DNA of 64,000 bases from Lachnospiraceae bacterium (GTDB taxonomy: Bacteria > Bacillota > Clostridia > Lachnospirales > Lachnospiraceae). The notes beneath the pieces are model-generated. The model had not been told where the DNA came from. It worked only from the letters and a program-made list of their open reading frames with translations, and did no database searches. Made by a program: the position numbers and the translations under genes. Shown piece by piece: positions 1 through 64,000 of the stretch; positions within the stretch are counted from its first letter, which is position 1, and each line of letters starts with the position of its first letter. The stretch covers positions 1-64,000 of the forward strand of contig JAFSBX010000136.1 of NCBI GenBank assembly GCA_017437065.1, in the 5' to 3' direction.

Positions 1-25
1 AAAGTGGATAAATAAAACAAAAAAA

Positions 26-64
26 GCATTTATGGAATACCATCAACATGGTATTCACAAATGC
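26..64 (-). terminator. Rho-independent terminator downstream of ptsI
   Basis: A near-perfect inverted repeat (arms 26-43 and 48-64, one bulge, 4-nt loop) is followed on the minus strand by a run of T broken by one G. It lies about 140 bases past the ptsI stop and most likely ends the fructose PTS transcript. Confidence 0.8.
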
Positions 65-202
65 TTAAGCCAATCCACAAAATAAAAAAATAAATTTCAG
101 CAATTGTAACAATAATTATTTATGGGGTCTGTACAGTAACAATGCCAGAGGCGCTAAAACTTTTCACCTCTGACATTAAAGACTTCAACAGCATATATAA
201 CA

Positions 203-1840
203 CTATTTCGATAAATCCAACCCTCGGATCTTTTCTCTTACCTTCAACACCATCGACGGCGTTACCGACAATTCATCAAACCCCATTCTAAGAAATGTTT
301 CTGTTAATGTAGTATCTGCACCAAGTTCACCACATATCCCCACCCAGCAGCCTTCTTTATGTCCGTTATCCACAACCAGCTTCAACATTCGAAGCACGGC
401 TTCATGATGTGCATCATAAATATCCTCCAGTTTTGGATTCTGTCTGTCAATTGCAAGGGTATATTGGGTTAAATCGTTTGTTCCGATAGAGAAGAAATCT
501 ACTTCCTTCGCTAACAAATCACTAATCATAACTGCCGCCGGCGTTTCAATCATAATACCGATTTCCACATCCCTGTAAGGCAAGCCTTCTCGGTCTAATT
601 CTGCCTTTACTTCCGCAATAATTTCCTTAATCTGTTTTACTTCCTGCACAGAAATAATCATAGGAAACATAATAGAAATTATTCCATAATAACTTGCCCT
701 GTAAATAGCACGCAACTGGGTTTTAAAGATCTCTTTTCTATCCAGACATATGCGGATTGCCCGATATCCCATTGCCGGATTTTCTTCTTTATCCATATTG
801 AAATAATCTACCTGTTTATCTGCACCAATATCCAGTGTTCGAATAATCACTTTTTTTCCTGCCATTCTTTCTGCTACGGTTTTATAAGCAGAAAACTGTG
901 CTTCCTCCGTCGGATAATCCTTAGATTCCAAATACAAAAATTCACTACGAAATAATCCGATTCCTCCTGCATCATTTTTCAGTACATTTGCAACATCTGC
1001 TACACTTCCTATATTGGCATAAAGATTAATTTTTGTTCCATCCAGTGTTATGTTTTCTTTTCCTTTTAATTCCTGAAGGAGATGTCTTTTTTGTTCATCT
1101 TCCCTTTTCATTTGTTCATATTTTGAAAGTGTTTCTTCATCCGGTTCTACATAAAGAGCACCTTGATATCCATCAACAATACCCCATTTTCCATCTATTT
1201 CATCCGTATTCTTTAAATCTACACCAATTAATGCGGGAATATTCATGGTTCTTGCCAAAATAGCTGTATGAGAATTGGTTGAACCATACTTTGTTACAAA
1301 AGAAAGTACTTTTGACTTATCCAATTGTACGGTTTCGCTCGGTGCCAAATCATCTGCCAACAAAATAACCTGCTCTTCACCTATTGTTACTCCATCAATT
1401 GCCCCTTGTAAAATGGCTATTATCCTATTGCTGACATCTTTAATGTCTGCAGCACGCTCCCTCATATATTCATCTTCCATTGCTGCAAACATTTGTGAAA
1501 AATTATCGCTGGCAGAAGCTACTGCAAACTCTGCATTTACCTCCTGTATCTGAATCATATTGGAAACCGCTTCATTATAATCCAAATCATCCAGCATCAT
1601 CTGATGTACTTCAAAAATCATGGCATTTACTTCGCCCACTTCTTTCAGTGCTTTTTCATAAAGTCCCGAAAGCTGCTCCTTCGCCGTTTTCTTAGCAGAG
1701 GCAAAGCGCTGTATCTCTGCCTCGGTATCAGTAATCTTTATACGTTTGACCTGTGTATCTTTTTTCTTATATACGGCAAGTCTGCCTATTGCAATTCCGC
1801 CGAATACGCTTTTTCCTTCCAATACCATGTTATTACCCAT
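203..1840 (-). CDS. ptsI: PTS enzyme I (phosphoenolpyruvate-protein phosphotransferase)
   Basis: General cytoplasmic enzyme of the sugar phosphotransferase system. It takes phosphate from phosphoenolpyruvate and passes it to HPr. The protein has 545 residues, slightly short of the usual 570 or so. The phospho-histidine motif GSTNSHTAILAR is present with His at about residue 191, and the C-terminal PEP-binding TIM barrel includes GGIGLFRSEFL and the GTNDLTQY stretch. It is the last gene of fruK-fruA-ptsH-ptsI, 33 bases after ptsH. The start is uncertain: the ATG used here has a purine-rich site only one base away, and an ATG four codons later (1828) has GGG at seven bases. Finding ptsI and ptsH inside a fructose operon suggests they may be expressed mainly with fructose uptake. 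Confidence 0.96.
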   Translation of the reverse strand: MGNNMVLEGKSVFGGIAIGRLAVYKKKDTQVKRIKITDTEAEIQRFASAKKTAKEQLSGLYEKALKEVGEVNAMIFEVHQMMLDDLDYNEAVSNMIQIQEVNAEFAVASASDNFSQMFAAMEDEYMRERAADIKDVSNRIIAILQGAIDGVTIGEEQVILLADDLAPSETVQLDKSKVLSFVTKYGSTNSHTAILARTMNIPALIGVDLKNTDEIDGKWGIVDGYQGALYVEPDEETLSKYEQMKREDEQKRHLLQELKGKENITLDGTKINLYANIGSVADVANVLKNDAGGIGLFRSEFLYLESKDYPTEEAQFSAYKTVAERMAGKKVIIRTLDIGADKQVDYFNMDKEENPAMGYRAIRICLDRKEIFKTQLRAIYRASYYGIISIMFPMIISVQEVKQIKEIIAEVKAELDREGLPYRDVEIGIMIETPAAVMISDLLAKEVDFFSIGTNDLTQYTLAIDRQNPKLEDIYDAHHEAVLRMLKLVVDNGHKEGCWVGICGELGADTTLTETFLRMGFDELSVTPSMVLKVREKIRGLDLSK

Positions 1841-1873
1841 GCCTTTCTCATAACCGGCAAATTTAGACTATAT

Positions 1874-2131
1874 TTACAAATTTTCCTCCAAAAACTTCCT
1901 TAAAGCCTCCATTGCCTCTTCTTCTTTTTCGCCCTCTACCTTAATCGTAATTTCTTCACCAGATTTTATACCAAGTCCCATAATTCCAAGAATACGCTTT
2001 GCATCCACTTCCTTATCCCCTCTGCAAATACTTACAGTACAAGGATATAATGATGCCTCCTTAACAAACAACCCCGCCGGTCTTGCATGCATACCATCTT
2101 TATCCTTAATAACATATTTGAATTCCTTCAT
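1874..2131 (-). CDS. ptsH: HPr phosphocarrier protein lacking Ser46
   Basis: Small PTS phosphocarrier (85 residues, normal length) that moves phosphate from enzyme I to the sugar-specific EIIA domain. The active-site motif GMHARPA places the phosphorylated His at residue 15. In Gram-positive HPr, Ser46 lies in a K-S-I-M-G-V-M-S-L-G-I stretch and is phosphorylated by HPr kinase for CcpA-mediated catabolite repression. Here the aligned stretch reads K-R-I-L-G-I-M-G-L-G-I, so residue 46 is Arg. This copy therefore should not be a substrate for HPr kinase at that site. It sits between fruA and ptsI with a GGAGGG site nine bases before the ATG. It may be a fructose-dedicated HPr, with a regulatory HPr elsewhere in the genome; that part is inference. 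Confidence 0.95.
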   Translation of the reverse strand: MKEFKYVIKDKDGMHARPAGLFVKEASLYPCTVSICRGDKEVDAKRILGIMGLGIKSGEEITIKVEGEKEEEAMEALRKFLEENL

Positions 2132-2269
2132 GAATTACTTCCCTCCATACATATTGTTTTATATTTAACAATGTTTTATTATTATTTAATATAAAATACT
2201 TTTTATATTATTATTATACTTATATAGTTTTCTTCATTCTCTTATTTTCATACTTTAAAGTTTTTCTGA

Positions 2270-4240
2270 TTACTTCTTCTCTTTTATTGAAACCTCTTTC
2301 TTCAATACCCCAAGCAACACACAACCTACTGCCGAACCTGCGGCTAAGGCTGCCAGATACATCAACGGATTTCCTACTGTCAGGAATACAAAAATTCCTC
2401 CGTGAGGCGCCATCAAAGTACAATTAAATGCCATGGATAATGCTCCTGCCACTGCGGAACCTGCTACACATGCCGGCAATACCCTAAGCGGATCTGAAGC
2501 CGCAAAAGGAATTGCACCTTCTGTAATGAAAGATAATCCCATAATAAAGTTTGTAGGACCTGCTTTTCTCTCCTCTGCCGTAAATTTATTTTTAAAAAAT
2601 AAAGAGGCTAAGGCAATGGCAACCGGTGGCACCATTCCACCAATCATAACTGCCGCCATAATATTATAATTTCCGGCAGCAATAGACGCTGTACCAAATA
2701 CATATGCTGCTTTATTTACCGGTCCTCCCATATCTACAGCCATCATCCCACCGAGTAAAATTCCTAAAAATACAGCACTTGCACCATTTAAGCTGTTCAA
2801 ACCATTATTTATCATAGTATTCAGCGCACCAATCGGTGGCTCTACCAGATAAGTCATAACTACACCCACTATCAAAATACCAAGCAACGGATACAGTAAT
2901 ACCGGTTTCAATCCTTCCAGACTTTCCGGAAGCTTATCAAATATTTTCTTTAATAATTTTATGGTATATCCCGCAAGAAAACCTGCTACTAATGCTCCGA
3001 GAAAACCTGAAGTACCATTTGCGGCAATCGCACCTCCAACAAAACCTACGGCAAGACCCGGTCGGTCCGCAATACTCATGGCAATAAATCCTGCAAGTAT
3101 CGGAAGCATAAAATCAAATGCTACACCGCCAATTGATTTAAACATAGCCGCAAGAGGTGTAATTGTACCAAAGTTACCTCTTTCCTCTAACGGGAGGGAA
3201 TTTAAATCTACAGAAAATCCATCTATCAGAAATGCTATCGCAATTAAAATACCTCCACCTACTACAAACGGAAGCATGTGAGAAACACCATTCATAAGGT
3301 TCTTGTAAATCTGATGACCAAGGCTGTCCTTTTCTTCGCTGTCACTTTCTTCTGCCTTACCTTCTCCCTGATACAAAGTCGCCTTACCGTTCATTGCTTT
3401 TGTAAGAAGTTCTTTTGATTTGCTGATTCCATCTGCTACTTTACACTGAATTACAGGTTTCCCATGAAATCTTTCCATCGGAACCTGTGTATCTGCTGCT
3501 ACTATAATACAATCCGCTTCTGCAATTTCTGCCTTTGTAAGCACATTTTTTGCTCCGCCGGAACCCCTGGTTTCCACTTTAATGCGGCACCCCAATTCTT
3601 TTGCTTTCTTTTCCAGACTTTCTGCCGCCATATAAGTATGTGCAATTCCGGTAGGACATCCCGTTACGGCAAGAATCAACTTCCCTGTACTGTTTTGTAT
3701 ATTACTTCCACTATCCGTATCTTTTCCTGTTGTATCTGCCGTATTTGTATAATTTTCATTATTTAAAGCATTTTGGGAATCTCTTTCTGCTTCTGCCAAA
3801 TCAATTATACTTAAAAATTCCTCTGCTGTTTTTGCATTTCTAAGATTATTTGTAAATGTTTCATCCATTAGCAACACAGATAATCTGCTCAATACTTCCA
3901 AATGTACATTATCTTCTGTATTTGGTGCTGCAATGAGAAACAGTAAATCTACTTTTTCTCCATCCAGAGAATTAAAATCCACTCCCTCCGGGATGACCAT
4001 TGCCGCAAGTCCCGGTTTTTTTACTGCTTCAGACTTACAATGAGGAATCGCAATTCCATCTCCTATTCCTGTTGTACTTTCTTCTTCTCTGGCATAGACA
4101 CCCTTACGATAAATATTAATATCACTTATTTTCCCGCTCTTTACCATTAATGCAACTGCTTTTTCAAGAGCTTCCTGCTTTGTATCAGCTTTTCCATTAA
4201 GCTCAATACTTTCAACAGCCAATAATTCTCTGATTTTCAT
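2270..4240 (-). CDS. fruA: PTS fructose transporter EIIABC
   Basis: Membrane permease that imports fructose and phosphorylates it to fructose 1-phosphate. The 656-residue protein has a full IIA-IIB-IIC order. The IIA domain (about 1-150) carries the phospho-His in GIAIPHCKS (His67). A Ser/Asn/Thr-rich linker follows. The IIB domain carries the phospho-Cys in AVTGCPTGIAHT (Cys195). The hydrophobic IIC domain covers about 300-650, with glycine-rich membrane segments. I chose the ATG at 4240 because GGAGG lies five bases upstream; a codon two positions earlier has no such site. It follows fruK by about 63 bases, and fruK uses its product, which supports the fructose assignment. Mannitol or 2-O-mannosylglycerate EII proteins are less likely. 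Confidence 0.95.
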   Translation of the reverse strand: MKIRELLAVESIELNGKADTKQEALEKAVALMVKSGKISDINIYRKGVYAREEESTTGIGDGIAIPHCKSEAVKKPGLAAMVIPEGVDFNSLDGEKVDLLFLIAAPNTEDNVHLEVLSRLSVLLMDETFTNNLRNAKTAEEFLSIIDLAEAERDSQNALNNENYTNTADTTGKDTDSGSNIQNSTGKLILAVTGCPTGIAHTYMAAESLEKKAKELGCRIKVETRGSGGAKNVLTKAEIAEADCIIVAADTQVPMERFHGKPVIQCKVADGISKSKELLTKAMNGKATLYQGEGKAEESDSEEKDSLGHQIYKNLMNGVSHMLPFVVGGGILIAIAFLIDGFSVDLNSLPLEERGNFGTITPLAAMFKSIGGVAFDFMLPILAGFIAMSIADRPGLAVGFVGGAIAANGTSGFLGALVAGFLAGYTIKLLKKIFDKLPESLEGLKPVLLYPLLGILIVGVVMTYLVEPPIGALNTMINNGLNSLNGASAVFLGILLGGMMAVDMGGPVNKAAYVFGTASIAAGNYNIMAAVMIGGMVPPVAIALASLFFKNKFTAEERKAGPTNFIMGLSFITEGAIPFAASDPLRVLPACVAGSAVAGALSMAFNCTLMAPHGGIFVFLTVGNPLMYLAALAAGSAVGCVLLGVLKKEVSIKEKK

Positions 4241-4303
4241 GTACACCTCCTACTTTTACAATAGATTCACTTGTACATATTCTCCCCTTTTACCACTTTA
4301 TTA

Positions 4304-5218
4304 TTATTGTTTTTTCTCCATTCTGTTCCATAACTCTGCTACTTCTTCCTTTGTAGCAAGTTCTTCTGAAAAAGCCGATGCACTTCCTGTATATAATCCC
4401 ATTTTAAAAGCTTTTTCATATGCTCCTGATTTCAGAAAACCTGCCAGAAAGCCTGCCACCATAGAATCTCCGGCACCTACGGAATTTACCACGGTTCCTT
4501 TCGGAGCTTCGGACTGATAAACAGTTCCATCTTCTGCAATTAAAACAGCTCCGTCACCTGCCATAGATACTAAAACATTTCTAGCCCCTTTTTCCTGCAA
4601 CTGTTTTCCATAATGAATTACATCCGTTTTTTCTTTAATTTCCACATGAAAAATCTCACTTAATTCATGATTATTCGGTTTAATTAAAAAGGGATGATAC
4701 TGCAATACATTTACCAGCAGATCCTTCGTAGCATCTACTACTATTTTCAGTTTCTTTCCCTCTAAATATTTCATAATGTCCATATACATGGTTCCCGGCA
4801 TTACATCAGGAATGCTTCCTGCCATAACCAATATATCTCCATCCTCTAAATTGTCCAGTTTTACATAAAGCTTTTGAATATCCTCTTCACTGATTTCCGG
4901 TCCCTGCGCATTAATCTCTGTTTCCTGATTAGATTTAATTTTTACATTAATTCTTGTTATACCATCTTTTACCTGCAGAAAATCTGTTTTAATACCTTTT
5001 TCCTCTAAAAGACTTCTCAATTTATCTCCCGTAAATCCGGCATAATATCCTAATGCCGTACTTTCAAAACCAAGATTTTTCAATACCATGGAAACATTAA
5101 TTCCTTTTCCTCCCGGGAAAATAATTTCTTCTTTTGTGCGGTTAACAACTCCATTTTTAAAATCAGAAACCTTTACAATATAATCCAAAGATGGGTTAAA
5201 AGTTAAAGTATAAATCAT
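4304..5218 (-). CDS. fruK: 1-phosphofructokinase
   Basis: Cytoplasmic PfkB-family kinase that converts fructose 1-phosphate and ATP to fructose 1,6-bisphosphate, so FruA product enters glycolysis. The N terminus MIYTLTFNPSLDYIV and the C-terminal GAGDSMVAGFLAGF motif with the catalytic Asp are typical. Starting at 5218 gives 304 residues, the normal length, with GAGGAG eight bases before the ATG. An open frame continues upstream to an ATG at 5284, but that codon overlaps a TATAAT-like promoter element and a hairpin, so it is not the start. It is the first gene of the fru operon. No DeoR-type FruR gene is next to it. Confidence 0.95.
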   Translation of the reverse strand: MIYTLTFNPSLDYIVKVSDFKNGVVNRTKEEIIFPGGKGINVSMVLKNLGFESTALGYYAGFTGDKLRSLLEEKGIKTDFLQVKDGITRINVKIKSNQETEINAQGPEISEEDIQKLYVKLDNLEDGDILVMAGSIPDVMPGTMYMDIMKYLEGKKLKIVVDATKDLLVNVLQYHPFLIKPNNHELSEIFHVEIKEKTDVIHYGKQLQEKGARNVLVSMAGDGAVLIAEDGTVYQSEAPKGTVVNSVGAGDSMVAGFLAGFLKSGAYEKAFKMGLYTGSASAFSEELATKEEVAELWNRMEKKQ

Positions 5219-5253
5219 ATCTAATCTCTCCTCTTCAAGTCCATTCAAAAAAA

Positions 5254-5276
5254 GGATGACAGAAAATCCATCACCC
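5254..5276 (-). promoter_or_regulatory. Candidate attenuator hairpin in the fru operon leader
   Basis: On the minus strand an 8-bp stem (three G-U pairs, 7-nt loop) is followed directly by seven T (5253-5247). It lies about 30 bases before the fruK ATG. This has the form of an intrinsic terminator inside the untranslated leader. No binding site for an antiterminator protein was recognised. Confidence 0.5.
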
Positions 5277-5293
5277 TGATTCATTATATTTTA

Positions 5294-5314
5294 TATAATA
5301 ATTTTATTATTATA
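5294..5314. promoter_or_regulatory. AT-rich palindrome in the fru promoter region
   Basis: A perfect inverted repeat, TATAATAAT and ATTATTATA around a 3-base centre, lies between the HD-GYP gene and fruK. It overlaps sequences resembling -10 boxes on the minus strand. It could be a regulator site, but in DNA this AT-rich chance is a real alternative. Confidence 0.3.
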
Positions 5315-5327
5315 CTTATTTTAACAT

Positions 5328-6419
5328 TTAAATTTCTGAAAGAATCTCTTTACAATACCATTCATCATCTGTCTGCTTTATTATTTTACCACTTTTTACA
5401 ATAGGATTTGCACAATCATTTGGAGGAATGTACATAATCTCACCTATTATTTTATCCGACATAATTACTTTTTTATTCAAAAAATTCTTTCTCATATTTT
5501 TAAGAAAAATCATCACTAAATCCATATCCAATCCATCATATTTTTGTTTATAAAATGAATCAAATACATCCAGCGAAAGTCTTCCTTCTTTATAAACTCT
5601 CTTTGAAACCATAGCGTCATATATATCAGAAACCGCAGTGATTCTGGCAAAAAGTGAAATTTCATCTCCTGCTAAACCATCAGGATATCCTTTTCCATCC
5701 ATTTTCTCATGATGATGTCTCGCAGTCAGTCTGACACGTTCATCAAACCCTTTCTCCATCATTTCATAAGAAAATACCGGATGATTTCTCATAACAGCAA
5801 ACTCTTCTTTTGTTAATTTTCTCGGTGCATTTAAAACTTCTTCCGGAATTTTAGTTTTCCCTATATCATGTAAAAGTCCCGCCATTACCAACAATCGGAT
5901 GTCTTCTTTGGGAAGATTTAGCCACTCGCCCATTAATCCATTTAAAAAGGCAACATTTAAGCAATGTCTTTGTAACCCTTCATCCATAGGTCTTGGAAAA
6001 TTAATACAGGAAAAAATGAGAATAGGATCTACATCATTTAACTTTTCCGATATTTGTTGAATAACCGGCTCTATTTCATCATTATGAAACCACTCTTTAT
6101 CTTCTGACGCTTTATGAAAAATGCCGCCTACATTTTGTTTTATTTCAGTATATCCCGTTTGATTTTCTGTGATTTTCTGGCGAATTTCAGCAGGAATATT
6201 CGCTTTTGACAAAATATTATAATAGCATTCCTCACAAACCATTACATATTTTTCTTCCACACTAAAATTTGAAAGTTTCTTTAATTTACCCTCAGTAACC
6301 AACTCACCTTTTGGCAACAAAAGCACAGAACCATTATGATTAAAAATGTCATCTTCAAGCACCAGACCATCCCATAAATATTCAATTGGCATTTTTCTTA
6401 ATTTCTTTTTTGTGCTCAT
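5328..6419 (-). CDS. HD-GYP domain protein (probable c-di-GMP phosphodiesterase)
   Basis: Cytoplasmic protein of 363 residues. The N-terminal part (about 1-140) is not recognised. The C-terminal HD-GYP domain has all key elements: His152, HDIGK with the metal-binding HD at 184-185, the H..H region at 213 and 235-238 (HHHE), and the DGKGYP signature at 241-246. Such domains hydrolyse cyclic di-GMP to pGpG or GMP. The gene lies 15 bases downstream of a PilZ-domain gene on the same strand, so a c-di-GMP receptor and a degrading enzyme are probably made together. AGGAG lies five bases before the ATG. No transmembrane segment is seen and no GGDEF synthase is present in the window. Confidence 0.88.
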   Translation of the reverse strand: MSTKKKLRKMPIEYLWDGLVLEDDIFNHNGSVLLLPKGELVTEGKLKKLSNFSVEEKYVMVCEECYYNILSKANIPAEIRQKITENQTGYTEIKQNVGGIFHKASEDKEWFHNDEIEPVIQQISEKLNDVDPILIFSCINFPRPMDEGLQRHCLNVAFLNGLMGEWLNLPKEDIRLLVMAGLLHDIGKTKIPEEVLNAPRKLTKEEFAVMRNHPVFSYEMMEKGFDERVRLTARHHHEKMDGKGYPDGLAGDEISLFARITAVSDIYDAMVSKRVYKEGRLSLDVFDSFYKQKYDGLDMDLVMIFLKNMRKNFLNKKVIMSDKIIGEIMYIPPNDCANPIVKSGKIIKQTDDEWYCKEILSEI

Positions 6420-6434
6420 TTTTGCTCCTAAAAA

Positions 6435-7001
6435 TTATAATAGCCTTACTTCCTTAACTTTACATCCATATTCTTCTGTTCTGGCTTTACTATTTTGAAT
6501 TCTCACTACTTCACAGTCAAATTCCAGTTCTTTACCATCTATAAATAATGATGTTGAAAAATTACTTCCAATATAAAAACTTCCCGAATCCGCCCTCATT
6601 AATATACCATTTGAACTCATATTTAATGTTTTTACTTCTATCGGTTTTTTTAAACTTATTTTTTCTTTTTCAATCCGAATCGTAGTCACATGACCTTTCA
6701 TACGAATCCGGTATCGGGTTCTTTTTCTGTCCTCTTTTACTTTTCTTCTACCTAAAAGTACTTCAATTTCATTTTCTACCATTGTTCCTTTGATAGTACC
6801 ATGAAATTCATACAATTTTTTAAACCCAAAAATTAATATAGACACATTAGATAATTCTTTTCTTACTAAACTATCGGCACTGATAGTAACAGAATTATTC
6901 AAAATATCATATCTGATTATTTTCGTATCTGCAAGAACTTCCTTATCTTCCTCACGTCTGACGATAATTCTTTGATCCTTCAACGCATTTTCATAAAACA
7001 T
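6435..7001 (-). CDS. PilZ domain protein, YcgR-like c-di-GMP receptor
   Basis: Protein of 188 residues with an N-terminal beta-rich YcgR-N-like part (about 1-85) and a PilZ domain (about 90-188). The c-di-GMP binding motifs are both visible: RKRTR (92-96, RxxxR) and NMSSNG (127-132, N/DxSxxG). Proteins of this kind bind c-di-GMP and change flagellar motor or polysaccharide activity. It is followed after 15 bases by the HD-GYP gene. AGGGTG is seven bases upstream of the ATG. The target cannot be told from the sequence; no motility genes are nearby. Confidence 0.82.
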   Translation of the reverse strand: MFYENALKDQRIIVRREEDKEVLADTKIIRYDILNNSVTISADSLVRKELSNVSILIFGFKKLYEFHGTIKGTMVENEIEVLLGRRKVKEDRKRTRYRIRMKGHVTTIRIEKEKISLKKPIEVKTLNMSSNGILMRADSGSFYIGSNFSTSLFIDGKELEFDCEVVRIQNSKARTEEYGCKVKEVRLL

Positions 7002-7102
7002 ATTGTCACACCCTTTTATAATGTTTTGACAATTCCCGTTGCTATTATATCCACATATTTAAAGTTAGTCTAGATTTATTTTACAATTTTTTTACACAAA
7101 AA

Positions 7103-7163
7103 AGAACCCCTTAAAAAGCAATACTTTTTATATTGTACAAAAAATATCACTTTGGGGAGTTCT
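7103..7163 (-). terminator. Terminator after the ABC exporter operon
   Basis: Arms 7154-7163 and 7103-7110 pair on the minus strand with one bulged base. They enclose about 43 bases that can fold again, and a T run follows. It lies five bases past the stop of the last permease gene. Confidence 0.65.
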
Positions 7164-7167
7164 ATTT

Positions 7168-7977
7168 TTATGATCCTGTTCCCGAATACTGTCTTGCACC
7201 CTTCATCCAGAACTTATAGCTAAGATAAAAAAACAAGATTCCGTACAATGGTGTTATGTACGTTAAAACCGGAACCTTATCCGGCCGAATAAACATTAAA
7301 CTCGGATAATATGCCATAAATCCTATTGGTATCAGAAACGTGAAAATATACTGAAAAGCTTTATTAAAAATAGTTACCGGATATCTGGCATAATCTTTAA
7401 ATTTAAACATTAATATCATGACATTTGTTGCACCTACAATCCAAAATCCTGTTGCCGCAGCAAAGTTCATTATTGCAATCATAAATAAGGATGCGGAAAT
7501 AACCCCCAGCACCATCTGTACAATCGTAATAACAGTTACCGGAATCGCCAGCTTATTCCATGTATATATAATTGTACCAAGTCCGAAAGCAAGCTGCCCT
7601 AATCCTTTTGCATCAAATACTTCCGATATAAAATAGAAAAATAAGTTTAACGGACGGAAACAATATTTGATGAAATCCCCTCTGTACAAAGCTCGGTTCA
7701 GATTCCAGTTGTTATCAAAAAAGCACTGCACCGGTGTCATTGCCAGCATGGAAAACCCATATAAGAACAACATTTCATGATATGTCCATCCTTTAATATC
7801 CGGGAAATTCTGAAACAAAATCCAGAAAGCAACAAATCCCGATATGTTCGTAAACAACATCCCAATTGTAGAAATAATAAAATCTGCCCGATAACTCATT
7901 TTGCTCTTTAAATCCTGCAAAAGAATCATTTTATAAATATGGGCATAATAACGTAATCCATTTCTCTCCTGTTTCAC
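7168..7977 (-). CDS. ABC exporter permease, ABC-2 type (COG3694-like)
   Basis: Integral membrane protein of 269 residues with about six hydrophobic segments and an N-terminal cytoplasmic stretch. It resembles the permease that accompanies COG4586-type ATPases. It is the third gene of ATPase-permease-permease and starts four bases after the previous stop. The start is GTG with GGAGG eight bases upstream, and that site overlaps the end of the preceding gene, which suggests coupled translation. Substrates of this exporter family are not established. The hairpin after the gene closes the operon. Confidence 0.82.
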   Translation of the reverse strand: MKQERNGLRYYAHIYKMILLQDLKSKMSYRADFIISTIGMLFTNISGFVAFWILFQNFPDIKGWTYHEMLFLYGFSMLAMTPVQCFFDNNWNLNRALYRGDFIKYCFRPLNLFFYFISEVFDAKGLGQLAFGLGTIIYTWNKLAIPVTVITIVQMVLGVISASLFMIAIMNFAAATGFWIVGATNVMILMFKFKDYARYPVTIFNKAFQYIFTFLIPIGFMAYYPSLMFIRPDKVPVLTYITPLYGILFFYLSYKFWMKGARQYSGTGS

Positions 7978-7981
7978 CCAA

Positions 7982-8809
7982 TCAACCTCCGTTCACTGTC
8001 AAAATCCGCATAGAACGTTTCCAAAACAGCTTGCCTGCATAATATAAAACTATCAGCCAGAACAACTGCAAACCAATGCTTTTTATATAATCCATGCCAG
8101 CCATATTTTTATCTATTAATATTTGTAACGGCATATTATAAATTGCCTGAAACGGCAACAGATCCACTATCATTCGAAACTTTTCCGGGAAAAACGCAAG
8201 CGGAATGGTCGCACCGGATAAGAGGGAAACTACCACTTCCTTCATAATATTTACGCCCCATATTGACTGCGTATAAAAACATATAATCCCTACCAAAAAG
8301 TCCACACAAAAATTTACTCCCACCGCCAAAAGAATACTTATCAGAAAGAATATTATATTAATTCCAAGTGCAAAGCTTCCCTGCGTAACAAAGTAAATGA
8401 TAAAAAATGTGGGAAGAAAGGTAATAACAAATGCCACAATATTGTTTCCAAAATGTGAGAAAAACAAGTAAATCTGATAATCTATCGGTTTTACAAGAAA
8501 TTCAACCAGCTCTCCTGTCTGATAGCTTCTGCCAATATCCCACACAACAAAACTATCCAGAAAATTAAACATGGCTGCCGCCAACACCAGATACACTAAC
8601 GTATCATAAAACGTCATACCATTTACAACATCCGTAGGACTGGAATTGTAAATTGCTTTCCAAAGAAAATATATGATTACTAAGTAAATTAAATTTCCGA
8701 TAATCGACACAATTGTTCCTGTACGGAAAGTTAATCCTTCCATTATACTGCCTCGTATCAAAGCTAAATATTGCTTTACTCTGGCAGAAGTATTTTTTAC
8801 TATATTCAT
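7982..8809 (-). CDS. ABC exporter permease, ABC-2 type (COG4587-like)
   Basis: Integral membrane protein of 275 residues with about six hydrophobic segments, including the strongly hydrophobic runs around residues 25-50 and 140-185. It is the second gene of the exporter operon, about 70 bases after the ATPase and four before the second permease. The ATG has AGGAGG five bases upstream. The two permeases probably form a heterodimeric channel driven by the ATPase. The substrate is unknown. Confidence 0.82.
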   Translation of the reverse strand: MNIVKNTSARVKQYLALIRGSIMEGLTFRTGTIVSIIGNLIYLVIIYFLWKAIYNSSPTDVVNGMTFYDTLVYLVLAAAMFNFLDSFVVWDIGRSYQTGELVEFLVKPIDYQIYLFFSHFGNNIVAFVITFLPTFFIIYFVTQGSFALGINIIFFLISILLAVGVNFCVDFLVGIICFYTQSIWGVNIMKEVVVSLLSGATIPLAFFPEKFRMIVDLLPFQAIYNMPLQILIDKNMAGMDYIKSIGLQLFWLIVLYYAGKLFWKRSMRILTVNGG

Positions 8810-8879
8810 ATCTGCCTCCTGAAGTTTCCCGTGAATTCATCCACGTTTTAGTGAAATTTTTCACTACTTATCCACATAT

Positions 8880-9926
8880 TTAGTTTACGCCGCCTTCATA
8901 AATTTTACGGATAACACTTTCCGTAGAAATTTCCTGAAGATTCATATCCACAATACGTTTGTTATTTTGTATGCAGTTGATTGCATCCATCATATGTACT
9001 TCATCTTCATTCAGGAGAATATTTATCCATTTGTCTTCCACGGAAACAGCAAGTGATTTTACATGCGGATATTTCTCCAAAATCCAGTTTTCTACTTCCT
9101 TTGCCTGTGCCTCTAACACTTCGTTCTCCACATTTTCTGCCTGTTTATTAAACTGAATTTTTAAGGTTCTGTATGCTCCGAAATATTGTTGCAGCTGTGC
9201 AATATCATTGTCATAAATCATCGTTCCTTTATCGATGATTACAATTCGCTTACAAAGTGCATCCACATCACCCATATCATGAGTAGTCAGAATAACTGTT
9301 GTTCCTTTTTTCTCATTCAGATTTCCTACCAGCTGACGTATTTTTCCTTTCATGGATACATCCAGACCTATTGTAGGCTCATCCATAAATACGACTCCCG
9401 GATTATGTAAAAATGCCGCTAATATATCGCAAAGAGTTCTTTGTCCCAATGACATTTCTCTTACTGCTTTGTGATATAATTTACCGGCATCTACTAACGC
9501 ATCATAATATTCTAAATTATCTTTGTATTCTTTATCTGGAATTCTGTATATTTCCTTTAAAATCTTAAAAGATTCTATTACAGGAAGGGACCACCAAAGC
9601 TGTGTTCTCTGACCAAAAACTACCCCTATATCCTGTGCATTTTTTGTCCTGTTTTCATAAGGAACTCTTCCATTTACAAGAATTTTTCCGCTGGTTGGTT
9701 CTAAAATACCGGTCATCATTTTAATTGTAGTTGATTTTCCTGCGCCGTTCGGTCCGAGATACCCTACCATCTCTCCCGGCATAATATCAAGTGATACGTT
9801 ATTTACTGCATGAAGGATACTGTATTCTCTGGAAAATAAATCACGAATACTGCCTTTGACTCCTTCCCGGCGTTTTACTACTTTGAACTCTTTGTTTATG
9901 TCTTCCATTTTAATAATCGGTTCCAT
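8880..9926 (-). CDS. ABC exporter ATP-binding protein (COG4586-like)
   Basis: Cytoplasmic ATPase of 348 residues that powers the two downstream permeases. It shows Walker A GPNGAGKST (58-66), a Q-loop GVVFGQRTQLWW, the signature MSLGQRT, Walker B VVFMDEPT and the switch His in LTTHDMGD. The insert RREGVKGSIRDLFSREY near residues 19-35 and a C-terminal extension of about 100 residues are typical of this subfamily and absent from short drug-export ATPases. GGGGG lies seven bases before the ATG. It is the first gene of the operon. Function beyond export is not known. Confidence 0.9.
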   Translation of the reverse strand: MEPIIKMEDINKEFKVVKRREGVKGSIRDLFSREYSILHAVNNVSLDIMPGEMVGYLGPNGAGKSTTIKMMTGILEPTSGKILVNGRVPYENRTKNAQDIGVVFGQRTQLWWSLPVIESFKILKEIYRIPDKEYKDNLEYYDALVDAGKLYHKAVREMSLGQRTLCDILAAFLHNPGVVFMDEPTIGLDVSMKGKIRQLVGNLNEKKGTTVILTTHDMGDVDALCKRIVIIDKGTMIYDNDIAQLQQYFGAYRTLKIQFNKQAENVENEVLEAQAKEVENWILEKYPHVKSLAVSVEDKWINILLNEDEVHMMDAINCIQNNKRIVDMNLQEISTESVIRKIYEGGVN

Positions 9927-10020
9927 ATAAAAACCCCCTTTTGTTTTTCGTTATAGTTTAACAAAAGAGGGTTTACATTTTTATATGCTATTTTTTATTT
10001 AGGTGTTTATTTTTTATGAC

Positions 10021-10092
10021 TGCTCCCAGTAGGAATCGAACCTACAACTGACCCTTAGGAGGGGTCTGTTATATCCATTTAACTATGGAAGC
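10021..10092 (-). tRNA. tRNA-Arg (anticodon CCT)
   Basis: On the minus strand a 72-nt cloverleaf can be drawn. The acceptor arms GCTTCCA and TGGGAGC pair with one G-U. The anticodon stem GACCC/GGGTC encloses loop CTCCTAA with anticodon CCT, reading AGG codons. The T arm contains GTTCGATTC. The discriminator base is A and no CCA is encoded. Confidence 0.93.
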
Positions 10093-10101
10093 AAATTTCT
10101 C

Positions 10102-10129
10102 AAAAGTCCGGCTTTCCAGTCAGACTTTT
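10102..10129 (-). terminator. Hairpin between the DUF3881 gene and tRNA-Arg
   Basis: A 7-bp A/T-flanked stem (10123-10129 with 10102-10108) has CTTTTG on its 3' side on the minus strand. It begins at the DUF3881 stop codon and probably weakly terminates it. The tRNA follows ten bases later. Confidence 0.55.
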
Positions 10130-11010
10130 TAATCAGGGAAATTAATTAATCCCTGCATCCAGATTGTTCCTTTAAACCGCCGACCAATCTGCGGTTCTCC
10201 AAACAAATCTATTATATTAATACAAACGTCAAATGTCAATTCATTACAGTTAATTGTTAAAATATAAATTTCTTCTCCGGTAAGCTTGTTCTTAGTGCGA
10301 TGACAATCTGTAATTTCTCCAAGCACGGAATACTGGTCACATTCCACTCCATATGGCATAAAATAAGTATCTACCAGACTAAATACATCTTCTTTTCTTA
10401 TTTTTCTTGATATGGTAGTATACATATCCATATCTTCTAAGGTCAATGTTTCAATTGCTTCTTCATCGCCTCTTCTTGCTGCCGCAATCAGATGATTCCT
10501 ATTGTTCATTTCTTTCTTTGTCTTCTGCTTTTGTCTCTCATTTTTCATAATCGGCATCATAATCATGCCTTGTGTAGAAAGAGCTGACAAAGTAAGCGTA
10601 GTTCCTCGAACCGGCAACTTACCTAAGTTCTTTGCTTTGATATAAGAAATCATATCCTGAAGATAAAAAATCAGTGATACTCCTACTTTTATATCATCAC
10701 AAACTCCTGCATAGGATTCATTGGCTGCATGACGTTCTACTGTCACATCTTCTGTGGAACTGATTCCTGTTCCACGAAGATATGGATAGCAATAATCAAA
10801 AGTAAATTTATCGCCATCGTCAAATTCTCCGCATACTGCTATTCCTATATTTTTGGCGAAATCTTTGCAAAATTCTCCAATAGCTGTTTCGTCCGTTTTT
10901 GTTGTATATTTACGTTCGTCTGCATTTAGAACAACTTCTGTAACCAATGCCTGCAATTGTTTTTTATCCTGCAATTTTGAAAATCCAATTGCTCTCATGA
11001 ATTTATGCAA
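10129..11010 (-). CDS. DUF3881 family protein
   Basis: Protein of 293 residues matching the DUF3881 family, which I know mainly from Lachnospiraceae and which has no established function. It is soluble, with no signal peptide or membrane segment. A central charged stretch RQKQKTKKEMNNRN lies near residues 157-170. I chose a TTG start at 11010, encoding MHKFMRAIGF, because AGGTG lies seven bases upstream. Another TTG eight codons earlier has no ribosome binding site. It lies downstream of serS on the same strand with about 150 bases between, and the tRNA-Arg gene follows. Confidence 0.75.
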   Translation of the reverse strand: MHKFMRAIGFSKLQDKKQLQALVTEVVLNADERKYTTKTDETAIGEFCKDFAKNIGIAVCGEFDDGDKFTFDYCYPYLRGTGISSTEDVTVERHAANESYAGVCDDIKVGVSLIFYLQDMISYIKAKNLGKLPVRGTTLTLSALSTQGMIMMPIMKNERQKQKTKKEMNNRNHLIAAARRGDEEAIETLTLEDMDMYTTISRKIRKEDVFSLVDTYFMPYGVECDQYSVLGEITDCHRTKNKLTGEEIYILTINCNELTFDVCINIIDLFGEPQIGRRFKGTIWMQGLINFPD

Positions 11011-11158
11011 AGATTTCACCTCTTTTCTTCTCAATTAGTAATTTAATAACTATTCCATTTATGTGACATAATCTTTCTTTTATTAATTTTTATATCACTA
11101 TTATACAACCAATATATACTCTATTGTTTACATAATATTTGGAATTTATTTTATTTCA

Positions 11159-12436
11159 TTATTTTATAACTTCTTTTCCACCCATATAAGGACGTAATAC
11201 TTCCGGAATTCTGATAGAACCATCTTCCTGCAAGTTGTTTTCTAAAAATGCGATTAACATTCTAGGCGGAGCAACTACTGTATTATTTAATGTATGAGCA
11301 AAATATTTTCCATTTTCTCCGTTTACACGGATTTTCAATCTTCTTGCCTGTGCATCACCTAAGTTAGAACAGCTTCCTACTTCAAAGTATTTTTTCTGTC
11401 TTGGAGACCATGCTTCTACGTCGAATGATTTTACTTTCAAGTCTGCAAGGTCACCCGAACAGCATTCAATTGTTCTTACAGGAATATCCATGGAACGGAA
11501 TAAATCTACAGTATTCTGCCATAATTTTTCAAACCACATTGGTGATTCTTCCGGTTTACATACTACAATCATTTCCTGCTTTTCGAACTGATGAATACGG
11601 TAAACTCCTCTTTCTTCCAAGCCGTGAGCACCTTTTTCTTTTCTGAAACATGGTGAATAACTTGTCAATGTCTGTGGAAGTGTTTCTTCCGGTACAATTG
11701 TATCAATAAATTTACCAATCATGGAATGCTCAGAAGTTCCGATTAAGTATAAATCTTCACCTTCGATTTTATACATCATGGCATCCATTTCATCAAAACT
11801 CATAACACCTGTTACAACACTGCTTCTAATCATAAAAGGAGGGATACAGTAAGTAAATCCTCTTTCAATCATGAAATCTCTTGCATAAGAAATTACTGCG
11901 GAATGTAATCTCGCAATATCTCCCATTAAATAGTAGAATCCGTTTCCTGCTACTTTTCTTGCACTGTCTAAATCAATACCATTTAATTTTTCCATAATCT
12001 CTGTATGGTAAGGTACTTCAAAATCAGGAACAACCGGTTCTCCGTACTTCTGAATTTCTACGTTTTCACTGTCATCTTTACCAATTGGAACGGAAGGATC
12101 GATGATGTTCGGAATTGTCATCATGATTTTTTTGATTTTTTCTTCTAATTCTGCTTCTTTCTGTTCCAGTTCTTCTAATCTCTTGGAGTTAGCAGCAACT
12201 TCAGCCTTTTTAGCTTCTGCTTCTTCTTTTTTGCCTTGTCCCATAAGAGCACCGATTTCTTTGGAAATCTTGTTACGGCTTGCACGAAGGTCGTCTGCTT
12301 CCTGTTTTGTTTTTCTGCTTTCTGCATCTAATTCAATTACTTCATCAACTAACGGTAATTTTTTATCCTGAAATTTTTTCTTAATATTTTCTTTTACTGC
12401 TTCAGGATTTTCTCTTAAAAATTTAATATCTATCAT
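11159..12436 (-). CDS. serS: Seryl-tRNA synthetase
   Basis: Class II synthetase that charges tRNA-Ser. The 425-residue protein has the long N-terminal antiparallel coiled coil (about 30-105) that binds the variable arm of tRNA-Ser. The catalytic domain includes TSEH, motif 2 FRKEKGAHGLEERGVYRIHQFEK, and the C-terminal motif 3 region with NNTVVAPPR. I chose the ATG at 12436 because GGGAG lies six bases upstream; the ATG four codons earlier has only a weak site. A 5-bp hairpin GCGTT/AACGC sits about 20 bases before the start. No T-box element is present in the short gap to the HD-GYP gene. Confidence 0.97.
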   Translation of the reverse strand: MIDIKFLRENPEAVKENIKKKFQDKKLPLVDEVIELDAESRKTKQEADDLRASRNKISKEIGALMGQGKKEEAEAKKAEVAANSKRLEELEQKEAELEEKIKKIMMTIPNIIDPSVPIGKDDSENVEIQKYGEPVVPDFEVPYHTEIMEKLNGIDLDSARKVAGNGFYYLMGDIARLHSAVISYARDFMIERGFTYCIPPFMIRSSVVTGVMSFDEMDAMMYKIEGEDLYLIGTSEHSMIGKFIDTIVPEETLPQTLTSYSPCFRKEKGAHGLEERGVYRIHQFEKQEMIVVCKPEESPMWFEKLWQNTVDLFRSMDIPVRTIECCSGDLADLKVKSFDVEAWSPRQKKYFEVGSCSNLGDAQARRLKIRVNGENGKYFAHTLNNTVVAPPRMLIAFLENNLQEDGSIRIPEVLRPYMGGKEVIK

Positions 12437-12512
12437 ATTTTCTCCCATCCTGCGTTCTTTAACGCAATTATTTTACAATAAGCCGGCTCGCTGACTGCGG
12501 ACAGCATTTGTT

Positions 12513-13568
12513 CTAATCTAAAACTTCTTCGACATATACATTATTTACATCTGCCAAATCCAATACCATATCTCCTAAAACCTGATTACCTACTTTATCA
12601 CGTACTATTTTTAATACAGGTCTGTCCGGAAATTCTTTATTTTGACGAATTACTATTCCAACTTCTCCCTCATTTGTTCTTACAAGAGAGCCTGCCGGAT
12701 ACACCGCTGTAAAATCTAAAAATGCGTCTATTATTTTACCATCAAATTTAATATTTTTAAAGTTTTTTAAATACTCTATTGCTTCATGAACTTTTACTCT
12801 TTCACAGCCTATTCCACAAATCATTTCATCAAATGAATCACATACATTTACAATTTTGCACTCCAATGAAATATCAGAGGCTTTCAATGGATATCCTGAA
12901 CCATCCATTCTTTCATGATGATAAAGTATAATATTTTTTGTTCTCTCTGAAATCCATGATTCATTTTTTAATGCAGTATATCCATAAACCGGGTGCTTCT
13001 TATATTCTGCTCTTTCTACCGTAGACATATCATCCGGATTTTTATTTGAATACTGAATTGTTAAATAACGCAGTCCAATATCATGCAAAAGACTTCCTAC
13101 ACCAATATCGTGTACTTCTTCTTTTGATAATCCAAGTTTAACAGCCGTTAATACAGACATAGAACACAGATTTAAAGAATGTTCATATATATCCGAACTT
13201 CTTTCTTTGATATCGAATACTTTTTCAACAACTTTTTCTTCTTGCAAGATATTCATAATAACATCTTCAGCTGCATTATTCAGTGATGACAATTCTTCAT
13301 TATGACTGTAAGTATGCTTTTCCAATACATTCTTTATCTTTGTTTTTACGTTATCCTCTATATCTTTTTTTAATATTACAACTTCTTCTGCATTCGGAAT
13401 AAACTCTTCTATAACATAAACTTCCGTTATTCCCATATTTTTTAGTTTTTCAACATATTCCGGTCGAAGCATTGTCCCCTCAGCCAGTAAAACCTGATAA
13501 TCAAATGTCATGACAGGTTTTGCCAACACACAATTCTGTCCTATTTCGTCTAGTTTACATAACTTCAT
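12513..13568 (-). CDS. HD-GYP domain protein with altered HDxGK motif
   Basis: Protein of 351 residues. The N-terminal region (about 1-60) resembles the one before HD-GYP domains in many Firmicutes. The HD-GYP domain has the metal ligands HD at 162-163, then HHERMDGSGYP near residue 215-225. The Lys of the usual HDIGK motif is Leu here (HDIGL), so activity may differ. An unusual C-terminal part after residue 265 contains a beta-rich stretch (VRTNEGEVGIVIRQN). GGTGGAG lies seven bases before the ATG. It is transcribed toward serS. It is the second HD-GYP gene in the window; the product could be a c-di-GMP phosphodiesterase or a sensor that has lost it. Confidence 0.85.
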   Translation of the reverse strand: MKLCKLDEIGQNCVLAKPVMTFDYQVLLAEGTMLRPEYVEKLKNMGITEVYVIEEFIPNAEEVVILKKDIEDNVKTKIKNVLEKHTYSHNEELSSLNNAAEDVIMNILQEEKVVEKVFDIKERSSDIYEHSLNLCSMSVLTAVKLGLSKEEVHDIGVGSLLHDIGLRYLTIQYSNKNPDDMSTVERAEYKKHPVYGYTALKNESWISERTKNIILYHHERMDGSGYPLKASDISLECKIVNVCDSFDEMICGIGCERVKVHEAIEYLKNFKNIKFDGKIIDAFLDFTAVYPAGSLVRTNEGEVGIVIRQNKEFPDRPVLKIVRDKVGNQVLGDMVLDLADVNNVYVEEVLD

Positions 13569-13592
13569 TAATACTCCACCCACTTTGTATTT

Positions 13593-14105
13593 TTATTCAA
13601 TTCCCATTGCTTTATTCAATGCCACTTCTTCTTCACTGCCTAATGAAATAGAACATTCTCCATTTTTAATTTCTTTTGTATAAGAATAACATCCTTCACT
13701 ACTATGCACTGAATTTAAAATAAAACCATCATTGTTTTGATCCAATAGTGCTAAACTAAAACTCAACTTTCCACCCATTTGTTGAAAAGCATCATATTTT
13801 ACAATACCTACTTTTTGGAATGCTGATTCCATATTTTTATATAATTTTTTGATATCATGTCTGTTTTTGTCTGTGGTTGATTTTAAATATTCATTATCCT
13901 CATACAATCTCATAATATCTGTTTCTAAGCTCTTTGCATCTTTTCCCTGCATGAACTTATCGTATTTCTTTTTTAACTTACTTGTCTTTGTAATTTGTAC
14001 AATGGTTACAATTAGTAAAATTATACATAATACTGTAACTCCTAATAATATGTATCCAATGTCTACTCCACCAAGTCCGATACTGTTTAAAAATTCACTG
14101 GACAT
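13593..14105 (-). CDS. DUF4446 family membrane-anchored protein
   Basis: Protein of 170 residues with one N-terminal transmembrane segment (about 15-37), a coiled-coil-like linker (about 40-90) and a C-terminal domain with FQKVGIVKYDAFQQMGGKLSFSLALLD, the hallmark of DUF4446. The family is commonly encoded next to parB and its function is unknown. AGGA lies six bases before the ATG at 14105. A longer frame continues upstream but has no site. The stop lies about 25 bases before the downstream HD-GYP start. Confidence 0.85.
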   Translation of the reverse strand: MSSEFLNSIGLGGVDIGYILLGVTVLCIILLIVTIVQITKTSKLKKKYDKFMQGKDAKSLETDIMRLYEDNEYLKSTTDKNRHDIKKLYKNMESAFQKVGIVKYDAFQQMGGKLSFSLALLDQNNDGFILNSVHSSEGCYSYTKEIKNGECSISLGSEEEVALNKAMGIE

Positions 14106-14131
14106 ATTTTTCCTCATTTCTGTTCTTATGT

Positions 14132-14251
14132 TTATATAAAATATATTTTTACTCTTGCGGATTCGTGTTTTTCTTTTCTCCAAGCAATATAAAGTGCGTC
14201 GGTATTGATGTAGCTCTTATCCATTTCTTCATTACAATATGGACAATTCAT
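14132..14251 (-). CDS. Very short CPYC protein, probable truncated zinc-ribbon
   Basis: A 39-codon ORF beginning MNCPYCNEEMDKSYI, with a strong GAGGAGG site eight bases before the ATG. The start resembles small zinc-ribbon proteins of the DUF6487 type, which usually run to about 70 residues and carry a second Cys pair. Here the frame ends in VKIYFI without one. It lies between parB (22 bases upstream) and DUF4446 in the same operon. It may be a decayed gene whose site and start remain, or a genuine one-pair microprotein. Confidence 0.6.
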   Translation of the reverse strand: MNCPYCNEEMDKSYINTDALYIAWRKEKHESARVKIYFI

Positions 14252-14273
14252 ATTATCAAAACCTCCTCACAAA

Positions 14274-15182
14274 TTACTTATCAAATGATAGTCTCCCAAG
14301 TCCTTCAACAAGTCTGTCTAAATCATCATGACTATAAAATTCTATCTCAATTTTACCTGCCCCATTCCCTTTAGAAGAAATAGCTACCTTTGTGCTTAAT
14401 GACTCTTTCAGTTTTTCTTCAATATCATTGTAAATAACTTCAAGTGCCTTGTTTTCTTCTTTTTTAGGCTTTTCCGGTTTATTCATATTTTTTACTAATT
14501 TTTCTACTTCACGTACACTTAATTTTTCATCAAATATTTTTTGTGCAATGGAATACTGCTGTTCTGCATCTTCTATTGCCAATAATGCTCTGGCATGACC
14601 GGTAGTAATCATTTCATTAATTACCATCTGTTGTACTTCATCACATAATTTCAAAAGACGCATAGAGTTTGTTACTGCAGTTCTACTCTTTGAAACACGT
14701 TCTGCTACTTCATCCTGTTTTAAATTAAATTCATTCAATAACCTTTTATATGCCTGCGCTTCTTCAATAGGATTTAAGTTTTCACGCTGAATATTTTCTA
14801 TTAAAGAAATTTCTACAATTTCCTGCTCAGATAGATTTTTTATAATAACAGGTACTTCTTTCAAACCTGCTAACTTTGCAGCACGCCATCTACGCTCACC
14901 GGCGATAATTTCATAATGGTCTTTTCTATCCTGAACAAGAATTGGCTGTAACAATCCAAACTGTTTAATTGAATCTGCTAATTCCATTAATGCATCTTCA
15001 TCAAAATTCTTTCGTGGCTGTTCCCTATTGGGTTCCACCATTGTAATCTTAACTAATGTCTCCGGTTTGACAGCTTCTTCACTTTTGTTTTGATTCATTG
15101 ATTCTTCTTTCTTTATTTTGGATTCTCCAACTGCATTTGGTATTAAAGAGTCCAATCCTTTCCCTAAACCTCTTGCTGCCAT
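14274..15182 (-). CDS. parB: Chromosome partitioning protein ParB (Spo0J)
   Basis: Centromere-binding CTPase of 302 residues that loads at parS and spreads to organise the origin region and recruit SMC. The N terminus MAARGLGKGLDSLIPN is the ParA-stimulating tail. The ParB/Srx nucleotide motif GERRWRAAKLAGL follows, then the ENIQRENLNPIEEA arm and the helix-turn-helix region with DEVAERVSKSRTAVTNSMRLL. The C-terminal dimer domain is normal. It starts three bases after the parA stop and forms an operon with it. Two perfect parS sites lie upstream of parA. Confidence 0.97.
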   Translation of the reverse strand: MAARGLGKGLDSLIPNAVGESKIKKEESMNQNKSEEAVKPETLVKITMVEPNREQPRKNFDEDALMELADSIKQFGLLQPILVQDRKDHYEIIAGERRWRAAKLAGLKEVPVIIKNLSEQEIVEISLIENIQRENLNPIEEAQAYKRLLNEFNLKQDEVAERVSKSRTAVTNSMRLLKLCDEVQQMVINEMITTGHARALLAIEDAEQQYSIAQKIFDEKLSVREVEKLVKNMNKPEKPKKEENKALEVIYNDIEEKLKESLSTKVAISSKGNGAGKIEIEFYSHDDLDRLVEGLGRLSFDK

Positions 15183-15185
15183 TTT

Positions 15186-15953
15186 TTATACATCCTTTCT
15201 ATTTATTACTTCTTCCGCCAATCTCATATAAGCTTCTGCTCCGGCAGATTTAGGATCATATGAACTAATTGGCATACCATAGCTTGGTGCTTCCGCTAAT
15301 CTTATATTCCTAGGAATAATTGTCTTATACACTCTCTGATCTAAATTATTCTTAACATTTTCCACTACTTGCATAGAAAGATTTGTTCTCGAATCATACA
15401 TGGTAAAGACTACTCCTTCCATTTCTAACTCAGGATTTAATCTTTCTTTTACCAGATTTACTGTATGTATCAACTGGCTTAATCCTTCCAATGCATAATA
15501 TTCACACTGAATCGGAACTAATACTGATGTAGCTGTTGTCATTGCATTAATAGTGAGCATATTTAATGAAGGTGGACAGTCAATAACAACGAAATCATAT
15601 TTGTCTTTTATCCAATCAACTTCATTTTTTAATATATACTCTTTTTTATCTACACCTATTAATTCAACTTCAGTCGCTGCTAAATTTACATTAGATGGAA
15701 TCAGATCAACATTCTCTACAACATTACTTATCAGACAATCATTTACGGAGCATTCACCTAAAATTAATCCATATATTGTGTTCTCTAATTCGTTTTTATC
15801 TACGCCAAAACCACTTGTAGTATTTCCCTGTGGATCAGTATCAATTACTAAAACCTTCTTACCTTTAACCGCAAGCGATGCAGCTAAATTTATTGAAGTT
15901 GTCGTTTTTCCTACTCCACCTTTTTGATTTGCGATTGCAATAATTCTTCCCAT
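15186..15953 (-). CDS. parA: Chromosome partitioning ATPase ParA (Soj)
   Basis: Deviant Walker ATPase of 255 residues. The N terminus IAIANQKGGVGKTTTSINLAASL carries the two Lys residues of the deviant Walker A motif, and DTDPQGN and DFVVIDCPPSL follow. With ParB it segregates origins, and in Gram-positives it also modulates DnaA. There is no N-terminal HTH, as in chromosomal type proteins. AAAGGTG lies nine bases before the ATG. Two parS sites lie 210-275 bases upstream, so ParB may influence this promoter. Confidence 0.97.
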   Translation of the reverse strand: MGRIIAIANQKGGVGKTTTSINLAASLAVKGKKVLVIDTDPQGNTTSGFGVDKNELENTIYGLILGECSVNDCLISNVVENVDLIPSNVNLAATEVELIGVDKKEYILKNEVDWIKDKYDFVVIDCPPSLNMLTINAMTTATSVLVPIQCEYYALEGLSQLIHTVNLVKERLNPELEMEGVVFTMYDSRTNLSMQVVENVKNNLDQRVYKTIIPRNIRLAEAPSYGMPISSYDPKSAGAEAYMRLAEEVINRKDV

Positions 15954-16163
15954 TTTATACTCACCTTTCTTGTGTTTGCAATCCGTTTTTACCGAAAAAC
16001 TTTTTCTATTAACGTTTTACCTTTTCGATTATATCACTTTTTAAATTTATTTACTATATAGAAATAAATGATATGTGGGTATTTTTTTCTTTTATATACT
16101 ATAAAATGTTTAACTTTAAATGTTCTTAGAATGTTTTTCGATTGACTCAGCTGGTTAATATAA

Positions 16164-16179
16164 TGTTTCACGTGAAACA
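16164..16179. promoter_or_regulatory. parS site 1
   Basis: Perfect 16-bp match to the conserved palindrome TGTTTCACGTGAAACA bound by ParB. It lies 210 bases upstream of parA. The flanks extend the symmetry (TAA and TTA). Confidence 0.95.
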
Positions 16180-16211
16180 TTATATTGTAATTGATTTTTT
16201 AGGTTATAAAA

Positions 16212-16227
16212 TGTTTCACGTGAAACA
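16212..16227. promoter_or_regulatory. parS site 2
   Basis: A second perfect TGTTTCACGTGAAACA palindrome, 48 bases (centre to centre) from the first. Two closely spaced sites make this a likely ParB loading centre, about 13 kb from oriC. Confidence 0.95.
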
Positions 16228-16795
16228 TTGACTGATGTAGTCTTTGAGTATTTTAAAATATATAAGATATCAAGTTTTTCTTTCTCGTTCTCTCAAACAT
16301 TCTATATTGTTAATAAATGTCATTATATTGTGAATAATTTCATTTTATTTTTTCGTTTTCTGGCAGAAGAATTATATAGTAGTTGTAATGTTCCGCTGTC
16401 CGGAGTTAAGAATTTCTAAACTCCTTCCAAGTCACAATACAACTACTATATAATTCTTCTGATTAAAGGTTGTGAAAAAAAATATTGGATTCTCATTAAA
16501 AGATGATTTCCAAATAAATATTGGATAAGAAAACTTTTTGTTTTTGAATAATGTCTATATAAGTGTAGGGTATAGTATGCCGACAATGGACGATTATATT
16601 TTTTTACTCTCTTTTCATGCTCAAAAATTTAATAACATGGATACTGACGAAAAAATAAAACCGTTGTGTATAAAATATTTTGTACACAATTTTCAACAAA
16701 ACCTTTTAACATCGTGCCTACTATTCTACTGTTATACTTTTACAAAAATTATTTTTAAATCTATATCATAATTTAAACAAAAAGGAGTTACTTAT
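16228..16795. other. Gene-poor AT-rich interval with one long stem-loop
   Basis: No supported gene in about 570 bases. It holds the long inverted repeat described separately (16364-16461). A plus-strand open frame at 16538-16771 lacks a convincing start site and resembles nothing I know. A small hairpin-prone stretch near 16670-16690 (TTGTGTATAAAA and TTTTGTACACAA) could be a site for a regulator. Confidence 0.5.
16364..16461. repeat. Long stem-loop element A with conserved loop motifs
   Basis: Perfect 24-bp inverted arms (16364-16387 and 16438-16461) enclose 50 bases. The interior holds a second hairpin, GGAGTT with AACTCC extended by three more pairs. The interior contains AATTTCTA at 16411-16418 and CCTTCCA at 16423-16429, both found in the same order in the unrelated-arm element at 25895-25986. 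It lacks a T run, so it is not an ordinary terminator. Confidence 0.7.
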
Positions 16796-17164
16796 ATGGG
16801 AATGTCTATTTATTATGAAGCAAAAAGAGAAACAGAAATTACAAAAGAAGAATCTAAGTTATGTTGGGATGTAATACATGAATATTGTAGTAATTATCCT
16901 TTTGAGGAAAAGTACGAAGACTTTGGCGTTTTTGATGTAGATAAGGATAGTGACATTATCTTTATGGGTGCGACTAAATTACCAATGGATGATGCAGAAC
17001 TTATGTATAGTGTTGCAAATTACTGGTTAAAGTGTTTGACAGAAATAACTCATATTTTAAAAGGCTGTCATTGGAGTGCTTCTTTTGAAGGAGTAGATTT
17101 TATTTTTGATTCAAAAGATGGGTGGCGTTTTCCTACACAAGAAGAATATGAAGAAAAATATTAA
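16796..17164 (+). CDS. Hypothetical protein
   Basis: A 122-residue soluble acidic protein rich in Asp, Glu and aromatic residues, with no signal peptide, membrane segment or recognised motif. GGAG lies eight bases before the ATG. It starts 20 bases before a metallophosphoesterase gene on the same strand, so the two are probably co-transcribed. They form an AT-rich plus-strand island in otherwise mostly minus-strand DNA between parA and the degSU-like pair, which may mean later insertion. Function unknown. Confidence 0.65.
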   Translation: MGMSIYYEAKRETEITKEESKLCWDVIHEYCSNYPFEEKYEDFGVFDVDKDSDIIFMGATKLPMDDAELMYSVANYWLKCLTEITHILKGCHWSASFEGVDFIFDSKDGWRFPTQEEYEEKY

Positions 17165-17184
17165 TTTTTGAAGAGGATTATTAT

Positions 17185-18096
17185 ATGAAAATAGCAATAT
17201 TAGCAGATATACATGGAAATTATATTGCACTTGAAAAATGCATGAAATATGCATTAGAAAAAAATATTACTACTTTTCTCTTTTTAGGCGATTATGTAGG
17301 TGAACTGCCATGTCCGGAACGTGTCATGAAAATGCTTTATAAAATAAAAGAAAAATATAATTGTACATTTATCAGAGGAAACAAAGAAAATTATTGGATT
17401 AATTATCGCAACAAAGATACGGACAACCATACCGACAATGTAAAATGGGTTGACAACAATTCTACTACGGGAATGTTGTTATACGCATATAATCATTTAA
17501 CAGATAAAGATATTGATTTTTTTGATTCATTACCTATTACACGAATAATTGATATTAACGGACATGCCCCGTTCACTATTTGTCATGGCTCACCTTTTTT
17601 AGTAAACGAAGATATGATACCGGGTACAGACCGAATTTATGAAATCATGGATGCATCAGAAACTGATCTAATCATTTGTGGACATACACATAGACAAAAT
17701 AAAACAATACATAATAACAAAGTAGTACTAAACCCAGGTTCCGTAGGTATACCTCTCTCCAGTGAAGGAAAAACTCAATTTCTTATACTGGAGAGTAATG
17801 ATAAAACCTGGAATGAAACTTTCATTAGTTTGGAATATGATGTAGATAAATTAATATCCGATATGCAAAAAGAAAAACTCCACATCCACGCCCCCTACTG
17901 GAATTACTCAACAACACGCCTCTTGAAAGACGGAAAAATAAGCAATGGGACTGTGTTAACAAAAGCAATGGAGTTATGTAAACTAACTACAGGTGAGTGC
18001 CACTGGCCACATATTCCCGAAGAATACTGGGAACAAGCAATTAAAGAACTTTATAAACTTCCAAATTCAAATAATTTCCCACTATCCCCTTTTTAA
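17185..18096 (+). CDS. Metallophosphoesterase, YfcE-like
   Basis: Calcineurin-like phosphoesterase of 303 residues. The metal-binding motifs are in order: DIHGN (8-12), FLGDYVG, RGNKEN in place of the usual GNHD or GNCD, CHGSP, and ICGHTHRQ with NPGSVG after it. Proteins of this group hydrolyse phosphomonoesters or phosphodiesters with two metal ions. The C-terminal extra 70 residues are not part of the common domain. It follows the hypothetical gene by 20 bases and is closed by a bidirectional terminator. Substrate unknown. Confidence 0.85.
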   Translation: MKIAILADIHGNYIALEKCMKYALEKNITTFLFLGDYVGELPCPERVMKMLYKIKEKYNCTFIRGNKENYWINYRNKDTDNHTDNVKWVDNNSTTGMLLYAYNHLTDKDIDFFDSLPITRIIDINGHAPFTICHGSPFLVNEDMIPGTDRIYEIMDASETDLIICGHTHRQNKTIHNNKVVLNPGSVGIPLSSEGKTQFLILESNDKTWNETFISLEYDVDKLISDMQKEKLHIHAPYWNYSTTRLLKDGKISNGTVLTKAMELCKLTTGECHWPHIPEEYWEQAIKELYKLPNSNNFPLSPF

Positions 18097-18106
18097 TGGA
18101 AAAAAA

Positions 18107-18138
18107 GAAAAAATCTGTTTTATGAGACAGATTTTTTC
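18107..18138. terminator. Bidirectional terminator
   Basis: Perfect 12-bp arms, GAAAAAATCTGT and its complement, around an 8-nt loop, with A and T tracts on either side. It separates the convergent metallophosphoesterase and response-regulator genes. Confidence 0.85.
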
Positions 18139-18186
18139 TCGTCTCCAATTATCAACGTGTCCTTACATTAGTACACTGTTTAATAA

Positions 18187-18828
18187 CTACACCTTAATAA
18201 TATCATTTCTAATCGCAAACACAGCCGCCTGAGTTCTATCAGAAACCTGAATCTTCTTAAAAATATTAGAAATATGATTTTTAACAGTTCTCTCACTTAT
18301 ATTCAAAGAGATTGCAATTTCTTTATTAAACATACCATTTGCTACTTTAATCAGAACTTCTAATTCGCGCTTTGTCAGCTGATCAATTTTATCTTTATCT
18401 GTATCTCTGCTTACTAATCTCGCATTTAAAGTCGGAATAAGACTTGGCTGAATATAATTTTCTCCATTCACTACGGATTCAATTGCTTTTTTAAGCTCTG
18501 CCGATTCAGAATCTTTTAATATATATCCATTTACTCCTATATCAACCGCTTTTACTAAATATTCAACTTCATTATGTACCGTCAGCATTAACACTTTCAA
18601 AGGTAACTTATCATTTTTTATTTTTTCAAGAACTTCAATACCATTTTTCTTTGGCATATTAATATCAAGAAGTAGAACATCAGGATTTATATCTTTCAAT
18701 AATTCCAGACACTCTTCTCCATCACCGGCTTCAGCAATAACTTTAATATCTCCATCAAATTCTAAAAGCCTCTTTATTCCTTCTCTTATCATAGCATGAT
18801 CGTCTGTAATCATTACATTAATACTCAT
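18187..18828 (-). CDS. NarL/DegU-type response regulator
   Basis: Two-component regulator of 213 residues. The receiver domain (about 1-120) has the acidic pocket DDHAMIREG and the phospho-acceptor Asp in DVLLLDINMPKKNG (about residue 55). The C-terminal LuxR-type HTH has LTKRELEVLIKVANG and NKEIAISLNISERTVKNHISNIFKKI. It lies 40 bases downstream of a DegS-like kinase on the same strand. DegU relatives control exoenzymes and motility; the targets here cannot be inferred. AGAGGTG lies eight bases before the ATG. Confidence 0.9.
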   Translation of the reverse strand: MSINVMITDDHAMIREGIKRLLEFDGDIKVIAEAGDGEECLELLKDINPDVLLLDINMPKKNGIEVLEKIKNDKLPLKVLMLTVHNEVEYLVKAVDIGVNGYILKDSESAELKKAIESVVNGENYIQPSLIPTLNARLVSRDTDKDKIDQLTKRELEVLIKVANGMFNKEIAISLNISERTVKNHISNIFKKIQVSDRTQAAVFAIRNDIIKV

Positions 18829-18868
18829 ATAAAATCACCTCTATTTTACTCTTATTTTGTTTACTCTT

Positions 18869-19846
18869 TTATTCTTTATTGTCCATATAAATTAAAGGTA
18901 GTTGCACATGTACTCTTGTACCTTTTTCTATTACAGAATCTATATTAATAGTTCCATGTAAAATATTTACCCGTTCTTCCAATATCATTAACCCAAAATG
19001 GCGTTTTGCTTTTTCAGTAAAAATTTCATTTACATCAAAACCTTCACCATTATCTGAAATAATAATATCAAAACAATCATTATTGTTTTTTACTTTTATT
19101 TCTATCAAATTACCATTTGAATGTTTTACCGCATTATTAATACATTCCTGTATAATTCTAAACATCGATAATAATACATTTTTATTATCAGTATCAATAT
19201 CTTCATCTATATCACATTTAATATTTACAGAAGTATCTCTTTTAATTTTTTCTATTAATTGTTCAACAGATTCCTTCAACCCTAAATCGTCAAACTGCAT
19301 AGGACGCAAATCAAAAATAGTATTTCTCATTTCCTCAATTACTTCTTTTATGCCTTTTGAAATATCAGCTATTTCTAATTTTGCCTGAATAGGATCTTTA
19401 TCAATGTATAAAGAAGCTAATTCTAATTTATGTATGGAATGAGTAAGATTTTGTAATGAGGAATCATGTAAATCTCTTGCAATACGCTGACGTTCTTTTT
19501 CTTGAATTTCAAACACCCGCGTGTCGCTGCCGTAATCCATCAAAACGTTTTTTATTTTTTTTAATCGGCTATCAATTTTTTCTCTTTTCTTTAAATTCGT
19601 TTTATAGTCATTTTCATATTTATTTTTTAAACTACGATTTTCTTTTAAAGAATCTTTATATATACTTTCAGCATCTCTTGGTGAAAAAACTTTGAAATCA
19701 GAATCTTCCATACTTGTAATAGAATTAATATATGAATCTATTTCAGATATTTCATTTTTACAATCATCAATTTCTTTTTGTATGGATTCTTTTTCTTTCA
19801 AAAAATCATCATACAATTTTTCCAATATTTCTTTTTTTTCGCTCAT
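18869..19846 (-). CDS. DegS-like cytoplasmic sensor histidine kinase
   Basis: Kinase of 325 residues with no membrane segment, like DegS. The N-terminal half (about 1-115) is predicted coiled coil. The HisKA_3 motif ERQRIARDLHDSSLQNLTH carries the phospho-His at about residue 127. The HATPase domain has the N box IIQECINNAVKHSNG and the G box ISDNGEGFD. It probably phosphorylates the adjacent DegU-like regulator. AAAGGGA lies seven bases before the ATG. Being soluble, it should sense an internal signal; the trigger is unknown. Confidence 0.9.
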   Translation of the reverse strand: MSEKKEILEKLYDDFLKEKESIQKEIDDCKNEISEIDSYINSITSMEDSDFKVFSPRDAESIYKDSLKENRSLKNKYENDYKTNLKKREKIDSRLKKIKNVLMDYGSDTRVFEIQEKERQRIARDLHDSSLQNLTHSIHKLELASLYIDKDPIQAKLEIADISKGIKEVIEEMRNTIFDLRPMQFDDLGLKESVEQLIEKIKRDTSVNIKCDIDEDIDTDNKNVLLSMFRIIQECINNAVKHSNGNLIEIKVKNNNDCFDIIISDNGEGFDVNEIFTEKAKRHFGLMILEERVNILHGTINIDSVIEKGTRVHVQLPLIYMDNKE

Positions 19847-20047
19847 TCTTTTCCCTTTTAAATTATATTTCTTATAAAAATAAGAAATTAGTACTATATC
19901 AATAATTATATAATAAACTAAAATGTAAAATAATGAAAGAAAAAATTAACACAAATCTTAATTGATTAACAATTATTTATTTGTATATAAAAGCTAAGTA
20001 CATTATAATAGAAGTATATAAAAATTTTCCAAACGATGGGAGTAAAA

Positions 20048-20992
20048 ATGAATAATAAAGCAAAAACTTTTATTTTACTAACAGCAATTACTACAACCTC
20101 TTTACACATAATGAATCGAATTCAATATTCGCTCTGTACAGTAAAAAATCTTCTTTCAGAAAAAGAAAGTTTATCTTATGAATGGAGATTTGGTAATGTT
20201 CATTATTCAAAAACAGGAAAAGGGGCTCCTGTTTTACTTATTCATGATTTATCTGTCGGAAGCTCAGAATATGAATTTAATAAAATAAAAACTGAATTAT
20301 CAAAAACTTACGAAGTTTATTCTTTAGATTTACCCGGATATGGTTTATCGGACAAACCTAATATGACTTATACAAACTTTTTATATGTACAGCTTATTAC
20401 TGATTTTATAAAAAATATTATTGGTAAAAAAACAACTATTATTGCATCAGGTGATTCCTCTTCCATTGCTGTAATGGTTACACACAACGATGCAAATATA
20501 ATCAATAATTTAGTTTTAATAAACCCTCAAAGCCTCTATAGCTGTAACCAAATTCCCTCCAATCAGACAAAAGCTTTGAAATTATTAATTGAAACACCAA
20601 TTATCGGTACTTTTCTTTTTAATCTTCTTACAACAAAGGGAGCGTTTCAGAACACTTTTGAGAATAAATATTTTGGAAACCCTAATAATATAGAAGAAAC
20701 TGATATTTTAACATATTTGGAATCTTCTCATAAAAACGGCTATTCTTCCAAATACAGTTTTGCCAGTTATGTAGCACGATACATGAATACAAATATTGTT
20801 CATGCATTAAAAGAAATAAATAACAGTATTTTAATTATTGCCGGTGAAAATAAAGATGATATCAAAACAACTGTAGAAAACTATTCCTATTATAATAGTG
20901 CAATTGAAATTTCTTATATTGAAAATACCAAACAACTTCCTCACTTGGAGAAGCCTGAAGAAGTATTAACTCAGATTTTAACGTTCCTATAA
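20048..20992 (+). CDS. Alpha/beta hydrolase with N-terminal membrane anchor
   Basis: Protein of 314 residues with a hydrophobic N terminus (about 5-25) and an alpha/beta hydrolase fold. VLLIHDLSVGSSEYEF is the oxyanion region and YEVYSLDLPGYGLSDKP the typical strand-helix. The nucleophile elbow is ASGDSSS, which keeps Ser but not the final Gly of GxSxG. A likely catalytic His is in LPHLEKPEEV. I chose the ATG at 20048 (GGGAG five bases upstream) over one four codons earlier. It is divergent from the DegS-like gene and about 78 bases before signal peptidase I. Substrate unknown. Confidence 0.78.
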   Translation: MNNKAKTFILLTAITTTSLHIMNRIQYSLCTVKNLLSEKESLSYEWRFGNVHYSKTGKGAPVLLIHDLSVGSSEYEFNKIKTELSKTYEVYSLDLPGYGLSDKPNMTYTNFLYVQLITDFIKNIIGKKTTIIASGDSSSIAVMVTHNDANIINNLVLINPQSLYSCNQIPSNQTKALKLLIETPIIGTFLFNLLTTKGAFQNTFENKYFGNPNNIEETDILTYLESSHKNGYSSKYSFASYVARYMNTNIVHALKEINNSILIIAGENKDDIKTTVENYSYYNSAIEISYIENTKQLPHLEKPEEVLTQILTFL

Positions 20993-21070
20993 TTATATAG
21001 AGTCAAACTTATATTAAATGTAAACATTAATTTTAAAAAAAAATAAAAAATTTTTCAGAGGATATTAGTT

Positions 21071-21592
21071 ATGAAAAAATATAAAATATTAAAAGAAATT
21101 TTATCCTACTCCCGTACAATACTTACAGGACTTATTATTGGATTTGCTGTAAGTAATTATATTGTCGCAAACGCTGAAGTTCCCACCGGTTCAATGGAAA
21201 ATACAGTAATGGCAGGCGACAGGATTATCATAAACCGACTTTCCTATATCAATGAAGAACCTCAACGAGGAGATATTATAAGCTTCTCTTTTCCTGACAA
21301 TGAATCGGAACTTTACTTAAAACGAATTATTGCCTTACCAAATGAAGTAATTGAAGGAAAAGACGGTATTATTTATATTAATGGTGAACCTTTTGAAGAT
21401 GACTACACACCTATTGTCAGTTATGATGATTTCGGACCTTTTACAGTTCCTGAAGATTGTTACTTTGTCATGGGAGATAACAGAACCAATTCTTTTGATT
21501 CAAGATATTGGGAACACAAATTTGTACCTATAGATTCTATTGTTGGAAAAGCGGAATTCAGTTATTATCCAAATTTTAAGATATTAAAATAA
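21071..21592 (+). CDS. lepB: Signal peptidase I
   Basis: Membrane-anchored Ser/Lys protease of 173 residues that removes signal peptides from exported proteins. One N-terminal membrane segment (about 15-35) leads to box B, VPTGSMENTV, with the catalytic Ser. YLKRIIALP carries the catalytic Lys, and the C-terminal box has MGDNRTNSFDSRYW. The length is typical of Gram-positive SipS-type enzymes. AGAGGA lies nine bases before the ATG. A bidirectional terminator overlaps its end. Confidence 0.95.
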   Translation: MKKYKILKEILSYSRTILTGLIIGFAVSNYIVANAEVPTGSMENTVMAGDRIIINRLSYINEEPQRGDIISFSFPDNESELYLKRIIALPNEVIEGKDGIIYINGEPFEDDYTPIVSYDDFGPFTVPEDCYFVMGDNRTNSFDSRYWEHKFVPIDSIVGKAEFSYYPNFKILK

Positions 21593-21615
21593 AAAGTGCC
21601 TGTCCGGCACTTTTT
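21591..21615. terminator. Bidirectional terminator between lepB and rsmG
   Basis: Perfect 10-bp arms, AAAAAGTGCC and GGCACTTTTT, with a 5-nt loop. The hairpin overlaps the stop codons of the convergent lepB and rsmG genes. Confidence 0.9.
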
Positions 21616-22339
21616 ATTTTATCGGTTCTTTTGAAGGAAGTCCTGCTTTTCTCGGATATTTTTTTGGAGATACTTTTTTCTTTTCTATCATGAATAAATT
21701 TCGATAAATATCTGAATCCGGTAAAGTAAATTCCACTTGATTAAAATATTCACCACCTAAAACATCTATTGCCTTTTGGGCAGTTTTCATTTCTTCAGTA
21801 ATCTTTTCTGACTTATAAGAGATAAACATTCCTCCCACTTTTACAAATGGAAGACAATATTCCGAGAGTGTGGAAAGATTTGCTACTGCTCTGGAAACAC
21901 ACAAATCAAAATTTTCCCTTAACTCTGCAGATTTTGCAGCATCTTCCGCTCTTCCATGAATCGCCTCAATTTCTTCTAAACCTAACTGGCTAATTACTTC
22001 ATTTAAAAATTTAACTCTTTTGTTCAAAGAATCCAATAATGTAATCTTTAAACCGGGAAATGCAATTTTTAACGGAATCCCCGGAAAACCGGCTCCGGTT
22101 CCAACATCAATAACAGATAATTCTTTGTTTAAATCCACTGCTTTTATCAATGAAATACTATCTACAAAGTGCTTCGTCATTACTTCATCAAATTCTGTAA
22201 TTGCAGTCAAATTCATAAACGAATTCCATTCCACCAAAAGCTCATAATATTTTATGAACTGATTCAACTGTTCTTCCGATAACACTACTCCTATTTTTTT
22301 ACTTCCCTCAATTAAACTATCCATATTATAATTCGCCAT
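21614..22339 (-). CDS. rsmG: 16S rRNA (guanine527-N7)-methyltransferase
   Basis: SAM-dependent methyltransferase of 241 residues that modifies G527 of 16S rRNA. The SAM motif VIDVGTGAGFPGIPLKIAFP is complete, followed by LLDSLNKRVKFLNEV and the SRAVANLSTLSEYC region. It lies downstream of mnmG on the same strand with about 60 bases between, the usual gene order near oriC. AAAGGA is nine bases before the ATG. Confidence 0.96.
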   Translation of the reverse strand: MANYNMDSLIEGSKKIGVVLSEEQLNQFIKYYELLVEWNSFMNLTAITEFDEVMTKHFVDSISLIKAVDLNKELSVIDVGTGAGFPGIPLKIAFPGLKITLLDSLNKRVKFLNEVISQLGLEEIEAIHGRAEDAAKSAELRENFDLCVSRAVANLSTLSEYCLPFVKVGGMFISYKSEKITEEMKTAQKAIDVLGGEYFNQVEFTLPDSDIYRNLFMIEKKKVSPKKYPRKAGLPSKEPIK

Positions 22340-22398
22340 ATTAAATTTTCCTTTTATACTAATTTATCAAATATTTACAAAAACATATATAAAACATA

Positions 22399-24312
22399 TT
22401 ATTTATTTTGTTTATAATGTTCAAGATAAACCAAAAGTACAGAAATATCTGCAGGAGATACCCCCGAAATTCTGGAAGCCTGTCCCACAGAAACCGGCTT
22501 AAACTTAATCAACTTCTGCCTTGCCTCTAAACGTAAACTATCAATATCATCATAATTAATATTTTCAGGTATTTTCTTTGTTTCCATTTTTTTATACTGT
22601 TTTACCTGACGCATCTGACGTTCAATATAACCTTCGTATTTTACATTAATATTCACTTGTTCAATGACATCTGCCGGCAGTGGCTTTCTCTCCGGATCAA
22701 TTTCTGCAAGCATTTCGTAAGTTAATTCCGGACGGCATATCAATTCTGCAATACTTGCTGCAGTCTTCAAAGTAGCACTGTCATGTTCCTCCAAAAACTT
22801 CTGAATATCCTTGGAAGCACCAACTTTTGTTGATTTCACACGGTTTGTTTCTTCTTCTATTAACCGCTCTTTTTCACAAATATAATCATACTGCTCCTGT
22901 GTAATCAATCCGACATCATAACCCTTTTTACGAAGACGTAAATCCGCATTATCCTGTCTTAACAGTAAACGATATTCCGCACGGGAAGTCATCATTCGAT
23001 AAGGCTCAAAATTATCTTTTGTTACCAAATCATCAATTAAAACACCAATATAAGCTTCCGAACGATCCAGTACTAACGGCTCTTTTCCTAGAATTTCCTG
23101 TGCCGCGTTAATTCCGGCAATCAATCCCTGTGCTGCTGCTTCTTCATATCCACTGCTTCCATTAAACTGCCCGCCACTGAATAATCCTTTAATTTCTTTA
23201 AACTCCAAAGACGGATAAAGCTGGTTCGGCTTTATACAATCATACTCAATTGCATATGCATTTCGTACAATTTTACAATTTTCAAGCCCCGGAACTGTTC
23301 TATACATCGCAAGCTGAACATCTTCCGGAAGAGAAGAAGACATTCCTCCCACATACATTTCATTTGTATGTAAACCTTCCGGTTCAAGGAAAACCTGATG
23401 TCTCTCTTTATCTGCGAATTTTACCACTTTGTCTTCAATAGAAGGACAGTATCTCGGACCTGTTCCTTCTATAATTCCTGCATAAATCGGAGAACGATCC
23501 AAATTACCTCTAATAATTTCATGCGTTTTTTCATTTGTGTAAGTAAGATAGCAGGAAACCTGTTCTATCTGAACATCTTCCGGATTTGTAGAGAAAGAAA
23601 AAGGTACTACTTTTTCATCCCCAAACTGTTCTTCCATCTTTGAAAAATCAATAGAACGTTTATCCATTCTTGCCGGTGTACCTGTTTTAAATCTCTGAAT
23701 TTCAATACCAAGATTTTTTAAAGATTCCGTTAAATGATCTGCGGACTGCAAACCATTCGGTCCCGTATAAGTAATTGCCTCACCGCAAAGACATCTTGCC
23801 TTCAGATAAGTGCCTGTACATAGTATAACAGCCTTACATTCATAAACAGCACCCGTAAAAGTTTTCACACCTGTAATTTTTTTCTTTACAAGACTTTCTC
23901 CATCCGAAACAACATCTTCCGCAAGCAATTCGCAAACTTCAGCCTGTTTTATTGTCAAATGCTCCTGATTTTCCAATATTTTTCGCATCTCTCTCGAATA
24001 TTCAGCCTTATCTGCCTGTGCACGAAGAGAATGTACTGCAGGTCCCTTTGATAAATTCAACATTTTAGACTGAATAAATGTCTTATCTATATTTTTGCCC
24101 ATTTCACCACCAAGAGCATCAATTTCTCTTACAAGATGTCCCTTGGAAGAACCACCAATATTCGGGTTACATGGCATCAAAGCAATACTATCTACACTCA
24201 CTGTAAAAATAACAGTTTCCAATCCCAGTCTCGCACAGGCCAGTGCCGCCTCACACCCCGCATGCCCTGCACCAACTACACAAACATCCACAACTTCTCT
24301 AATACCTGACAT
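22399..24312 (-). CDS. mnmG: tRNA uridine-5-carboxymethylaminomethyl modification enzyme MnmG
   Basis: FAD-dependent protein of 637 residues that acts with MnmE to modify U34 of certain tRNAs. The FAD-binding motif [19 protein letters not shown] is at the N terminus, and the GidA signatures [15 protein letters not shown] and [24 protein letters not shown] are present. The C-terminal helical domain includes the [15 protein letters not shown] region. I chose the ATG at 24312 because GGAG is six bases upstream; a further ATG four codons earlier has none. It follows mnmE by about 58 bases. Confidence 0.97.
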
Positions 24313-24370
24313 AATTAACTCCATTCTCTAACTAATTAACTCATCAACAACTATACACTCAATACAAGCC

Positions 24371-25771
24371 TTATTTACCCATACAGAATTTTGAGAAAAT
24401 CTCATTTACTAAATCCTCTCCTACTTCTTCACCTATAATTAACCCTAGTGAAGCATATGCACTCATCAGATCTATAGAATAAAAATCCTCTGGCATATCA
24501 TCTTCCAGACTTCTTTCCACCATCAGCAAACTGTTATAAGCATCCTGAAGTGCCTCCTTATGCCGCATATTTGTGATAAAAATCTCATCATTAACTTTAA
24601 GCTTATCCTGAAAAAACATATCTTTTATTGTTTCTTCAAATATATCAATTCCTGTGTTCTCTTTTGTGGAAGTCTTAATTATTTTATGACAACTTCCATT
24701 TCCGCCACAATCACTTATTTTTTCCAACAAAATTTCTTCTGTAATTACAGACTCCAAATCTGTCTTATTTAATAAAATAATTGCATTTTTATCTTTAATT
24801 AAATCAATTATTTCTTTATCACTGTCATCAAACTCAACAGAGGAATCCACTACATAAATAATCAGATCCGCATCCGTAGCATATTTTTTTGCCTTTTCTA
24901 CACCTATTTTTTCTACCACATCTTCTGTAGAACGAATTCCCGCAGTATCTATAATATTAAGACCGATTTCATGCAACTTGATATTTTCTTCAAGTACATC
25001 TCTTGTCGTTCCTGCTATATCCGTAACAATCGCCTTTTCTTCTCCAACTAATATATTTAGTAATGATGATTTCCCTGCATTCGGTTTTCCTACAATAACT
25101 GTATTAATTCCTTCCTTCAGCATCTTTCCGTTATCGGAAGAATCTATAAGCTTATGAATTCTTTCAATTAAATCCTTTACTATAACAGTAAGTTTTTCAT
25201 TATATCCTTCCGTGCTTATATGTTCCGGATCATCTAAAGCTGATTCTATAAATGCAATTTCATATATAATTTCTTCTCTTAATTTTTTAATCTTCTCATA
25301 AACCGCACCCTTCAGCTGGTTTACAGAAGCCTTCAGGGCAAATTCATTTTTGGAGTTAATGACATCCATAACTGCTTCAGCCTTCGACAAATCAATCCTT
25401 CCATTTAAAAAGGCACGTTTTGTAAACTCTCCCGGTTCTGCTAATCTTGCCCCATTATTTATTACCGTTTCCAAAATACGATTCATAATCAGCACGCCAC
25501 CGTGACAGTTTATTTCCACCGTATTCTCAGCAGTATAAGTTTTTGGTGCCAGCATTACCGAAACCATAACTTCATCAATCAATTCATCCCCATCATAAAT
25601 AAAACCATAATGAATTGTATGGCTTTTTACCTGAGATAACTTCTTCCTATTATTTTTTGAACGGTAAATTTTATCTGCAATAATAACTGCATCCTCACCA
25701 CTTATCCTAATAATTCCAATTCCCGAATTAGACATTGCCGTAGCAACCGCAGCAATTGTTTCTGTCTTCAT
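24371..25771 (-). CDS. mnmE: tRNA modification GTPase MnmE
   Basis: GTPase of 466 residues that pairs with MnmG for U34 modification. The N-terminal formyl-THF-binding domain (about 1-120) is followed by a helical domain with an inserted G domain. G motifs are GKPNAGKSSLLN, DIAGTTRD, DTAGIR and LNKTD. The C-terminal FCMGK carries the conserved Cys. GGAG lies five bases before the ATG. About 300 bases containing a long stem-loop separate it from the upstream jag gene. Confidence 0.97.
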   Translation of the reverse strand: MKTETIAAVATAMSNSGIGIIRISGEDAVIIADKIYRSKNNRKKLSQVKSHTIHYGFIYDGDELIDEVMVSVMLAPKTYTAENTVEINCHGGVLIMNRILETVINNGARLAEPGEFTKRAFLNGRIDLSKAEAVMDVINSKNEFALKASVNQLKGAVYEKIKKLREEIIYEIAFIESALDDPEHISTEGYNEKLTVIVKDLIERIHKLIDSSDNGKMLKEGINTVIVGKPNAGKSSLLNILVGEEKAIVTDIAGTTRDVLEENIKLHEIGLNIIDTAGIRSTEDVVEKIGVEKAKKYATDADLIIYVVDSSVEFDDSDKEIIDLIKDKNAIILLNKTDLESVITEEILLEKISDCGGNGSCHKIIKTSTKENTGIDIFEETIKDMFFQDKLKVNDEIFITNMRHKEALQDAYNSLLMVERSLEDDMPEDFYSIDLMSAYASLGLIIGEEVGEDLVNEIFSKFCMGK

Positions 25772-25894
25772 AAAATCTCCAATCTATAAAAACAAATCTT
25801 ATTTCTTCATATATAATGCAACAAACCATACTAATTCTATCACAGTAATTAACAAATTAAAATAAAAACAATCCTTATCTCACCCAATTTCCTA

Positions 25895-25986
25895 AATAGG
25901 ACTCGGGTGTCAAAAGGTGCTTCCAAAAATTTCTACTGGCATGTTGCACAACCTTCCACAGCACCTTTTGACACCCGAGTCCTATT
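25895..25986. repeat. Long stem-loop element B with conserved loop motifs
   Basis: Perfect 27-bp inverted arms (25895-25921 and 25960-25986), rich in G and C compared with the flanks, enclose 38 bases. The interior has AATTTCTA at 25928-25935 and CCTTCCA at 25952-25958, the same two motifs in the same order as in the element at 16364-16461, whose arms are unrelated. It lies between jag and mnmE, without a T run. Confidence 0.75.
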
Positions 25987-26073
25987 ACACAAAAAAACTT
26001 GAGTTTCCCCCTATTTTACTGCCGCAAACTATTCGGACAAAAAATATGAAAAACTCAAGTTATAATTTAATAC

Positions 26074-26712
26074 TTATTTTCTTTTATACTCTTTTAATGC
26101 AACAACTACATGACGGAAAGGTTCTTCTCCTTCACTATGTGTTGTAACATATCTGTCATTCTGAAGTGCAGAATGAATAATTCTTCTTTCATAAGGATTC
26201 ATCGGTTCTAAAGATACAGAACGTTTTGTTCTCTTTACTTTATAAGAAATATTCTTTGCCAGATTTTCCAAAGTTTCTTTTCTTCTCTGACGGTAATTTT
26301 CCGTATCTACCTTAACTCTTATATAATCTTCGGCATCTTTATTTACAACTAAAGATACAAGATACTGTAAAGAATCTAATGTTTGTCCTCTTTTTCCGAT
26401 TAGAACACCCATTTCATCTCCGCTTAAATCAATATCCATTGCTCTTGAAGCTTCATTATATTTAATATTAATTACTACTTTAAGTTCCATTGCAGCGAAA
26501 ACATCATCTAAAAAGTTTCTTGCAATATCTTCAATAGAACATTTTACTCTCGCTTTAATGATAGCAGGTTTTGCTCCAATTCCAAGAAATCCTGTAGAGC
26601 CTTCTTCTAATACTTCATATTCCAACTTTTCACTGGAAACTGTTAATTTCTGACATGCTTCTGTAATTGCATCAGACACTGTCTTTGCAGATACTTGAAT
26701 AAAATCCATCAT
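26074..26712 (-). CDS. jag: RNA-binding protein Jag/KhpB (KH and R3H domains)
   Basis: Cytoplasmic RNA-binding protein of 212 residues. The Jag-N domain (about 1-50) ends in GSTGFLGIGAKPAIIKARV. A type II KH domain follows with GVLIGKRGQTLDSLQYLVSLVVN, and the R3H domain carries NPYERRIIHSALQNDRYVTTHSEGEEPFRHVVV. It acts as an RNA chaperone or regulator linked to envelope growth. It follows yidC on the same strand, as is common. GAGGAGG lies five bases before the first of two ATG codons. Confidence 0.95.
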   Translation of the reverse strand: MMDFIQVSAKTVSDAITEACQKLTVSSEKLEYEVLEEGSTGFLGIGAKPAIIKARVKCSIEDIARNFLDDVFAAMELKVVINIKYNEASRAMDIDLSGDEMGVLIGKRGQTLDSLQYLVSLVVNKDAEDYIRVKVDTENYRQRRKETLENLAKNISYKVKRTKRSVSLEPMNPYERRIIHSALQNDRYVTTHSEGEEPFRHVVVALKEYKRK

Positions 26713-26743
26713 ACAATCCTCCTCTTTGTACTTATCCCCATAC

Positions 26744-28060
26744 TTACTTATTATTTTCGTTATAATATTTTACCATATTCGCTTTTGCTGCCAGACTTCC
26801 CGGTTTTGCATTCTTATTATAATATTCCGTTGCTTTTTTCATAGCAGCATCTCTTTCTTCCTGTGTCATGGAAGATTGGGCAGAAGCTTTTGATGCTACA
26901 TTTACATTTCGTGTACTCATTGTAGCATAGTTGTTAAGCGTTTTCGGATCAATTCCGGCTTTTTCCAGTTTCTTATTTCTTTTTTCTACATTCTTCTTTA
27001 TCATTTCATCGATATCCATTTTATCGATATGCTTGTTAATGATAACCTGCTGAATTGTTCTTACTACCGAACCCGCAATCCAGTAAAGTCCCATACCGGA
27101 AGGTAATGTAAAACAGAAAATAATAGACATAATCGGCATAGTCATATTCATCATTTTCATAGACTGTGCCATAGTATCCTGCTGATCATTTCCACTACCG
27201 CCTGATGTTGCTGCCTGTGGCATTAATTTTACATTAATCCACTGTGTCAAACCGGAAAGAATAGGAATTAATAAAGCTCCGATTACTAAAAGCCATGAAC
27301 CTGTTTCCATTGCCTGACTGATTGCAAAAGCCGGAGAATCTGCAATATTCAACCCTAAAAAGTTATTATATTTATCCAAAGTGTTTACTGTATTTGTTAC
27401 ATCTGTTGCAAGTTCCGGAAATTTATCCGCAATGCTTGCCCAATCCGCACTTGAAAATTTATTCATTACATCAATATAAGTATTCTGCACATACTCGGAT
27501 GCTGCATTACCTGCAACAAACGCTTCATTCGTAAACTGTTTTGTAAACTGTGCTGCCGCCGTTTCAAAAGACTGAATAAAAGAAGCATCTTTATCTGCTT
27601 CAATAAATTTTTTAACTAACGGTAAAAAAGCATCTTTAATCTGACCTACATAAGCAGGCATAGCGTAAATAACTCTGTAAAGTGCCAACAAGATCGGCAT
27701 CTGAATCAATAACTGCAAACAGCTTCCCGAAGGAGAAACACCATATTTTGCATAAACTGCATTAGTTTCCTGATTCATTGCCATCATAGAATTATTATCT
27801 TTTCTATTTTTGTATTTATCTCTGATTGCCTGCAGTTCCGGATTCATCTTAGCTGACAATTTAGAAAACTTCTGCTGTTTAATGGTAAACGGCATAAGAA
27901 GCAAATAAATAACAATTGTAAATAAAATAATCGCTAAACCAATATTAGGAATTCCTAATTTATCAAGAACCCAGAAAATACCCTCCATAATAAATCCGAG
28001 TAATTTTGCAACCGGTCCAATAATAAACGTAGAATTCTGTGTTAATAAAATACCTGACAT
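26744..28060 (-). CDS. yidC: Membrane protein insertase YidC
   Basis: Integral membrane insertase of 438 residues. The N-terminal part has no lipobox, unlike SpoIIIJ of Bacillus. The conserved core has IPNIGLAIILFTIVIYLLLMPF, the charged hairpin around KMNPELQAIRDKYK, and SGSCLQLLIQMPILLALYRVI. A large loop of about 95 residues (roughly 150-245) sits between transmembrane segments, longer than in Bacillus. The basic C-terminal tail is likely to bind the ribosome. GGAG is five bases before the ATG. It lies between yidD and jag in the rpmH-distal cluster. Confidence 0.96.
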   Translation of the reverse strand: MSGILLTQNSTFIIGPVAKLLGFIMEGIFWVLDKLGIPNIGLAIILFTIVIYLLLMPFTIKQQKFSKLSAKMNPELQAIRDKYKNRKDNNSMMAMNQETNAVYAKYGVSPSGSCLQLLIQMPILLALYRVIYAMPAYVGQIKDAFLPLVKKFIEADKDASFIQSFETAAAQFTKQFTNEAFVAGNAASEYVQNTYIDVMNKFSSADWASIADKFPELATDVTNTVNTLDKYNNFLGLNIADSPAFAISQAMETGSWLLVIGALLIPILSGLTQWINVKLMPQAATSGGSGNDQQDTMAQSMKMMNMTMPIMSIIFCFTLPSGMGLYWIAGSVVRTIQQVIINKHIDKMDIDEMIKKNVEKRNKKLEKAGIDPKTLNNYATMSTRNVNVASKASAQSSMTQEERDAAMKKATEYYNKNAKPGSLAAKANMVKYYNENNK

Positions 28061-28081
28061 ATATACTCCATTCCATCCTTT

Positions 28082-28291
28082 TTAAGGAACCGGATCATAT
28101 CCACCCTTTGAAAAAGGATTGCATCTTAATATTCTCCAGGCAGCTAAAATCCCACCTTTCAAAGCACCGTACTTTTCCACCGCCTCCAGTCCGTACTGGG
28201 AACAGGTCGGATAATAAGGACATTTTGTACTTTTCATTGGAGAAATATATTTTCTATAAAATTTAATCAAAAAAATAAATATTTTTTTCAA
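28082..28291 (-). CDS. yidD: Membrane protein insertion efficiency factor YidD
   Basis: Small membrane-associated protein of 69 residues that assists insertion of membrane proteins. The core [37 protein letters not shown] with its Cys residues, and [14 protein letters not shown] at the end, are typical. I favour a TTG start at 28291 ([12 protein letters not shown]) with GGGGA six bases upstream, giving the usual length. An ATG nine codons earlier (28318) has a site that abuts the start codon and would add nine residues. Confidence 0.92.
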
Positions 28292-28322
28292 CTTCAGTCC
28301 CCATGTTGCAAAAAACATTCAC

Positions 28323-28676
28323 CTAATCAAAATCAAACATTGTTTTTACTATTTTATGAAGCTTGCCAAGATGTAATAATGCACTCTCTACTTCTGCATA
28401 TCCAATATTTGAAGCACTGTTTCTTGCAACGACTACTATATCCAAACCACTATTGAATATATTTTCATGTAGTCTGTAACTTTCTCTTATTAATCTGGTA
28501 ACTCTGTGCCTTACAACACTGTTTCCTACTTTTTTACTTACAGAAATTCCAAGTCTGTTTTTTTCAAGATTATTTTCCAACACATACATAACAAGATATT
28601 TATTTGCATAGGACTTTCCGTTCCTATAAACATTCTGAAATTCGTAAGTTTTCTTCAAAGATTCTGATTTTCTCAT
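28323..28676 (-). CDS. rnpA: Ribonuclease P protein component
   Basis: Basic protein of 117 residues that assists the RNase P RNA in removing 5' leaders from tRNA precursors. The signature NRLGISVSKKVGNSVVRHRVTRLIRESYR is present. AGGAG lies five bases before the ATG. It follows rpmH after a terminator and overlaps no neighbour. Confidence 0.96.
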   Translation of the reverse strand: MRKSESLKKTYEFQNVYRNGKSYANKYLVMYVLENNLEKNRLGISVSKKVGNSVVRHRVTRLIRESYRLHENIFNSGLDIVVVARNSASNIGYAEVESALLHLGKLHKIVKTMFDFD

Positions 28677-28741
28677 TTCTTCTCCTAAAAATATAAAAAA
28701 GGATTAGAAATTTTTACCACCTAATTTTCACATAGAAAAAA

Positions 28742-28761
28742 AGGCCACATAACTGCGGCCT
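28742..28761 (-). terminator. Terminator between rpmH and rnpA
   Basis: On the minus strand an 8-bp stem (AGGCC plus three more, one G-U) with a GTTA loop is followed by seven T. It overlaps the rpmH stop codon, so part of the rpmH transcripts probably stop before rnpA. Confidence 0.85.
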
Positions 28762-28894
28762 ATGCTGATAATTTCTTTCTTCCTTTTGCTCTTCTGGCTG
28801 CGAGAACTTTTCTTCCGCCCGGAGTACTCATTCTTGCTCTGAAACCATGAACTTTAGATCTCTGTCTTTTTTTCGGCTGAAATGTCATTTTCAT
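28760..28894 (-). CDS. rpmH: 50S ribosomal protein L34
   Basis: Very basic 44-residue protein of the large ribosomal subunit. It begins [18 protein letters not shown] and ends in a Lys/Arg-rich tail, as in all L34. GGAGGTG lies seven bases before the ATG. It is the first gene on the minus strand left of oriC, as in most Firmicutes. Confidence 0.97.
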
Positions 28895-29505
28895 AATCTG
28901 ATGCACCTCCTTCTAACGAACCTTAATCTATCAAATAAGGTAAACGAATATTTTAATTTTCTCAAAAGCACGCACTTAGTGCGTTGTGTGGAAAAATATC
29001 TTTAGCAATTATATAAAAAAAGTAGCAAAACGTCAAGTAAAATGGGACTTTTTTTCAATTTTTTTATTTTTCAATATATAGTTGTTTCTCTGTTTTTAGA
29101 TTACAACATATAGTTTATCCACATTTTTCTAAACAATATTACAACAAAAAAACACTTTACATAACGTTATCCACAATTTGTGTATAACTTGTGGATAAGA
29201 TGTTTTTTTTCTGTGAGAAACTCACAGGTCCGTGTAAAAAACATTGAAAAAATCTATGTGGATGATGTGTATTATACTTTTTCCACTTATCCACACATAA
29301 AAATTATTGTCAATACTATGTAAACCACTCATAACACTTATTAACATGTTGTGAATATTTCTTATCCACAGTTTTCCTGCCAATAATTATTTGATATTTT
29401 TAATTATTTATATTAATATAGATTAAAGATATTTTGATTATTGACACATTTACAATTAAGTATACTTACGATCATATAAAGATACTGAAACTCTGGAGGC
29501 ACATA
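28895..29505. other. oriC, left part: DnaA-box cluster upstream of dnaA
   Basis: Non-coding interval of about 610 bases between divergent rpmH and dnaA. Perfect TTATCCACA boxes lie at 29115-29123, 29167-29175, 29287-29295 and 29362-29370 on the plus strand and at 29190-29198 on the minus strand, with a one-mismatch box near 29258. Between and after them lie AT-only runs. A TTGACA at 29441-29446 may be the -35 of the dnaA promoter. A 6-bp palindrome, CGCACT/AGTGCG, is at 28973-28985. This matches the incA/B-like half of a bipartite Firmicutes origin. Confidence 0.92.
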
Positions 29506-30897
29506 ATGGATTTAAGCAACAATGAAATTTACGAAATTTTAAAAACAAATTGGGATACCATAAAAAGTACGATTCAAAAAGAATATGATTTATCCAAGAT
29601 TTCTTTCAATACTTGGGTAAACCCATTGAAATTATATAAGGTAGAAAATGACATAGTAACGATACTTATCCCCTCCGATCAGGGACATGCTCTTAATTAT
29701 ATCTCTTCTAAATATAAGAGTTTTTTTCAGGTTACTATTTCAGAAATGATGGATTATGAATATACCATTTCCTTCATATTAGAAAAAGATGCTTCCATAC
29801 AGGACAACGAAGGTCATGATGTTTCCGTTGCATCCAACCCTGTTTACAATATTAATTATGAAAATGCAAACTTAAATCCAAAATATAAATTTGATACTTT
29901 TGTCGTAGGCAGCAACAATAAATTTGCCCATTCCGCATCTTTAGCAGTTGCCGAATCTCCCGGAGAAGCCTACAATCCGCTGTATCTTTACGGTGGTGCC
30001 GGACTCGGAAAAACCCACCTTATGCACTCCATCGGACATTTTATTTTGGAACAGAATCCAAGTATGAAGATTTTATATGTTACTTCAGAAGCATTTACTA
30101 ATGAAGTAATTGAGTCTATCCGAAGCGGTAACGCTGCTGCAATGACAAAGCTTCGTGAAAAATACAGAACCGTAGATGTATTAATGGTCGATGACGTACA
30201 GTTTATTATAGGTAAGGAAAGTACACAGGAAGAATTTTTCCACACCTTCAATGTACTTCATGCTGCCGGTAAGCAGATTATTTTATCATCCGATAAACCG
30301 CCAAAAGAAATGGAAACTTTGGATGAACGTTTCCGTTCCCGTTTTGAATGGGGCTTACTCGCTGACATCCAGCCGCCTGATTACGAAACCCGTATGGCGA
30401 TTCTTCGAAAAAATGCCGAAAGCTGCGAAAAATCAATTGATGATGAAATCATTCAATATATTGCAGAAAACATTAAATCAAACATCCGAGAACTGGAAGG
30501 CGCTTTCAATAAAATTATTGCTTTTGCAAAGCTGAATAAAATGGAACTTACTCTTTCACTTGCTGAAGAAGCTCTGAAGGATATTATTTCCCCGGGCCAG
30601 TCGAAAGAAATTACACCAACTCTAATAATTAATGTAGTAGCTGAACATTTTGGTGTTACTTCTGACGACATCACTTCCAAAAAAAGAAACTCTGAATTTG
30701 TTATTCCCAGACAGGTTGTTATGTACCTCTGCAAAGAATTAACATCAATTTCTCTTACACAGACAGGTAAAATTCTTGGAAAAAAAGATCATACCACCAT
30801 TATCCACGGTATAAAAAAGATTTCTGAGGAAATGAAGACCAATGACGAACTTCGAAATAATATCGAAATTATCAAGAAAAAGTTAAATCCTGCTTAA
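29506..30897 (+). CDS. dnaA: Chromosomal replication initiator DnaA
   Basis: AAA+ initiator of 463 residues. Domain I is at 1-85, a short linker domain II at about 90-125, and domain III has Walker A GGAGLGKT (163-170), Walker B VLMVDDVQFI and the arginine-finger region DERFRSRFEWG. Domain IV carries the DnaA-box binding signature KKDHTTIIHGIKKI. I chose the ATG at 29506 because GGAGG is six bases upstream; the frame is open further upstream but has no site. Clusters of TTATCCACA flank the gene on both sides, consistent with autoregulation and oriC function. Confidence 0.97.
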   Translation: MDLSNNEIYEILKTNWDTIKSTIQKEYDLSKISFNTWVNPLKLYKVENDIVTILIPSDQGHALNYISSKYKSFFQVTISEMMDYEYTISFILEKDASIQDNEGHDVSVASNPVYNINYENANLNPKYKFDTFVVGSNNKFAHSASLAVAESPGEAYNPLYLYGGAGLGKTHLMHSIGHFILEQNPSMKILYVTSEAFTNEVIESIRSGNAAAMTKLREKYRTVDVLMVDDVQFIIGKESTQEEFFHTFNVLHAAGKQIILSSDKPPKEMETLDERFRSRFEWGLLADIQPPDYETRMAILRKNAESCEKSIDDEIIQYIAENIKSNIRELEGAFNKIIAFAKLNKMELTLSLAEEALKDIISPGQSKEITPTLIINVVAEHFGVTSDDITSKKRNSEFVIPRQVVMYLCKELTSISLTQTGKILGKKDHTTIIHGIKKISEEMKTNDELRNNIEIIKKKLNPA

Positions 30898-31280
30898 ATA
30901 AAATTATAGTTATCCACAGGCAAATGTGTATATGTGGATAACTATACTGTTTTTATCTTATCCCCTGTGAAAAAGTTTTCAACATACATACTCACATTTT
31001 TGATTTTTTGCTGTGGGTATACTGTTGACAACATGAGAATAACTTTTAAGCTAAAATTTTTCCATATTTTGAACTTGTGAATAAAACTGAAGTTATCCAT
31101 ATGTAAAATTAAGTTTTTCACAAGTAAATTATTTTCTTTTTTGCTGATAAATAGTATAATAAATAGGGTTATACACATATCAACGGCTATTACTACGGAT
31201 ACTACTGAATATTTTAATAAATTATATATATTTTCATTTCAAAATTTACACATATGCACACGAAGGGAGTTATACACATT
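30898..31280. other. oriC, right part: DnaA boxes and likely unwinding region
   Basis: The dnaA-dnaN gap of about 380 bases. A 13-bp perfect inverted repeat (30906-30918 and 30933-30945) contains two head-to-head TTATCCACA boxes. One-mismatch boxes are TTATCCATA at 31093-31101 and TTATACACA at 31270-31278, the latter overlapping the dnaN ribosome-binding region. An A/T-rich stretch at about 31205-31250 is the best candidate DNA unwinding element. No gene is seen. Confidence 0.88.
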
Positions 31281-32390
31281 ATGAAATTAGTTTGTTCCAA
31301 ATCTAATCTTTTGAATGGAGTTCAAATTGTATCTAAAGCGGTACCTAGCAAAACAACCATGTCAATTTTAGAATGTATTCTGATTGATGCGACAAGAGGT
31401 GTTATTAAATTAACTGCTAATGATATGGAACTTGGTATCGAAACTACAATTGAAGGTGATATCCTTGAAAAAGGTATCATAGCGTTGGATGCGAAAATCT
31501 TTTTAGAAATTGTAAGAAAACTTCCTGACAGTGATATTACAATAGAAACAGATTCTTCCTATAAAACTACAATTACTTGTGAAAAAGCAAAATTTAATAT
31601 CATAGGTAAATCCGGAGATGATTTTTCTTATCTCCCTATTATAGAAAGAGATGATTCGGTAGTAGTTTCACAGTTTACGCTGAAGGAAATCGTACGTCAG
31701 ACAATTTTCTCTATTTCTGATAATGATAATAATAAGTTAATGACCGGTGAATTATTTGAAATTAATGGAAATGAATTAAAAGTAGTTTCTCTTGACGGAC
31801 ATCGTATATCTATTCGTAAAATAGAACTGAAAAATGATTATCCTAATAAAAAGGTAGTTGTTCCGGGAAAAACATTAAATGAAGTAAGTAAAATTTTATC
31901 CGGTGAAACTGATAAAGATGTAAGTATTTTCTTTGCGGACAAGCATGTTGTATTTGAATTTGATAATACAGTGGTAGTATCCCGTCTGATTGAAGGAGAA
32001 TACTTTAAAATAGACCAGATGCTTTCCAGTGACTATGAAACAAAAGTAAAAATTAACAAAAGAGAATTTTTGAATTGTATTGACAGAGCTACTCTTCTCG
32101 TAAAAGAAGGCGATAAAAAACCTATCATTATTAACATTACTGATGATACAATGGAGTTAAAGATTAATTCCACTGTCGGAAGTATGAATGAAGAAATTGA
32201 TATTGCAAAGAGCGGAAAAGATTTGATGATAGGATTTAATCCGAAGTTCTTAATTGATGCTTTGAAGGTAATTGATGAGGAAGAAATTGAAATTTACCTT
32301 GTAAATCCAAAAGCGCCATGCTTCATCAAAAACCCGGAAGAAAGCTATATTTATCTTATTCTTCCAGTGAATTTTACTACTGTTAACTAA
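31281..32390 (+). CDS. dnaN: DNA polymerase III beta subunit (sliding clamp)
   Basis: Clamp protein of 369 residues, normal length, that forms a ring on DNA and tethers the replicase. It starts MKLVCSKSNLLNGVQIVSKAVPSKTTMSILECILI, the usual N terminus, and ends LILPVNFTTVN with the typical hydrophobic-rich tail. I chose the ATG at 31281 (GGGAG upstream); a longer frame from 31254 is not supported. It follows dnaA after the second half of oriC. Confidence 0.97.
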   Translation: MKLVCSKSNLLNGVQIVSKAVPSKTTMSILECILIDATRGVIKLTANDMELGIETTIEGDILEKGIIALDAKIFLEIVRKLPDSDITIETDSSYKTTITCEKAKFNIIGKSGDDFSYLPIIERDDSVVVSQFTLKEIVRQTIFSISDNDNNKLMTGELFEINGNELKVVSLDGHRISIRKIELKNDYPNKKVVVPGKTLNEVSKILSGETDKDVSIFFADKHVVFEFDNTVVVSRLIEGEYFKIDQMLSSDYETKVKINKREFLNCIDRATLLVKEGDKKPIIINITDDTMELKINSTVGSMNEEIDIAKSGKDLMIGFNPKFLIDALKVIDEEEIEIYLVNPKAPCFIKNPEESYIYLILPVNFTTVN

Positions 32391-32526
32391 AAATTTTCAG
32401 AGTATAAATGTAAAATTGATTTTGAGCTTTTATAATGTTAAATTAGATGTAAAGAAAGCTTTTATGTGAAATACATATTCAATTCTTACATTGGTTAAAC
32501 AAAACTAACTTTAAAATGGAGTAAAC

Positions 32527-32736
32527 ATGGAAATTATTAAATTAAGAGATGACTATATAAAGCTTGGTCAGGCGCTGAAAGCGGCTGGCCTGGCAGAGTC
32601 CGGCGTAGATGCAAAGTTTGCGATACAGGACGGGCTTGTTAAAGTGAACGGTGAAATAGAATATCAGCGCGGGAAAAAGCTGGTTGACGGTGATGTTATA
32701 GAGTTTGACGGCGAAATAGTTAAAATTACAAAATAG
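32527..32736 (+). CDS. yaaA: S4-domain RNA-binding protein YaaA-like
   Basis: Small protein of 69 residues made of a single S4 RNA-binding fold: LGQALKAAGLAESGVDAKFAIQDGLVKVNGEIEYQRGKKL. Genes of this type sit between dnaN and recF in many Firmicutes and are thought to act in ribosome assembly; the evidence is limited. GGAG lies five bases before the ATG. Confidence 0.9.
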   Translation: MEIIKLRDDYIKLGQALKAAGLAESGVDAKFAIQDGLVKVNGEIEYQRGKKLVDGDVIEFDGEIVKITK

Positions 32737-32782
32737 GAAAGCAGATTTCAAGGCATCTGTTATAGCTGGATGGAGACTGATT

Positions 32783-33865
32783 ATGATAATAAAATCACTG
32801 GAGCTGGCAAATTTCAGAAATTATGAAAGTCTTGAACTGGAATTCGACAAGGGGACAAATATTCTTTTTGGCGATAATGCTCAGGGTAAGACGAATATTT
32901 TAGAAGCTATTTTCTTATCTTCTACTACAAAATCACATAAAGGCAGCAAGGATCAGGATATTATTAGGTTTGGAGATAATGAAGCCCATATAAGGACTTA
33001 TCTCGAAAAAGAAGATATCGAATATAAAGTTGATATGCACCTTAGAAAAAGTAAAACAAAAGGAATTGCCATTAACGGGCAGAAAATAAAAAAAGCCGCA
33101 GAACTTTTGGGACTTTTGAATGTGGTTTTCTTTTCACCGGAGGATTTAAGTATCATAAAAAATGGTCCGGCAGAGCGAAGAAGATTTGTAGATATGGAGT
33201 TATGTCAACTAGATAACGTCTATCTCTATAATTTGAACAACTATAACAAAATTGTAAATCAAAGAAACAAACTTTTAAAAGATTTGTATATGAATCCCGA
33301 ATTAAAGGATACACTTACAATATGGGATTCGCAGTTGTTATCTTTTGGAACTAAAATAATCGAGAGACGACAATTATTTGTTTCCCAGTTAAATGAAATT
33401 ATTTATGAAATACATAAGAAATTATCCGGTGGCAAAGAAGAATTAATTATTAAGTATGAGCCGGAGGTTTTCATAGAAAATTACGAAAGCAAGCTGAGAA
33501 TAAATCAGGAAAAGGATATCCGCCTAAAACAGACAACGGTAGGACCTCACAGAGACGATTTTGCTTTTGTGGTAAATGGCGTAGATATCAGGAAATTCGG
33601 TTCTCAGGGACAACAGCGTACCGCTGCTCTCTCACTGAAGTTATCAGAAATAGAGCTTGTGAAAAAAATAGCAAAAGATACACCGGTTCTTTTGCTGGAT
33701 GATGTTTTGTCAGAGCTTGACAGTAACAGACAAAATTATCTTTTAAACAGTATCGGTGACATACAGACGATTATAACCTGTACGGGATTGGATGAATTTG
33801 TAAACAATCGTTTTGAAATAAACAGAGTTTACAATGTAACAAATGGTGTCGTAGAAAGAAAATAA
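32783..33865 (+). CDS. recF: DNA replication and repair protein RecF
   Basis: SMC-like ATPase of 360 residues that helps load RecA at single-strand gaps. The N-terminal RN(Y)ESLELEF motif, Walker A GDNAQGKTNILEAI, signature FGSQGQQRTAALSLKLSEI and Walker B VLLLDDVLSELD are present. GGAG is seven bases before the ATG. It lies between the S4-domain gene and gyrB, the standard order. Confidence 0.97.
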   Translation: MIIKSLELANFRNYESLELEFDKGTNILFGDNAQGKTNILEAIFLSSTTKSHKGSKDQDIIRFGDNEAHIRTYLEKEDIEYKVDMHLRKSKTKGIAINGQKIKKAAELLGLLNVVFFSPEDLSIIKNGPAERRRFVDMELCQLDNVYLYNLNNYNKIVNQRNKLLKDLYMNPELKDTLTIWDSQLLSFGTKIIERRQLFVSQLNEIIYEIHKKLSGGKEELIIKYEPEVFIENYESKLRINQEKDIRLKQTTVGPHRDDFAFVVNGVDIRKFGSQGQQRTAALSLKLSEIELVKKIAKDTPVLLLDDVLSELDSNRQNYLLNSIGDIQTIITCTGLDEFVNNRFEINRVYNVTNGVVERK

Positions 33866-33898
33866 AATAATGTGCCTGTATCGGATAAATTTGTCTGA

Positions 33899-35848
<1,950 letters not shown>

Positions 35849-35873
35849 GGCGATATGCAGGAAAGAGGAAAAG

Positions 35874-38444
35874 ATGGACGATCAAATTTTTGATAAAATT
35901 CAGGAAGTTGACCTTAAAAAAACGATGGAAAAGTCTTATATAGACTATGCCATGAGCGTTATCGCTTCCCGTGCTCTTCCGGATGTTAGAGACGGTTTGA
36001 AACCGGTTCAGCGAAGAGTTTTATATTCCATGATTGAGTTGAACAACGGACCTGACAAGCCGCACAGAAAAAGTGCCCGTATTGTCGGTGATACGATGGG
36101 TAAATATCACCCGCATGGTGACAGTTCCATTTATGGTGCATTAGTAAATATGGCTCAGGAATGGTCTACACGTTATCCGTTAGTTGACGGACATGGAAAC
36201 TTTGGTTCCGTGGACGGTGACGGTGCCGCTGCGATGCGTTATACTGAAGCAAGACTGAGCAAAATTTCTATGGAATTACTGGCGGATATCAATAAAGATA
36301 CCGTTGATTTCGCGCCAAACTTTGATGAAACAGAAAAAGAACCGAAGGTATTACCAAGCCGTTATCCGAACCTTTTGGTAAACGGTACTTCAGGTATTGC
36401 CGTAGGTATGGCAACCAATATTCCGCCACACAACTTAAGAGAAGTAATCAGTGCGGTAGTTAAGATTATTGATAATAAAGTTGAAGGAAAAGAAACTGAA
36501 ATTGAGGAACTTTTAGGTATAATAAAAGGCCCGGATTTCCCGACAGGCGGTATCATTTTAGGTACCAGAGGAAGTGAAGAAGCGTACAGAACAGGACGCG
36601 GAAAAGTAAAAGTACGTGCGGTAACAGACATTGAAACGATGCCAAACGGAAAGAGCCGCATTGTTGTGACAGAGCTTCCGTACATGGTAAATAAGGCAAG
36701 ATTAATTGAAAAAATTGCGGAACTTGTCCGTGATAAGAAAATCGATGGTATTACTGACCTTCGCGATGAATCTAACAGAGAAGGTATGCGTGTTGTTATT
36801 GAATTGAGACGTGATGCAAATGCCAACGTAATCTTAAATCAGCTTTACAAACATACACAGCTTCAGGATACATTCGGTATTATTATGCTTGCCCTTGTAA
36901 ATAACGAGCCGAAGGTTATGAACCTTTTGGATATGCTTGGATATTATTTAAAGCATCAGGAAGAGGTTGTTACAAGAAGAACAAAATATGATTTGAACAA
37001 AGCAGAAGAAAGAGATCATATTTTGCAGGGATTATTAATTGCTTTGGATAACATTGATGAAGTAATTCAGATTATCAGAAGCAGCCAGAATACACAGACA
37101 GCAAAAGAAAGATTGATGGAACGCTTTGGACTTACAGAAGTACAGTCCCAGGCAATCGTAGATATGCGTCTGCGTGCTCTTACCGGTTTGGAAAGAGAAA
37201 AACTGGAGAATGAACATAAAGAATTACTTGCGAAAATCGCAGAATTAAAGGCAATTTTGGCAGATGAAAAACTGTTACTCGGCGTAATTAAAGAAGAAAT
37301 TTTAATTATTTCCGAAAAATTCGGTGATGACAGAAGAAGTACCATCGGATTCGATCAGTTTGATATTTCCATGGAAGATTTGATTCCAAGAGACAATACA
37401 GTTATCGCGATGACAAGTCTTGGTTATATCAAAAGAATGACCGTAGATAATTTTAAATCACAAAACAGAGGCGGTAAAGGCATTAAGGGAATGCAGACGA
37501 TTGAAGATGACTATATCGAAGATCTTCTCATGACAACAACCCATCATTATCTGATGTTCTTTACAAACTTTGGACGTGTATATCGTCTGAAAGCCTATGA
37601 AATACCGGAAGCAAGCAGAACGGCGAGAGGAACGGCAATTGTCAACCTGTTGCAGCTAAATCCCGGAGAAAAGATTTCTGCAATGATACCGTTAAAAGAT
37701 TATGATGAGCATAAAAACTTATTTATGATTACAAAGAACGGTGTTGCAAAGAAAACGTCCATTATGGAATACAGTAATGTGCGTAAAAACGGTCTGACAG
37801 CAATTAATTTAAGAGAAGATGATGAGTTAATTGAAGTAAAGACAACCAGAGGAAACACAGAAATTTTCCTTGTAACAAAACATGGTATGTGTATCCGCTT
37901 TAAAGAAACCGATGTAAGAAATACCGGAAGAAATTCTATGGGTGTTATCGGTATGAATCTGGCAGATGGTGATGAAATTGTAGGTATGCAGTTGGATCAT
38001 CAGGGAGATTCCTTGCTGATTGTTTCTGAAAATGGTATGGGTAAACGTACCTTCCTTGATGAATTTACGGTACAGAAACGTGGCGGTAAAGGTGTAAAAT
38101 GCTACAAAATTACCGAAAAAACAGGTGATGTTGTAGGTGTTAAGGCTGTTACGGATGATAATGAAATTATGATGATAACAACGGAAGGTATTATTATTCA
38201 GCTTAGAATGGATGATATTTCTACTTTGGGAAGAATTACTTCCGGTGTTAAGATGATTAATCTTGATCAGGGCGTTAAGGTTGCCAAGATTGCCAAGGTA
38301 AGAGAGAAGATTTCCAATGGAAATCAGGAGTTTGAGAACATCGATGATGCGATGGAGGATATTCCTGAGGAGGAAAAAAATGTGGTGATTCCTGAGGATG
38401 AGGACGAGAATGTGACTTTGCCGCAGGAAGAGGAAGAAAGTTAG
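35874..38444 (+). CDS. gyrA: DNA gyrase subunit A
   Basis: DNA cleavage subunit of gyrase, 856 residues, with the catalytic Tyr in [12 protein letters not shown]. The quinolone-resistance region reads [13 protein letters not shown]: the Ser83-equivalent is Ser, while the residue matching E. coli Asp87 is Gly. The C-terminal beta-pinwheel repeats include [11 protein letters not shown] (the GyrA box) and [11 protein letters not shown]. The protein ends in a strongly acidic tail. A terminator follows the gene. Confidence 0.97.
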
Positions 38445-38472
38445 GGGGGTAATTATTCCCGTTAACGTACGG

Positions 38473-38516
38473 TAAGTTGTTGTATCATTTTGCGATGGTA
38501 CGACAACTTATTTTTT
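38473..38516 (+). terminator. Terminator after gyrA
   Basis: A 12-bp stem with one G-U pair (38473-38484 with 38499-38510) is followed by six T. It lies about 30 bases after the gyrA stop. Confidence 0.9.
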
Positions 38517-38568
38517 AATAATATCATTGATATTTATTGTTAGATTTGAAGGGGAAATGGAGTAGGCA

Positions 38569-39405
38569 ATGGTTAATAACAGGAAAATCATAAGGGCTCT
38601 TTTGATAATTAGCGGATTACAGTTTTTTATTGGGATTGGTGTTTTGATAGCAGCAATTGTGAAGCTAACGGACCGGGTGAATGATGTTATTGTGGTTGTG
38701 GCAGCAATGATGATTTTTAGTAGTGTGGTTTCTATTTTTGTGCTGTATACATTTTATCAGAAGCAAAATACGAATCTGGAAGAGAGTATGAAGAATCTGG
38801 AGGAACTGAATACGAAGCTGCGGGCACAACGGCATGATTATTTGAATCATTTGCAGGTGATTTATGGGTTGATGGAACTGGAAGAGTATGAAGAAGCAAA
38901 GAAGTATATGAAGCCGGTTTTTAAGGATATTATGAAGGTAAGTAAGGCTTTGAAAACGAAGCAGCCGGCGGTAAATGCACTTTTGCAGGCGAAGATGGAG
39001 GCGGCAGAGAAGGAAAATATTGATTTTTTTATGGAAATACGTTCCGATCTGAAAAATATAGCCATGGAGCCGTGGGATTTATGTAAAATTTTAGGGAATC
39101 TGATTGACAATGGAATGACGGCTCTTTTACAAAAAGTTGAGGACAGACAGCTTCATGTGGAAATATGGGAAGACAAAATGAGTTATTTTTTCTGTATTTA
39201 TAACAATGGACCCAAAATTCCGAAAGAACATCTGGAACACATATTTAAGCAGGGATTTACGACAAAGAAAGAGGAAGGTCATGGAATGGGACTGGCAATT
39301 ATCAGCCGTATTTTGAAAGAAAATGGCGGAAAAATAGAGGTTTCTTCCAGCGAAAAGAAAACAAGCTTTGAGGTAGAAATTAAAAAAATGACATTTGAAG
39401 TCTGA
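38569..39405 (+). CDS. Sensor histidine kinase with Spo0B-type phospho-acceptor
   Basis: Membrane kinase of 278 residues. Two N-terminal transmembrane segments (about 8-30 and 40-62) are followed by a coiled-coil stretch and QRHDYLNHLQVIYGLMELEE, a SPOB_a-type dimer domain with the phospho-His at residue 89. The HATPase has NLIDNGMTAL and GHGMGLAIISRIL. AgrC- and CitA-like kinases share this form. The nearest unpaired response regulator is the LytTR gene at 41756, three genes away on the same strand. GGAG is six bases before the ATG. The signal is unknown; there is no large extracellular domain. Confidence 0.85.
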   Translation: MVNNRKIIRALLIISGLQFFIGIGVLIAAIVKLTDRVNDVIVVVAAMMIFSSVVSIFVLYTFYQKQNTNLEESMKNLEELNTKLRAQRHDYLNHLQVIYGLMELEEYEEAKKYMKPVFKDIMKVSKALKTKQPAVNALLQAKMEAAEKENIDFFMEIRSDLKNIAMEPWDLCKILGNLIDNGMTALLQKVEDRQLHVEIWEDKMSYFFCIYNNGPKIPKEHLEHIFKQGFTTKKEEGHGMGLAIISRILKENGGKIEVSSSEKKTSFEVEIKKMTFEV

Positions 39406-39610
39406 AAATGTATAACTGAGAGGTTATGTATTTAAAAAGATTTAGAAATAAAGTAAAGTATAGTTACATTAAAACAGTAACATGAATTTATAAAATGAAT
39501 TGTGGATTTCATTTTTATATCTTTATAGTTAATTGTTTTAAAGTATAATAAAATGTTTAAAGAACAGAATTACAGCATAGTAAAAATAAGAAAGGGGGAA
39601 AATACTCATC

Positions 39611-40084
39611 ATGGAAGGATTAATGATTGTCGGAATCGTTCTCTTTGTAATAGGATTTATATTACTTGGAATTGAAATGGTAGTGCCGGGATTTGGAATA
39701 CCGGGTGTTTCAGGAATTATATGTCTTGTTGTTGGAATTTTCTTAACAGCTGATACAATAGAAAAAGGAATTATTATTCTATTAATCATTTTGGCATTGC
39801 TTGGTATTATGTTTGCCATTATTTTGAAACTTTTATCAGCAGGAAAATTAAAATCACCACTTATTTTAAAAGACGAACTGAACACAGAGAGTGGATTTAT
39901 CAGTTCCAATGATTTAAATTATCTGCTTGGCAAGAAGGGAACAGCAGCTACTGATTTACGGCCGGCAGGCAGGGGAAGTTTCGATGGTGTGGAATTTAAT
40001 GTAATGTCAGACAGTAAATATATTACAAAAGGCACGCCAATTGAAATTTATAAAGTGGAAGGTTCTAAATTGATTGTAAAATAG
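39611..40084 (+). CDS. NfeD-like membrane protein
   Basis: Short NfeD-family protein of 157 residues. Two or three N-terminal transmembrane segments with FILLGIEMVVPGFGIPGVSGIICLVVGIFL are followed by an OB-fold domain with LLGKKGTAATDLRPAGRGSFDG. Such proteins occur next to flotillin genes and are thought to support flotillin membrane domains. It lies 27 bases before floA. The ribosome site AAGGGGG is about 12 bases before the ATG. No NfeD protease domain is present. Confidence 0.9.
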   Translation: MEGLMIVGIVLFVIGFILLGIEMVVPGFGIPGVSGIICLVVGIFLTADTIEKGIIILLIILALLGIMFAIILKLLSAGKLKSPLILKDELNTESGFISSNDLNYLLGKKGTAATDLRPAGRGSFDGVEFNVMSDSKYITKGTPIEIYKVEGSKLIVK

Positions 40085-40111
40085 ATTTAGAAAAAATGGA
40101 GGAGAGAGAAT

Positions 40112-41074
40112 ATGGGAGCATTATCAGTTATTTTAGCAGGATTTGTATTTTTACTTATTGTTTTGTTTTTTGCATTTGTACCGGTGGGACTTTGGATTTC
40201 ATCCATGGCTGCCAACGTAAAAATCAGCATTTTCAACTTAATAGGTATGAGATTAAGACGTGTAACACCGGCAAGAATCGTTATGCCGCTTATCAAAGCT
40301 ACAAAAGCAGGTTTAAAAATGAACATCAACCAGTTGGAAGCTCACTACCTTGCAGGTGGTAATGTTGACAAAGTTGTAGATGCATTGATTGCTTCTGAAA
40401 GAGCAGGAATTGAACTTACTTTTGAAAAAGCGGCAGCTATCGACCTTGCAGGACGTGATGTTTTAGAAGCTGTAAAAATGAGTGTAAACCCGAAAGTTAT
40501 TGAAACAACAAATGTATCCGCAGTTGCAAAAGACGGTATCGAGCTTCTTGTAAAAGCAAGGGTAACGGTAAGAGCTGACTTGGAAAGATTAGTCGGTGGT
40601 GCAGGTGAAACAACGATTTTAGCAAGAATTGGTGAAGGTATTGTTACAACAGTAGGTTCTTCTGATTCACATAAATCCGTTTTGGAAAATCCGGATGATA
40701 TTTCTAAATGTATTTTAAGCAAAGGTCTGGATTCCGGTACAGCATTTGAAATTCTTTCCATCGATATTGCTGATATAGACGTAGGTAGAAATATCGGTGC
40801 ACAGTTACAGACTCTTCAGGCAGAAGCAGATAAAAATATTGCACAGGCAAAGGCTGAAGAAAGAAGAGCTATGGCTGTTGCAAAAGAGCAGGAAATGCGT
40901 GCTTATGTAGTAGAAGCAGAGGCTGAAGTTCCAAAGGCACTTGCTTATGCATTAAGAGAAGGAAAACTCGGAATTATGGATTATTATGACATGGAAAATA
41001 TCAAAGCAGATACAATGATGCGTGATAAAATTGCCGGAAAAAGTATAAACGAAATTAAATCTGAGAAAGAGTAA
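40112..41074 (+). CDS. floA: Flotillin-like protein FloA
   Basis: Membrane-associated scaffold protein of 320 residues that forms functional membrane microdomains. It has an N-terminal hydrophobic hairpin (about 5-30), a PHB/SPFH-like domain with [19 protein letters not shown], and a C-terminal coiled-coil rich in Ala, Glu and Lys (about 235-280, [31 protein letters not shown]). GGAGGAG lies nine bases before the ATG. It is co-transcribed with the NfeD gene and probably with the next gene. Confidence 0.95.
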
Positions 41075-41091
41075 AGCAGGGAGGCGGTTCC

Positions 41092-41664
41092 ATGCCTGTT
41101 GATGAGAGAAAGTATTATAACAGGAAGTTAATGGCAGGGACTTTTAAATCCGAGTTAAAAAATAATTCTAAAATGTCAGTTGGAGATATTGTAAAAAATT
41201 TTCCGGCAGAGGCAGTAGGGGAATTTTTAGGTGAAGTATTTGATGATTTCGGAGGCGGAGTCGTAGCTGAAATTGCCGGGGAAATTATTGGTGGGATTGG
41301 TGAAAATATGCAAAATAATAAGAATAAAATTAGCAGTCAAAATCAATATTCTTCGACAATGTCTTCTTCTTCAATGAATGAGAAAATGAGTGCGGAAGAT
41401 GCCGAAAAGCTGAAAAAAAGGCTGGAAGATAAATACGGTGGCAAAAAGAAGAAAAAATATAAAAAGAAAATAGAAAATGAAAACAAAAATAATGTGCCAG
41501 AACAGGTAACGGAAGAAATTTTGCCAAAGCCGGTAATAAAAGTACAGCAAAAAGAAGATTTTTCTGTAGAAAATATGACTGCTGAGAAATTACAAAATGC
41601 TGTTATCTGGTCGGAAGTACTTGGAGAACCAGTGTGCAGAAGACGTAGAAGCAGAAGAAGATAA
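41092..41664 (+). CDS. Unknown protein with glycine-rich segment and basic tail, linked to FloA
   Basis: Protein of 190 residues that I do not recognise as a named family. It has a glycine-rich amphipathic stretch (about 40-72, with GGGVVAEIAGEIIGGIG), a low-complexity region, a Lys-rich stretch KKKKKYKKK, and a C-terminal block NAVIWSEVLGEPVCRRRRSRRR. C-terminal blocks of this type (hydrophobic, SE-I/V-LG-P, then basic) occur in many proteins encoded beside floA and comparable genes; their role is not known to me. It lies 17 bases after floA, with GGAGG seven bases before the ATG. Confidence 0.7.
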   Translation: MPVDERKYYNRKLMAGTFKSELKNNSKMSVGDIVKNFPAEAVGEFLGEVFDDFGGGVVAEIAGEIIGGIGENMQNNKNKISSQNQYSSTMSSSSMNEKMSAEDAEKLKKRLEDKYGGKKKKKYKKKIENENKNNVPEQVTEEILPKPVIKVQQKEDFSVENMTAEKLQNAVIWSEVLGEPVCRRRRSRRR

Positions 41665-41755
41665 TAAAGTGAGAAAGTTAATATGCGAGCCTGTTTGAGT
41701 ATAAAAGAAGTGTACAGAAGCAGGTTCGCAGAATATGTGTAAGAGGAGAATCTAA

Positions 41756-42502
41756 ATGCCGATAAGTGTGATGCTTGTAGAGGATGAAGAAGGAATACGG
41801 AAGCTGTTAAACAAAATCATTGAGAAGAAAACCGGATTTGAAGTAGTTGCGGAAAGTGATAATTTAGCAAATGCCGTTACACAATTTATGAAAAAGAAAC
41901 CGGAAGTTGTTTTTCTGGATATTGAAATTGGTGGTGAAAGCGGGCTGGAGTGTGCAAAGATTATTGCAGATTTAGAGCCGAAAACAAAAATAATCTTTGC
42001 CACAGCCCATTCGGAGTATATGTCGGACGCATTTGAAGTGTATGCTTTTGATTATATTGTGAAACCCTTTAATATTGACAGGGTAAATCACACACTGGAG
42101 AGAATAGAAAGCTTATCTGAGAAGCAGGTTTATGACAACTCTCATTTGGACAAAATTGTTAAGTACGAGAAAGGTCTGGAGAAGCTTTTAGTTAAGGGGA
42201 AAGAAAGCATGAGCTTTGTTGACATCAAAGATATCATACTTGTACAGAGAGAGGACGGAAATACGGTTATTTATACAAAACATGATTCCTTTACAACATC
42301 CGCCAGTCTGAGTGACATAGAAGCAAAACTGGATAAAGACCAGTTTTTACGGAGTCATAAGTCTTATATCATAAATGTTTCTCAGATTAAAAAGATTGAG
42401 CCTTATGGAAGATGGACGTATGTGGTAGCTTTTAAAGATATTGATAAAGATGCATTGATTATTAGTGAGAAGTATGAGGAAATTAAAAAGAGGTTTTTAT
42501 AA
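41756..42502 (+). CDS. LytTR-family response regulator
   Basis: Regulator of 248 residues. The receiver domain (about 1-120) has VEDEEG and the phospho-Asp in VVFLDIEIGG, with the conserved Lys in YIVKPF. The LytTR DNA-binding domain (about 145-248) has SFVDIKDIILVQREDGNTVIYT and FLRSHKSYIINVSQIKKIEP. Its kinase may be the one at 38569. GAGGAG lies seven bases before the ATG. It sits about 90 bases after the FloA-linked unknown gene. LytTR regulators often bind imperfect direct repeats; none was located with confidence. Confidence 0.9.
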   Translation: MPISVMLVEDEEGIRKLLNKIIEKKTGFEVVAESDNLANAVTQFMKKKPEVVFLDIEIGGESGLECAKIIADLEPKTKIIFATAHSEYMSDAFEVYAFDYIVKPFNIDRVNHTLERIESLSEKQVYDNSHLDKIVKYEKGLEKLLVKGKESMSFVDIKDIILVQREDGNTVIYTKHDSFTTSASLSDIEAKLDKDQFLRSHKSYIINVSQIKKIEPYGRWTYVVAFKDIDKDALIISEKYEEIKKRFL

Positions 42503-42577
42503 TTTATCAAATAGTTTAAAAAATTATAGTTAATTAAACTATTTAAATATAATAGAAAAAATATTAAAATTTGTTCC

Positions 42578-42605
42578 TTGTAATTTTATTTAAATGTGAT
42601 AGAAT
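42578..42605 (+). promoter_or_regulatory. Promoter of the CPA2 antiporter gene
   Basis: TTGTAA at 42578-42583 and an extended -10 TGATAGAAT with TAGAAT at 42600-42605 are separated by 16 bases. The predicted start site, about 42612, lies inside the left arm of the hairpin at 42603-42660. Confidence 0.6.
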
Positions 42606-42666
42606 CATAATTTGGGTGTTAGTTTATAAAAATTTTATAAATGTCACCCATATTATGATTTTTTTA
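42603..42666 (+). terminator. Terminator hairpin overlapping a promoter
   Basis: Arms 42603-42618 and 42645-42660 pair over 16 positions with one mismatch, and a run of seven T follows. The hairpin ends about 20 bases before the antiporter start. It probably stops transcripts from the LytTR operon. The -10 box of the antiporter promoter overlaps its left arm. Confidence 0.75.
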
Positions 42667-42686
42667 GTTTCTACGGAGGAAAAGAG

Positions 42687-43871
42687 ATGGAAGCGTACAG
42701 TATTTTTAAAGATCTTGCGATTATTGTTATAGCCGCAAAAATTTTCGGCATACTTGCAAGAAAATGTAAAGCACCGCAGGTTGTAGGAGAGATTATTGCG
42801 GGACTTTTAATCGGCCCCAGTATTTTAGGCTGGGTAGATCAGAGTGATTTTCTGATTCAGATGGCAGAAATTGGTGTTGTATTATTGATGTTCTCAGCAG
42901 GTCTGGAAACAAATCTGAAGGAACTTTTAAAGACAGGCCCTATTGCATTATTGATTGCATGTGCGGGTGTATTTATTCCGTTGATAGGCGGTTCTTTGTT
43001 ATATATGGGATTTTACGGAGTATCCCCATGGGGGTCAGAAGAGTTTTATAAAGCTGTATTTATGGGAACGATTATGACAGCGACTTCAGTAAGTATTACA
43101 GTACAGTCTCTGAAGGAAATGGGACGTCTGAAGGGAAAAGTAGGTACAACAATTTTAAGTGCAGCGATTATTGATGATGTTATCGGTATTATTGTACTTA
43201 CTTTTGTAGTTGGATTTAAGACTCCGGATTCCAATCCTTCAAGTGTAGTAATTTCAACAATATTGTTCTTTGTGTTTGCTATTGGTGTAGGATTTATTTT
43301 CTACAAAGTATTTAAATGGATTGATTCAAAATATCCGCATACAAGACGTATTCCGATTGCAGGACTTGCACTTTGTTTTACACTGGCTTATGTTGCAGAA
43401 GAATTCTTCGGAATTGCAGATATTACAGGTGCATATGTGGCAGGTATTATTCTTTGCTCAATTAAAGACTCTGAATATATTGCAGAGAAAATGGATATTA
43501 ATTCCTATATGTTATTCGGACCGGTATTCTTTGCAAGTATTGGTTTAAAGACAAATATTGATAGTATTGATTCATCTATTTTGATTTTTGCTGTTGGATT
43601 TGTTATCGTGGCATTAGTTACAAAAATAGTAGGATGCGGACTGGTTGCAAAGCTTTGCAAGTTCAATTGGAATGATTCCTTGAAAATTGGTGTCGGAATG
43701 ATGACACGAGGAGAGGTTGCTTTAATAGTTTCACAGAAAGGTCTTTCTGTTGGACTTTTAACTCCGGTATATTTTACCGCAGTTATTATGTTGATTATTG
43801 TTTCTTCAATCTCAACACCTATTATTTTAAAAGTTTTGTATGCAAAAGACGGAAAAGAAGAAGCGGCATAG
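42687..43871 (+). CDS. CPA2-family cation:proton antiporter (KefB/GerN-like)
   Basis: Membrane antiporter of 394 residues with about 12-13 transmembrane segments. Typical features are GIIAGLLIGPSILG-like residues (EIIAGLLIGPSILGW), ATSVSITVQSLKEMG (the TSxx segment), AAIIDDVIGIIVLTF with the paired Asp residues that bind cations, and MMTRGEVALIVSQKG. It probably exchanges sodium or potassium for protons. There is no C-terminal TrkA domain, so it is simpler than KefB. GGAGG lies seven bases before the ATG. Confidence 0.9.
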   Translation: MEAYSIFKDLAIIVIAAKIFGILARKCKAPQVVGEIIAGLLIGPSILGWVDQSDFLIQMAEIGVVLLMFSAGLETNLKELLKTGPIALLIACAGVFIPLIGGSLLYMGFYGVSPWGSEEFYKAVFMGTIMTATSVSITVQSLKEMGRLKGKVGTTILSAAIIDDVIGIIVLTFVVGFKTPDSNPSSVVISTILFFVFAIGVGFIFYKVFKWIDSKYPHTRRIPIAGLALCFTLAYVAEEFFGIADITGAYVAGIILCSIKDSEYIAEKMDINSYMLFGPVFFASIGLKTNIDSIDSSILIFAVGFVIVALVTKIVGCGLVAKLCKFNWNDSLKIGVGMMTRGEVALIVSQKGLSVGLLTPVYFTAVIMLIIVSSISTPIILKVLYAKDGKEEAA

Positions 43872-43939
43872 AGATGCGAAACAGTTGCTTATTGTTTATA
43901 TGATAATAAGAAAAATAAGAAATTAGCTATTTTTTGTGA

Positions 43940-43968
43940 TTGACAAAGGAATACGCTTAAGTTATATT
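43940..43968 (+). promoter_or_regulatory. Strong promoter of the Lsa-type ABC-F leader
   Basis: TTGACA at 43940-43945 and TATATT at 43963-43968 are spaced by exactly 17 bases. Transcription should start near 43975, about 435 bases before the ABC-F start codon. No full-size gene lies between. Confidence 0.8.
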
Positions 43969-44016
43969 TAAAAAGCAGTCATGAACTGTAAAAAATAGAA
44001 TGGAGATGTTAGAAGG

Positions 44017-44037
44017 ATGATGTTTATTTCTCGCTAA
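44017..44037 (+). CDS. Candidate leader peptide (MMFISR)
   Basis: A six-codon ORF with two adjacent ATG codons. TGGAG lies 11 bases upstream of the first and AGAAGG just before them. Its last two codons and stop form the left arm of the 44029-44121 stem-loop, so a ribosome on it would open that stem. Short ORFs of this sort precede several ABC-F and erm resistance genes. Such a short frame can arise by chance. Confidence 0.45.
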   Translation: MMFISR

Positions 44038-44121
44038 TCAAACAATTTGAAATTACACAGATAAAGTTGGATTCTTAATTTCATGATGTTAAGAAGCTTT
44101 TATTTGTGTGTTTAGCAGAGA
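44029..44121 (+). promoter_or_regulatory. Multi-part stem-loop in the ABC-F leader
   Basis: Successive helices are TCTC/GAGA and GCTAA/TTAGC at the base, then ACACA/TGTGT, ATAAA/TTTAT and TTCTTAA/TTAAGAA toward a 10-nt loop. The regular nesting over 93 bases is unlikely by chance and fits an RNA structure that responds to leader translation. Confidence 0.6.
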
Positions 44122-44209
44122 ATAATTCATTCCGATAACATACTTTGATTATATAAAAGATGATTATTATATATTGCATGTAATAAATCATGGTATATGA
44201 GAAAAGACT

Positions 44210-44286
44210 ATTCAAAAAGTGAAAAAATTTTGAATGGGTAAAAGTTATAGAGACTCACAAGTGGGCGCAGGAATTATTCCTGCGCC
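44210..44286 (+). terminator. Hairpin and GC-rich terminator in the ABC-F leader
   Basis: An 8-bp stem ATTCAAAA/TTTTGAAT (44210-44235) is followed by a strong GC-rich hairpin (44264-44286, GGCGCAGGAAT with its complement) and then TATTTTG. A second 9-bp pairing, CAAATAAGC with GCTTATTTG, links 44296-44304 to 44375-44383 near the gene start. The GC-rich hairpin looks like a conditional terminator for the ABC-F gene. Confidence 0.65.
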
Positions 44287-44409
44287 TATTTTGTGCAAAT
44301 AAGCAAAGAAAAATAAGCCCAAAATGAGTAAGGTAAATAAGTAAGGAAAAGTAAAAATATAGGATTAGATAAGTGCTTATTTGACAATGAATGACAAGGA
44401 GGATTATAT

Positions 44410-45909
44410 ATGTCTTTAATAAATGTGAGTGGGTTAACTTTTTACTATGATGGAAGTTATGACAATATATTTGAAGATGTATCTTTTCAGATAGATACAA
44501 ATTGGAAACTGGGATTTATAGGGCGAAACGGAAAAGGAAAAACTACATTTTTGAATTTGTTACTCGGAAAATATGAGTATAAAGGAACAATCAGTACATC
44601 CGTAGAGTTTGATTACTTCCCGTTTCAGATAAAAGATAAAGATAAAAATACAATTGATATAGTGGAAGAAGTATACCCGGAATATGAGTTTTGGAAAATC
44701 TGCCGGGAACTGAATTTATTGAACGTGGACGCAGACGTTTTATACCGGTCTTTTGAGACGTTAAGCAACGGGGAACAGACAAAAGTAATGCTTGCCGTAT
44801 TGTTTTCAAAGGAAAATAATTTTCTTTTAATTGATGAGCCGACAAATCATTTGGATATGGAGACGCGAATTCTGGTAAAAGATTATTTGAATAAAAAGAA
44901 GGGATTTATTTTAGTATCTCATGACCGCAGTTTTTTGGATGGCTGCATTGACCATGTGCTTTCACTTAATAAATGCAATATTGAAGTAATGCAGGGAAAC
45001 TTCTCTACATGGTGGGAAAATAAGCAGCGACAGGATGCTTATGAGCTGGCAGAAAATGAAAAGCTGAAGAAAGATATAAAAAGGCTGGAAAAGGCAGCGA
45101 AACAGTCAAAGGAGTGGGCGGATAAAGTAGAATCAACCAAAATAGGAAAAGGTGCACAAAAATTAAGGGATAAAGGAGATGCATGTATAGATTCCAGAGC
45201 TTATATTGGCGAAAAATCCAGAAGAATGCAGCAAAGACGTAAAAATCTGGAAAACAGACAGGAGAAAGCCATTGAGGAAAAGTCAGGTTTACTGAAAAAT
45301 ATAGATTCGGCGGAGAACTTAAAAATTATAACATTAAACCATCATAAGCAGGCACTTGTTACGGTAGAAAATCTGGCGTTATTTTATGATGATAAATGTG
45401 TATGTAAGAATATTAATTTTACAATTAACAATGGAGACAGAGTTGTACTCAGTGGAAGAAACGGCTGTGGAAAATCCAGTATCATTAAAAAGATTCTTGG
45501 AAATGAAATCCGGTTTGAGGGAAAAATTGAAATTGCATCAGGGTTAAAAATATCTTATGTGAATCAGGATACATCATCCTTAAAGGGAAATTTAAAAAAA
45601 TTTATTGTAGAAAATGATTTGGATGAAAGTTTGTTTAAAGCGCTGTTACGCAAACTTGATTTTTCCAGAGAACAGTTTGAGAAAAAAATGGAGGATTACA
45701 GCGGAGGGCAGAAAAAGAAGGTTTTGATTGCAAAAAGCCTTTGTGAACAGGCACATTTGTACATATGGGACGAGCCGCTTAACTTTATTGATGTTTTTTC
45801 AAGAATGCAGATAGAAAAACTGATAGAAGAATTTAAGCCAACCATGCTGATTGTGGAACATGATAAGTCTTTTGTGGATAAAGTAGTCACAAAAAATATA
45901 TGCATGTAG
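44410..45909 (+). CDS. ABC-F ribosomal protection protein, Lsa/CplR-like
   Basis: Cytoplasmic ABC-F ATPase of 499 residues with two ATP-binding domains and no membrane segment. The N terminus, MSLINVSGLTFYYDGSYDNIFEDVSFQID, and Walker A GRNGKGKTT match the Lsa/CplR branch rather than housekeeping ABC-F proteins. Signatures are TLSNGEQTKVML and YSGGQKKKV; Walker B ends are LIDEPTNHLD and IWDEPLNFID. The interdomain linker (about 210-300) is the region that reaches the peptidyl-transferase centre. Relatives protect ribosomes from lincosamides, streptogramin A and pleuromutilins. GGAGG lies six bases before the ATG, and a long structured leader precedes it. Resistance is inferred from the family. 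Confidence 0.85.
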   Translation: MSLINVSGLTFYYDGSYDNIFEDVSFQIDTNWKLGFIGRNGKGKTTFLNLLLGKYEYKGTISTSVEFDYFPFQIKDKDKNTIDIVEEVYPEYEFWKICRELNLLNVDADVLYRSFETLSNGEQTKVMLAVLFSKENNFLLIDEPTNHLDMETRILVKDYLNKKKGFILVSHDRSFLDGCIDHVLSLNKCNIEVMQGNFSTWWENKQRQDAYELAENEKLKKDIKRLEKAAKQSKEWADKVESTKIGKGAQKLRDKGDACIDSRAYIGEKSRRMQQRRKNLENRQEKAIEEKSGLLKNIDSAENLKIITLNHHKQALVTVENLALFYDDKCVCKNINFTINNGDRVVLSGRNGCGKSSIIKKILGNEIRFEGKIEIASGLKISYVNQDTSSLKGNLKKFIVENDLDESLFKALLRKLDFSREQFEKKMEDYSGGQKKKVLIAKSLCEQAHLYIWDEPLNFIDVFSRMQIEKLIEEFKPTMLIVEHDKSFVDKVVTKNICM

Positions 45910-45981
45910 ATAAGTGACTTTATGAAAAAAAAGTGGTATTATAAAAAACTGGGTAAAAAAGAAATATAGGACGGTAGTAAA

Positions 45982-47217
45982 ATGACTTCATTTAAATCAT
46001 GCACAAATACAGTGGCATTTAATGCAAAGAATTTTTTAAAGTGGATTGTGATAGGAACCGTGACTGGAATAATCATAGGGGCAATAGCTTCAGCATTTGC
46101 ACATTGCTTAAGTTTTGCCGCAAATTACAGGGAGGAAAATCCAAACATATTGTTTTTGCTTCCCATTGGTGGATTAATTATAGTTTTTTTGTATAAAACA
46201 TTGCATTATGAAAACAACAAAGGTACGGATGATGTTATTGATAATATTCATCATGATGTAAATGTTCCCTTAAAAATGTCTTTTCTTATATTTGTCTCTA
46301 CAGTAATTACAGTGTTATGCGGTGGTTCTGTTGGACGTGAAGGTGCTGCACTTCAAATTGGTGGAAGTTTAGGAAGCCAGATTGGAAGATGGTTGAAATT
46401 CAGTAAAGAAGATAGAAAAATTATATTAATGAGTGGTATGGCGGCGGCATTTTCAGCACTGTTCGGAACACCGATTGCAGCTGTGTTTTTTTCCATGGAA
46501 GTAGCAAGTGTGGGTATTATGTATTATGCGGCACTGGTTCCTTGTATTTGTGCATCGCTGGTGGCACATTGTATGGCAATTTTCTTTCATGTAGAGGAAG
46601 AACATTTTCCAATGATTGCAGAACAGGGACTTGGACTGGAAATGGGCGGAAAAGTACTGATACTTGCAATATGTTGTGCCTTGTTAAGTATTTTGTTTTG
46701 TAAGTCTTTGGAAATCATGAAGGGACTATACAAAAAATATTTAAAAAATGCTTATATAAGAATTGTGGTTGCCGGTCTTCTTGTAATTTTAATGACTTAT
46801 TTAATCGGAAGCAGGGATTATCTTGGTACAGGAATGCATGTGATTGTAAAGGCTCTGAGTGGCGAAGCGGTTCCGTATGCATTTCTTACTAAAATGATTT
46901 TTACGGTTGTGACAATAACAGCAGGGTATAAAGGTGGAGAAATTGTACCTTCCTTCTTTATTGGAGCAACGTTTGGGTGCATTTTCGGACAGCTTCTGGG
47001 GCTACCGGCAGAATTTACAGCATCTCTTGGTATGATAGGAGTATTCTGTGGTGTGACAAACTGTCCTATAGCTTCTTTATTGATTGGATTTGAACTGTTT
47101 GGCTATCATAATGCATATTATCTGCTTATTGTAACAGCCGTAAGTTATATGCTTTCCGGAAATTATAGTTTATATCATACACAGAAAATTATGTATTCTA
47201 AATTAGAATATAAATAA
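45982..47217 (+). CDS. ClC-family chloride channel or exchanger
   Basis: Membrane protein of 411 residues with about ten hydrophobic segments. The selectivity-filter region GGSVGREGAALQIGGSLGS has the gating Glu of GREG(P). A later GYKGGEIVPSFFIGATFG segment is also typical. It lacks a cytoplasmic CBS domain. It may be a chloride channel or proton-coupled exchanger. Fluoride-specific ClCs carry related motifs (GREGTGVQMG), which differ here, and no fluoride riboswitch precedes it. It follows the Lsa-type gene by about 70 bases. Confidence 0.88.
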   Translation: MTSFKSCTNTVAFNAKNFLKWIVIGTVTGIIIGAIASAFAHCLSFAANYREENPNILFLLPIGGLIIVFLYKTLHYENNKGTDDVIDNIHHDVNVPLKMSFLIFVSTVITVLCGGSVGREGAALQIGGSLGSQIGRWLKFSKEDRKIILMSGMAAAFSALFGTPIAAVFFSMEVASVGIMYYAALVPCICASLVAHCMAIFFHVEEEHFPMIAEQGLGLEMGGKVLILAICCALLSILFCKSLEIMKGLYKKYLKNAYIRIVVAGLLVILMTYLIGSRDYLGTGMHVIVKALSGEAVPYAFLTKMIFTVVTITAGYKGGEIVPSFFIGATFGCIFGQLLGLPAEFTASLGMIGVFCGVTNCPIASLLIGFELFGYHNAYYLLIVTAVSYMLSGNYSLYHTQKIMYSKLEYK

Positions 47218-47265
47218 TTAAGAGAAAGAAAAATTGCAATTTTAATATATGAGAAAGGGAAAAAA

Positions 47266-48081
47266 ATGAGCAAAAGTGAAAAAATACTTGTTTTAGATAT
47301 AGATGGTACTTTGACAAATTCAAAAAAAGAAATTACGGAAAACACAAAAAATGGTATTAAAGATATTATGGAGAGAGGGCATATTGTTATGCTGGCTTCA
47401 GGACGTCCTACGCCCGGAATGAAGAAATATGCTGAAGAATTGGAATTAGAAAAGTATGGCGGATATTTACTGTCATTTAATGGCGGAAAAATTATTAATT
47501 GTAAAACAGGAGATATTGTATTCCAAAATACTTTGCCGTCACATATACTGCGTGGACTTTATAAATTTGCATTGGATAATGACTGCGGTCTTGTTACTTA
47601 TCTTGGTGATACAGTTATTTTAGGGACAAGAAGTGATGAGTATATAGAGCTGGAAGCGAGAATTAATGGTATGCCAATTCGTCAGGTGGATAATATGGTG
47701 GAGTTTGTTGATTTTGATATGAATAAATGCCTGATGACTGCGCCGGTAGACAAAGCTCCTGCATTAGAAAAAGAATTGCAGGAAATGTTCGGTGATATCG
47801 CAAGTATTTATCGCAGTGAACCGTTTTTTATTGAAATTATGCCAAAAGGTGTAGATAAAGCTGCCTCATTGGATAAGATGCTGAGTACAATTGGATTAAA
47901 AAGAGAAAATGCTATCTGCTGTGGGGATGGTTTTAATGATATGACTATGATTCAGTATGCCGGTGTAGGTGTTGCCATGGCAAATGCACAGGAGAAGGTA
48001 AAAGAAGTTGCGGACTTTATTACCAAATCAAATGACGAGGATGGAATTGTTACAGTCATAGACAAATTCATTTTAAGATAG
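47266..48081 (+). CDS. Cof-type HAD phosphatase
   Basis: HAD hydrolase of 271 residues. Motif I is VLDIDGTLT with the nucleophile Asp, motif II LASGRP, motif III near PKGVDKAAS, and motif IV CCGDGFNDMTMI. The large type IIB cap is in the middle (about 85-190), as in the Cof group. Members dephosphorylate sugar phosphates or other small phospho-metabolites. AAAGGG lies seven bases before the ATG, and the gene is followed by a strong terminator. Confidence 0.92.
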   Translation: MSKSEKILVLDIDGTLTNSKKEITENTKNGIKDIMERGHIVMLASGRPTPGMKKYAEELELEKYGGYLLSFNGGKIINCKTGDIVFQNTLPSHILRGLYKFALDNDCGLVTYLGDTVILGTRSDEYIELEARINGMPIRQVDNMVEFVDFDMNKCLMTAPVDKAPALEKELQEMFGDIASIYRSEPFFIEIMPKGVDKAASLDKMLSTIGLKRENAICCGDGFNDMTMIQYAGVGVAMANAQEKVKEVADFITKSNDEDGIVTVIDKFILR

Positions 48082-48142
48082 TATAAATTGTAATTAGCGA
48101 GAATTTGTCAAAAATTTATAATAAATTTAAAAATATATTAAG

Positions 48143-48195
48143 AAATTCAAAATAAATAAGATTTATAATAAAATCTATTTATTTTGAATTTTTTT
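48143..48195 (+). terminator. Strong terminator after the HAD phosphatase
   Basis: A 21-bp stem with one bulged A (48143-48164 with 48171-48191) and a 6-nt loop is followed by a T run. It separates the HAD gene from the sigma factor gene, which suggests the latter has its own promoter in the next 50 bases. Confidence 0.85.
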
Positions 48196-48250
48196 CAAAC
48201 TTTTATAGATTTTAATTCATCTATTAAGTAGACAGTTAGGAGGGGACACA

Positions 48251-48775
48251 GTGGCTAAAAATACTTATGACAAAATTGTTGAATATATTATTGAAAATCA
48301 ACAAAAGTTTTATCGTATAGCTTATTGTTATGTCTATAATAAAGATTCAGCACTGGATATTGTTCAAAATGCGATTTGTAAAGCGTTGGAGCATTACCAC
48401 AGTCTTCGCAATCCGGATGCAGTAAAGACTTGGTTTTACCGTATTCTTGTCAATGAAAGTCTGACTTACATTAAAAAGAATGGTAAAGAAATCGCTTATG
48501 AACCGACAGAATTAAAAGAAGAAATTTACTATGAAGCAAAATTTGAACCGGGTTTTGCAATTTATGATGAAATCAATAAGTTATCAAAAGAAATGCAAAC
48601 TGTGGTTGTGTTACATTTTTTTGAACAGCTTACATTGAAAGAAGTGTCAGAAGTAACAGGGGTTAATTTAAATACAGTGAAATCAAGATTGTATGCAGCT
48701 CTTTCGAAGTTGAAAGAAGGATTAAAGGAGGAGTATTATGATGGACAATCAGGAAAAGCAAGTACTGCAGGATAG
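48251..48775 (+). CDS. ECF-type RNA polymerase sigma factor, SigV-like
   Basis: Sigma-70 family protein of 174 residues with region 2 (about 10-80, FYRIAYCYVYNKDSALDIVQNAICKALEHYHSLRNPDAVKTWFYRIL) and region 4 (about 110-165, LSKEMQTVVVLHFFEQLTLKEVSEVTGVNLNTVKSRLYAALSKLKEG). The start codon is GTG with AGGAGG seven bases upstream. It overlaps the anti-sigma gene by 38 bases. The pair resembles SigV/RsiV, which responds to lysozyme, but the trigger here is not known. Confidence 0.92.
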   Translation: MAKNTYDKIVEYIIENQQKFYRIAYCYVYNKDSALDIVQNAICKALEHYHSLRNPDAVKTWFYRILVNESLTYIKKNGKEIAYEPTELKEEIYYEAKFEPGFAIYDEINKLSKEMQTVVVLHFFEQLTLKEVSEVTGVNLNTVKSRLYAALSKLKEGLKEEYYDGQSGKASTAG

Positions 48776-49943
48776 AGGAAAAGAAATCTATGACAGTATT
48801 ATTATACCACCTGAATTAGAAGATATTGTAAAAAAATCAATTGAATCCGTGGACAAAGAATCAATTGATTTAAATTATAGAAAATCAAATAGTACGGTAT
48901 CTGTTGTACTGAAGTATTTTGGTGCAGCAGCAGCAGTTATTTTCCTGAGTATTTTCATTGGATTAAACAGCAGTGAAACTTTTGCAAGAGAAATGGGTGA
49001 AGTTCCTGTTTTAGGCTCTGTTGCGAGGGTATTTACAGTAAGAAAATATACAGTGGAAAAAAAGGAACTTACGATAGAAGAAGAGGTTCCAAAAACGGAA
49101 GCAGTTATGGAAAATCAGGTACAGGATGAGATTCCTGTGACAGTGTCAGAAAACAATGTACAGGAAGAAACGGAGGTAGTGTCTGCAAGTACTGTATCAG
49201 GAAATGATGTATCCGGAAATAACAGTATACCTGAAACCAAAATGACAATATCAGGAAACGATATTGTAGCTGTAACAGGTGATGAAAGAAAGATTATAGA
49301 TACCCTTACTCCACCGTCCGCACCGGTAACTGTGTCAGGTAATGATATGTATGAATACGCACTTACCGTAAATGATTTTAGTGTTGATATTAATGAAAAG
49401 ATAGAAAATTATGTGCAAAAATATGTGTCAGACGAAAAGCAACGATTCGAGGAGTATAAAAAGGCTTTCTTTGATGCAGGAGGAACGGAAAAAGAGTGGG
49501 CAGACAGAGAGTTTGATATTGATGTCAGCTATGAAGTGAAATATCAGAGAGGCTCTATTGTATCGTTTGTGATAACATCAACGCAGAATTGGTGTGATGT
49601 ATATGGAGAAAGAAATTTCTATAATTTAGATTTGTTAAATGGAAAGAATGTGGTTTTAAGTGATTTACTTGGATTTAATTATGCAGATGTGGCAAATGTG
49701 CAGATAGTTCGCCAGATGAAACAGCGAGTAAAGGATAATCCGGATTATGTTTACTGGGGAGTGACGGATGAAGGTGGTACTCAGGGATTTGGAGGTTTTA
49801 CAAGTGTAAATGAGGATACCGGGTTTTATATCAATGCGGGTGGTAATGTAGTCATTGTATTTGACAATTATGAAGTTGCTCCGGGATTTATGGGAGAGCA
49901 GGAATTTGAGATTGTGGTAGAAAAAGATATGACAATTGATTAA
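48738..49943 (+). CDS. RsiV-like anti-sigma factor with SGND repeats
   Basis: Protein of 401 residues that probably holds the adjacent sigma factor inactive. A cytoplasmic segment (1-55) is followed by one transmembrane segment (about 56-76), then an extracellular stretch with an acidic linker (110-210) carrying SGND at 154-157, 172-175 and 200-203, SGNN at 159-162 and a related SENN near 137. The C-terminal DUF3298 domain (about 290-400) includes ISYEVKYQ-like strands and NWCDVYGERNFYNLDL. RsiV uses this domain to bind lysozyme, which triggers proteolysis. GGAGGAG lies five bases before the ATG inside the sigma gene. Confidence 0.87.
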   Translation: MMDNQEKQVLQDRGKEIYDSIIIPPELEDIVKKSIESVDKESIDLNYRKSNSTVSVVLKYFGAAAAVIFLSIFIGLNSSETFAREMGEVPVLGSVARVFTVRKYTVEKKELTIEEEVPKTEAVMENQVQDEIPVTVSENNVQEETEVVSASTVSGNDVSGNNSIPETKMTISGNDIVAVTGDERKIIDTLTPPSAPVTVSGNDMYEYALTVNDFSVDINEKIENYVQKYVSDEKQRFEEYKKAFFDAGGTEKEWADREFDIDVSYEVKYQRGSIVSFVITSTQNWCDVYGERNFYNLDLLNGKNVVLSDLLGFNYADVANVQIVRQMKQRVKDNPDYVYWGVTDEGGTQGFGGFTSVNEDTGFYINAGGNVVIVFDNYEVAPGFMGEQEFEIVVEKDMTID

Positions 49944-49964
49944 AATTTATATGGTATAACGGAC

Positions 49965-49992
49965 GTGGGAAGGCAAGTAAATGTCTTCCCAC
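49965..49992. terminator. Bidirectional terminator between convergent genes
   Basis: Perfect 8-bp arms, GTGGGAAG and CTTCCCAC, around 12 bases. TAGTTTTG follows on the plus side. It separates the anti-sigma gene from traX. Confidence 0.7.
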
Positions 49993-50015
49993 TAGTTTTG
50001 AAAATATTATTTATT

Positions 50016-50843
50016 TTACGCTAACCCCATAAGGTAAGCTATAAAATATAAAATTATAAGATGTACCGGATAAAAGGCATAAAATACATATTTTAAATTT
50101 AAACCTCTCTCTCCGTTATACTTGGAAATAGGAATGAGCGTAAAGAAAGCAGTTACTTCCATGACACTCATAGCGGTCAAAATAACACATCCCCAAGTCA
50201 TTTCCGATACTTTGTTATTTCGAAGTAAATACATAACAACAATTGTAAGAACACCCATTGCACCATAATCAGTGTTTAAGAAATGTGCAGCAACCATAAA
50301 TAAAATAGAAGAAGGAACTATCAAAAGGTATTTAATAATAGCATTGCTATTGAATTTTTCTTCTATAAATTTAATGGCAATGAGCGAACATAATCCTAAA
50401 AACAGGGTAAAAAATACATTTTGATAATGGGTTGTAAATAAAAATCCGCTGGTAGCCAAGTCAAATGGTACTTCTGAAATAAAAGCAAACAGTAACAGAC
50501 GGAATGCGTATTTCCATACATTTCTTGTATAAGTAAATCCCTCAATCAATAAGAAACAAAAAATTGGGAAACCGAGTCTGCCTATTAATCGAATAATTAA
50601 GTACACAATAAGCAAAGGTAAGAGTCCGCTGTTTTGAAGAAAATCCATAGCTTTTTCAATATTTGAATGGTCCAGTGCAAGAAGCCCATTATTTATAAGT
50701 ACTCGTTGCAGAATAACGGCACCTATATGGTCAATCAACATTGCTACGATGGCAATCAGTTTTAAGGTGCTTCCGGGAACTCCCTTCTTTACAGTAGTTT
50801 CGCCTGAAAAGGCAGTTTGAGTCATAGTCATTGCGTCAGTCAT
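50016..50843 (-). CDS. TraX family integral membrane protein
   Basis: Protein of 275 residues with about nine hydrophobic segments. The conserved TLKLIAIVAMLIDHIGAVI near residue 28 and GRLGFPIFCFLLIEGFTYTRNVWKYAFRLLLFAFISEVPFDL are diagnostic of TraX. The original TraX acetylates F pilin; chromosomal clostridial copies are far more common than conjugation systems and their substrates are unknown. GGGG lies nine bases before the ATG. No conjugation genes are nearby. Confidence 0.88.
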   Translation of the reverse strand: MTDAMTMTQTAFSGETTVKKGVPGSTLKLIAIVAMLIDHIGAVILQRVLINNGLLALDHSNIEKAMDFLQNSGLLPLLIVYLIIRLIGRLGFPIFCFLLIEGFTYTRNVWKYAFRLLLFAFISEVPFDLATSGFLFTTHYQNVFFTLFLGLCSLIAIKFIEEKFNSNAIIKYLLIVPSSILFMVAAHFLNTDYGAMGVLTIVVMYLLRNNKVSEMTWGCVILTAMSVMEVTAFFTLIPISKYNGERGLNLKYVFYAFYPVHLIILYFIAYLMGLA

Positions 50844-50878
50844 AAATATATCCCCTTCTATATTAATTATTATTTAAA

Positions 50879-52435
50879 CTACCATAAACGGGTAGTCCAT
50901 TTTGTACAATCCCACACATCGGTAGCAAGACCTTCATAAAATTCCGGTTCATGGCACACCATTAATATACTTCCTTTATATTCTTTAAGAGCTCGTTTTA
51001 ATTCCTCTTTTGCATCCACATCCAGGTGGTTTGTGGGCTCATCCAGCAGAAGAATGTTGGTTTCGCGGTTAATCAGCTTGCAAAGGCGTACTTTTGCCTG
51101 CTCACCACCACTTAATACTTTTACTTTGCTTTCAATATGTTTGGTTGTTAAACCGCATTTGGCAAGAGCAGAACGTACTTCATACTGAGAGAAAGAAGGA
51201 AATTCCTGCCAGATTTCTTCAATACATGTAGTTGTGACAGACTGATCCATTTCCTGCTCAAAGTAGCCGATATGTAAATAGTCGCCTTGTTCTACTTTTC
51301 CTTCCAAAGGCTTAATAAGTCCTAAAATACTCTTTAAAAGAGTTGTCTTTCCAATACCGTTGGAACCGGTTAATACAATTTTCTGACCTCGCTCCATTTC
51401 TAAATTTAATGGTTTTGATAATGGTTCGTCATAACCGATAACTAAGTCTGAAGTTTGGAAAATGTAACGGCTTGGTGTTCTTGCTTCTTTAAAACGGAAT
51501 TCCGGTTTCGGTTTTTCGCCGGCAAGCTCAATGACGTCCATTTTATCCAGTTTTTTCTGTCTTGACATTGCCATATTACGGGTAGCAACCCTTGCTTTAT
51601 TTCTTGCTACAAAGTCTTTTAAATCAGCAATTTCTTTTTGCTGTTTATTATAAGCAGCCTCTAACTGGGCTTTTTTCATTTCATAAACTTCCATGAATTT
51701 ATCGTAGTCGCCTACATAACGGTTTAATTCCTGATTATCCATATGATAAATAAGGTTGATAACGCTGTTTAAGAAAGGAATATCATGAGAAATCAGAATA
51801 AACGCGTTTTCATAATCGTTCAAATAACGTTTCAGCCATTCAATATGCTCTACATCCAAGTAGTTTGTCGGCTCGTCCAATAAAAGAATATCCGGTTTTT
51901 CCAGTAAAAGCTTACCAAGTAATACTTTCGTTCTCTGTCCACCGCTTAAATCGGTTACATCTTTGTCTAATCCGATTTCTGTCAGTCCTAACGCACGGCC
52001 AACTTCTTCCACCTTAGAATCAATCATATAGAAATCATGCATAGTAAGAAGATCCTGAATAGTTCCAAGCTCTTCCATGTAAATATTTAACTGTTCTTCG
52101 TCTGCTTCGCCCATTTTATCGCAAATTTCGTTCATTTGAGCTTCCATATCAAATAAGAAATTAAAAGCAGAAGCAAGTACATCACGGATAGTCATGCCTT
52201 TTTCCAAGGCAGTGTGCTGGTCAAGATAACCTACACGGACATTTTTTGCCCATTCAATTTTTCCTTCGTCGGGCTGTAATTTTCCGGTAATAATATTCAT
52301 AAAGGTAGATTTTCCTTCACCATTTGCACCAATAAGTCCGATATGCTCGCCCTTTAAAAGGCGGAAAGATACGTTATTAAAAATAGCTCTGTCCCCAAAG
52401 CCATGGGTCAAATTTTCTACATTTAAAATACTCAC
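50879..52435 (-). CDS. ABC-F family ATPase, translation-associated
   Basis: Cytoplasmic ABC-F protein of 518 residues. Two ABC domains have Walker A GANGEGKST and GSNGIGKTT, signatures LSGGQRTKVLL and LSGGEQAKVRLC, and Walker B DEPTNYLD and DEPTNHLD. The interdomain arm (about 240-320) is shorter than in resistance ABC-F proteins. I chose a GTG start at 52435 (SILNVENLTHGFGDRAI) because GGAGG lies six bases upstream. It resembles YbiT/YfmM-type proteins that act on stalled ribosomes. It is divergent from the MATE gene. Confidence 0.92.
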   Translation of the reverse strand: MSILNVENLTHGFGDRAIFNNVSFRLLKGEHIGLIGANGEGKSTFMNIITGKLQPDEGKIEWAKNVRVGYLDQHTALEKGMTIRDVLASAFNFLFDMEAQMNEICDKMGEADEEQLNIYMEELGTIQDLLTMHDFYMIDSKVEEVGRALGLTEIGLDKDVTDLSGGQRTKVLLGKLLLEKPDILLLDEPTNYLDVEHIEWLKRYLNDYENAFILISHDIPFLNSVINLIYHMDNQELNRYVGDYDKFMEVYEMKKAQLEAAYNKQQKEIADLKDFVARNKARVATRNMAMSRQKKLDKMDVIELAGEKPKPEFRFKEARTPSRYIFQTSDLVIGYDEPLSKPLNLEMERGQKIVLTGSNGIGKTTLLKSILGLIKPLEGKVEQGDYLHIGYFEQEMDQSVTTTCIEEIWQEFPSFSQYEVRSALAKCGLTTKHIESKVKVLSGGEQAKVRLCKLINRETNILLLDEPTNHLDVDAKEELKRALKEYKGSILMVCHEPEFYEGLATDVWDCTKWTTRLW

Positions 52436-52579
52436 GTTGTTCCTCCATTCAATAAAAACATACGGCATCAGTATAGCTTAAAAAAGATATTTTGGCAATG
52501 TTGTCTAACCTTATAAAAGGCATTGAAAACCTGAAAACCATATGCTATTCTAAAAAAAATGAGAGGAAGGACATAGTTT

Positions 52580-53920
52580 ATGGCACATACAAAAAATATG
52601 ACAGAGGGAAAACCGTTCCCGATTATCTTTGCGTATTTTATCCCCGTTTTGTGTAGTACGATTTTTCAGCAGTTGTACAGTATTGTTGATACGATTATTG
52701 TAGGAAAGGGTATTGACGATATGGCATTGGCTGCAGTAGGTTCTACAGGAGCAATTACCTTTTTTATATTTGGCTTTATCATGGGACTTGGAAGTGGAAT
52801 GGCGGTATTAATGGCACAGGCATTTGGTGCCGGTAACTATGAGAATTTGCGTAAAACCATTACTATGGGATTTCTGTCTTGTGGATTTGTAGCTGTTATT
52901 ATAATGCTGTTAAGTATGATTGTTGTAAAACCGGTTTTGGTGTTGCTAAATACTTCTCCGTTAATTTTGGAGGATGCAATTTTATATATAACAATTATTA
53001 TTTTAGGAATTCCGTTGACTTTGCTGTATAACTGTCTCAGTGCTATTTTAAGTGCTCTTGGTGACAGTAAAACTCCGTTGGTTGCAGTGGTTATTTCTAC
53101 GATTATAAATGTAGTTTTGGATATCGCTTTTATTATGGGATTACATATGAGAGTAGAGGGAGCTGCAATTGCAACATTAATTGCACAATTTTGTAGCGCT
53201 ATATTCTGCTATATGAAATTAAGGAAAGTCCCTTTTGTACATTTGAAAAAAGAAGACTGGAAGTTGGATATTAAGTTGATTTTTACTCAATTCAAAATTG
53301 GTATTCCGGTAGCATTTATGAACTCAGTAACAGCAATAGGATGTTTATTATTGCAATATTTTGTAAATTTATTTGGAGTAAATTATACGGCGGCTTATTC
53401 AGCCTGTTCAAGAATTACACAGTTTTTGATGCAGTTGAGTTCAGCTGTTGGTATGACGATAAGTACTTATGCAGGACAAAATTTAGGAGCAGGAAAAATT
53501 GAAAGAATAAGGCAGGGATTAAAGGAAGCATCTAAGATTACGATAATAATTACGATTTTTTCAAGTATGTGTCTGATTTTTGCACCAAGATTTTTGGCAT
53601 CAATAATACTTACAGATCCTGAGATTATTGATTTATCCATTAATTATCTCAGAATATGTGGAGTTATGATGTGGGCAATTGGATTTCTGTTTTTAGTCAG
53701 AAGTACCCTTCAGGGAATGGGGGCGACAGTTGTTCCAATGATATCAGGATTTTTGGAACTTGCAGCACGTGTTTTAATGATTTTACTGCTTGCGTCCCGT
53801 GTGGGATATCCGGGAATTGCAATAGCAGAAGTAACAGCATGGCTTTCAGCATTTTTGTTGAATGGAGTATTTTTAATAATTAAATTAAGAAAATTGAGAA
53901 AGATGGAAGCATTAGGTTAA
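52580..53920 (+). CDS. MATE family efflux transporter
   Basis: Membrane antiporter of 446 residues with 12 predicted segments in two similar halves. PIIFAYFIPVLCSTIFQQLYSIVDTIIVGKG and FGFIMGLGSGMAVLMAQAFGAGNYENLRK are the usual N-terminal half; MTISTYAGQNLGAGKIERIRQGLKEA is the matching C-terminal element. Members export drugs or metabolites using sodium or proton gradients. AGGAAGG lies nine bases before the ATG. A 10-bp inverted repeat (53902-53911 with 53930-53939) overlaps its end. Confidence 0.93.
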   Translation: MAHTKNMTEGKPFPIIFAYFIPVLCSTIFQQLYSIVDTIIVGKGIDDMALAAVGSTGAITFFIFGFIMGLGSGMAVLMAQAFGAGNYENLRKTITMGFLSCGFVAVIIMLLSMIVVKPVLVLLNTSPLILEDAILYITIIILGIPLTLLYNCLSAILSALGDSKTPLVAVVISTIINVVLDIAFIMGLHMRVEGAAIATLIAQFCSAIFCYMKLRKVPFVHLKKEDWKLDIKLIFTQFKIGIPVAFMNSVTAIGCLLLQYFVNLFGVNYTAAYSACSRITQFLMQLSSAVGMTISTYAGQNLGAGKIERIRQGLKEASKITIIITIFSSMCLIFAPRFLASIILTDPEIIDLSINYLRICGVMMWAIGFLFLVRSTLQGMGATVVPMISGFLELAARVLMILLLASRVGYPGIAIAEVTAWLSAFLLNGVFLIIKLRKLRKMEALG

Positions 53921-54031
53921 AAATTCTGATGCTTCCATCACTAAAAGGAATATTTTGAGAAAAAAATGAAAAAATATATAATACTATTTTTTTCAATTGT
54001 TTAATTTTAAAATGCAAGGAGGAAAACGGTT

Positions 54032-54625
54032 ATGAAAAGAAAAATGATATGTTTATTGATGGCAGTTGTTATCGTAATGGCAGCAAGTGGCTGTGGAAAA
54101 AATGAGGAAAATGGCAATAATCATCTTGGAGATACCGGAATGCCCGGAAATGAAGCGCAAGCAGGTTACAATCAGGATATTTCTGTGCAAGAGTTAAAAA
54201 GTGCAGTTGTAGATGTTTTAGGTGAGAATTATTGGCCAAACATGGAAATTGATTCAGTAACGTTGGAACAATATTATGGAATAAAACCGGATATGTATGA
54301 GGAATATGTAGCAGAATGCCCGATGATTAGTGTAAATGTTGATACATTAATTATTGTAAAGGCAAAAGAAGACAAAGTAGAAGCTGTAAGGGAAGCAATG
54401 GAAGCGTATAGGGAAAGAAATGTAACAGAAAATATGCAATATCCGATGAATTTAGGAAAAGTACAGGCTTCAAGAATAGAAGAATATGATAATTATGTTT
54501 GTTTCGTGCAGCTTGGAGCAGATACTACAGCAGCAATGGATAAAGGGGAAGAAGCAGTTGTAAACCAGTGTCTTGAGGAAAATGAACGCGCTTTGGATGC
54601 TATTGAAAAGGTTTTGTTAAAATAA
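54032..54625 (+). CDS. DUF4358 lipoprotein
   Basis: Lipoprotein of 197 residues. The signal peptide MKRKMICLLMAVVIVMAASGC ends in a lipobox (AASGC, Cys21), so the mature protein is anchored to the outer face of the membrane. The rest resembles DUF4358, a family of unknown function common in Clostridia, and includes KPDMYEEYVAECPMISVNVDTLIIVKAKEDK. GGAGG lies ten bases before the ATG. It is first in a set of plus-strand genes with short gaps. Confidence 0.85.
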   Translation: MKRKMICLLMAVVIVMAASGCGKNEENGNNHLGDTGMPGNEAQAGYNQDISVQELKSAVVDVLGENYWPNMEIDSVTLEQYYGIKPDMYEEYVAECPMISVNVDTLIIVKAKEDKVEAVREAMEAYRERNVTENMQYPMNLGKVQASRIEEYDNYVCFVQLGADTTAAMDKGEEAVVNQCLEENERALDAIEKVLLK

Positions 54626-54671
54626 GTTTTTAAAGACAGAAAATACAAGAGCATAAGGTGGAAGAAGAAAG

Positions 54672-55358
54672 ATGGAAAAAAAGCTACAGAACAAAGAAAA
54701 AGCAGTAATTTTTGACATGGATGGAGTTTTGTTTGATACAGAAAAGCTTTGCAGGGAAACATGGAATAAAATTGCAAAGGAGCATAATCTGGATAATATA
54801 GATGAAGTACTGACTGCATGCACCGGCTCAAACAGACAGGACACCATCCTTTATATGAAAAAGGTGTATGGTGAGGATTTTGATGCGTTAGCATTCATGG
54901 AAATCTGTTCACAGATAAATATAAAGAAAATGCAGGAAGAAGGCATTCCGATTAAGAAGGGTGCCAAGGAAATATTGGATTATTTGAAAGAAGAAAACTA
55001 TAAAGTAGGGCTTGCTTCTTCCACAAGGAAATGCAGAGTGTTGGAAAATTTAAAAAATAGTGGTTTTAAAGATTATTTTCAGGTAGTTATCGGTGGCGAT
55101 ATGATTGAACATAGTAAGCCGAGTCCGGATATTTATTTGCTTGCATGCAAAGAACTAGGGGTAAATCCGGCAGAAACTTTTGCAATTGAGGATTCACCGA
55201 ATGGAATCCGTTCTGCATATAATGCAGGCATGAAAGCAATTATGGTGCCGGATTTGTTGCCTCCTACAGAGGAAATTTTGTCTATGACAATAACGTGTAA
55301 AAATGATTTGTTTGAAGTTATAGAATATTTTAAGGGGGACGATATATGCAGGAAATAA
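54672..55358 (+). CDS. HAD hydrolase, beta-phosphoglucomutase-like
   Basis: Subclass IA HAD protein of 228 residues. Motif I is VIFDMDGVLFDTE, motif II SSTRK, motif III near SKPSPDIYL, and motif IV IEDSPNGIRSA. The Asp two residues after the nucleophile and the small helical cap (about 18-85) are as in beta-phosphoglucomutase and related sugar phosphatases. It is followed by the tyrosine phosphatase gene, whose start overlaps its end by 13 bases, so translation may be coupled. Confidence 0.9.
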   Translation: MEKKLQNKEKAVIFDMDGVLFDTEKLCRETWNKIAKEHNLDNIDEVLTACTGSNRQDTILYMKKVYGEDFDALAFMEICSQINIKKMQEEGIPIKKGAKEILDYLKEENYKVGLASSTRKCRVLENLKNSGFKDYFQVVIGGDMIEHSKPSPDIYLLACKELGVNPAETFAIEDSPNGIRSAYNAGMKAIMVPDLLPPTEEILSMTITCKNDLFEVIEYFKGDDICRK

Positions 55359-56158
55359 CAAGAATTTCTTTAGAAGGAGTTTGTAATACAAGAGACTTAG
55401 GCGGATTTGTAGCAAAAAGCGGTAAGAAAATCAAAGAAAAGAGGTTGATACGAAGCGGGCAGTTAATCAACCTGACAGAATCAGACAAAAAGAAGCTGGT
55501 GGAAGAATATCATCTTGCAACAATCATTGATTTTCGGACAAATGCAGAACGTAATGATAAACCGGATCCAAGTCTTTCTGGGGTAAAGATGATAAATCAT
55601 CCTATTTTGGAAGAGAAAACATTAGGAATTACAAGAGATACCCAGTCCCAGAAAAACGTAATCGTAACGCTTGTACAGGAAATGCAGAAAATGTCTGATT
55701 TCAGTTCGGAAAAATATATGGAAGACATGTATGCAAGCCTGATTTCCAATCCATATTCCAGAAGTCAGTATAAAAACTTCTTAGAAATATTGTTACAGCA
55801 GGAGAAAGGTGCTTCTTTGTGGCATTGCAGTGCCGGAAAGGATAGGGTTGGAGTTGCAACAATGCTTTTGCTGAGTGCATTGGATATACCGAGAGAAACA
55901 ATTATTGCAGACTATTTAAAAATCAATGAGTTTGGAGCGGAAGAAGTAGAAGAAATTATTGACAGAGTGCTTGGAAATAACCGAAATGAAGAACTGGAAC
56001 GTCAGGTTCGCCCATTGTTTTGTGTAGAGGAAAGTTACATACAGTCAGTATTTAAACAAATGGAGCAGGAAGCCGGTTCTGTAGATGCTTTTTTAGAAAA
56101 GGAAATGGGATTAGACGACAAGAAAAGAGCTTGTCTGGAAGAATTGTATTTATATTGA
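55346..56158 (+). CDS. Tyrosine phosphatase (PTP-like, CX5R)
   Basis: Phosphatase of 270 residues. The catalytic loop HCSAGKDRVG contains Cys and Arg of CX5R. The N-terminal NTRDLGGFVAKSGKKIKEKRLIRSGQL motif is typical of the Y_phosphatase3 group. Members act on phosphotyrosine or on inositol phosphates; the substrate is not clear. GGGGG lies seven bases before the ATG. It overlaps the HAD gene and precedes a nicotinamidase-like gene by about 20 bases. Confidence 0.9.
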   Translation: MQEITRISLEGVCNTRDLGGFVAKSGKKIKEKRLIRSGQLINLTESDKKKLVEEYHLATIIDFRTNAERNDKPDPSLSGVKMINHPILEEKTLGITRDTQSQKNVIVTLVQEMQKMSDFSSEKYMEDMYASLISNPYSRSQYKNFLEILLQQEKGASLWHCSAGKDRVGVATMLLLSALDIPRETIIADYLKINEFGAEEVEEIIDRVLGNNRNEELERQVRPLFCVEESYIQSVFKQMEQEAGSVDAFLEKEMGLDDKKRACLEELYLY

Positions 56159-56179
56159 TGTTAAAAAGGAGGAGCAATA

Positions 56180-56704
56180 GTGAGAAAAATTTTAGTTGTA
56201 GTAGACATGCAGAATGATTTTATCGATGGTGCGTTGGGAACAAAAGAAGCGCAGCAGATAGTAGAGCCTGTGATACATAAAATTAAGGAATATAATACTG
56301 CAGATATTTATGCTACAAGAGATACGCATAGTACCGATTATCTTACTACACAGGAAGGAAAGAATCTTCCGGTAGAACATTGCATTAAAGGTACACAGGG
56401 ATGGGAAATAAGAGCAGAAATTGCAGAGCTTCTGGAGGGTGCGGTAATTGTTGATAAACCATCTTTCGGAAGCCTTGAACTGGCAGAAGTTTTATATGAA
56501 GAAAATAAAAAGGAAGAACTGGAAATTGAGTTGGTTGGACTTTGTACTGATATTTGTGTAGTTTCCAATGCAATTTTATTAAAGGCAAAGATGCCGGAAA
56601 TTAAAATTTCCGTAGATGCATCCTGTTGTGCGGGAGTAACACCGGAAAGCCACAAGGCTGCACTGGAAACGATGAAAATGTGTCAGATTAATATTAGAGA
56701 ATGA
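56180..56704 (+). CDS. Cysteine hydrolase, nicotinamidase-like
   Basis: Isochorismatase-fold protein of 174 residues. The likely catalytic triad is Asp in VVDMQNDF, Lys in VDKPSFGS, and Cys in GLCTDICVVSNA; a metal-binding region near DTHSTDYL and VEHCIKGTQGWEI fits a PncA-type nicotinamidase, which makes nicotinate for NAD recycling. The start is GTG with GGAGGAG upstream. A different amide substrate cannot be excluded. Confidence 0.85.
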   Translation: MRKILVVVDMQNDFIDGALGTKEAQQIVEPVIHKIKEYNTADIYATRDTHSTDYLTTQEGKNLPVEHCIKGTQGWEIRAEIAELLEGAVIVDKPSFGSLELAEVLYEENKKEELEIELVGLCTDICVVSNAILLKAKMPEIKISVDASCCAGVTPESHKAALETMKMCQINIRE

Positions 56705-56721
56705 ATAAGAAGGAAGTTTAA

Positions 56722-57447
56722 TTGAAAAACACCATATTAAAAGATTTTTCTCATCAAGGTAAACGATACGAATATACGATTATGAGAAGTAAACGCAAAT
56801 CAGTTGCAATATCCATAGTAGCAGATAGTGGAATTGTTGTAAAAATTCCATTGTATTTTACGGTAGATGAAGTAGAAAAACTAATAATAAAAAAAGCAGA
56901 CTGGATTGTTGAAAAGTACAATGAAATAGAGAAACAACAAAAGGAAAAACCGACACATCTTTTTGAAAGCGGAGAAGTATTTTATTACCGGGGAACAAGC
57001 CTTGTACTCAATTTAATTGTAAATCATGACAGAAAGCGTATCATGGTAAAAAAACAGGCAGGAACCTTGCTTGTAGTTTCACCTTCCGCAGAAAAAACAG
57101 CAATAAAGGACGCAGTTGAAAAATGGTATCGGGAGAGGGCAAGAGAAGTTATTACGGATAAAGTTACATATTTTCAGCGTTTTGTAGGGAAATCTGTGGG
57201 AGAAATACGCATTAAGGAGCAGAAAAGCCGTTGGGGGAGTTGTAGCAGTCGTGGAAATCTGAATTTTAACTGGAAAATTGTCATGGCATCGGATGAAATT
57301 ATTGATTATCTTGTGGTGCATGAGCTTTGTCATCTGCTGCATATGAATCATTCCAAAGAATTTTGGGATAGTGTAGGGAAAATTATTCCGGATTATAAAG
57401 AAAGAGAAAAGTGGTTGAAGGAAAAAGGGGTATGGTTGAGTTTATAA
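56722..57447 (+). CDS. YgjP-like metallopeptidase (DUF45)
   Basis: Protein of 241 residues. The zinc motif HELCHLLHMNHSKEFW (HExxH plus a later His) lies near the C terminus, after the basic signature RIKEQKSRWGSCSSRGNLNFNWKIVMA. This is the YgjP/DUF45 family; proteolytic activity is inferred from the motif. The start is TTG with GGAAG upstream. It follows the nicotinamidase-like gene by 17 bases. A palindrome overlaps its end, just before convergent amidohydrolase. Confidence 0.88.
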   Translation: MKNTILKDFSHQGKRYEYTIMRSKRKSVAISIVADSGIVVKIPLYFTVDEVEKLIIKKADWIVEKYNEIEKQQKEKPTHLFESGEVFYYRGTSLVLNLIVNHDRKRIMVKKQAGTLLVVSPSAEKTAIKDAVEKWYRERAREVITDKVTYFQRFVGKSVGEIRIKEQKSRWGSCSSRGNLNFNWKIVMASDEIIDYLVVHELCHLLHMNHSKEFWDSVGKIIPDYKEREKWLKEKGVWLSL

Positions 57448-57464
57448 TATAAGTTCAACCATGC
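57428..57464 (-). terminator. Palindrome at the convergent junction
   Basis: An inverted repeat of about 37 bases overlapping the end of the YgjP-like gene has CCCCTTTTTC on its minus-strand 3' side. It probably stops minus-strand transcription of the amidohydrolase gene. Confidence 0.5.
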
Positions 57465-57518
57465 CCCAAAATTCTGAACCGATATACTGCCAGTCATGAC
57501 TATTCAAAAATATTGATT

Positions 57519-58334
57519 TTACATTTTGAGTCCAAATAAATTTACTGCATTTCGATACATCAAATCTTCGTAGGCTGTTTTACTGATTTTATCAGGAAGC
57601 ACATGAAAATAATCCTGATAAAGTGAACGTTCTCCCTTAGGATTACATAGATAAGTATCTACACCGTCAATAGGAGTATCACTTCCAAATAGCATTTTTT
57701 TACTGCCATACCGCTCGATTGCTTCAATAGTAGTTTTCATTGGAACCCATGCCGTATCGCCATACAAATTTTCTGCTTTTCCGAGAAGTTCCAGTGCTTC
57801 TTTGTTATCGCTGCCAAGTCCCATATGCGCCATAATGAAAGGAACAGAGGGATATAGTTTTGCAGCTTCATAAAGAAGTGTAGGTGAGGCAGCTTCGCAT
57901 CCACCGGTATGAGATATAACAGGTAAATGATACTTTTTAGCAAGCTCTAAATAGGGAATTGTCTTTTCGTCTGTCGGTGCAACATTTGAATGAAACGGAT
58001 GTAGCTTAATTGCATAAATAATATCTAAATTGTTCCGAATCATATTTTCCAGTTCTTGTGTCAATCCTTGCGTAAGAGGCTTTACCCAAACAGCAACGCC
58101 TATCTTAGAAGGGTGTTTTCTGGAAAAGTTAAGAACTCTTTCCAGTGCTGCTTCTTGAGATATTTGAAATTTTTCAGGTAACAGTTTTTGTTCATGGTCT
58201 ACCTCAGCAGCATCACCATTAGATACAATGGCATAATTAATCTGATATTTCTTCATGGCTTCAAGAACGACATCTTCGCTCATTTGAAAGCCAACAGTTT
58301 CTCCACCGATGTGTATATGGGTATCAATTCGCAT
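57519..58334 (-). CDS. Amidohydrolase family protein (TIM barrel)
   Basis: Metal-dependent hydrolase of 271 residues. The first metal motif is DTHIHIGG, then HPFHS, HTGGCE, MAHMG and FGSDTP, the order of the amidohydrolase 2 group (decarboxylases and hydrolases). It has no signal peptide. AAGAAGTG lies six bases before the ATG. It is 23 bases downstream of the Rpn-type gene on the same strand. Substrate unknown. Confidence 0.85.
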   Translation of the reverse strand: MRIDTHIHIGGETVGFQMSEDVVLEAMKKYQINYAIVSNGDAAEVDHEQKLLPEKFQISQEAALERVLNFSRKHPSKIGVAVWVKPLTQGLTQELENMIRNNLDIIYAIKLHPFHSNVAPTDEKTIPYLELAKKYHLPVISHTGGCEAASPTLLYEAAKLYPSVPFIMAHMGLGSDNKEALELLGKAENLYGDTAWVPMKTTIEAIERYGSKKMLFGSDTPIDGVDTYLCNPKGERSLYQDYFHVLPDKISKTAYEDLMYRNAVNLFGLKM

Positions 58335-58357
58335 AAAATCACTTCTTTCCGGAAATG

Positions 58358-59200
58358 TTATTTAGTTTGTTTTTTCAAAGTTTCAATTTCTGCACGAAGT
58401 CTTTCGTTTTCAGATGTGATATTGGAAATAATAACATCTTTTTCAGCAATAGCTTTTTCATAAGCCCTTAAATCCTGATAATATTCTTCCCTATCCCGGC
58501 AACGTTTTTTTATCTGCTCGTCAGCACTTAACTGAAACATAGTTTTTGAAGCTTCGTTAAGATATTCATTCTTTTCGGCTAACATCTTAATCTCCTCCCA
58601 TGTTTTTGCTTTGAAGAGAGCCGCCCATTGATCTATATGGTATGACCTATCTTCGTCAGTTGCTAAGTTTATCTGAGTTAAGTCTACCATAGACAGAGTA
58701 AGATTGTCACTGTAGATATGCTGATTTTTTACATTCATAAGTTTATAAGTAGCATAAAATTCAGGATGGTCAGGAAAGAGCGTGTAATCAAGGAAACCGA
58801 TATGTATAACAGCTTTTGCTTCAGAGTAATTCTGTCCGTGATGGAGTTGGTCAAAAGAGCGGCAAAGGTAACTGATAGAGCGGTTTTGCCAATTGAGTTT
58901 ATTTGTTATCTGCATTTCTAAATTTATGTAAGTATTGTCATTTAGAAGAACATTAATATCCAGACGAAATTCTTTATCTTCTAAAGCTTTTCCAAGAATA
59001 ATAGGATTGGTAATGTCAACGGAAATAACTTCTTGTTCTTCAAGATGAAGAAGTGAACATATAAGTCCTCTTAAAACATGATTATTTTTCTGAAGAACAG
59101 CTCGAAACATGTAATCATTAATCATGTTATAAGGAATTTTACCGGTAGCGTTTTGAAAAGAGATATCAAAGTTAGATTGATTGAGTTCGATTTGATTCAT
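58358..59200 (-). CDS. Rpn/PD-(D/E)XK nuclease family protein
   Basis: Protein of 280 residues belonging to the Rpn (recombination-promoting nuclease) and PDDEXK_2 families. The N-terminal YNMINDYMFRAVLQ starts the domain. FRLDINVLLNDNTYINLEMQITN is the metal-binding core with Asp and the E-x-Q motif. A coiled coil (about 235-280) closes it. The family is linked to mobile elements and is often present in many copies; no transposon ends are seen here. AGGA lies eight bases before the ATG. It may be a domesticated or decaying copy. Confidence 0.88.
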   Translation of the reverse strand: MNQIELNQSNFDISFQNATGKIPYNMINDYMFRAVLQKNNHVLRGLICSLLHLEEQEVISVDITNPIILGKALEDKEFRLDINVLLNDNTYINLEMQITNKLNWQNRSISYLCRSFDQLHHGQNYSEAKAVIHIGFLDYTLFPDHPEFYATYKLMNVKNQHIYSDNLTLSMVDLTQINLATDEDRSYHIDQWAALFKAKTWEEIKMLAEKNEYLNEASKTMFQLSADEQIKKRCRDREEYYQDLRAYEKAIAEKDVIISNITSENERLRAEIETLKKQTK

Positions 59201-59514
59201 AGATTTGTTCCTTTCTGAGAAAATAGAATTTAATAAATGAAAAAATATGCTGAAATCGCCGAAACTAAATTATTTTAGTTAAGAAGAAATGATTTACACA
59301 ATTGAAATACTGTGCGACTCATAAATTTTTATATCATGTCATGGTATAAAAAACAATAACTTTTTATTGTATACAAATAAAAAAATAAATATGAAATATT
59401 GATAAGAACATTGTTTTTGACTAAATATAGTATTTGCATTTTTTATAAAGAAGAAAAAATACAATATCTTGTATTGTACAATTTGTTTAAAGAACTGGTT
59501 AATTAATATAAAAA
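59201..59514. other. AT-rich gap, no gene seen
   Basis: About 315 very AT-rich bases between the Rpn gene and the terminator of the CNNM gene. Two small hairpins are visible: 59263-59280 (AACTAAA/TTTAGTT) and 59353-59370 (ACAATAA/TTATTGT). No RNA gene or promoter was identified with confidence. Confidence 0.5.
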
Positions 59515-59602
59515 AGCAACCTACAATTGAAGCCAATCCTTTCTGTTAAACCTGTATTTATCTAATAAAATTGATTCACTCCAAATTAACTTGCAGGTTG
59601 CT
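59515..59602 (-). terminator. Long-loop terminator after the CNNM gene
   Basis: A 12-bp stem with one mismatch (59591-59602 with 59515-59526) encloses 64 bases and is followed on the minus strand by a T run. It begins about 33 bases after the stop of the CNNM gene. Its interior is unusually long for a simple terminator. Confidence 0.7.
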
Positions 59603-59634
59603 AAAAAAATAAATTTTTATGTTTACATTTTTAT

Positions 59635-60948
59635 TTATACTGACTCTTTATTATTAGAAGAGAGTAATCTTACCACTGCATCCTCAATTCTATGATGCTT
59701 TACACTATTCACATGAATAGCCAATTCATTTATTTCCACATCAAAACTCGCCCCATTTTCCGGCACTTCCCCAAGAAAACCGCATATGTAACCGCTGAAA
59801 GTGTCGTATTCTTCAGAAGGAAGTTCCACCTGCAGTTGTGCTGCCACAGCCTCCAAAGGAGCAGACCCTTGAATGACCCATTCCGTGTTATCAGTCTGAA
59901 TAATATCATCCGGTTTCTCTTCATCCGTGTCTTCGATTAACTCACCAACAAGCAGCTCCAACAAATCCCGCATCGTAACAATTCCGCTCATGCCACCATA
60001 TTCGTCAAGGACAACGGCAAAGTAGCAGCCGGATTTTTTCATCTTTGCAAAAAGAACATCTGCTTTCATGGTCTCCGGTACAAAGAATGGCTTTTTCACA
60101 GCACTATTCAATACCGTTTCTTTTGAATCAAACGTCATTCTAAGGTAATCTTTAGAGTCCAAAATACCGATAATATCGTCATTAGTTTCACCACACACAG
60201 GATAAAAATTGTGTCTGGTAGAAAAAATAGTTTTGTTCCACTCCTCAATCTCATCCTCAAGATATAAACTGATAACGTCTCTTCTGTGTGTACAGATTTC
60301 TTCCAAAGGAGTGTCATCAAATTCAAAAATATTTTGTATCATTTCGTTTTCTGTAGAATCAATTGTACCCTTTTCACTTCCGGCCTCTACCATCATACGA
60401 ATTTCTTCTTCTGTAACCTGCTCTTCCTCATTAGGATCAATACCCATCAGGCACAGAACACCATTTGTAGAAGCAGTTAAGAGCCATACAAGCGGTGCAA
60501 AAAATATGGAAACAATAGTCAGAATGCCGGAAAGGGCAAATGACATACTTTCTGCTTTCTGCATGGCAATTCGCTTTGGAATCAATTCGCCGAACACAAT
60601 ACTAAAATATGCAATAATCAGTGTAATAAGAAATACGCAAATGGAATTTAAAGCATTTTCAGGAATAAAAATACCTGCATTCACAAGTATAGCTACAAGT
60701 GGTGCAGCGAAGTTATCAGCTGCATAAGCACTTCCAAGAAAACCGGCAAGAGTAATGGCAACCTGTATCGTTGCAAGGAATTTAGCCGGATTTTCCGTTA
60801 GAGAAATAAGCCGTGCAGCTTTTTTATTTCCTTCTCCGGCAAGTTTTTCAAGTTTTGTTCCATTCATGGAAAGCACAGCAAGCTCCGCACTGGCAAAGAT
60901 TGCATTCAAAAAAATCAATATAATCTGTAAAATAATTGCTCCAATCAT
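59635..60948 (-). CDS. CNNM/CorC-HlyC family transporter (hemolysin family)
   Basis: Membrane protein of 437 residues. A DUF21 domain with about four membrane segments (about 1-190) is followed by two CBS domains (about 215-330) and a C-terminal CorC/HlyC domain (about 350-430, ending near EYDTFSGYICGFLGEVPENGASF). MpfA-type relatives export magnesium or set cobalt and magnesium resistance. I chose the ATG at 60948 with GGAGG 12 bases upstream; the frame is open to 61074 but that lies inside the leader. A consensus promoter, a leader ORF and a terminator precede it. Confidence 0.88.
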   Translation of the reverse strand: MIGAIILQIILIFLNAIFASAELAVLSMNGTKLEKLAGEGNKKAARLISLTENPAKFLATIQVAITLAGFLGSAYAADNFAAPLVAILVNAGIFIPENALNSICVFLITLIIAYFSIVFGELIPKRIAMQKAESMSFALSGILTIVSIFFAPLVWLLTASTNGVLCLMGIDPNEEEQVTEEEIRMMVEAGSEKGTIDSTENEMIQNIFEFDDTPLEEICTHRRDVISLYLEDEIEEWNKTIFSTRHNFYPVCGETNDDIIGILDSKDYLRMTFDSKETVLNSAVKKPFFVPETMKADVLFAKMKKSGCYFAVVLDEYGGMSGIVTMRDLLELLVGELIEDTDEEKPDDIIQTDNTEWVIQGSAPLEAVAAQLQVELPSEEYDTFSGYICGFLGEVPENGASFDVEINELAIHVNSVKHHRIEDAVVRLLSSNNKESV

Positions 60949-60971
60949 AAAAAGTAAAATCCTCCAAATTG

Positions 60972-60995
60972 CTAACGCTTTCTTGTATGCGTTAG
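60972..60995 (-). promoter_or_regulatory. Hairpin just before the CNNM ribosome binding site
   Basis: CTAACGC and GCGTTAG (7 bp, 10-nt loop) lie seven bases upstream of the GGAGG of the CNNM gene. It could affect ribosome access, but this is untested inference. Confidence 0.4.
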
Positions 60996-61057
60996 AGTAA
61001 TGTATAATTTGTAAATATTGCGATAAGCATTTAATACTATAAAAAATGAACACAAAA

Positions 61058-61102
61058 GGGCACAGCCTGTGCATCGTTTTAATTTAAGCACAGACTGTAC
61101 CC
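61058..61102 (-). terminator. Leader terminator of the CNNM gene
   Basis: On the minus strand a 15-bp stem with two G-U pairs (61088-61102 with 61058-61072) and a 15-nt loop is followed by TTTTGTG. Its 5' arm begins one base after the stop codon of the leader ORF. Confidence 0.85.
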
Positions 61103-61103
61103 T

Positions 61104-61175
61104 CTATATATTCATATTAGTCCATGGAGTTAAAATACAATATGCAGACGTATCCGCGTTCCCGTCATCTTCCAT
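61104..61175 (-). CDS. Candidate 23-codon leader peptide of the CNNM gene
   Basis: The ORF encodes MEDDGNADT and continues to an Ile before TAG. Three acidic residues follow the start Met. AGGAGG lies 11 bases upstream of the ATG, a little further than average. The TAG stop is one base before the leader terminator, so a ribosome finishing this ORF would cover the terminator's 5' arm. A second frame from an ATG right after AGGAGG is possible but less well placed. Confidence 0.6.
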   Translation of the reverse strand: MEDDGNADTSAYCILTPWTNMNI

Positions 61176-61247
61176 GTTCTAATCATCCTCCTAACAGTTC
61201 CAATTTGTAATGTGAATAAAATATTTCCAGTTACGCTAACTATTGAT

Positions 61248-61276
61248 ATTATATGTAGCAGGAAAAAAAGTGTCAA
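61248..61276 (-). promoter_or_regulatory. Perfect consensus promoter of the CNNM leader
   Basis: On the minus strand TTGACA (61276-61271), exactly 17 bases, then TATAAT (61253-61248). Transcription should start near 61241, about 290 bases before the CNNM start codon. Confidence 0.9.
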
Positions 61277-61477
61277 TTTTCTGTGCCGTAAAGATTTTGT
61301 GAAAAACCCTATTTTTGATAAAGGTATAAACTCTAAAAAACAGATTTTATTAAATTAAAATTGCGAAAAATAAAACTTAGGAATTGGTATAACAAAAAAT
61401 CTATGATAAAATAAGCTCAAATTATTTTCCTATAATAATGATATGAAAAATAATAAAAATGAAATTGAGGATTGTGC
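61277..61477. promoter_or_regulatory. Divergent promoter region of the HTH/TPR regulator
   Basis: About 200 AT-rich bases without a gene. On the plus strand TTGGTA, 17 bases, TAAAAT occurs around 61384-61413 and may drive the HTH/TPR gene. No operator was identified. Confidence 0.45.
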
Positions 61478-63298
61478 ATGCGAAATAAAAACATAGGGAA
61501 AATCATCTATACTCTAAGAACATGTAATCATATTTCACAGGAAAAGCTGGCAAGGGGACTATGTTCCGTTGCCGCTTTATCAAGAATAGAAGCATGTGAA
61601 CGGGTACCGGACAAGTTGCTTTTAGACGCATTATTACAAAGACTGGGAAAATCTCCTGATAAATTGGAGTCTATCATAACGGTAGGAGATTATGAGCTTT
61701 ATTTATACAGAGAAAAAATACAGGGATGTATCATAGATGAAAACTATGAAGAAGCAAAAGCGTTGCTGGATATGTATGCACAGAAAAAGGAAGCAGAAGA
61801 GAAGGTACATAAACAGTACATATTAAAAATAAAAGCTGCTTTAAGTAAGCTTGCGGATAAGGATATAGCGGCAAGCGAAAAATATATAGAAGAGGCTGTA
61901 AAAATTACTATGCCGGACGGCACAAGAGCAGCATTAGAAAATTCCCTTTTATCTGTTTCAGAAATACAGTTAATTTTAATGAGAATAAGTCAGTATCAAA
62001 ATAAAAATGAAGATGAACAGGTGTGGGAAGTATTAAGTAAATTGAACACATATGTGAGAGAACATTATACTGACGAAGAAGAGCTGGTTAAAATTTATAT
62101 TAAAATAGCCAGAGCAGAGGCACGAATCCTATTGGAAAGAAAACAGTACGATAAGGCTGTAAAGGTATGTGAGTCAGCTTTGGAGCTGCTTGGCAGAAAT
62201 GGTTTATTAATAAACTATCATGCAATGTTGTTTATGCTGATAGAAGGTCTGGAACATTTGAATGAGCCTGATAAACTGGCTAAAATGAAAAAATGGAGAG
62301 ATACTTTAAATAAATTATATGAAGAATACAGTGTGCATCCGATAGGAGAAAACTCTTTTCTTTTTGCAGAAAGCAGTCAGTGTGAAATATTGCTTGTTAA
62401 TGAGTTAATACAGAGAGGACGGAAAACAAAGGGATTTACGCAGGAAAAATTAAGTGAAGATATATGCACACCGGAAAATCTGTCCGCCATAGAAAGCGGT
62501 AAGCGCGCGCCGAGTATTAAACATTATGACAAAATAATGGAAAAGCTGGGTATGCATAAAGATTTTTATAACAGCTTTCTTTCCGCGGAATTGTTTGAAA
62601 TTCATGAACTCAGAAGAGAATGTAACAGGTTAATTTATCTTAGAAAATTTATGGAGGCAGAAAAAATACTGGAAAAAATCACGGAGTTAATCGATACCGG
62701 TATTCCCATTAATGAGCAGTATATTTTGTATAATAAAGTTCTTGTGCAAGAGGAACAGGAGAAAATGAATGTGGAAGAAGCTTTGAACGAAGTAATAAAA
62801 GCTTTGGAGTTAACATTCAATTATAATGATGGGAATTTTAAAACGGATGTAATTCTGGCGCAGGAAGAAGTAAAAATAATTAACTATATTTGTACATTGT
62901 ACAGAAAAATGAACCAGACAGAAAAAGCAATTGCTGTTTACAGGAAGGTAGTAGAGAGCTATCAGTCCAGTAAAGTATCCGAAAGAGGACATTATACAGG
63001 ATACAACTTAATTATGGCAAATTTGTGTATTAGTCTGGAAGAAACAAATCAGATAGAAGAGAGTATGAAAATAGCAAGACAAGGAATTACACAGGCATTA
63101 AATTGCGGAAGGGGAAGTCTTTTACCTGATTTTCTGGCAAATAAGGCATGTTGTTTTGAGAAAATGGATAATAAAAAAGCTTGCGGAGAATATCTGCAGC
63201 AAGCTTTTTATATGAGTGACATGATGAAAAATGATTTTTTTAATAATGCAATAAAAAAATATTATGAGGATCGTTATGAAAAAATTGTATGGTATTAA
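61478..63298 (+). CDS. Tandem HTH/TPR regulator (XRE family)
   Basis: Protein of 606 residues with two XRE-type helix-turn-helix domains: residues about 5-60 (ISQEKLARGLCSVAALSRIEACERVPD) and about 305-365 (FTQEKLSEDICTPENLSAIESGKRAPS). Each is followed by a helical TPR-like region. The arrangement of HTH plus TPR recalls the RRNPP family that binds signalling peptides, but here the pattern occurs twice in one chain. I chose the ATG at 61478 with GAGG seven bases upstream; a TTG two codons earlier has the site too close. The C terminus overlaps a tiny minus-strand ORF. Confidence 0.82.
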   Translation: MRNKNIGKIIYTLRTCNHISQEKLARGLCSVAALSRIEACERVPDKLLLDALLQRLGKSPDKLESIITVGDYELYLYREKIQGCIIDENYEEAKALLDMYAQKKEAEEKVHKQYILKIKAALSKLADKDIAASEKYIEEAVKITMPDGTRAALENSLLSVSEIQLILMRISQYQNKNEDEQVWEVLSKLNTYVREHYTDEEELVKIYIKIARAEARILLERKQYDKAVKVCESALELLGRNGLLINYHAMLFMLIEGLEHLNEPDKLAKMKKWRDTLNKLYEEYSVHPIGENSFLFAESSQCEILLVNELIQRGRKTKGFTQEKLSEDICTPENLSAIESGKRAPSIKHYDKIMEKLGMHKDFYNSFLSAELFEIHELRRECNRLIYLRKFMEAEKILEKITELIDTGIPINEQYILYNKVLVQEEQEKMNVEEALNEVIKALELTFNYNDGNFKTDVILAQEEVKIINYICTLYRKMNQTEKAIAVYRKVVESYQSSKVSERGHYTGYNLIMANLCISLEETNQIEESMKIARQGITQALNCGRGSLLPDFLANKACCFEKMDNKKACGEYLQQAFYMSDMMKNDFFNNAIKKYYEDRYEKIVWY

Positions 63299-63342
63299 AA
63301 TACATTTAATATTGGTCCGGCAACAGATAAATTATTTTTCAT
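63295..63342 (-). CDS. Possible small peptide ORF (MKNNLSVAGPILNVF)
   Basis: A 15-codon ORF convergent with the HTH/TPR gene, overlapping its last bases. AAGGAAAGGA lies about ten bases upstream of the ATG. A near-palindrome, TTGTTG...CAACAA (about 63373-63397), lies further upstream. Short hydrophobic-ended peptides often neighbour RRNPP regulators, but a frame this short can be chance. Confidence 0.25.
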   Translation of the reverse strand: MKNNLSVAGPILNVF

Positions 63343-63414
63343 AATAGTTACATCCTTTCCTTATGGGGTGTCTTGTTGGTAATATCAATATACAACAAAT
63401 TTTAGAAAAAAGAT

Positions 63415-63498
63415 ATGAAGTTTTTGGAAAACCTATCGGAATACTAGGATAATTAACGGGTTCTTAACAGGAACACAATATTTTTCCAAAAACTTCAT
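63415..63498. repeat. Long stem-loop with 17-bp perfect arms
   Basis: Arms 63415-63431 and 63482-63498 are perfectly complementary. The 50-base interior has two small hairpins (CCTA/TAGG and GTTC/GAAC), giving a three-way form. It lacks the loop motifs of the elements at 16364 and 25895 and is not followed by a clear T run. Confidence 0.55.
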
Positions 63499-63600
63499 TT
63501 TTCTATTAAAGAAAATAAGGTAATATTTCTGTGTTGGTTATGAAACACCACGTCATAAACTCAACAAATTGTGTAAAAGGGAACAAGTATACTTGATGCG

Positions 63601-63647
63601 GAAAAAAGATATTTCGGATGGAATCGGCATTCGAAATATCTTTTTTC
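63601..63647. terminator. Strong terminator with 16-bp perfect stem
   Basis: Arms 63601-63616 and 63632-63647 are perfect, with a 15-nt loop and T-rich sequence afterward. No gene ends just before it on either strand, so it may end a short RNA or lie in the leader of the next gene. Confidence 0.75.
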
Positions 63648-63750
63648 TTTTTTTCAAAAACTGAAATCAAACGATGTAAGAGTTGTGAAAAAAAATACAA
63701 TATAGTATAATTCTGCATAGTTACAGAAGTTTGGCTAGAAAGGAACGCAG

Positions 63751-64000
63751 ATGAATTATATTGTATTTGATTTGGAGTGGAACCAGAGCAATACAGGAAA
63801 AGAGGAAGAAACAGAAAAACTCCCTTTTGAGATTATTGAAATTGGTGCTGTTAAATTGAATAGCGAACGCGAAGAAGTCAGCAGATATCATCAGTTGATT
63901 AAGCCAAGTGTATATCATGAGATGCATCAGATTACACAAAAGCTGATTCATCTGCAAATGGATGAACTGGAAAAAGGTATTGCTTTTCCAAAGGCTGTAG
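63751..64000 (+). CDS. DEDDh 3'-5' exonuclease (partial, runs off the window)
   Basis: The first 83 residues of an exonuclease of the DnaQ/KapD type. MNYIVFDLEWNQ has the Asp-x-Glu of the first motif (Asp7, Glu9), and PFEIIEIGAVKL is typical of the same domain. GAAAGGA lies eight bases before the ATG. The remaining motifs are beyond the window end, so DNA or RNA specificity cannot be said. Confidence 0.85.
   Translation, partial: MNYIVFDLEWNQSNTGKEEETEKLPFEIIEIGAVKLNSEREEVSRYHQLIKPSVYHEMHQITQKLIHLQMDELEKGIAFPKAV

Follow-up and report, generated by a model that had tools for sequence, protein, structure and literature searches.

How is a CNNM/CorC-type transporter gene controlled when, between its promoter and its start codon, a short acidic ORF is followed directly by an intrinsic terminator, and could the ribosome translating that ORF be the switch? 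The question is raised by the window, i.e. the whole 64,000-nucleotide stretch of Lachnospiraceae DNA (contig JAFSBX010000136.1) analysed here. To answer it, the parts of the locus, their conservation, the geometry of the terminator and the specificity of the arrangement were examined in turn.

An acidic leader ORF ends at an intrinsic terminator upstream of the CNNM/CorC gene

On the minus strand of the window, a consensus promoter, a Shine-Dalgarno (SD) sequence, a 23-codon acidic ORF, a strong terminator at the ORF stop and the CNNM/CorC gene follow one another (Table 1). The initial annotation had given this order, from a perfect promoter through an ORF starting MEDDGNADT to the terminator and the CNNM gene, and every part was confirmed in its position. 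The promoter is the sole 12/12 site listed within 58500-62500. The 5′ arm of the terminator had been placed one base past the leader stop, which holds for the hairpin core, GGGTACAG; in its extended form the stem includes the stop codon as well. Folding of 61040-61240 gave an RNA structure 6.1 standard deviations better than those of dinucleotide shuffles, none of 200 shuffles being as good.

Table 1. Features of the leader and the transporter gene in the window
Feature	Position	Strand	Basis
Promoter TTGACA-17-TATAAT	61276-61248	-	12/12 consensus
SD sequence AGGAGG of the leader ORF	61192-61187	-	sequence
Leader ORF, 23 codons, ATG at 61175, MEDDGNADTSAYCILTPWTNMNI, stop TAG	61175-61104	-	sequence; kept in the same-genus relative; leaders of this type occur across the phylum
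Codons 2-8, EDDGNAD, proposed ribosome-destabilising sensor	61152-61172	-	position profile and conservation in the relative; putative function
Start-codon hairpin, 5′ half CATGGA	61171-61176	-	pairs with 61128-61123; alone p = 0.065 here
Start-codon hairpin, 3′ half TCCATG, late in the leader ORF	61123-61128	-	fold
Intrinsic terminator stem-loop, 5′ arm from the stop codon on	61056-61104	-	fold; stem covaries
T-rich tail, TTTT 61057-61054 and TTTTTT 61046-61041	61041-61057	-	sequence
CNNM/CorC transporter gene, start codon ATG at 60948	59635-60948	-	CNNM, CBS and CorC_HlyC domains

The product of the CNNM/CorC gene matched PF01595 (6.2e-49), PF03471 (1.8e-16) and PF00571 (1.5e-13), and is related in sequence to the solved CNNM-family structures 7m1u, 7m1t and 7cff; its role in Mg2+ transport or regulation is a putative one, assigned through homology. 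A mechanically called ORF start for this gene at 61074 was taken as spurious, because that position lies within the terminator. A second small hairpin, CTAACGC/GCGTTAG (60972-60995, minus strand), stands directly before the CNNM ribosome site, and a differently spelled one, GGCG/CGCC, was seen by eye in the matching place of a same-genus relative.

The leader recurs upstream of CNNM orthologs in many families

The genus was sampled by three genomes, that of the window included. A CNNM of this type was found in two of them, the second being 86% identical, and the leader is present in both; the third gave no leader match, and its best CNNM reached only 33% identity. The leader of the same-genus relative, MEDDGNADTSTYYIFIPWDNRNI up to its stop, differs from that of the window by one synonymous base in codons 1-10 and by seven bases in codons 11-23, where six codons are changed, all six non-synonymously. 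With silent change only in the first ten codons and residue changes after them, it is therefore the acidic beginning of the peptide that is kept. The promoter is kept as well, as TTGACT-17-TATAAT. An exact search of public genomes for the leader peptide motif returned one match, this same relative (JAGKTQ010000027.1), and no match to the leader was found in the plasmid and phage collections searched. Two viral-contig matches shared one sequence stretch, lay outside any leader-terminator arrangement, and were judged by eye to be chance.

CNNM orthologs, defined by E <= 1e-90, occur in a minority of genomes (47/299 in the family and 76/392 in the order). The family and order searches yielded 112 distinct CNNM loci, all of which were read, and 98 of them, whose intergenic region measured 110 nt or more, were counted. 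As controls, 169 genes of other kinds were taken from the window and from twenty 20-kb segments of genomes carrying such a CNNM. Net acid, i.e. D/E minus K/R, was scored over codons 2-10 of a small ORF preceded by an SD sequence. A leader ORF with a net acid of at least 3 was found at 56 of 98 CNNM loci versus 4 of 169 control genes (Fisher p 8.9e-26), and one with at least 2 at 66 of 98 versus 13 of 169. The two cut-offs were failed by 42 and 32 of the 98 loci, respectively, some of which carry weaker acidic ORFs. With each genus of the family represented by a single genome, 24 of 39 had a leader with a net acid of at least 3. The class and phylum searches matched 111 and 35 genomes; the best-scoring 56 newly returned loci (L144-L199) were examined, and leaders at this cut-off were found in 28 of the 51 counted.

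Because the loci share descent, such p-values overstate their independence, and counting by genus and by family gives a fairer picture. Over all 168 loci, an acidic leader was present in 63 of 103 genera with room for one, or in 59 of 103 after eight doubtful leaders (L040, L052, L093, L108, L149, L176, L177 and L198) were left out; with these dropped, it was present in 23 of 39 families. These figures use family and genus codes entered by hand from genome listings, and a sample of species-representative genomes, many of them drafts. To avoid circularity, leaders were also chosen blind to charge, by a terminator and an ORF with a ribosome site that reaches it. Among the 149 of 168 loci that pass the same 110-nt limit on intergenic space, such an ORF was found in 61, versus 4 of 169 controls, and 58 of the 61 CNNM leaders had a net acid of at least 2, versus none of the four control ORFs. 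Together, the recurrence of the same arrangement before CNNM in many related families suggests a widespread candidate ribosome-stability switch.

The idea that the acidic start shifts into the CNNM protein when the leader is absent was only weakly supported and was set aside; CNNM N-termini with at least two D/E were more frequent at leaderless loci (15/62) than at those with a leader (10/97, p 0.025).

Charge, rather than residue or base sequence, is conserved in the leader peptide

A position profile was built from 84 distinct leaders, obtained from 95 by merging those with identical first 10 residues, the eight doubtful ones being excluded. In this set, which was chosen partly by acidity, the D/E share was 92% at codon 2, 71% at codon 3, 38-40% at codons 4 and 6, 55% at codon 8 and 25% at codon 10, and fell to 2-11% from codon 11 on; reciprocally, K/R made up 0% in codons 2-6 and 10-25% from codon 11 on. 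Codon 2 was D in 61 and E in 16 of the 84 leaders. Since D and E interchange and each is encoded by both of its codons, it is the charge that is kept, rather than the residue or the base sequence, and this fits the acidic sensor proposed in the initial annotation. Variants include MDDNSDSDND, MDADSDSDAN, MEDSFGEEGS, MEQEAAEESDNPKP and MDDSPLPER, the last exemplifying the proline added in some lineages. D, S, N and G are abundant in the leaders, whose filler residues vary; lengths range from 15 to 58 residues, and the C-terminal halves show no conservation.

The terminator lies within reach of a ribosome at the end of the leader

A hairpin with a T-run was found after or overlapping 62 of 66 acidic leaders, a set that still includes four doubtful ones, compared with 10.4 expected from shuffles. 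In 47 of these 62, the first base of the stem lies within a span from 38 nt upstream to 16 nt downstream of the leader stop, and in 12 the ORF extends past the whole terminator; altogether, the stem starts no more than 16 nt after the stop, or within the ORF, in 59 of 62. The three outliers are L040 and L093, which are probably no leaders, and L073, where the program chose an inner hairpin while a longer stem is visible. Therefore, with the known size of the ribosome footprint, a ribosome at the ORF end would cover the 5′ arm of the terminator or would already have melted it. The comparison across relatives that had been put forward as a check, of early acidic codons and of the distance from stop to terminator, thus came out strongly in favour of the leader on the locus, geometry and family counts alike. 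A promoter with at least 10 of 12 consensus positions lies within 120 nt upstream of 37 of the 62 leaders, versus 4.3% of single-base shuffles.

In an alignment of 14 leaders, 8 of the 14 terminator stem pairs keep their pairing via changes on both sides. Pairing of the leader with the 5′ arm of the terminator, as an antiterminator would require, did not exceed chance, with p < 0.05 in 1 of 55 leaders; a trp-like antiterminator was rejected on this ground. Given the stem covariation and an antiterminator signal no higher than chance, the likeliest switch is the ribosome itself; the geometry and this null result both support the earlier proposal that a ribosome at the stop masks the terminator and turns the gene on.

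A hairpin sequestering the leader start codon reached p < 0.05 in 15 of 62 leaders, 4 of them below 0.01. Its pairing is spelled TACATGGA/TCCATGTA in the window's family and CGGCATG/TATGCCG in another, and L037 has a GTG start codon with a matching change in the hairpin. This hairpin could shut the leader start after ribosome drop-off, and is lineage-specific rather than general, an accessory at most. Separately, in L016, L021, L023, L027, L037 and L038 the last leader codons pair with bases ahead of the CNNM ribosome site, the terminator lying between the two paired segments; such pairing fell below p 0.05 in 9 of 55 leaders.

The leader is largely confined to one clade of CNNM genes

A covariance model of the leader matched the window's genome at the window locus (E 1.6e-25) as its sole clear match, the next best elsewhere having an E of 0.04. 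Run on 20 related genomes, 13 of which had supplied model sequences, it recovered the CNNM leader in 19, missing it only in the genus member that has no close CNNM. The 20 genomes also yielded three further strong matches (E below 1e-6). One (L228, near 1501-1640) is a CNNM-type acidic leader with a terminator before a gene for the beta subunit of a Na+-translocating decarboxylase (OAD-beta, a Na+ pump); another (L229) stands before a paralogous CNNM; and the third (L230, near 1501-1640), with a peptide beginning MYDAASSDSDRNDD, resembles these leaders and precedes an ABC-transporter ATPase gene; its ribosome site looks weak. A weaker match, L232 (E 4e-4), showed no such leader on reading. With genes for a Na+-pump subunit and an ABC ATPase also preceded by such leaders, the signal may extend beyond Mg2+.

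As further controls, the best 30 loci each were taken from 106 genomes matching OAD-beta and 59 matching the paralogous CNNM, leaving 24 and 21 loci with room. Of the OAD-beta loci, 1 of 24 had a leader with a net acid of at least 3, that of L228, and of the paralogous CNNM loci 2 of 21 had one, L229 included; by these counts, which thus contain the two loci that had prompted the control, the leader as a general transporter feature was rejected. Rfam cis-regulators, including the M-box and T-box, gave no gathering-score match in the window leader or in the leaders of 13 relatives, and at low threshold the window locus returned only look-alikes far below gathering scores. In particular, no M-box (RF00380) was found at the window locus or in the window's draft genome, while the controls in Bacillus subtilis and Lactococcus lactis were found. 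A T-box leader is present in relative L027 (2847-3045, plus strand), downstream of the CNNM and outside the leader.

A proposed model of ribosome-dependent antitermination and its alternatives

We put at roughly 0.6 the probability that the CNNM gene is controlled by transcription attenuation that depends on translation of the leader and in which the acidic nascent chain is the sensor. RNA polymerase would start at the promoter and make the leader, on which a ribosome would load and read M-E-D-D-G-N-A-D. A ribosome surviving the acidic codons would reach the stop and cover the first bases of the terminator 5′ arm, or, in members whose ORF runs right through the terminator, would melt the hairpin; with the hairpin blocked beside the T-run, transcription would continue into the CNNM gene (ON). 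Early ribosome drop-off on the acidic chain would let the terminator form and leave the gene OFF, and in some lineages would also let a hairpin hide the leader's own start codon.

Acidic nascent chains are known to destabilise ribosomes in E. coli/Salmonella and in eukaryotes; to our knowledge, this effect is not known from this phylum, and its use as an environmental sensor rests on few enterobacterial cases. According to the available parts of PMC11282234, PMC8092293 and PMC12421838, which cite Chadani and colleagues, early acidic residues, such as those of MgtL and MgtQ, pause or release ribosomes, release being more likely at low Mg2+. Since acidic-chain drop-off is known at low Mg2+, high Mg2+ would here be ON and low Mg2+ OFF, as would fit a Mg2+-exporting or Mg2+-protecting protein. 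Being on at sufficient Mg2+ would suit a CNNM, because the S. aureus CNNM relative MpfA is given as a key factor in high-Mg2+ tolerance (PMC5122736, accessible text), and expression of corC and mgpA in Salmonella is raised at high Mg2+, the CorC N-terminus being described as a destabilising sequence (PMC12421838, accessible text); direct movement of Mg2+ by CNNM proteins is stated as unsettled in the accessible text of PMC8242095. Mg2+ as the signal, ribosome drop-off at the leader, the direction of the response and Mg2+ export by the CNNM are presumed parts of the model. We incline, by a slight preference, to the view that acidic-leader attenuators across the phylum act as a Mg2+ gauge of sign opposite to MgtL, which would keep CNNM/CorC on only at sufficient Mg2+, the module being now and then lent to a paralogous CNNM, a Na+-pump subunit or an ABC transporter.

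The same antitermination might instead report general ribosome performance (energy, ABC-F levels, ribosome-binding drugs, or monovalent-ion and polyamine balance), with the acidic start as its weak point. This alternative shares the terminator-geometry evidence with the Mg2+ reading, and both the rare leader copies before OAD-beta and an ABC ATPase and the action of E. coli EttA on ribosomes at early acidic residues (PMC11282234, available part) would agree with it; however, the leader tracks one clade of a Mg2+-linked family and is scarce at the OAD-beta and paralogous CNNM loci, so that we regard it as unlikely. Attenuation by Asp, Asn or Ser, or by their tRNAs, would account for the abundance of D, S, N and G in the leaders, but the interchange of D and E, foremost at codon 2, the varying fillers, the chance-level pairing with the terminator arm and a gene that is not biosynthetic all argue against it, as does the OFF state that early stalling would give; neither the run of codons for one amino acid nor the antiterminator of trp/his-like attenuators is seen here, and we consider this explanation very improbable.

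That the leader encodes a functional small protein, e.g. a CNNM partner, with the terminator just setting the ratio of two transcripts, could explain why the N-terminus is conserved at the peptide level. Unconserved C-terminal halves, the wide range of lengths and ORFs that read through terminator sequence in 12 of 62 leaders speak against such a protein, which we hold to be quite improbable. Many leaders have a good SD sequence and the sequence data show no response, as expected if translation always masked the terminator and the leader were constitutive; in that case the covarying stem and the conserved acidic start would have no evident reason to persist, and we give this possibility very little credence.

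Comparison with known attenuators

In the pyrBI/pyrL attenuation of E. coli, the leader is translated up to an intrinsic terminator, whose hairpin is blocked by a ribosome nearby, the signal being UTP via polymerase pausing and not the nascent chain. Both features of this type, an ORF reaching or overlapping an intrinsic terminator and the lack of a competing antiterminator hairpin, are seen in the leaders compared here, the second as pairing at chance level over 55 of them. The M-box (ykoK) riboswitch likewise provides Mg2+-linked attenuation and, as described above, has no match there. Like the leader studied here, mgtL of mgtA in Salmonella and E. coli is a short leader before a Mg2+ transporter gene (here so by homology), and its early acidic and proline residues, EPDP, cause ribosome drop-off at low Mg2+ (PMC11282234, accessible text), early acidic codons being present here too. 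However, mgtL precedes an importer gene, acts through a Rho-dependent terminator and, once its translation is finished, gives OFF, whereas here the terminator is intrinsic and a finished ORF should, by geometry, give ON. The mgtQ uORF of Salmonella mgtB also combines early acidic residues (Asp2 and Glu5 are needed) and an RNA-structure switch with a Mg2+ transporter (PMC8092293, accessible text), but acts on the mgtB ribosome-binding site inside the operon rather than on a terminator, and serves an importer. CorC/YbeX of E. coli/Salmonella, with its destabilising N-terminal sequence and high-Mg2+ induction, shares a related gene name and the same expected direction, yet its sensor lies in the protein's own N-terminus and its regulation is called unclear (both from the available part of PMC12421838), in contrast to a separate leader and terminator before a membrane CNNM.

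In the open-access literature searched, with subscription papers and supplements outside the scope, we found no leader described upstream of CNNM/CorC genes of this phylum; the search took in the accessible parts of the attenuator and uORF surveys PMC8632094, PMC11109978, PMC2965389 and PMC6429828 and of the S. aureus small-ORF paper PMC13009471. What would be new, judging from sequence, is a sensor of MgtL/MgtQ type joined to translational antitermination, with a sign opposite to MgtL, before a CNNM. If this is true, the acidic-leader principle would be general, conserved before one transporter clade in more than half of the families examined, and would explain Mg2+-linked CNNM control in Lachnospiraceae and relatives, the window's own genome showing no M-box. 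The 84 distinct natural variants (acidic, acidic with proline, and ending at or reading through the terminator) would provide a test set for relating nascent-chain charge to ribosome stability.

Paralogs and neighbouring genes

Two CNNM paralogs in the window's own genome have no leader: L009, whose N-terminus MGDDGPTAS could carry an acidic sensor within the protein itself, and L006, which has a TTG start and the N-terminus MDTSGVIQ. Downstream of the CNNM gene in the window lies a PD-(D/E)XK transposase-family gene (PF12784; 58358-59200, minus strand). Divergent from the leader, a gene at 61472-63298 (plus strand) encodes HTH domains and an RNPP-like TPR C-terminus. Since a similar HTH/TPR gene adjoins the CNNM in the same-genus relative (L002, by eye), its product may act on the shared intergenic region.
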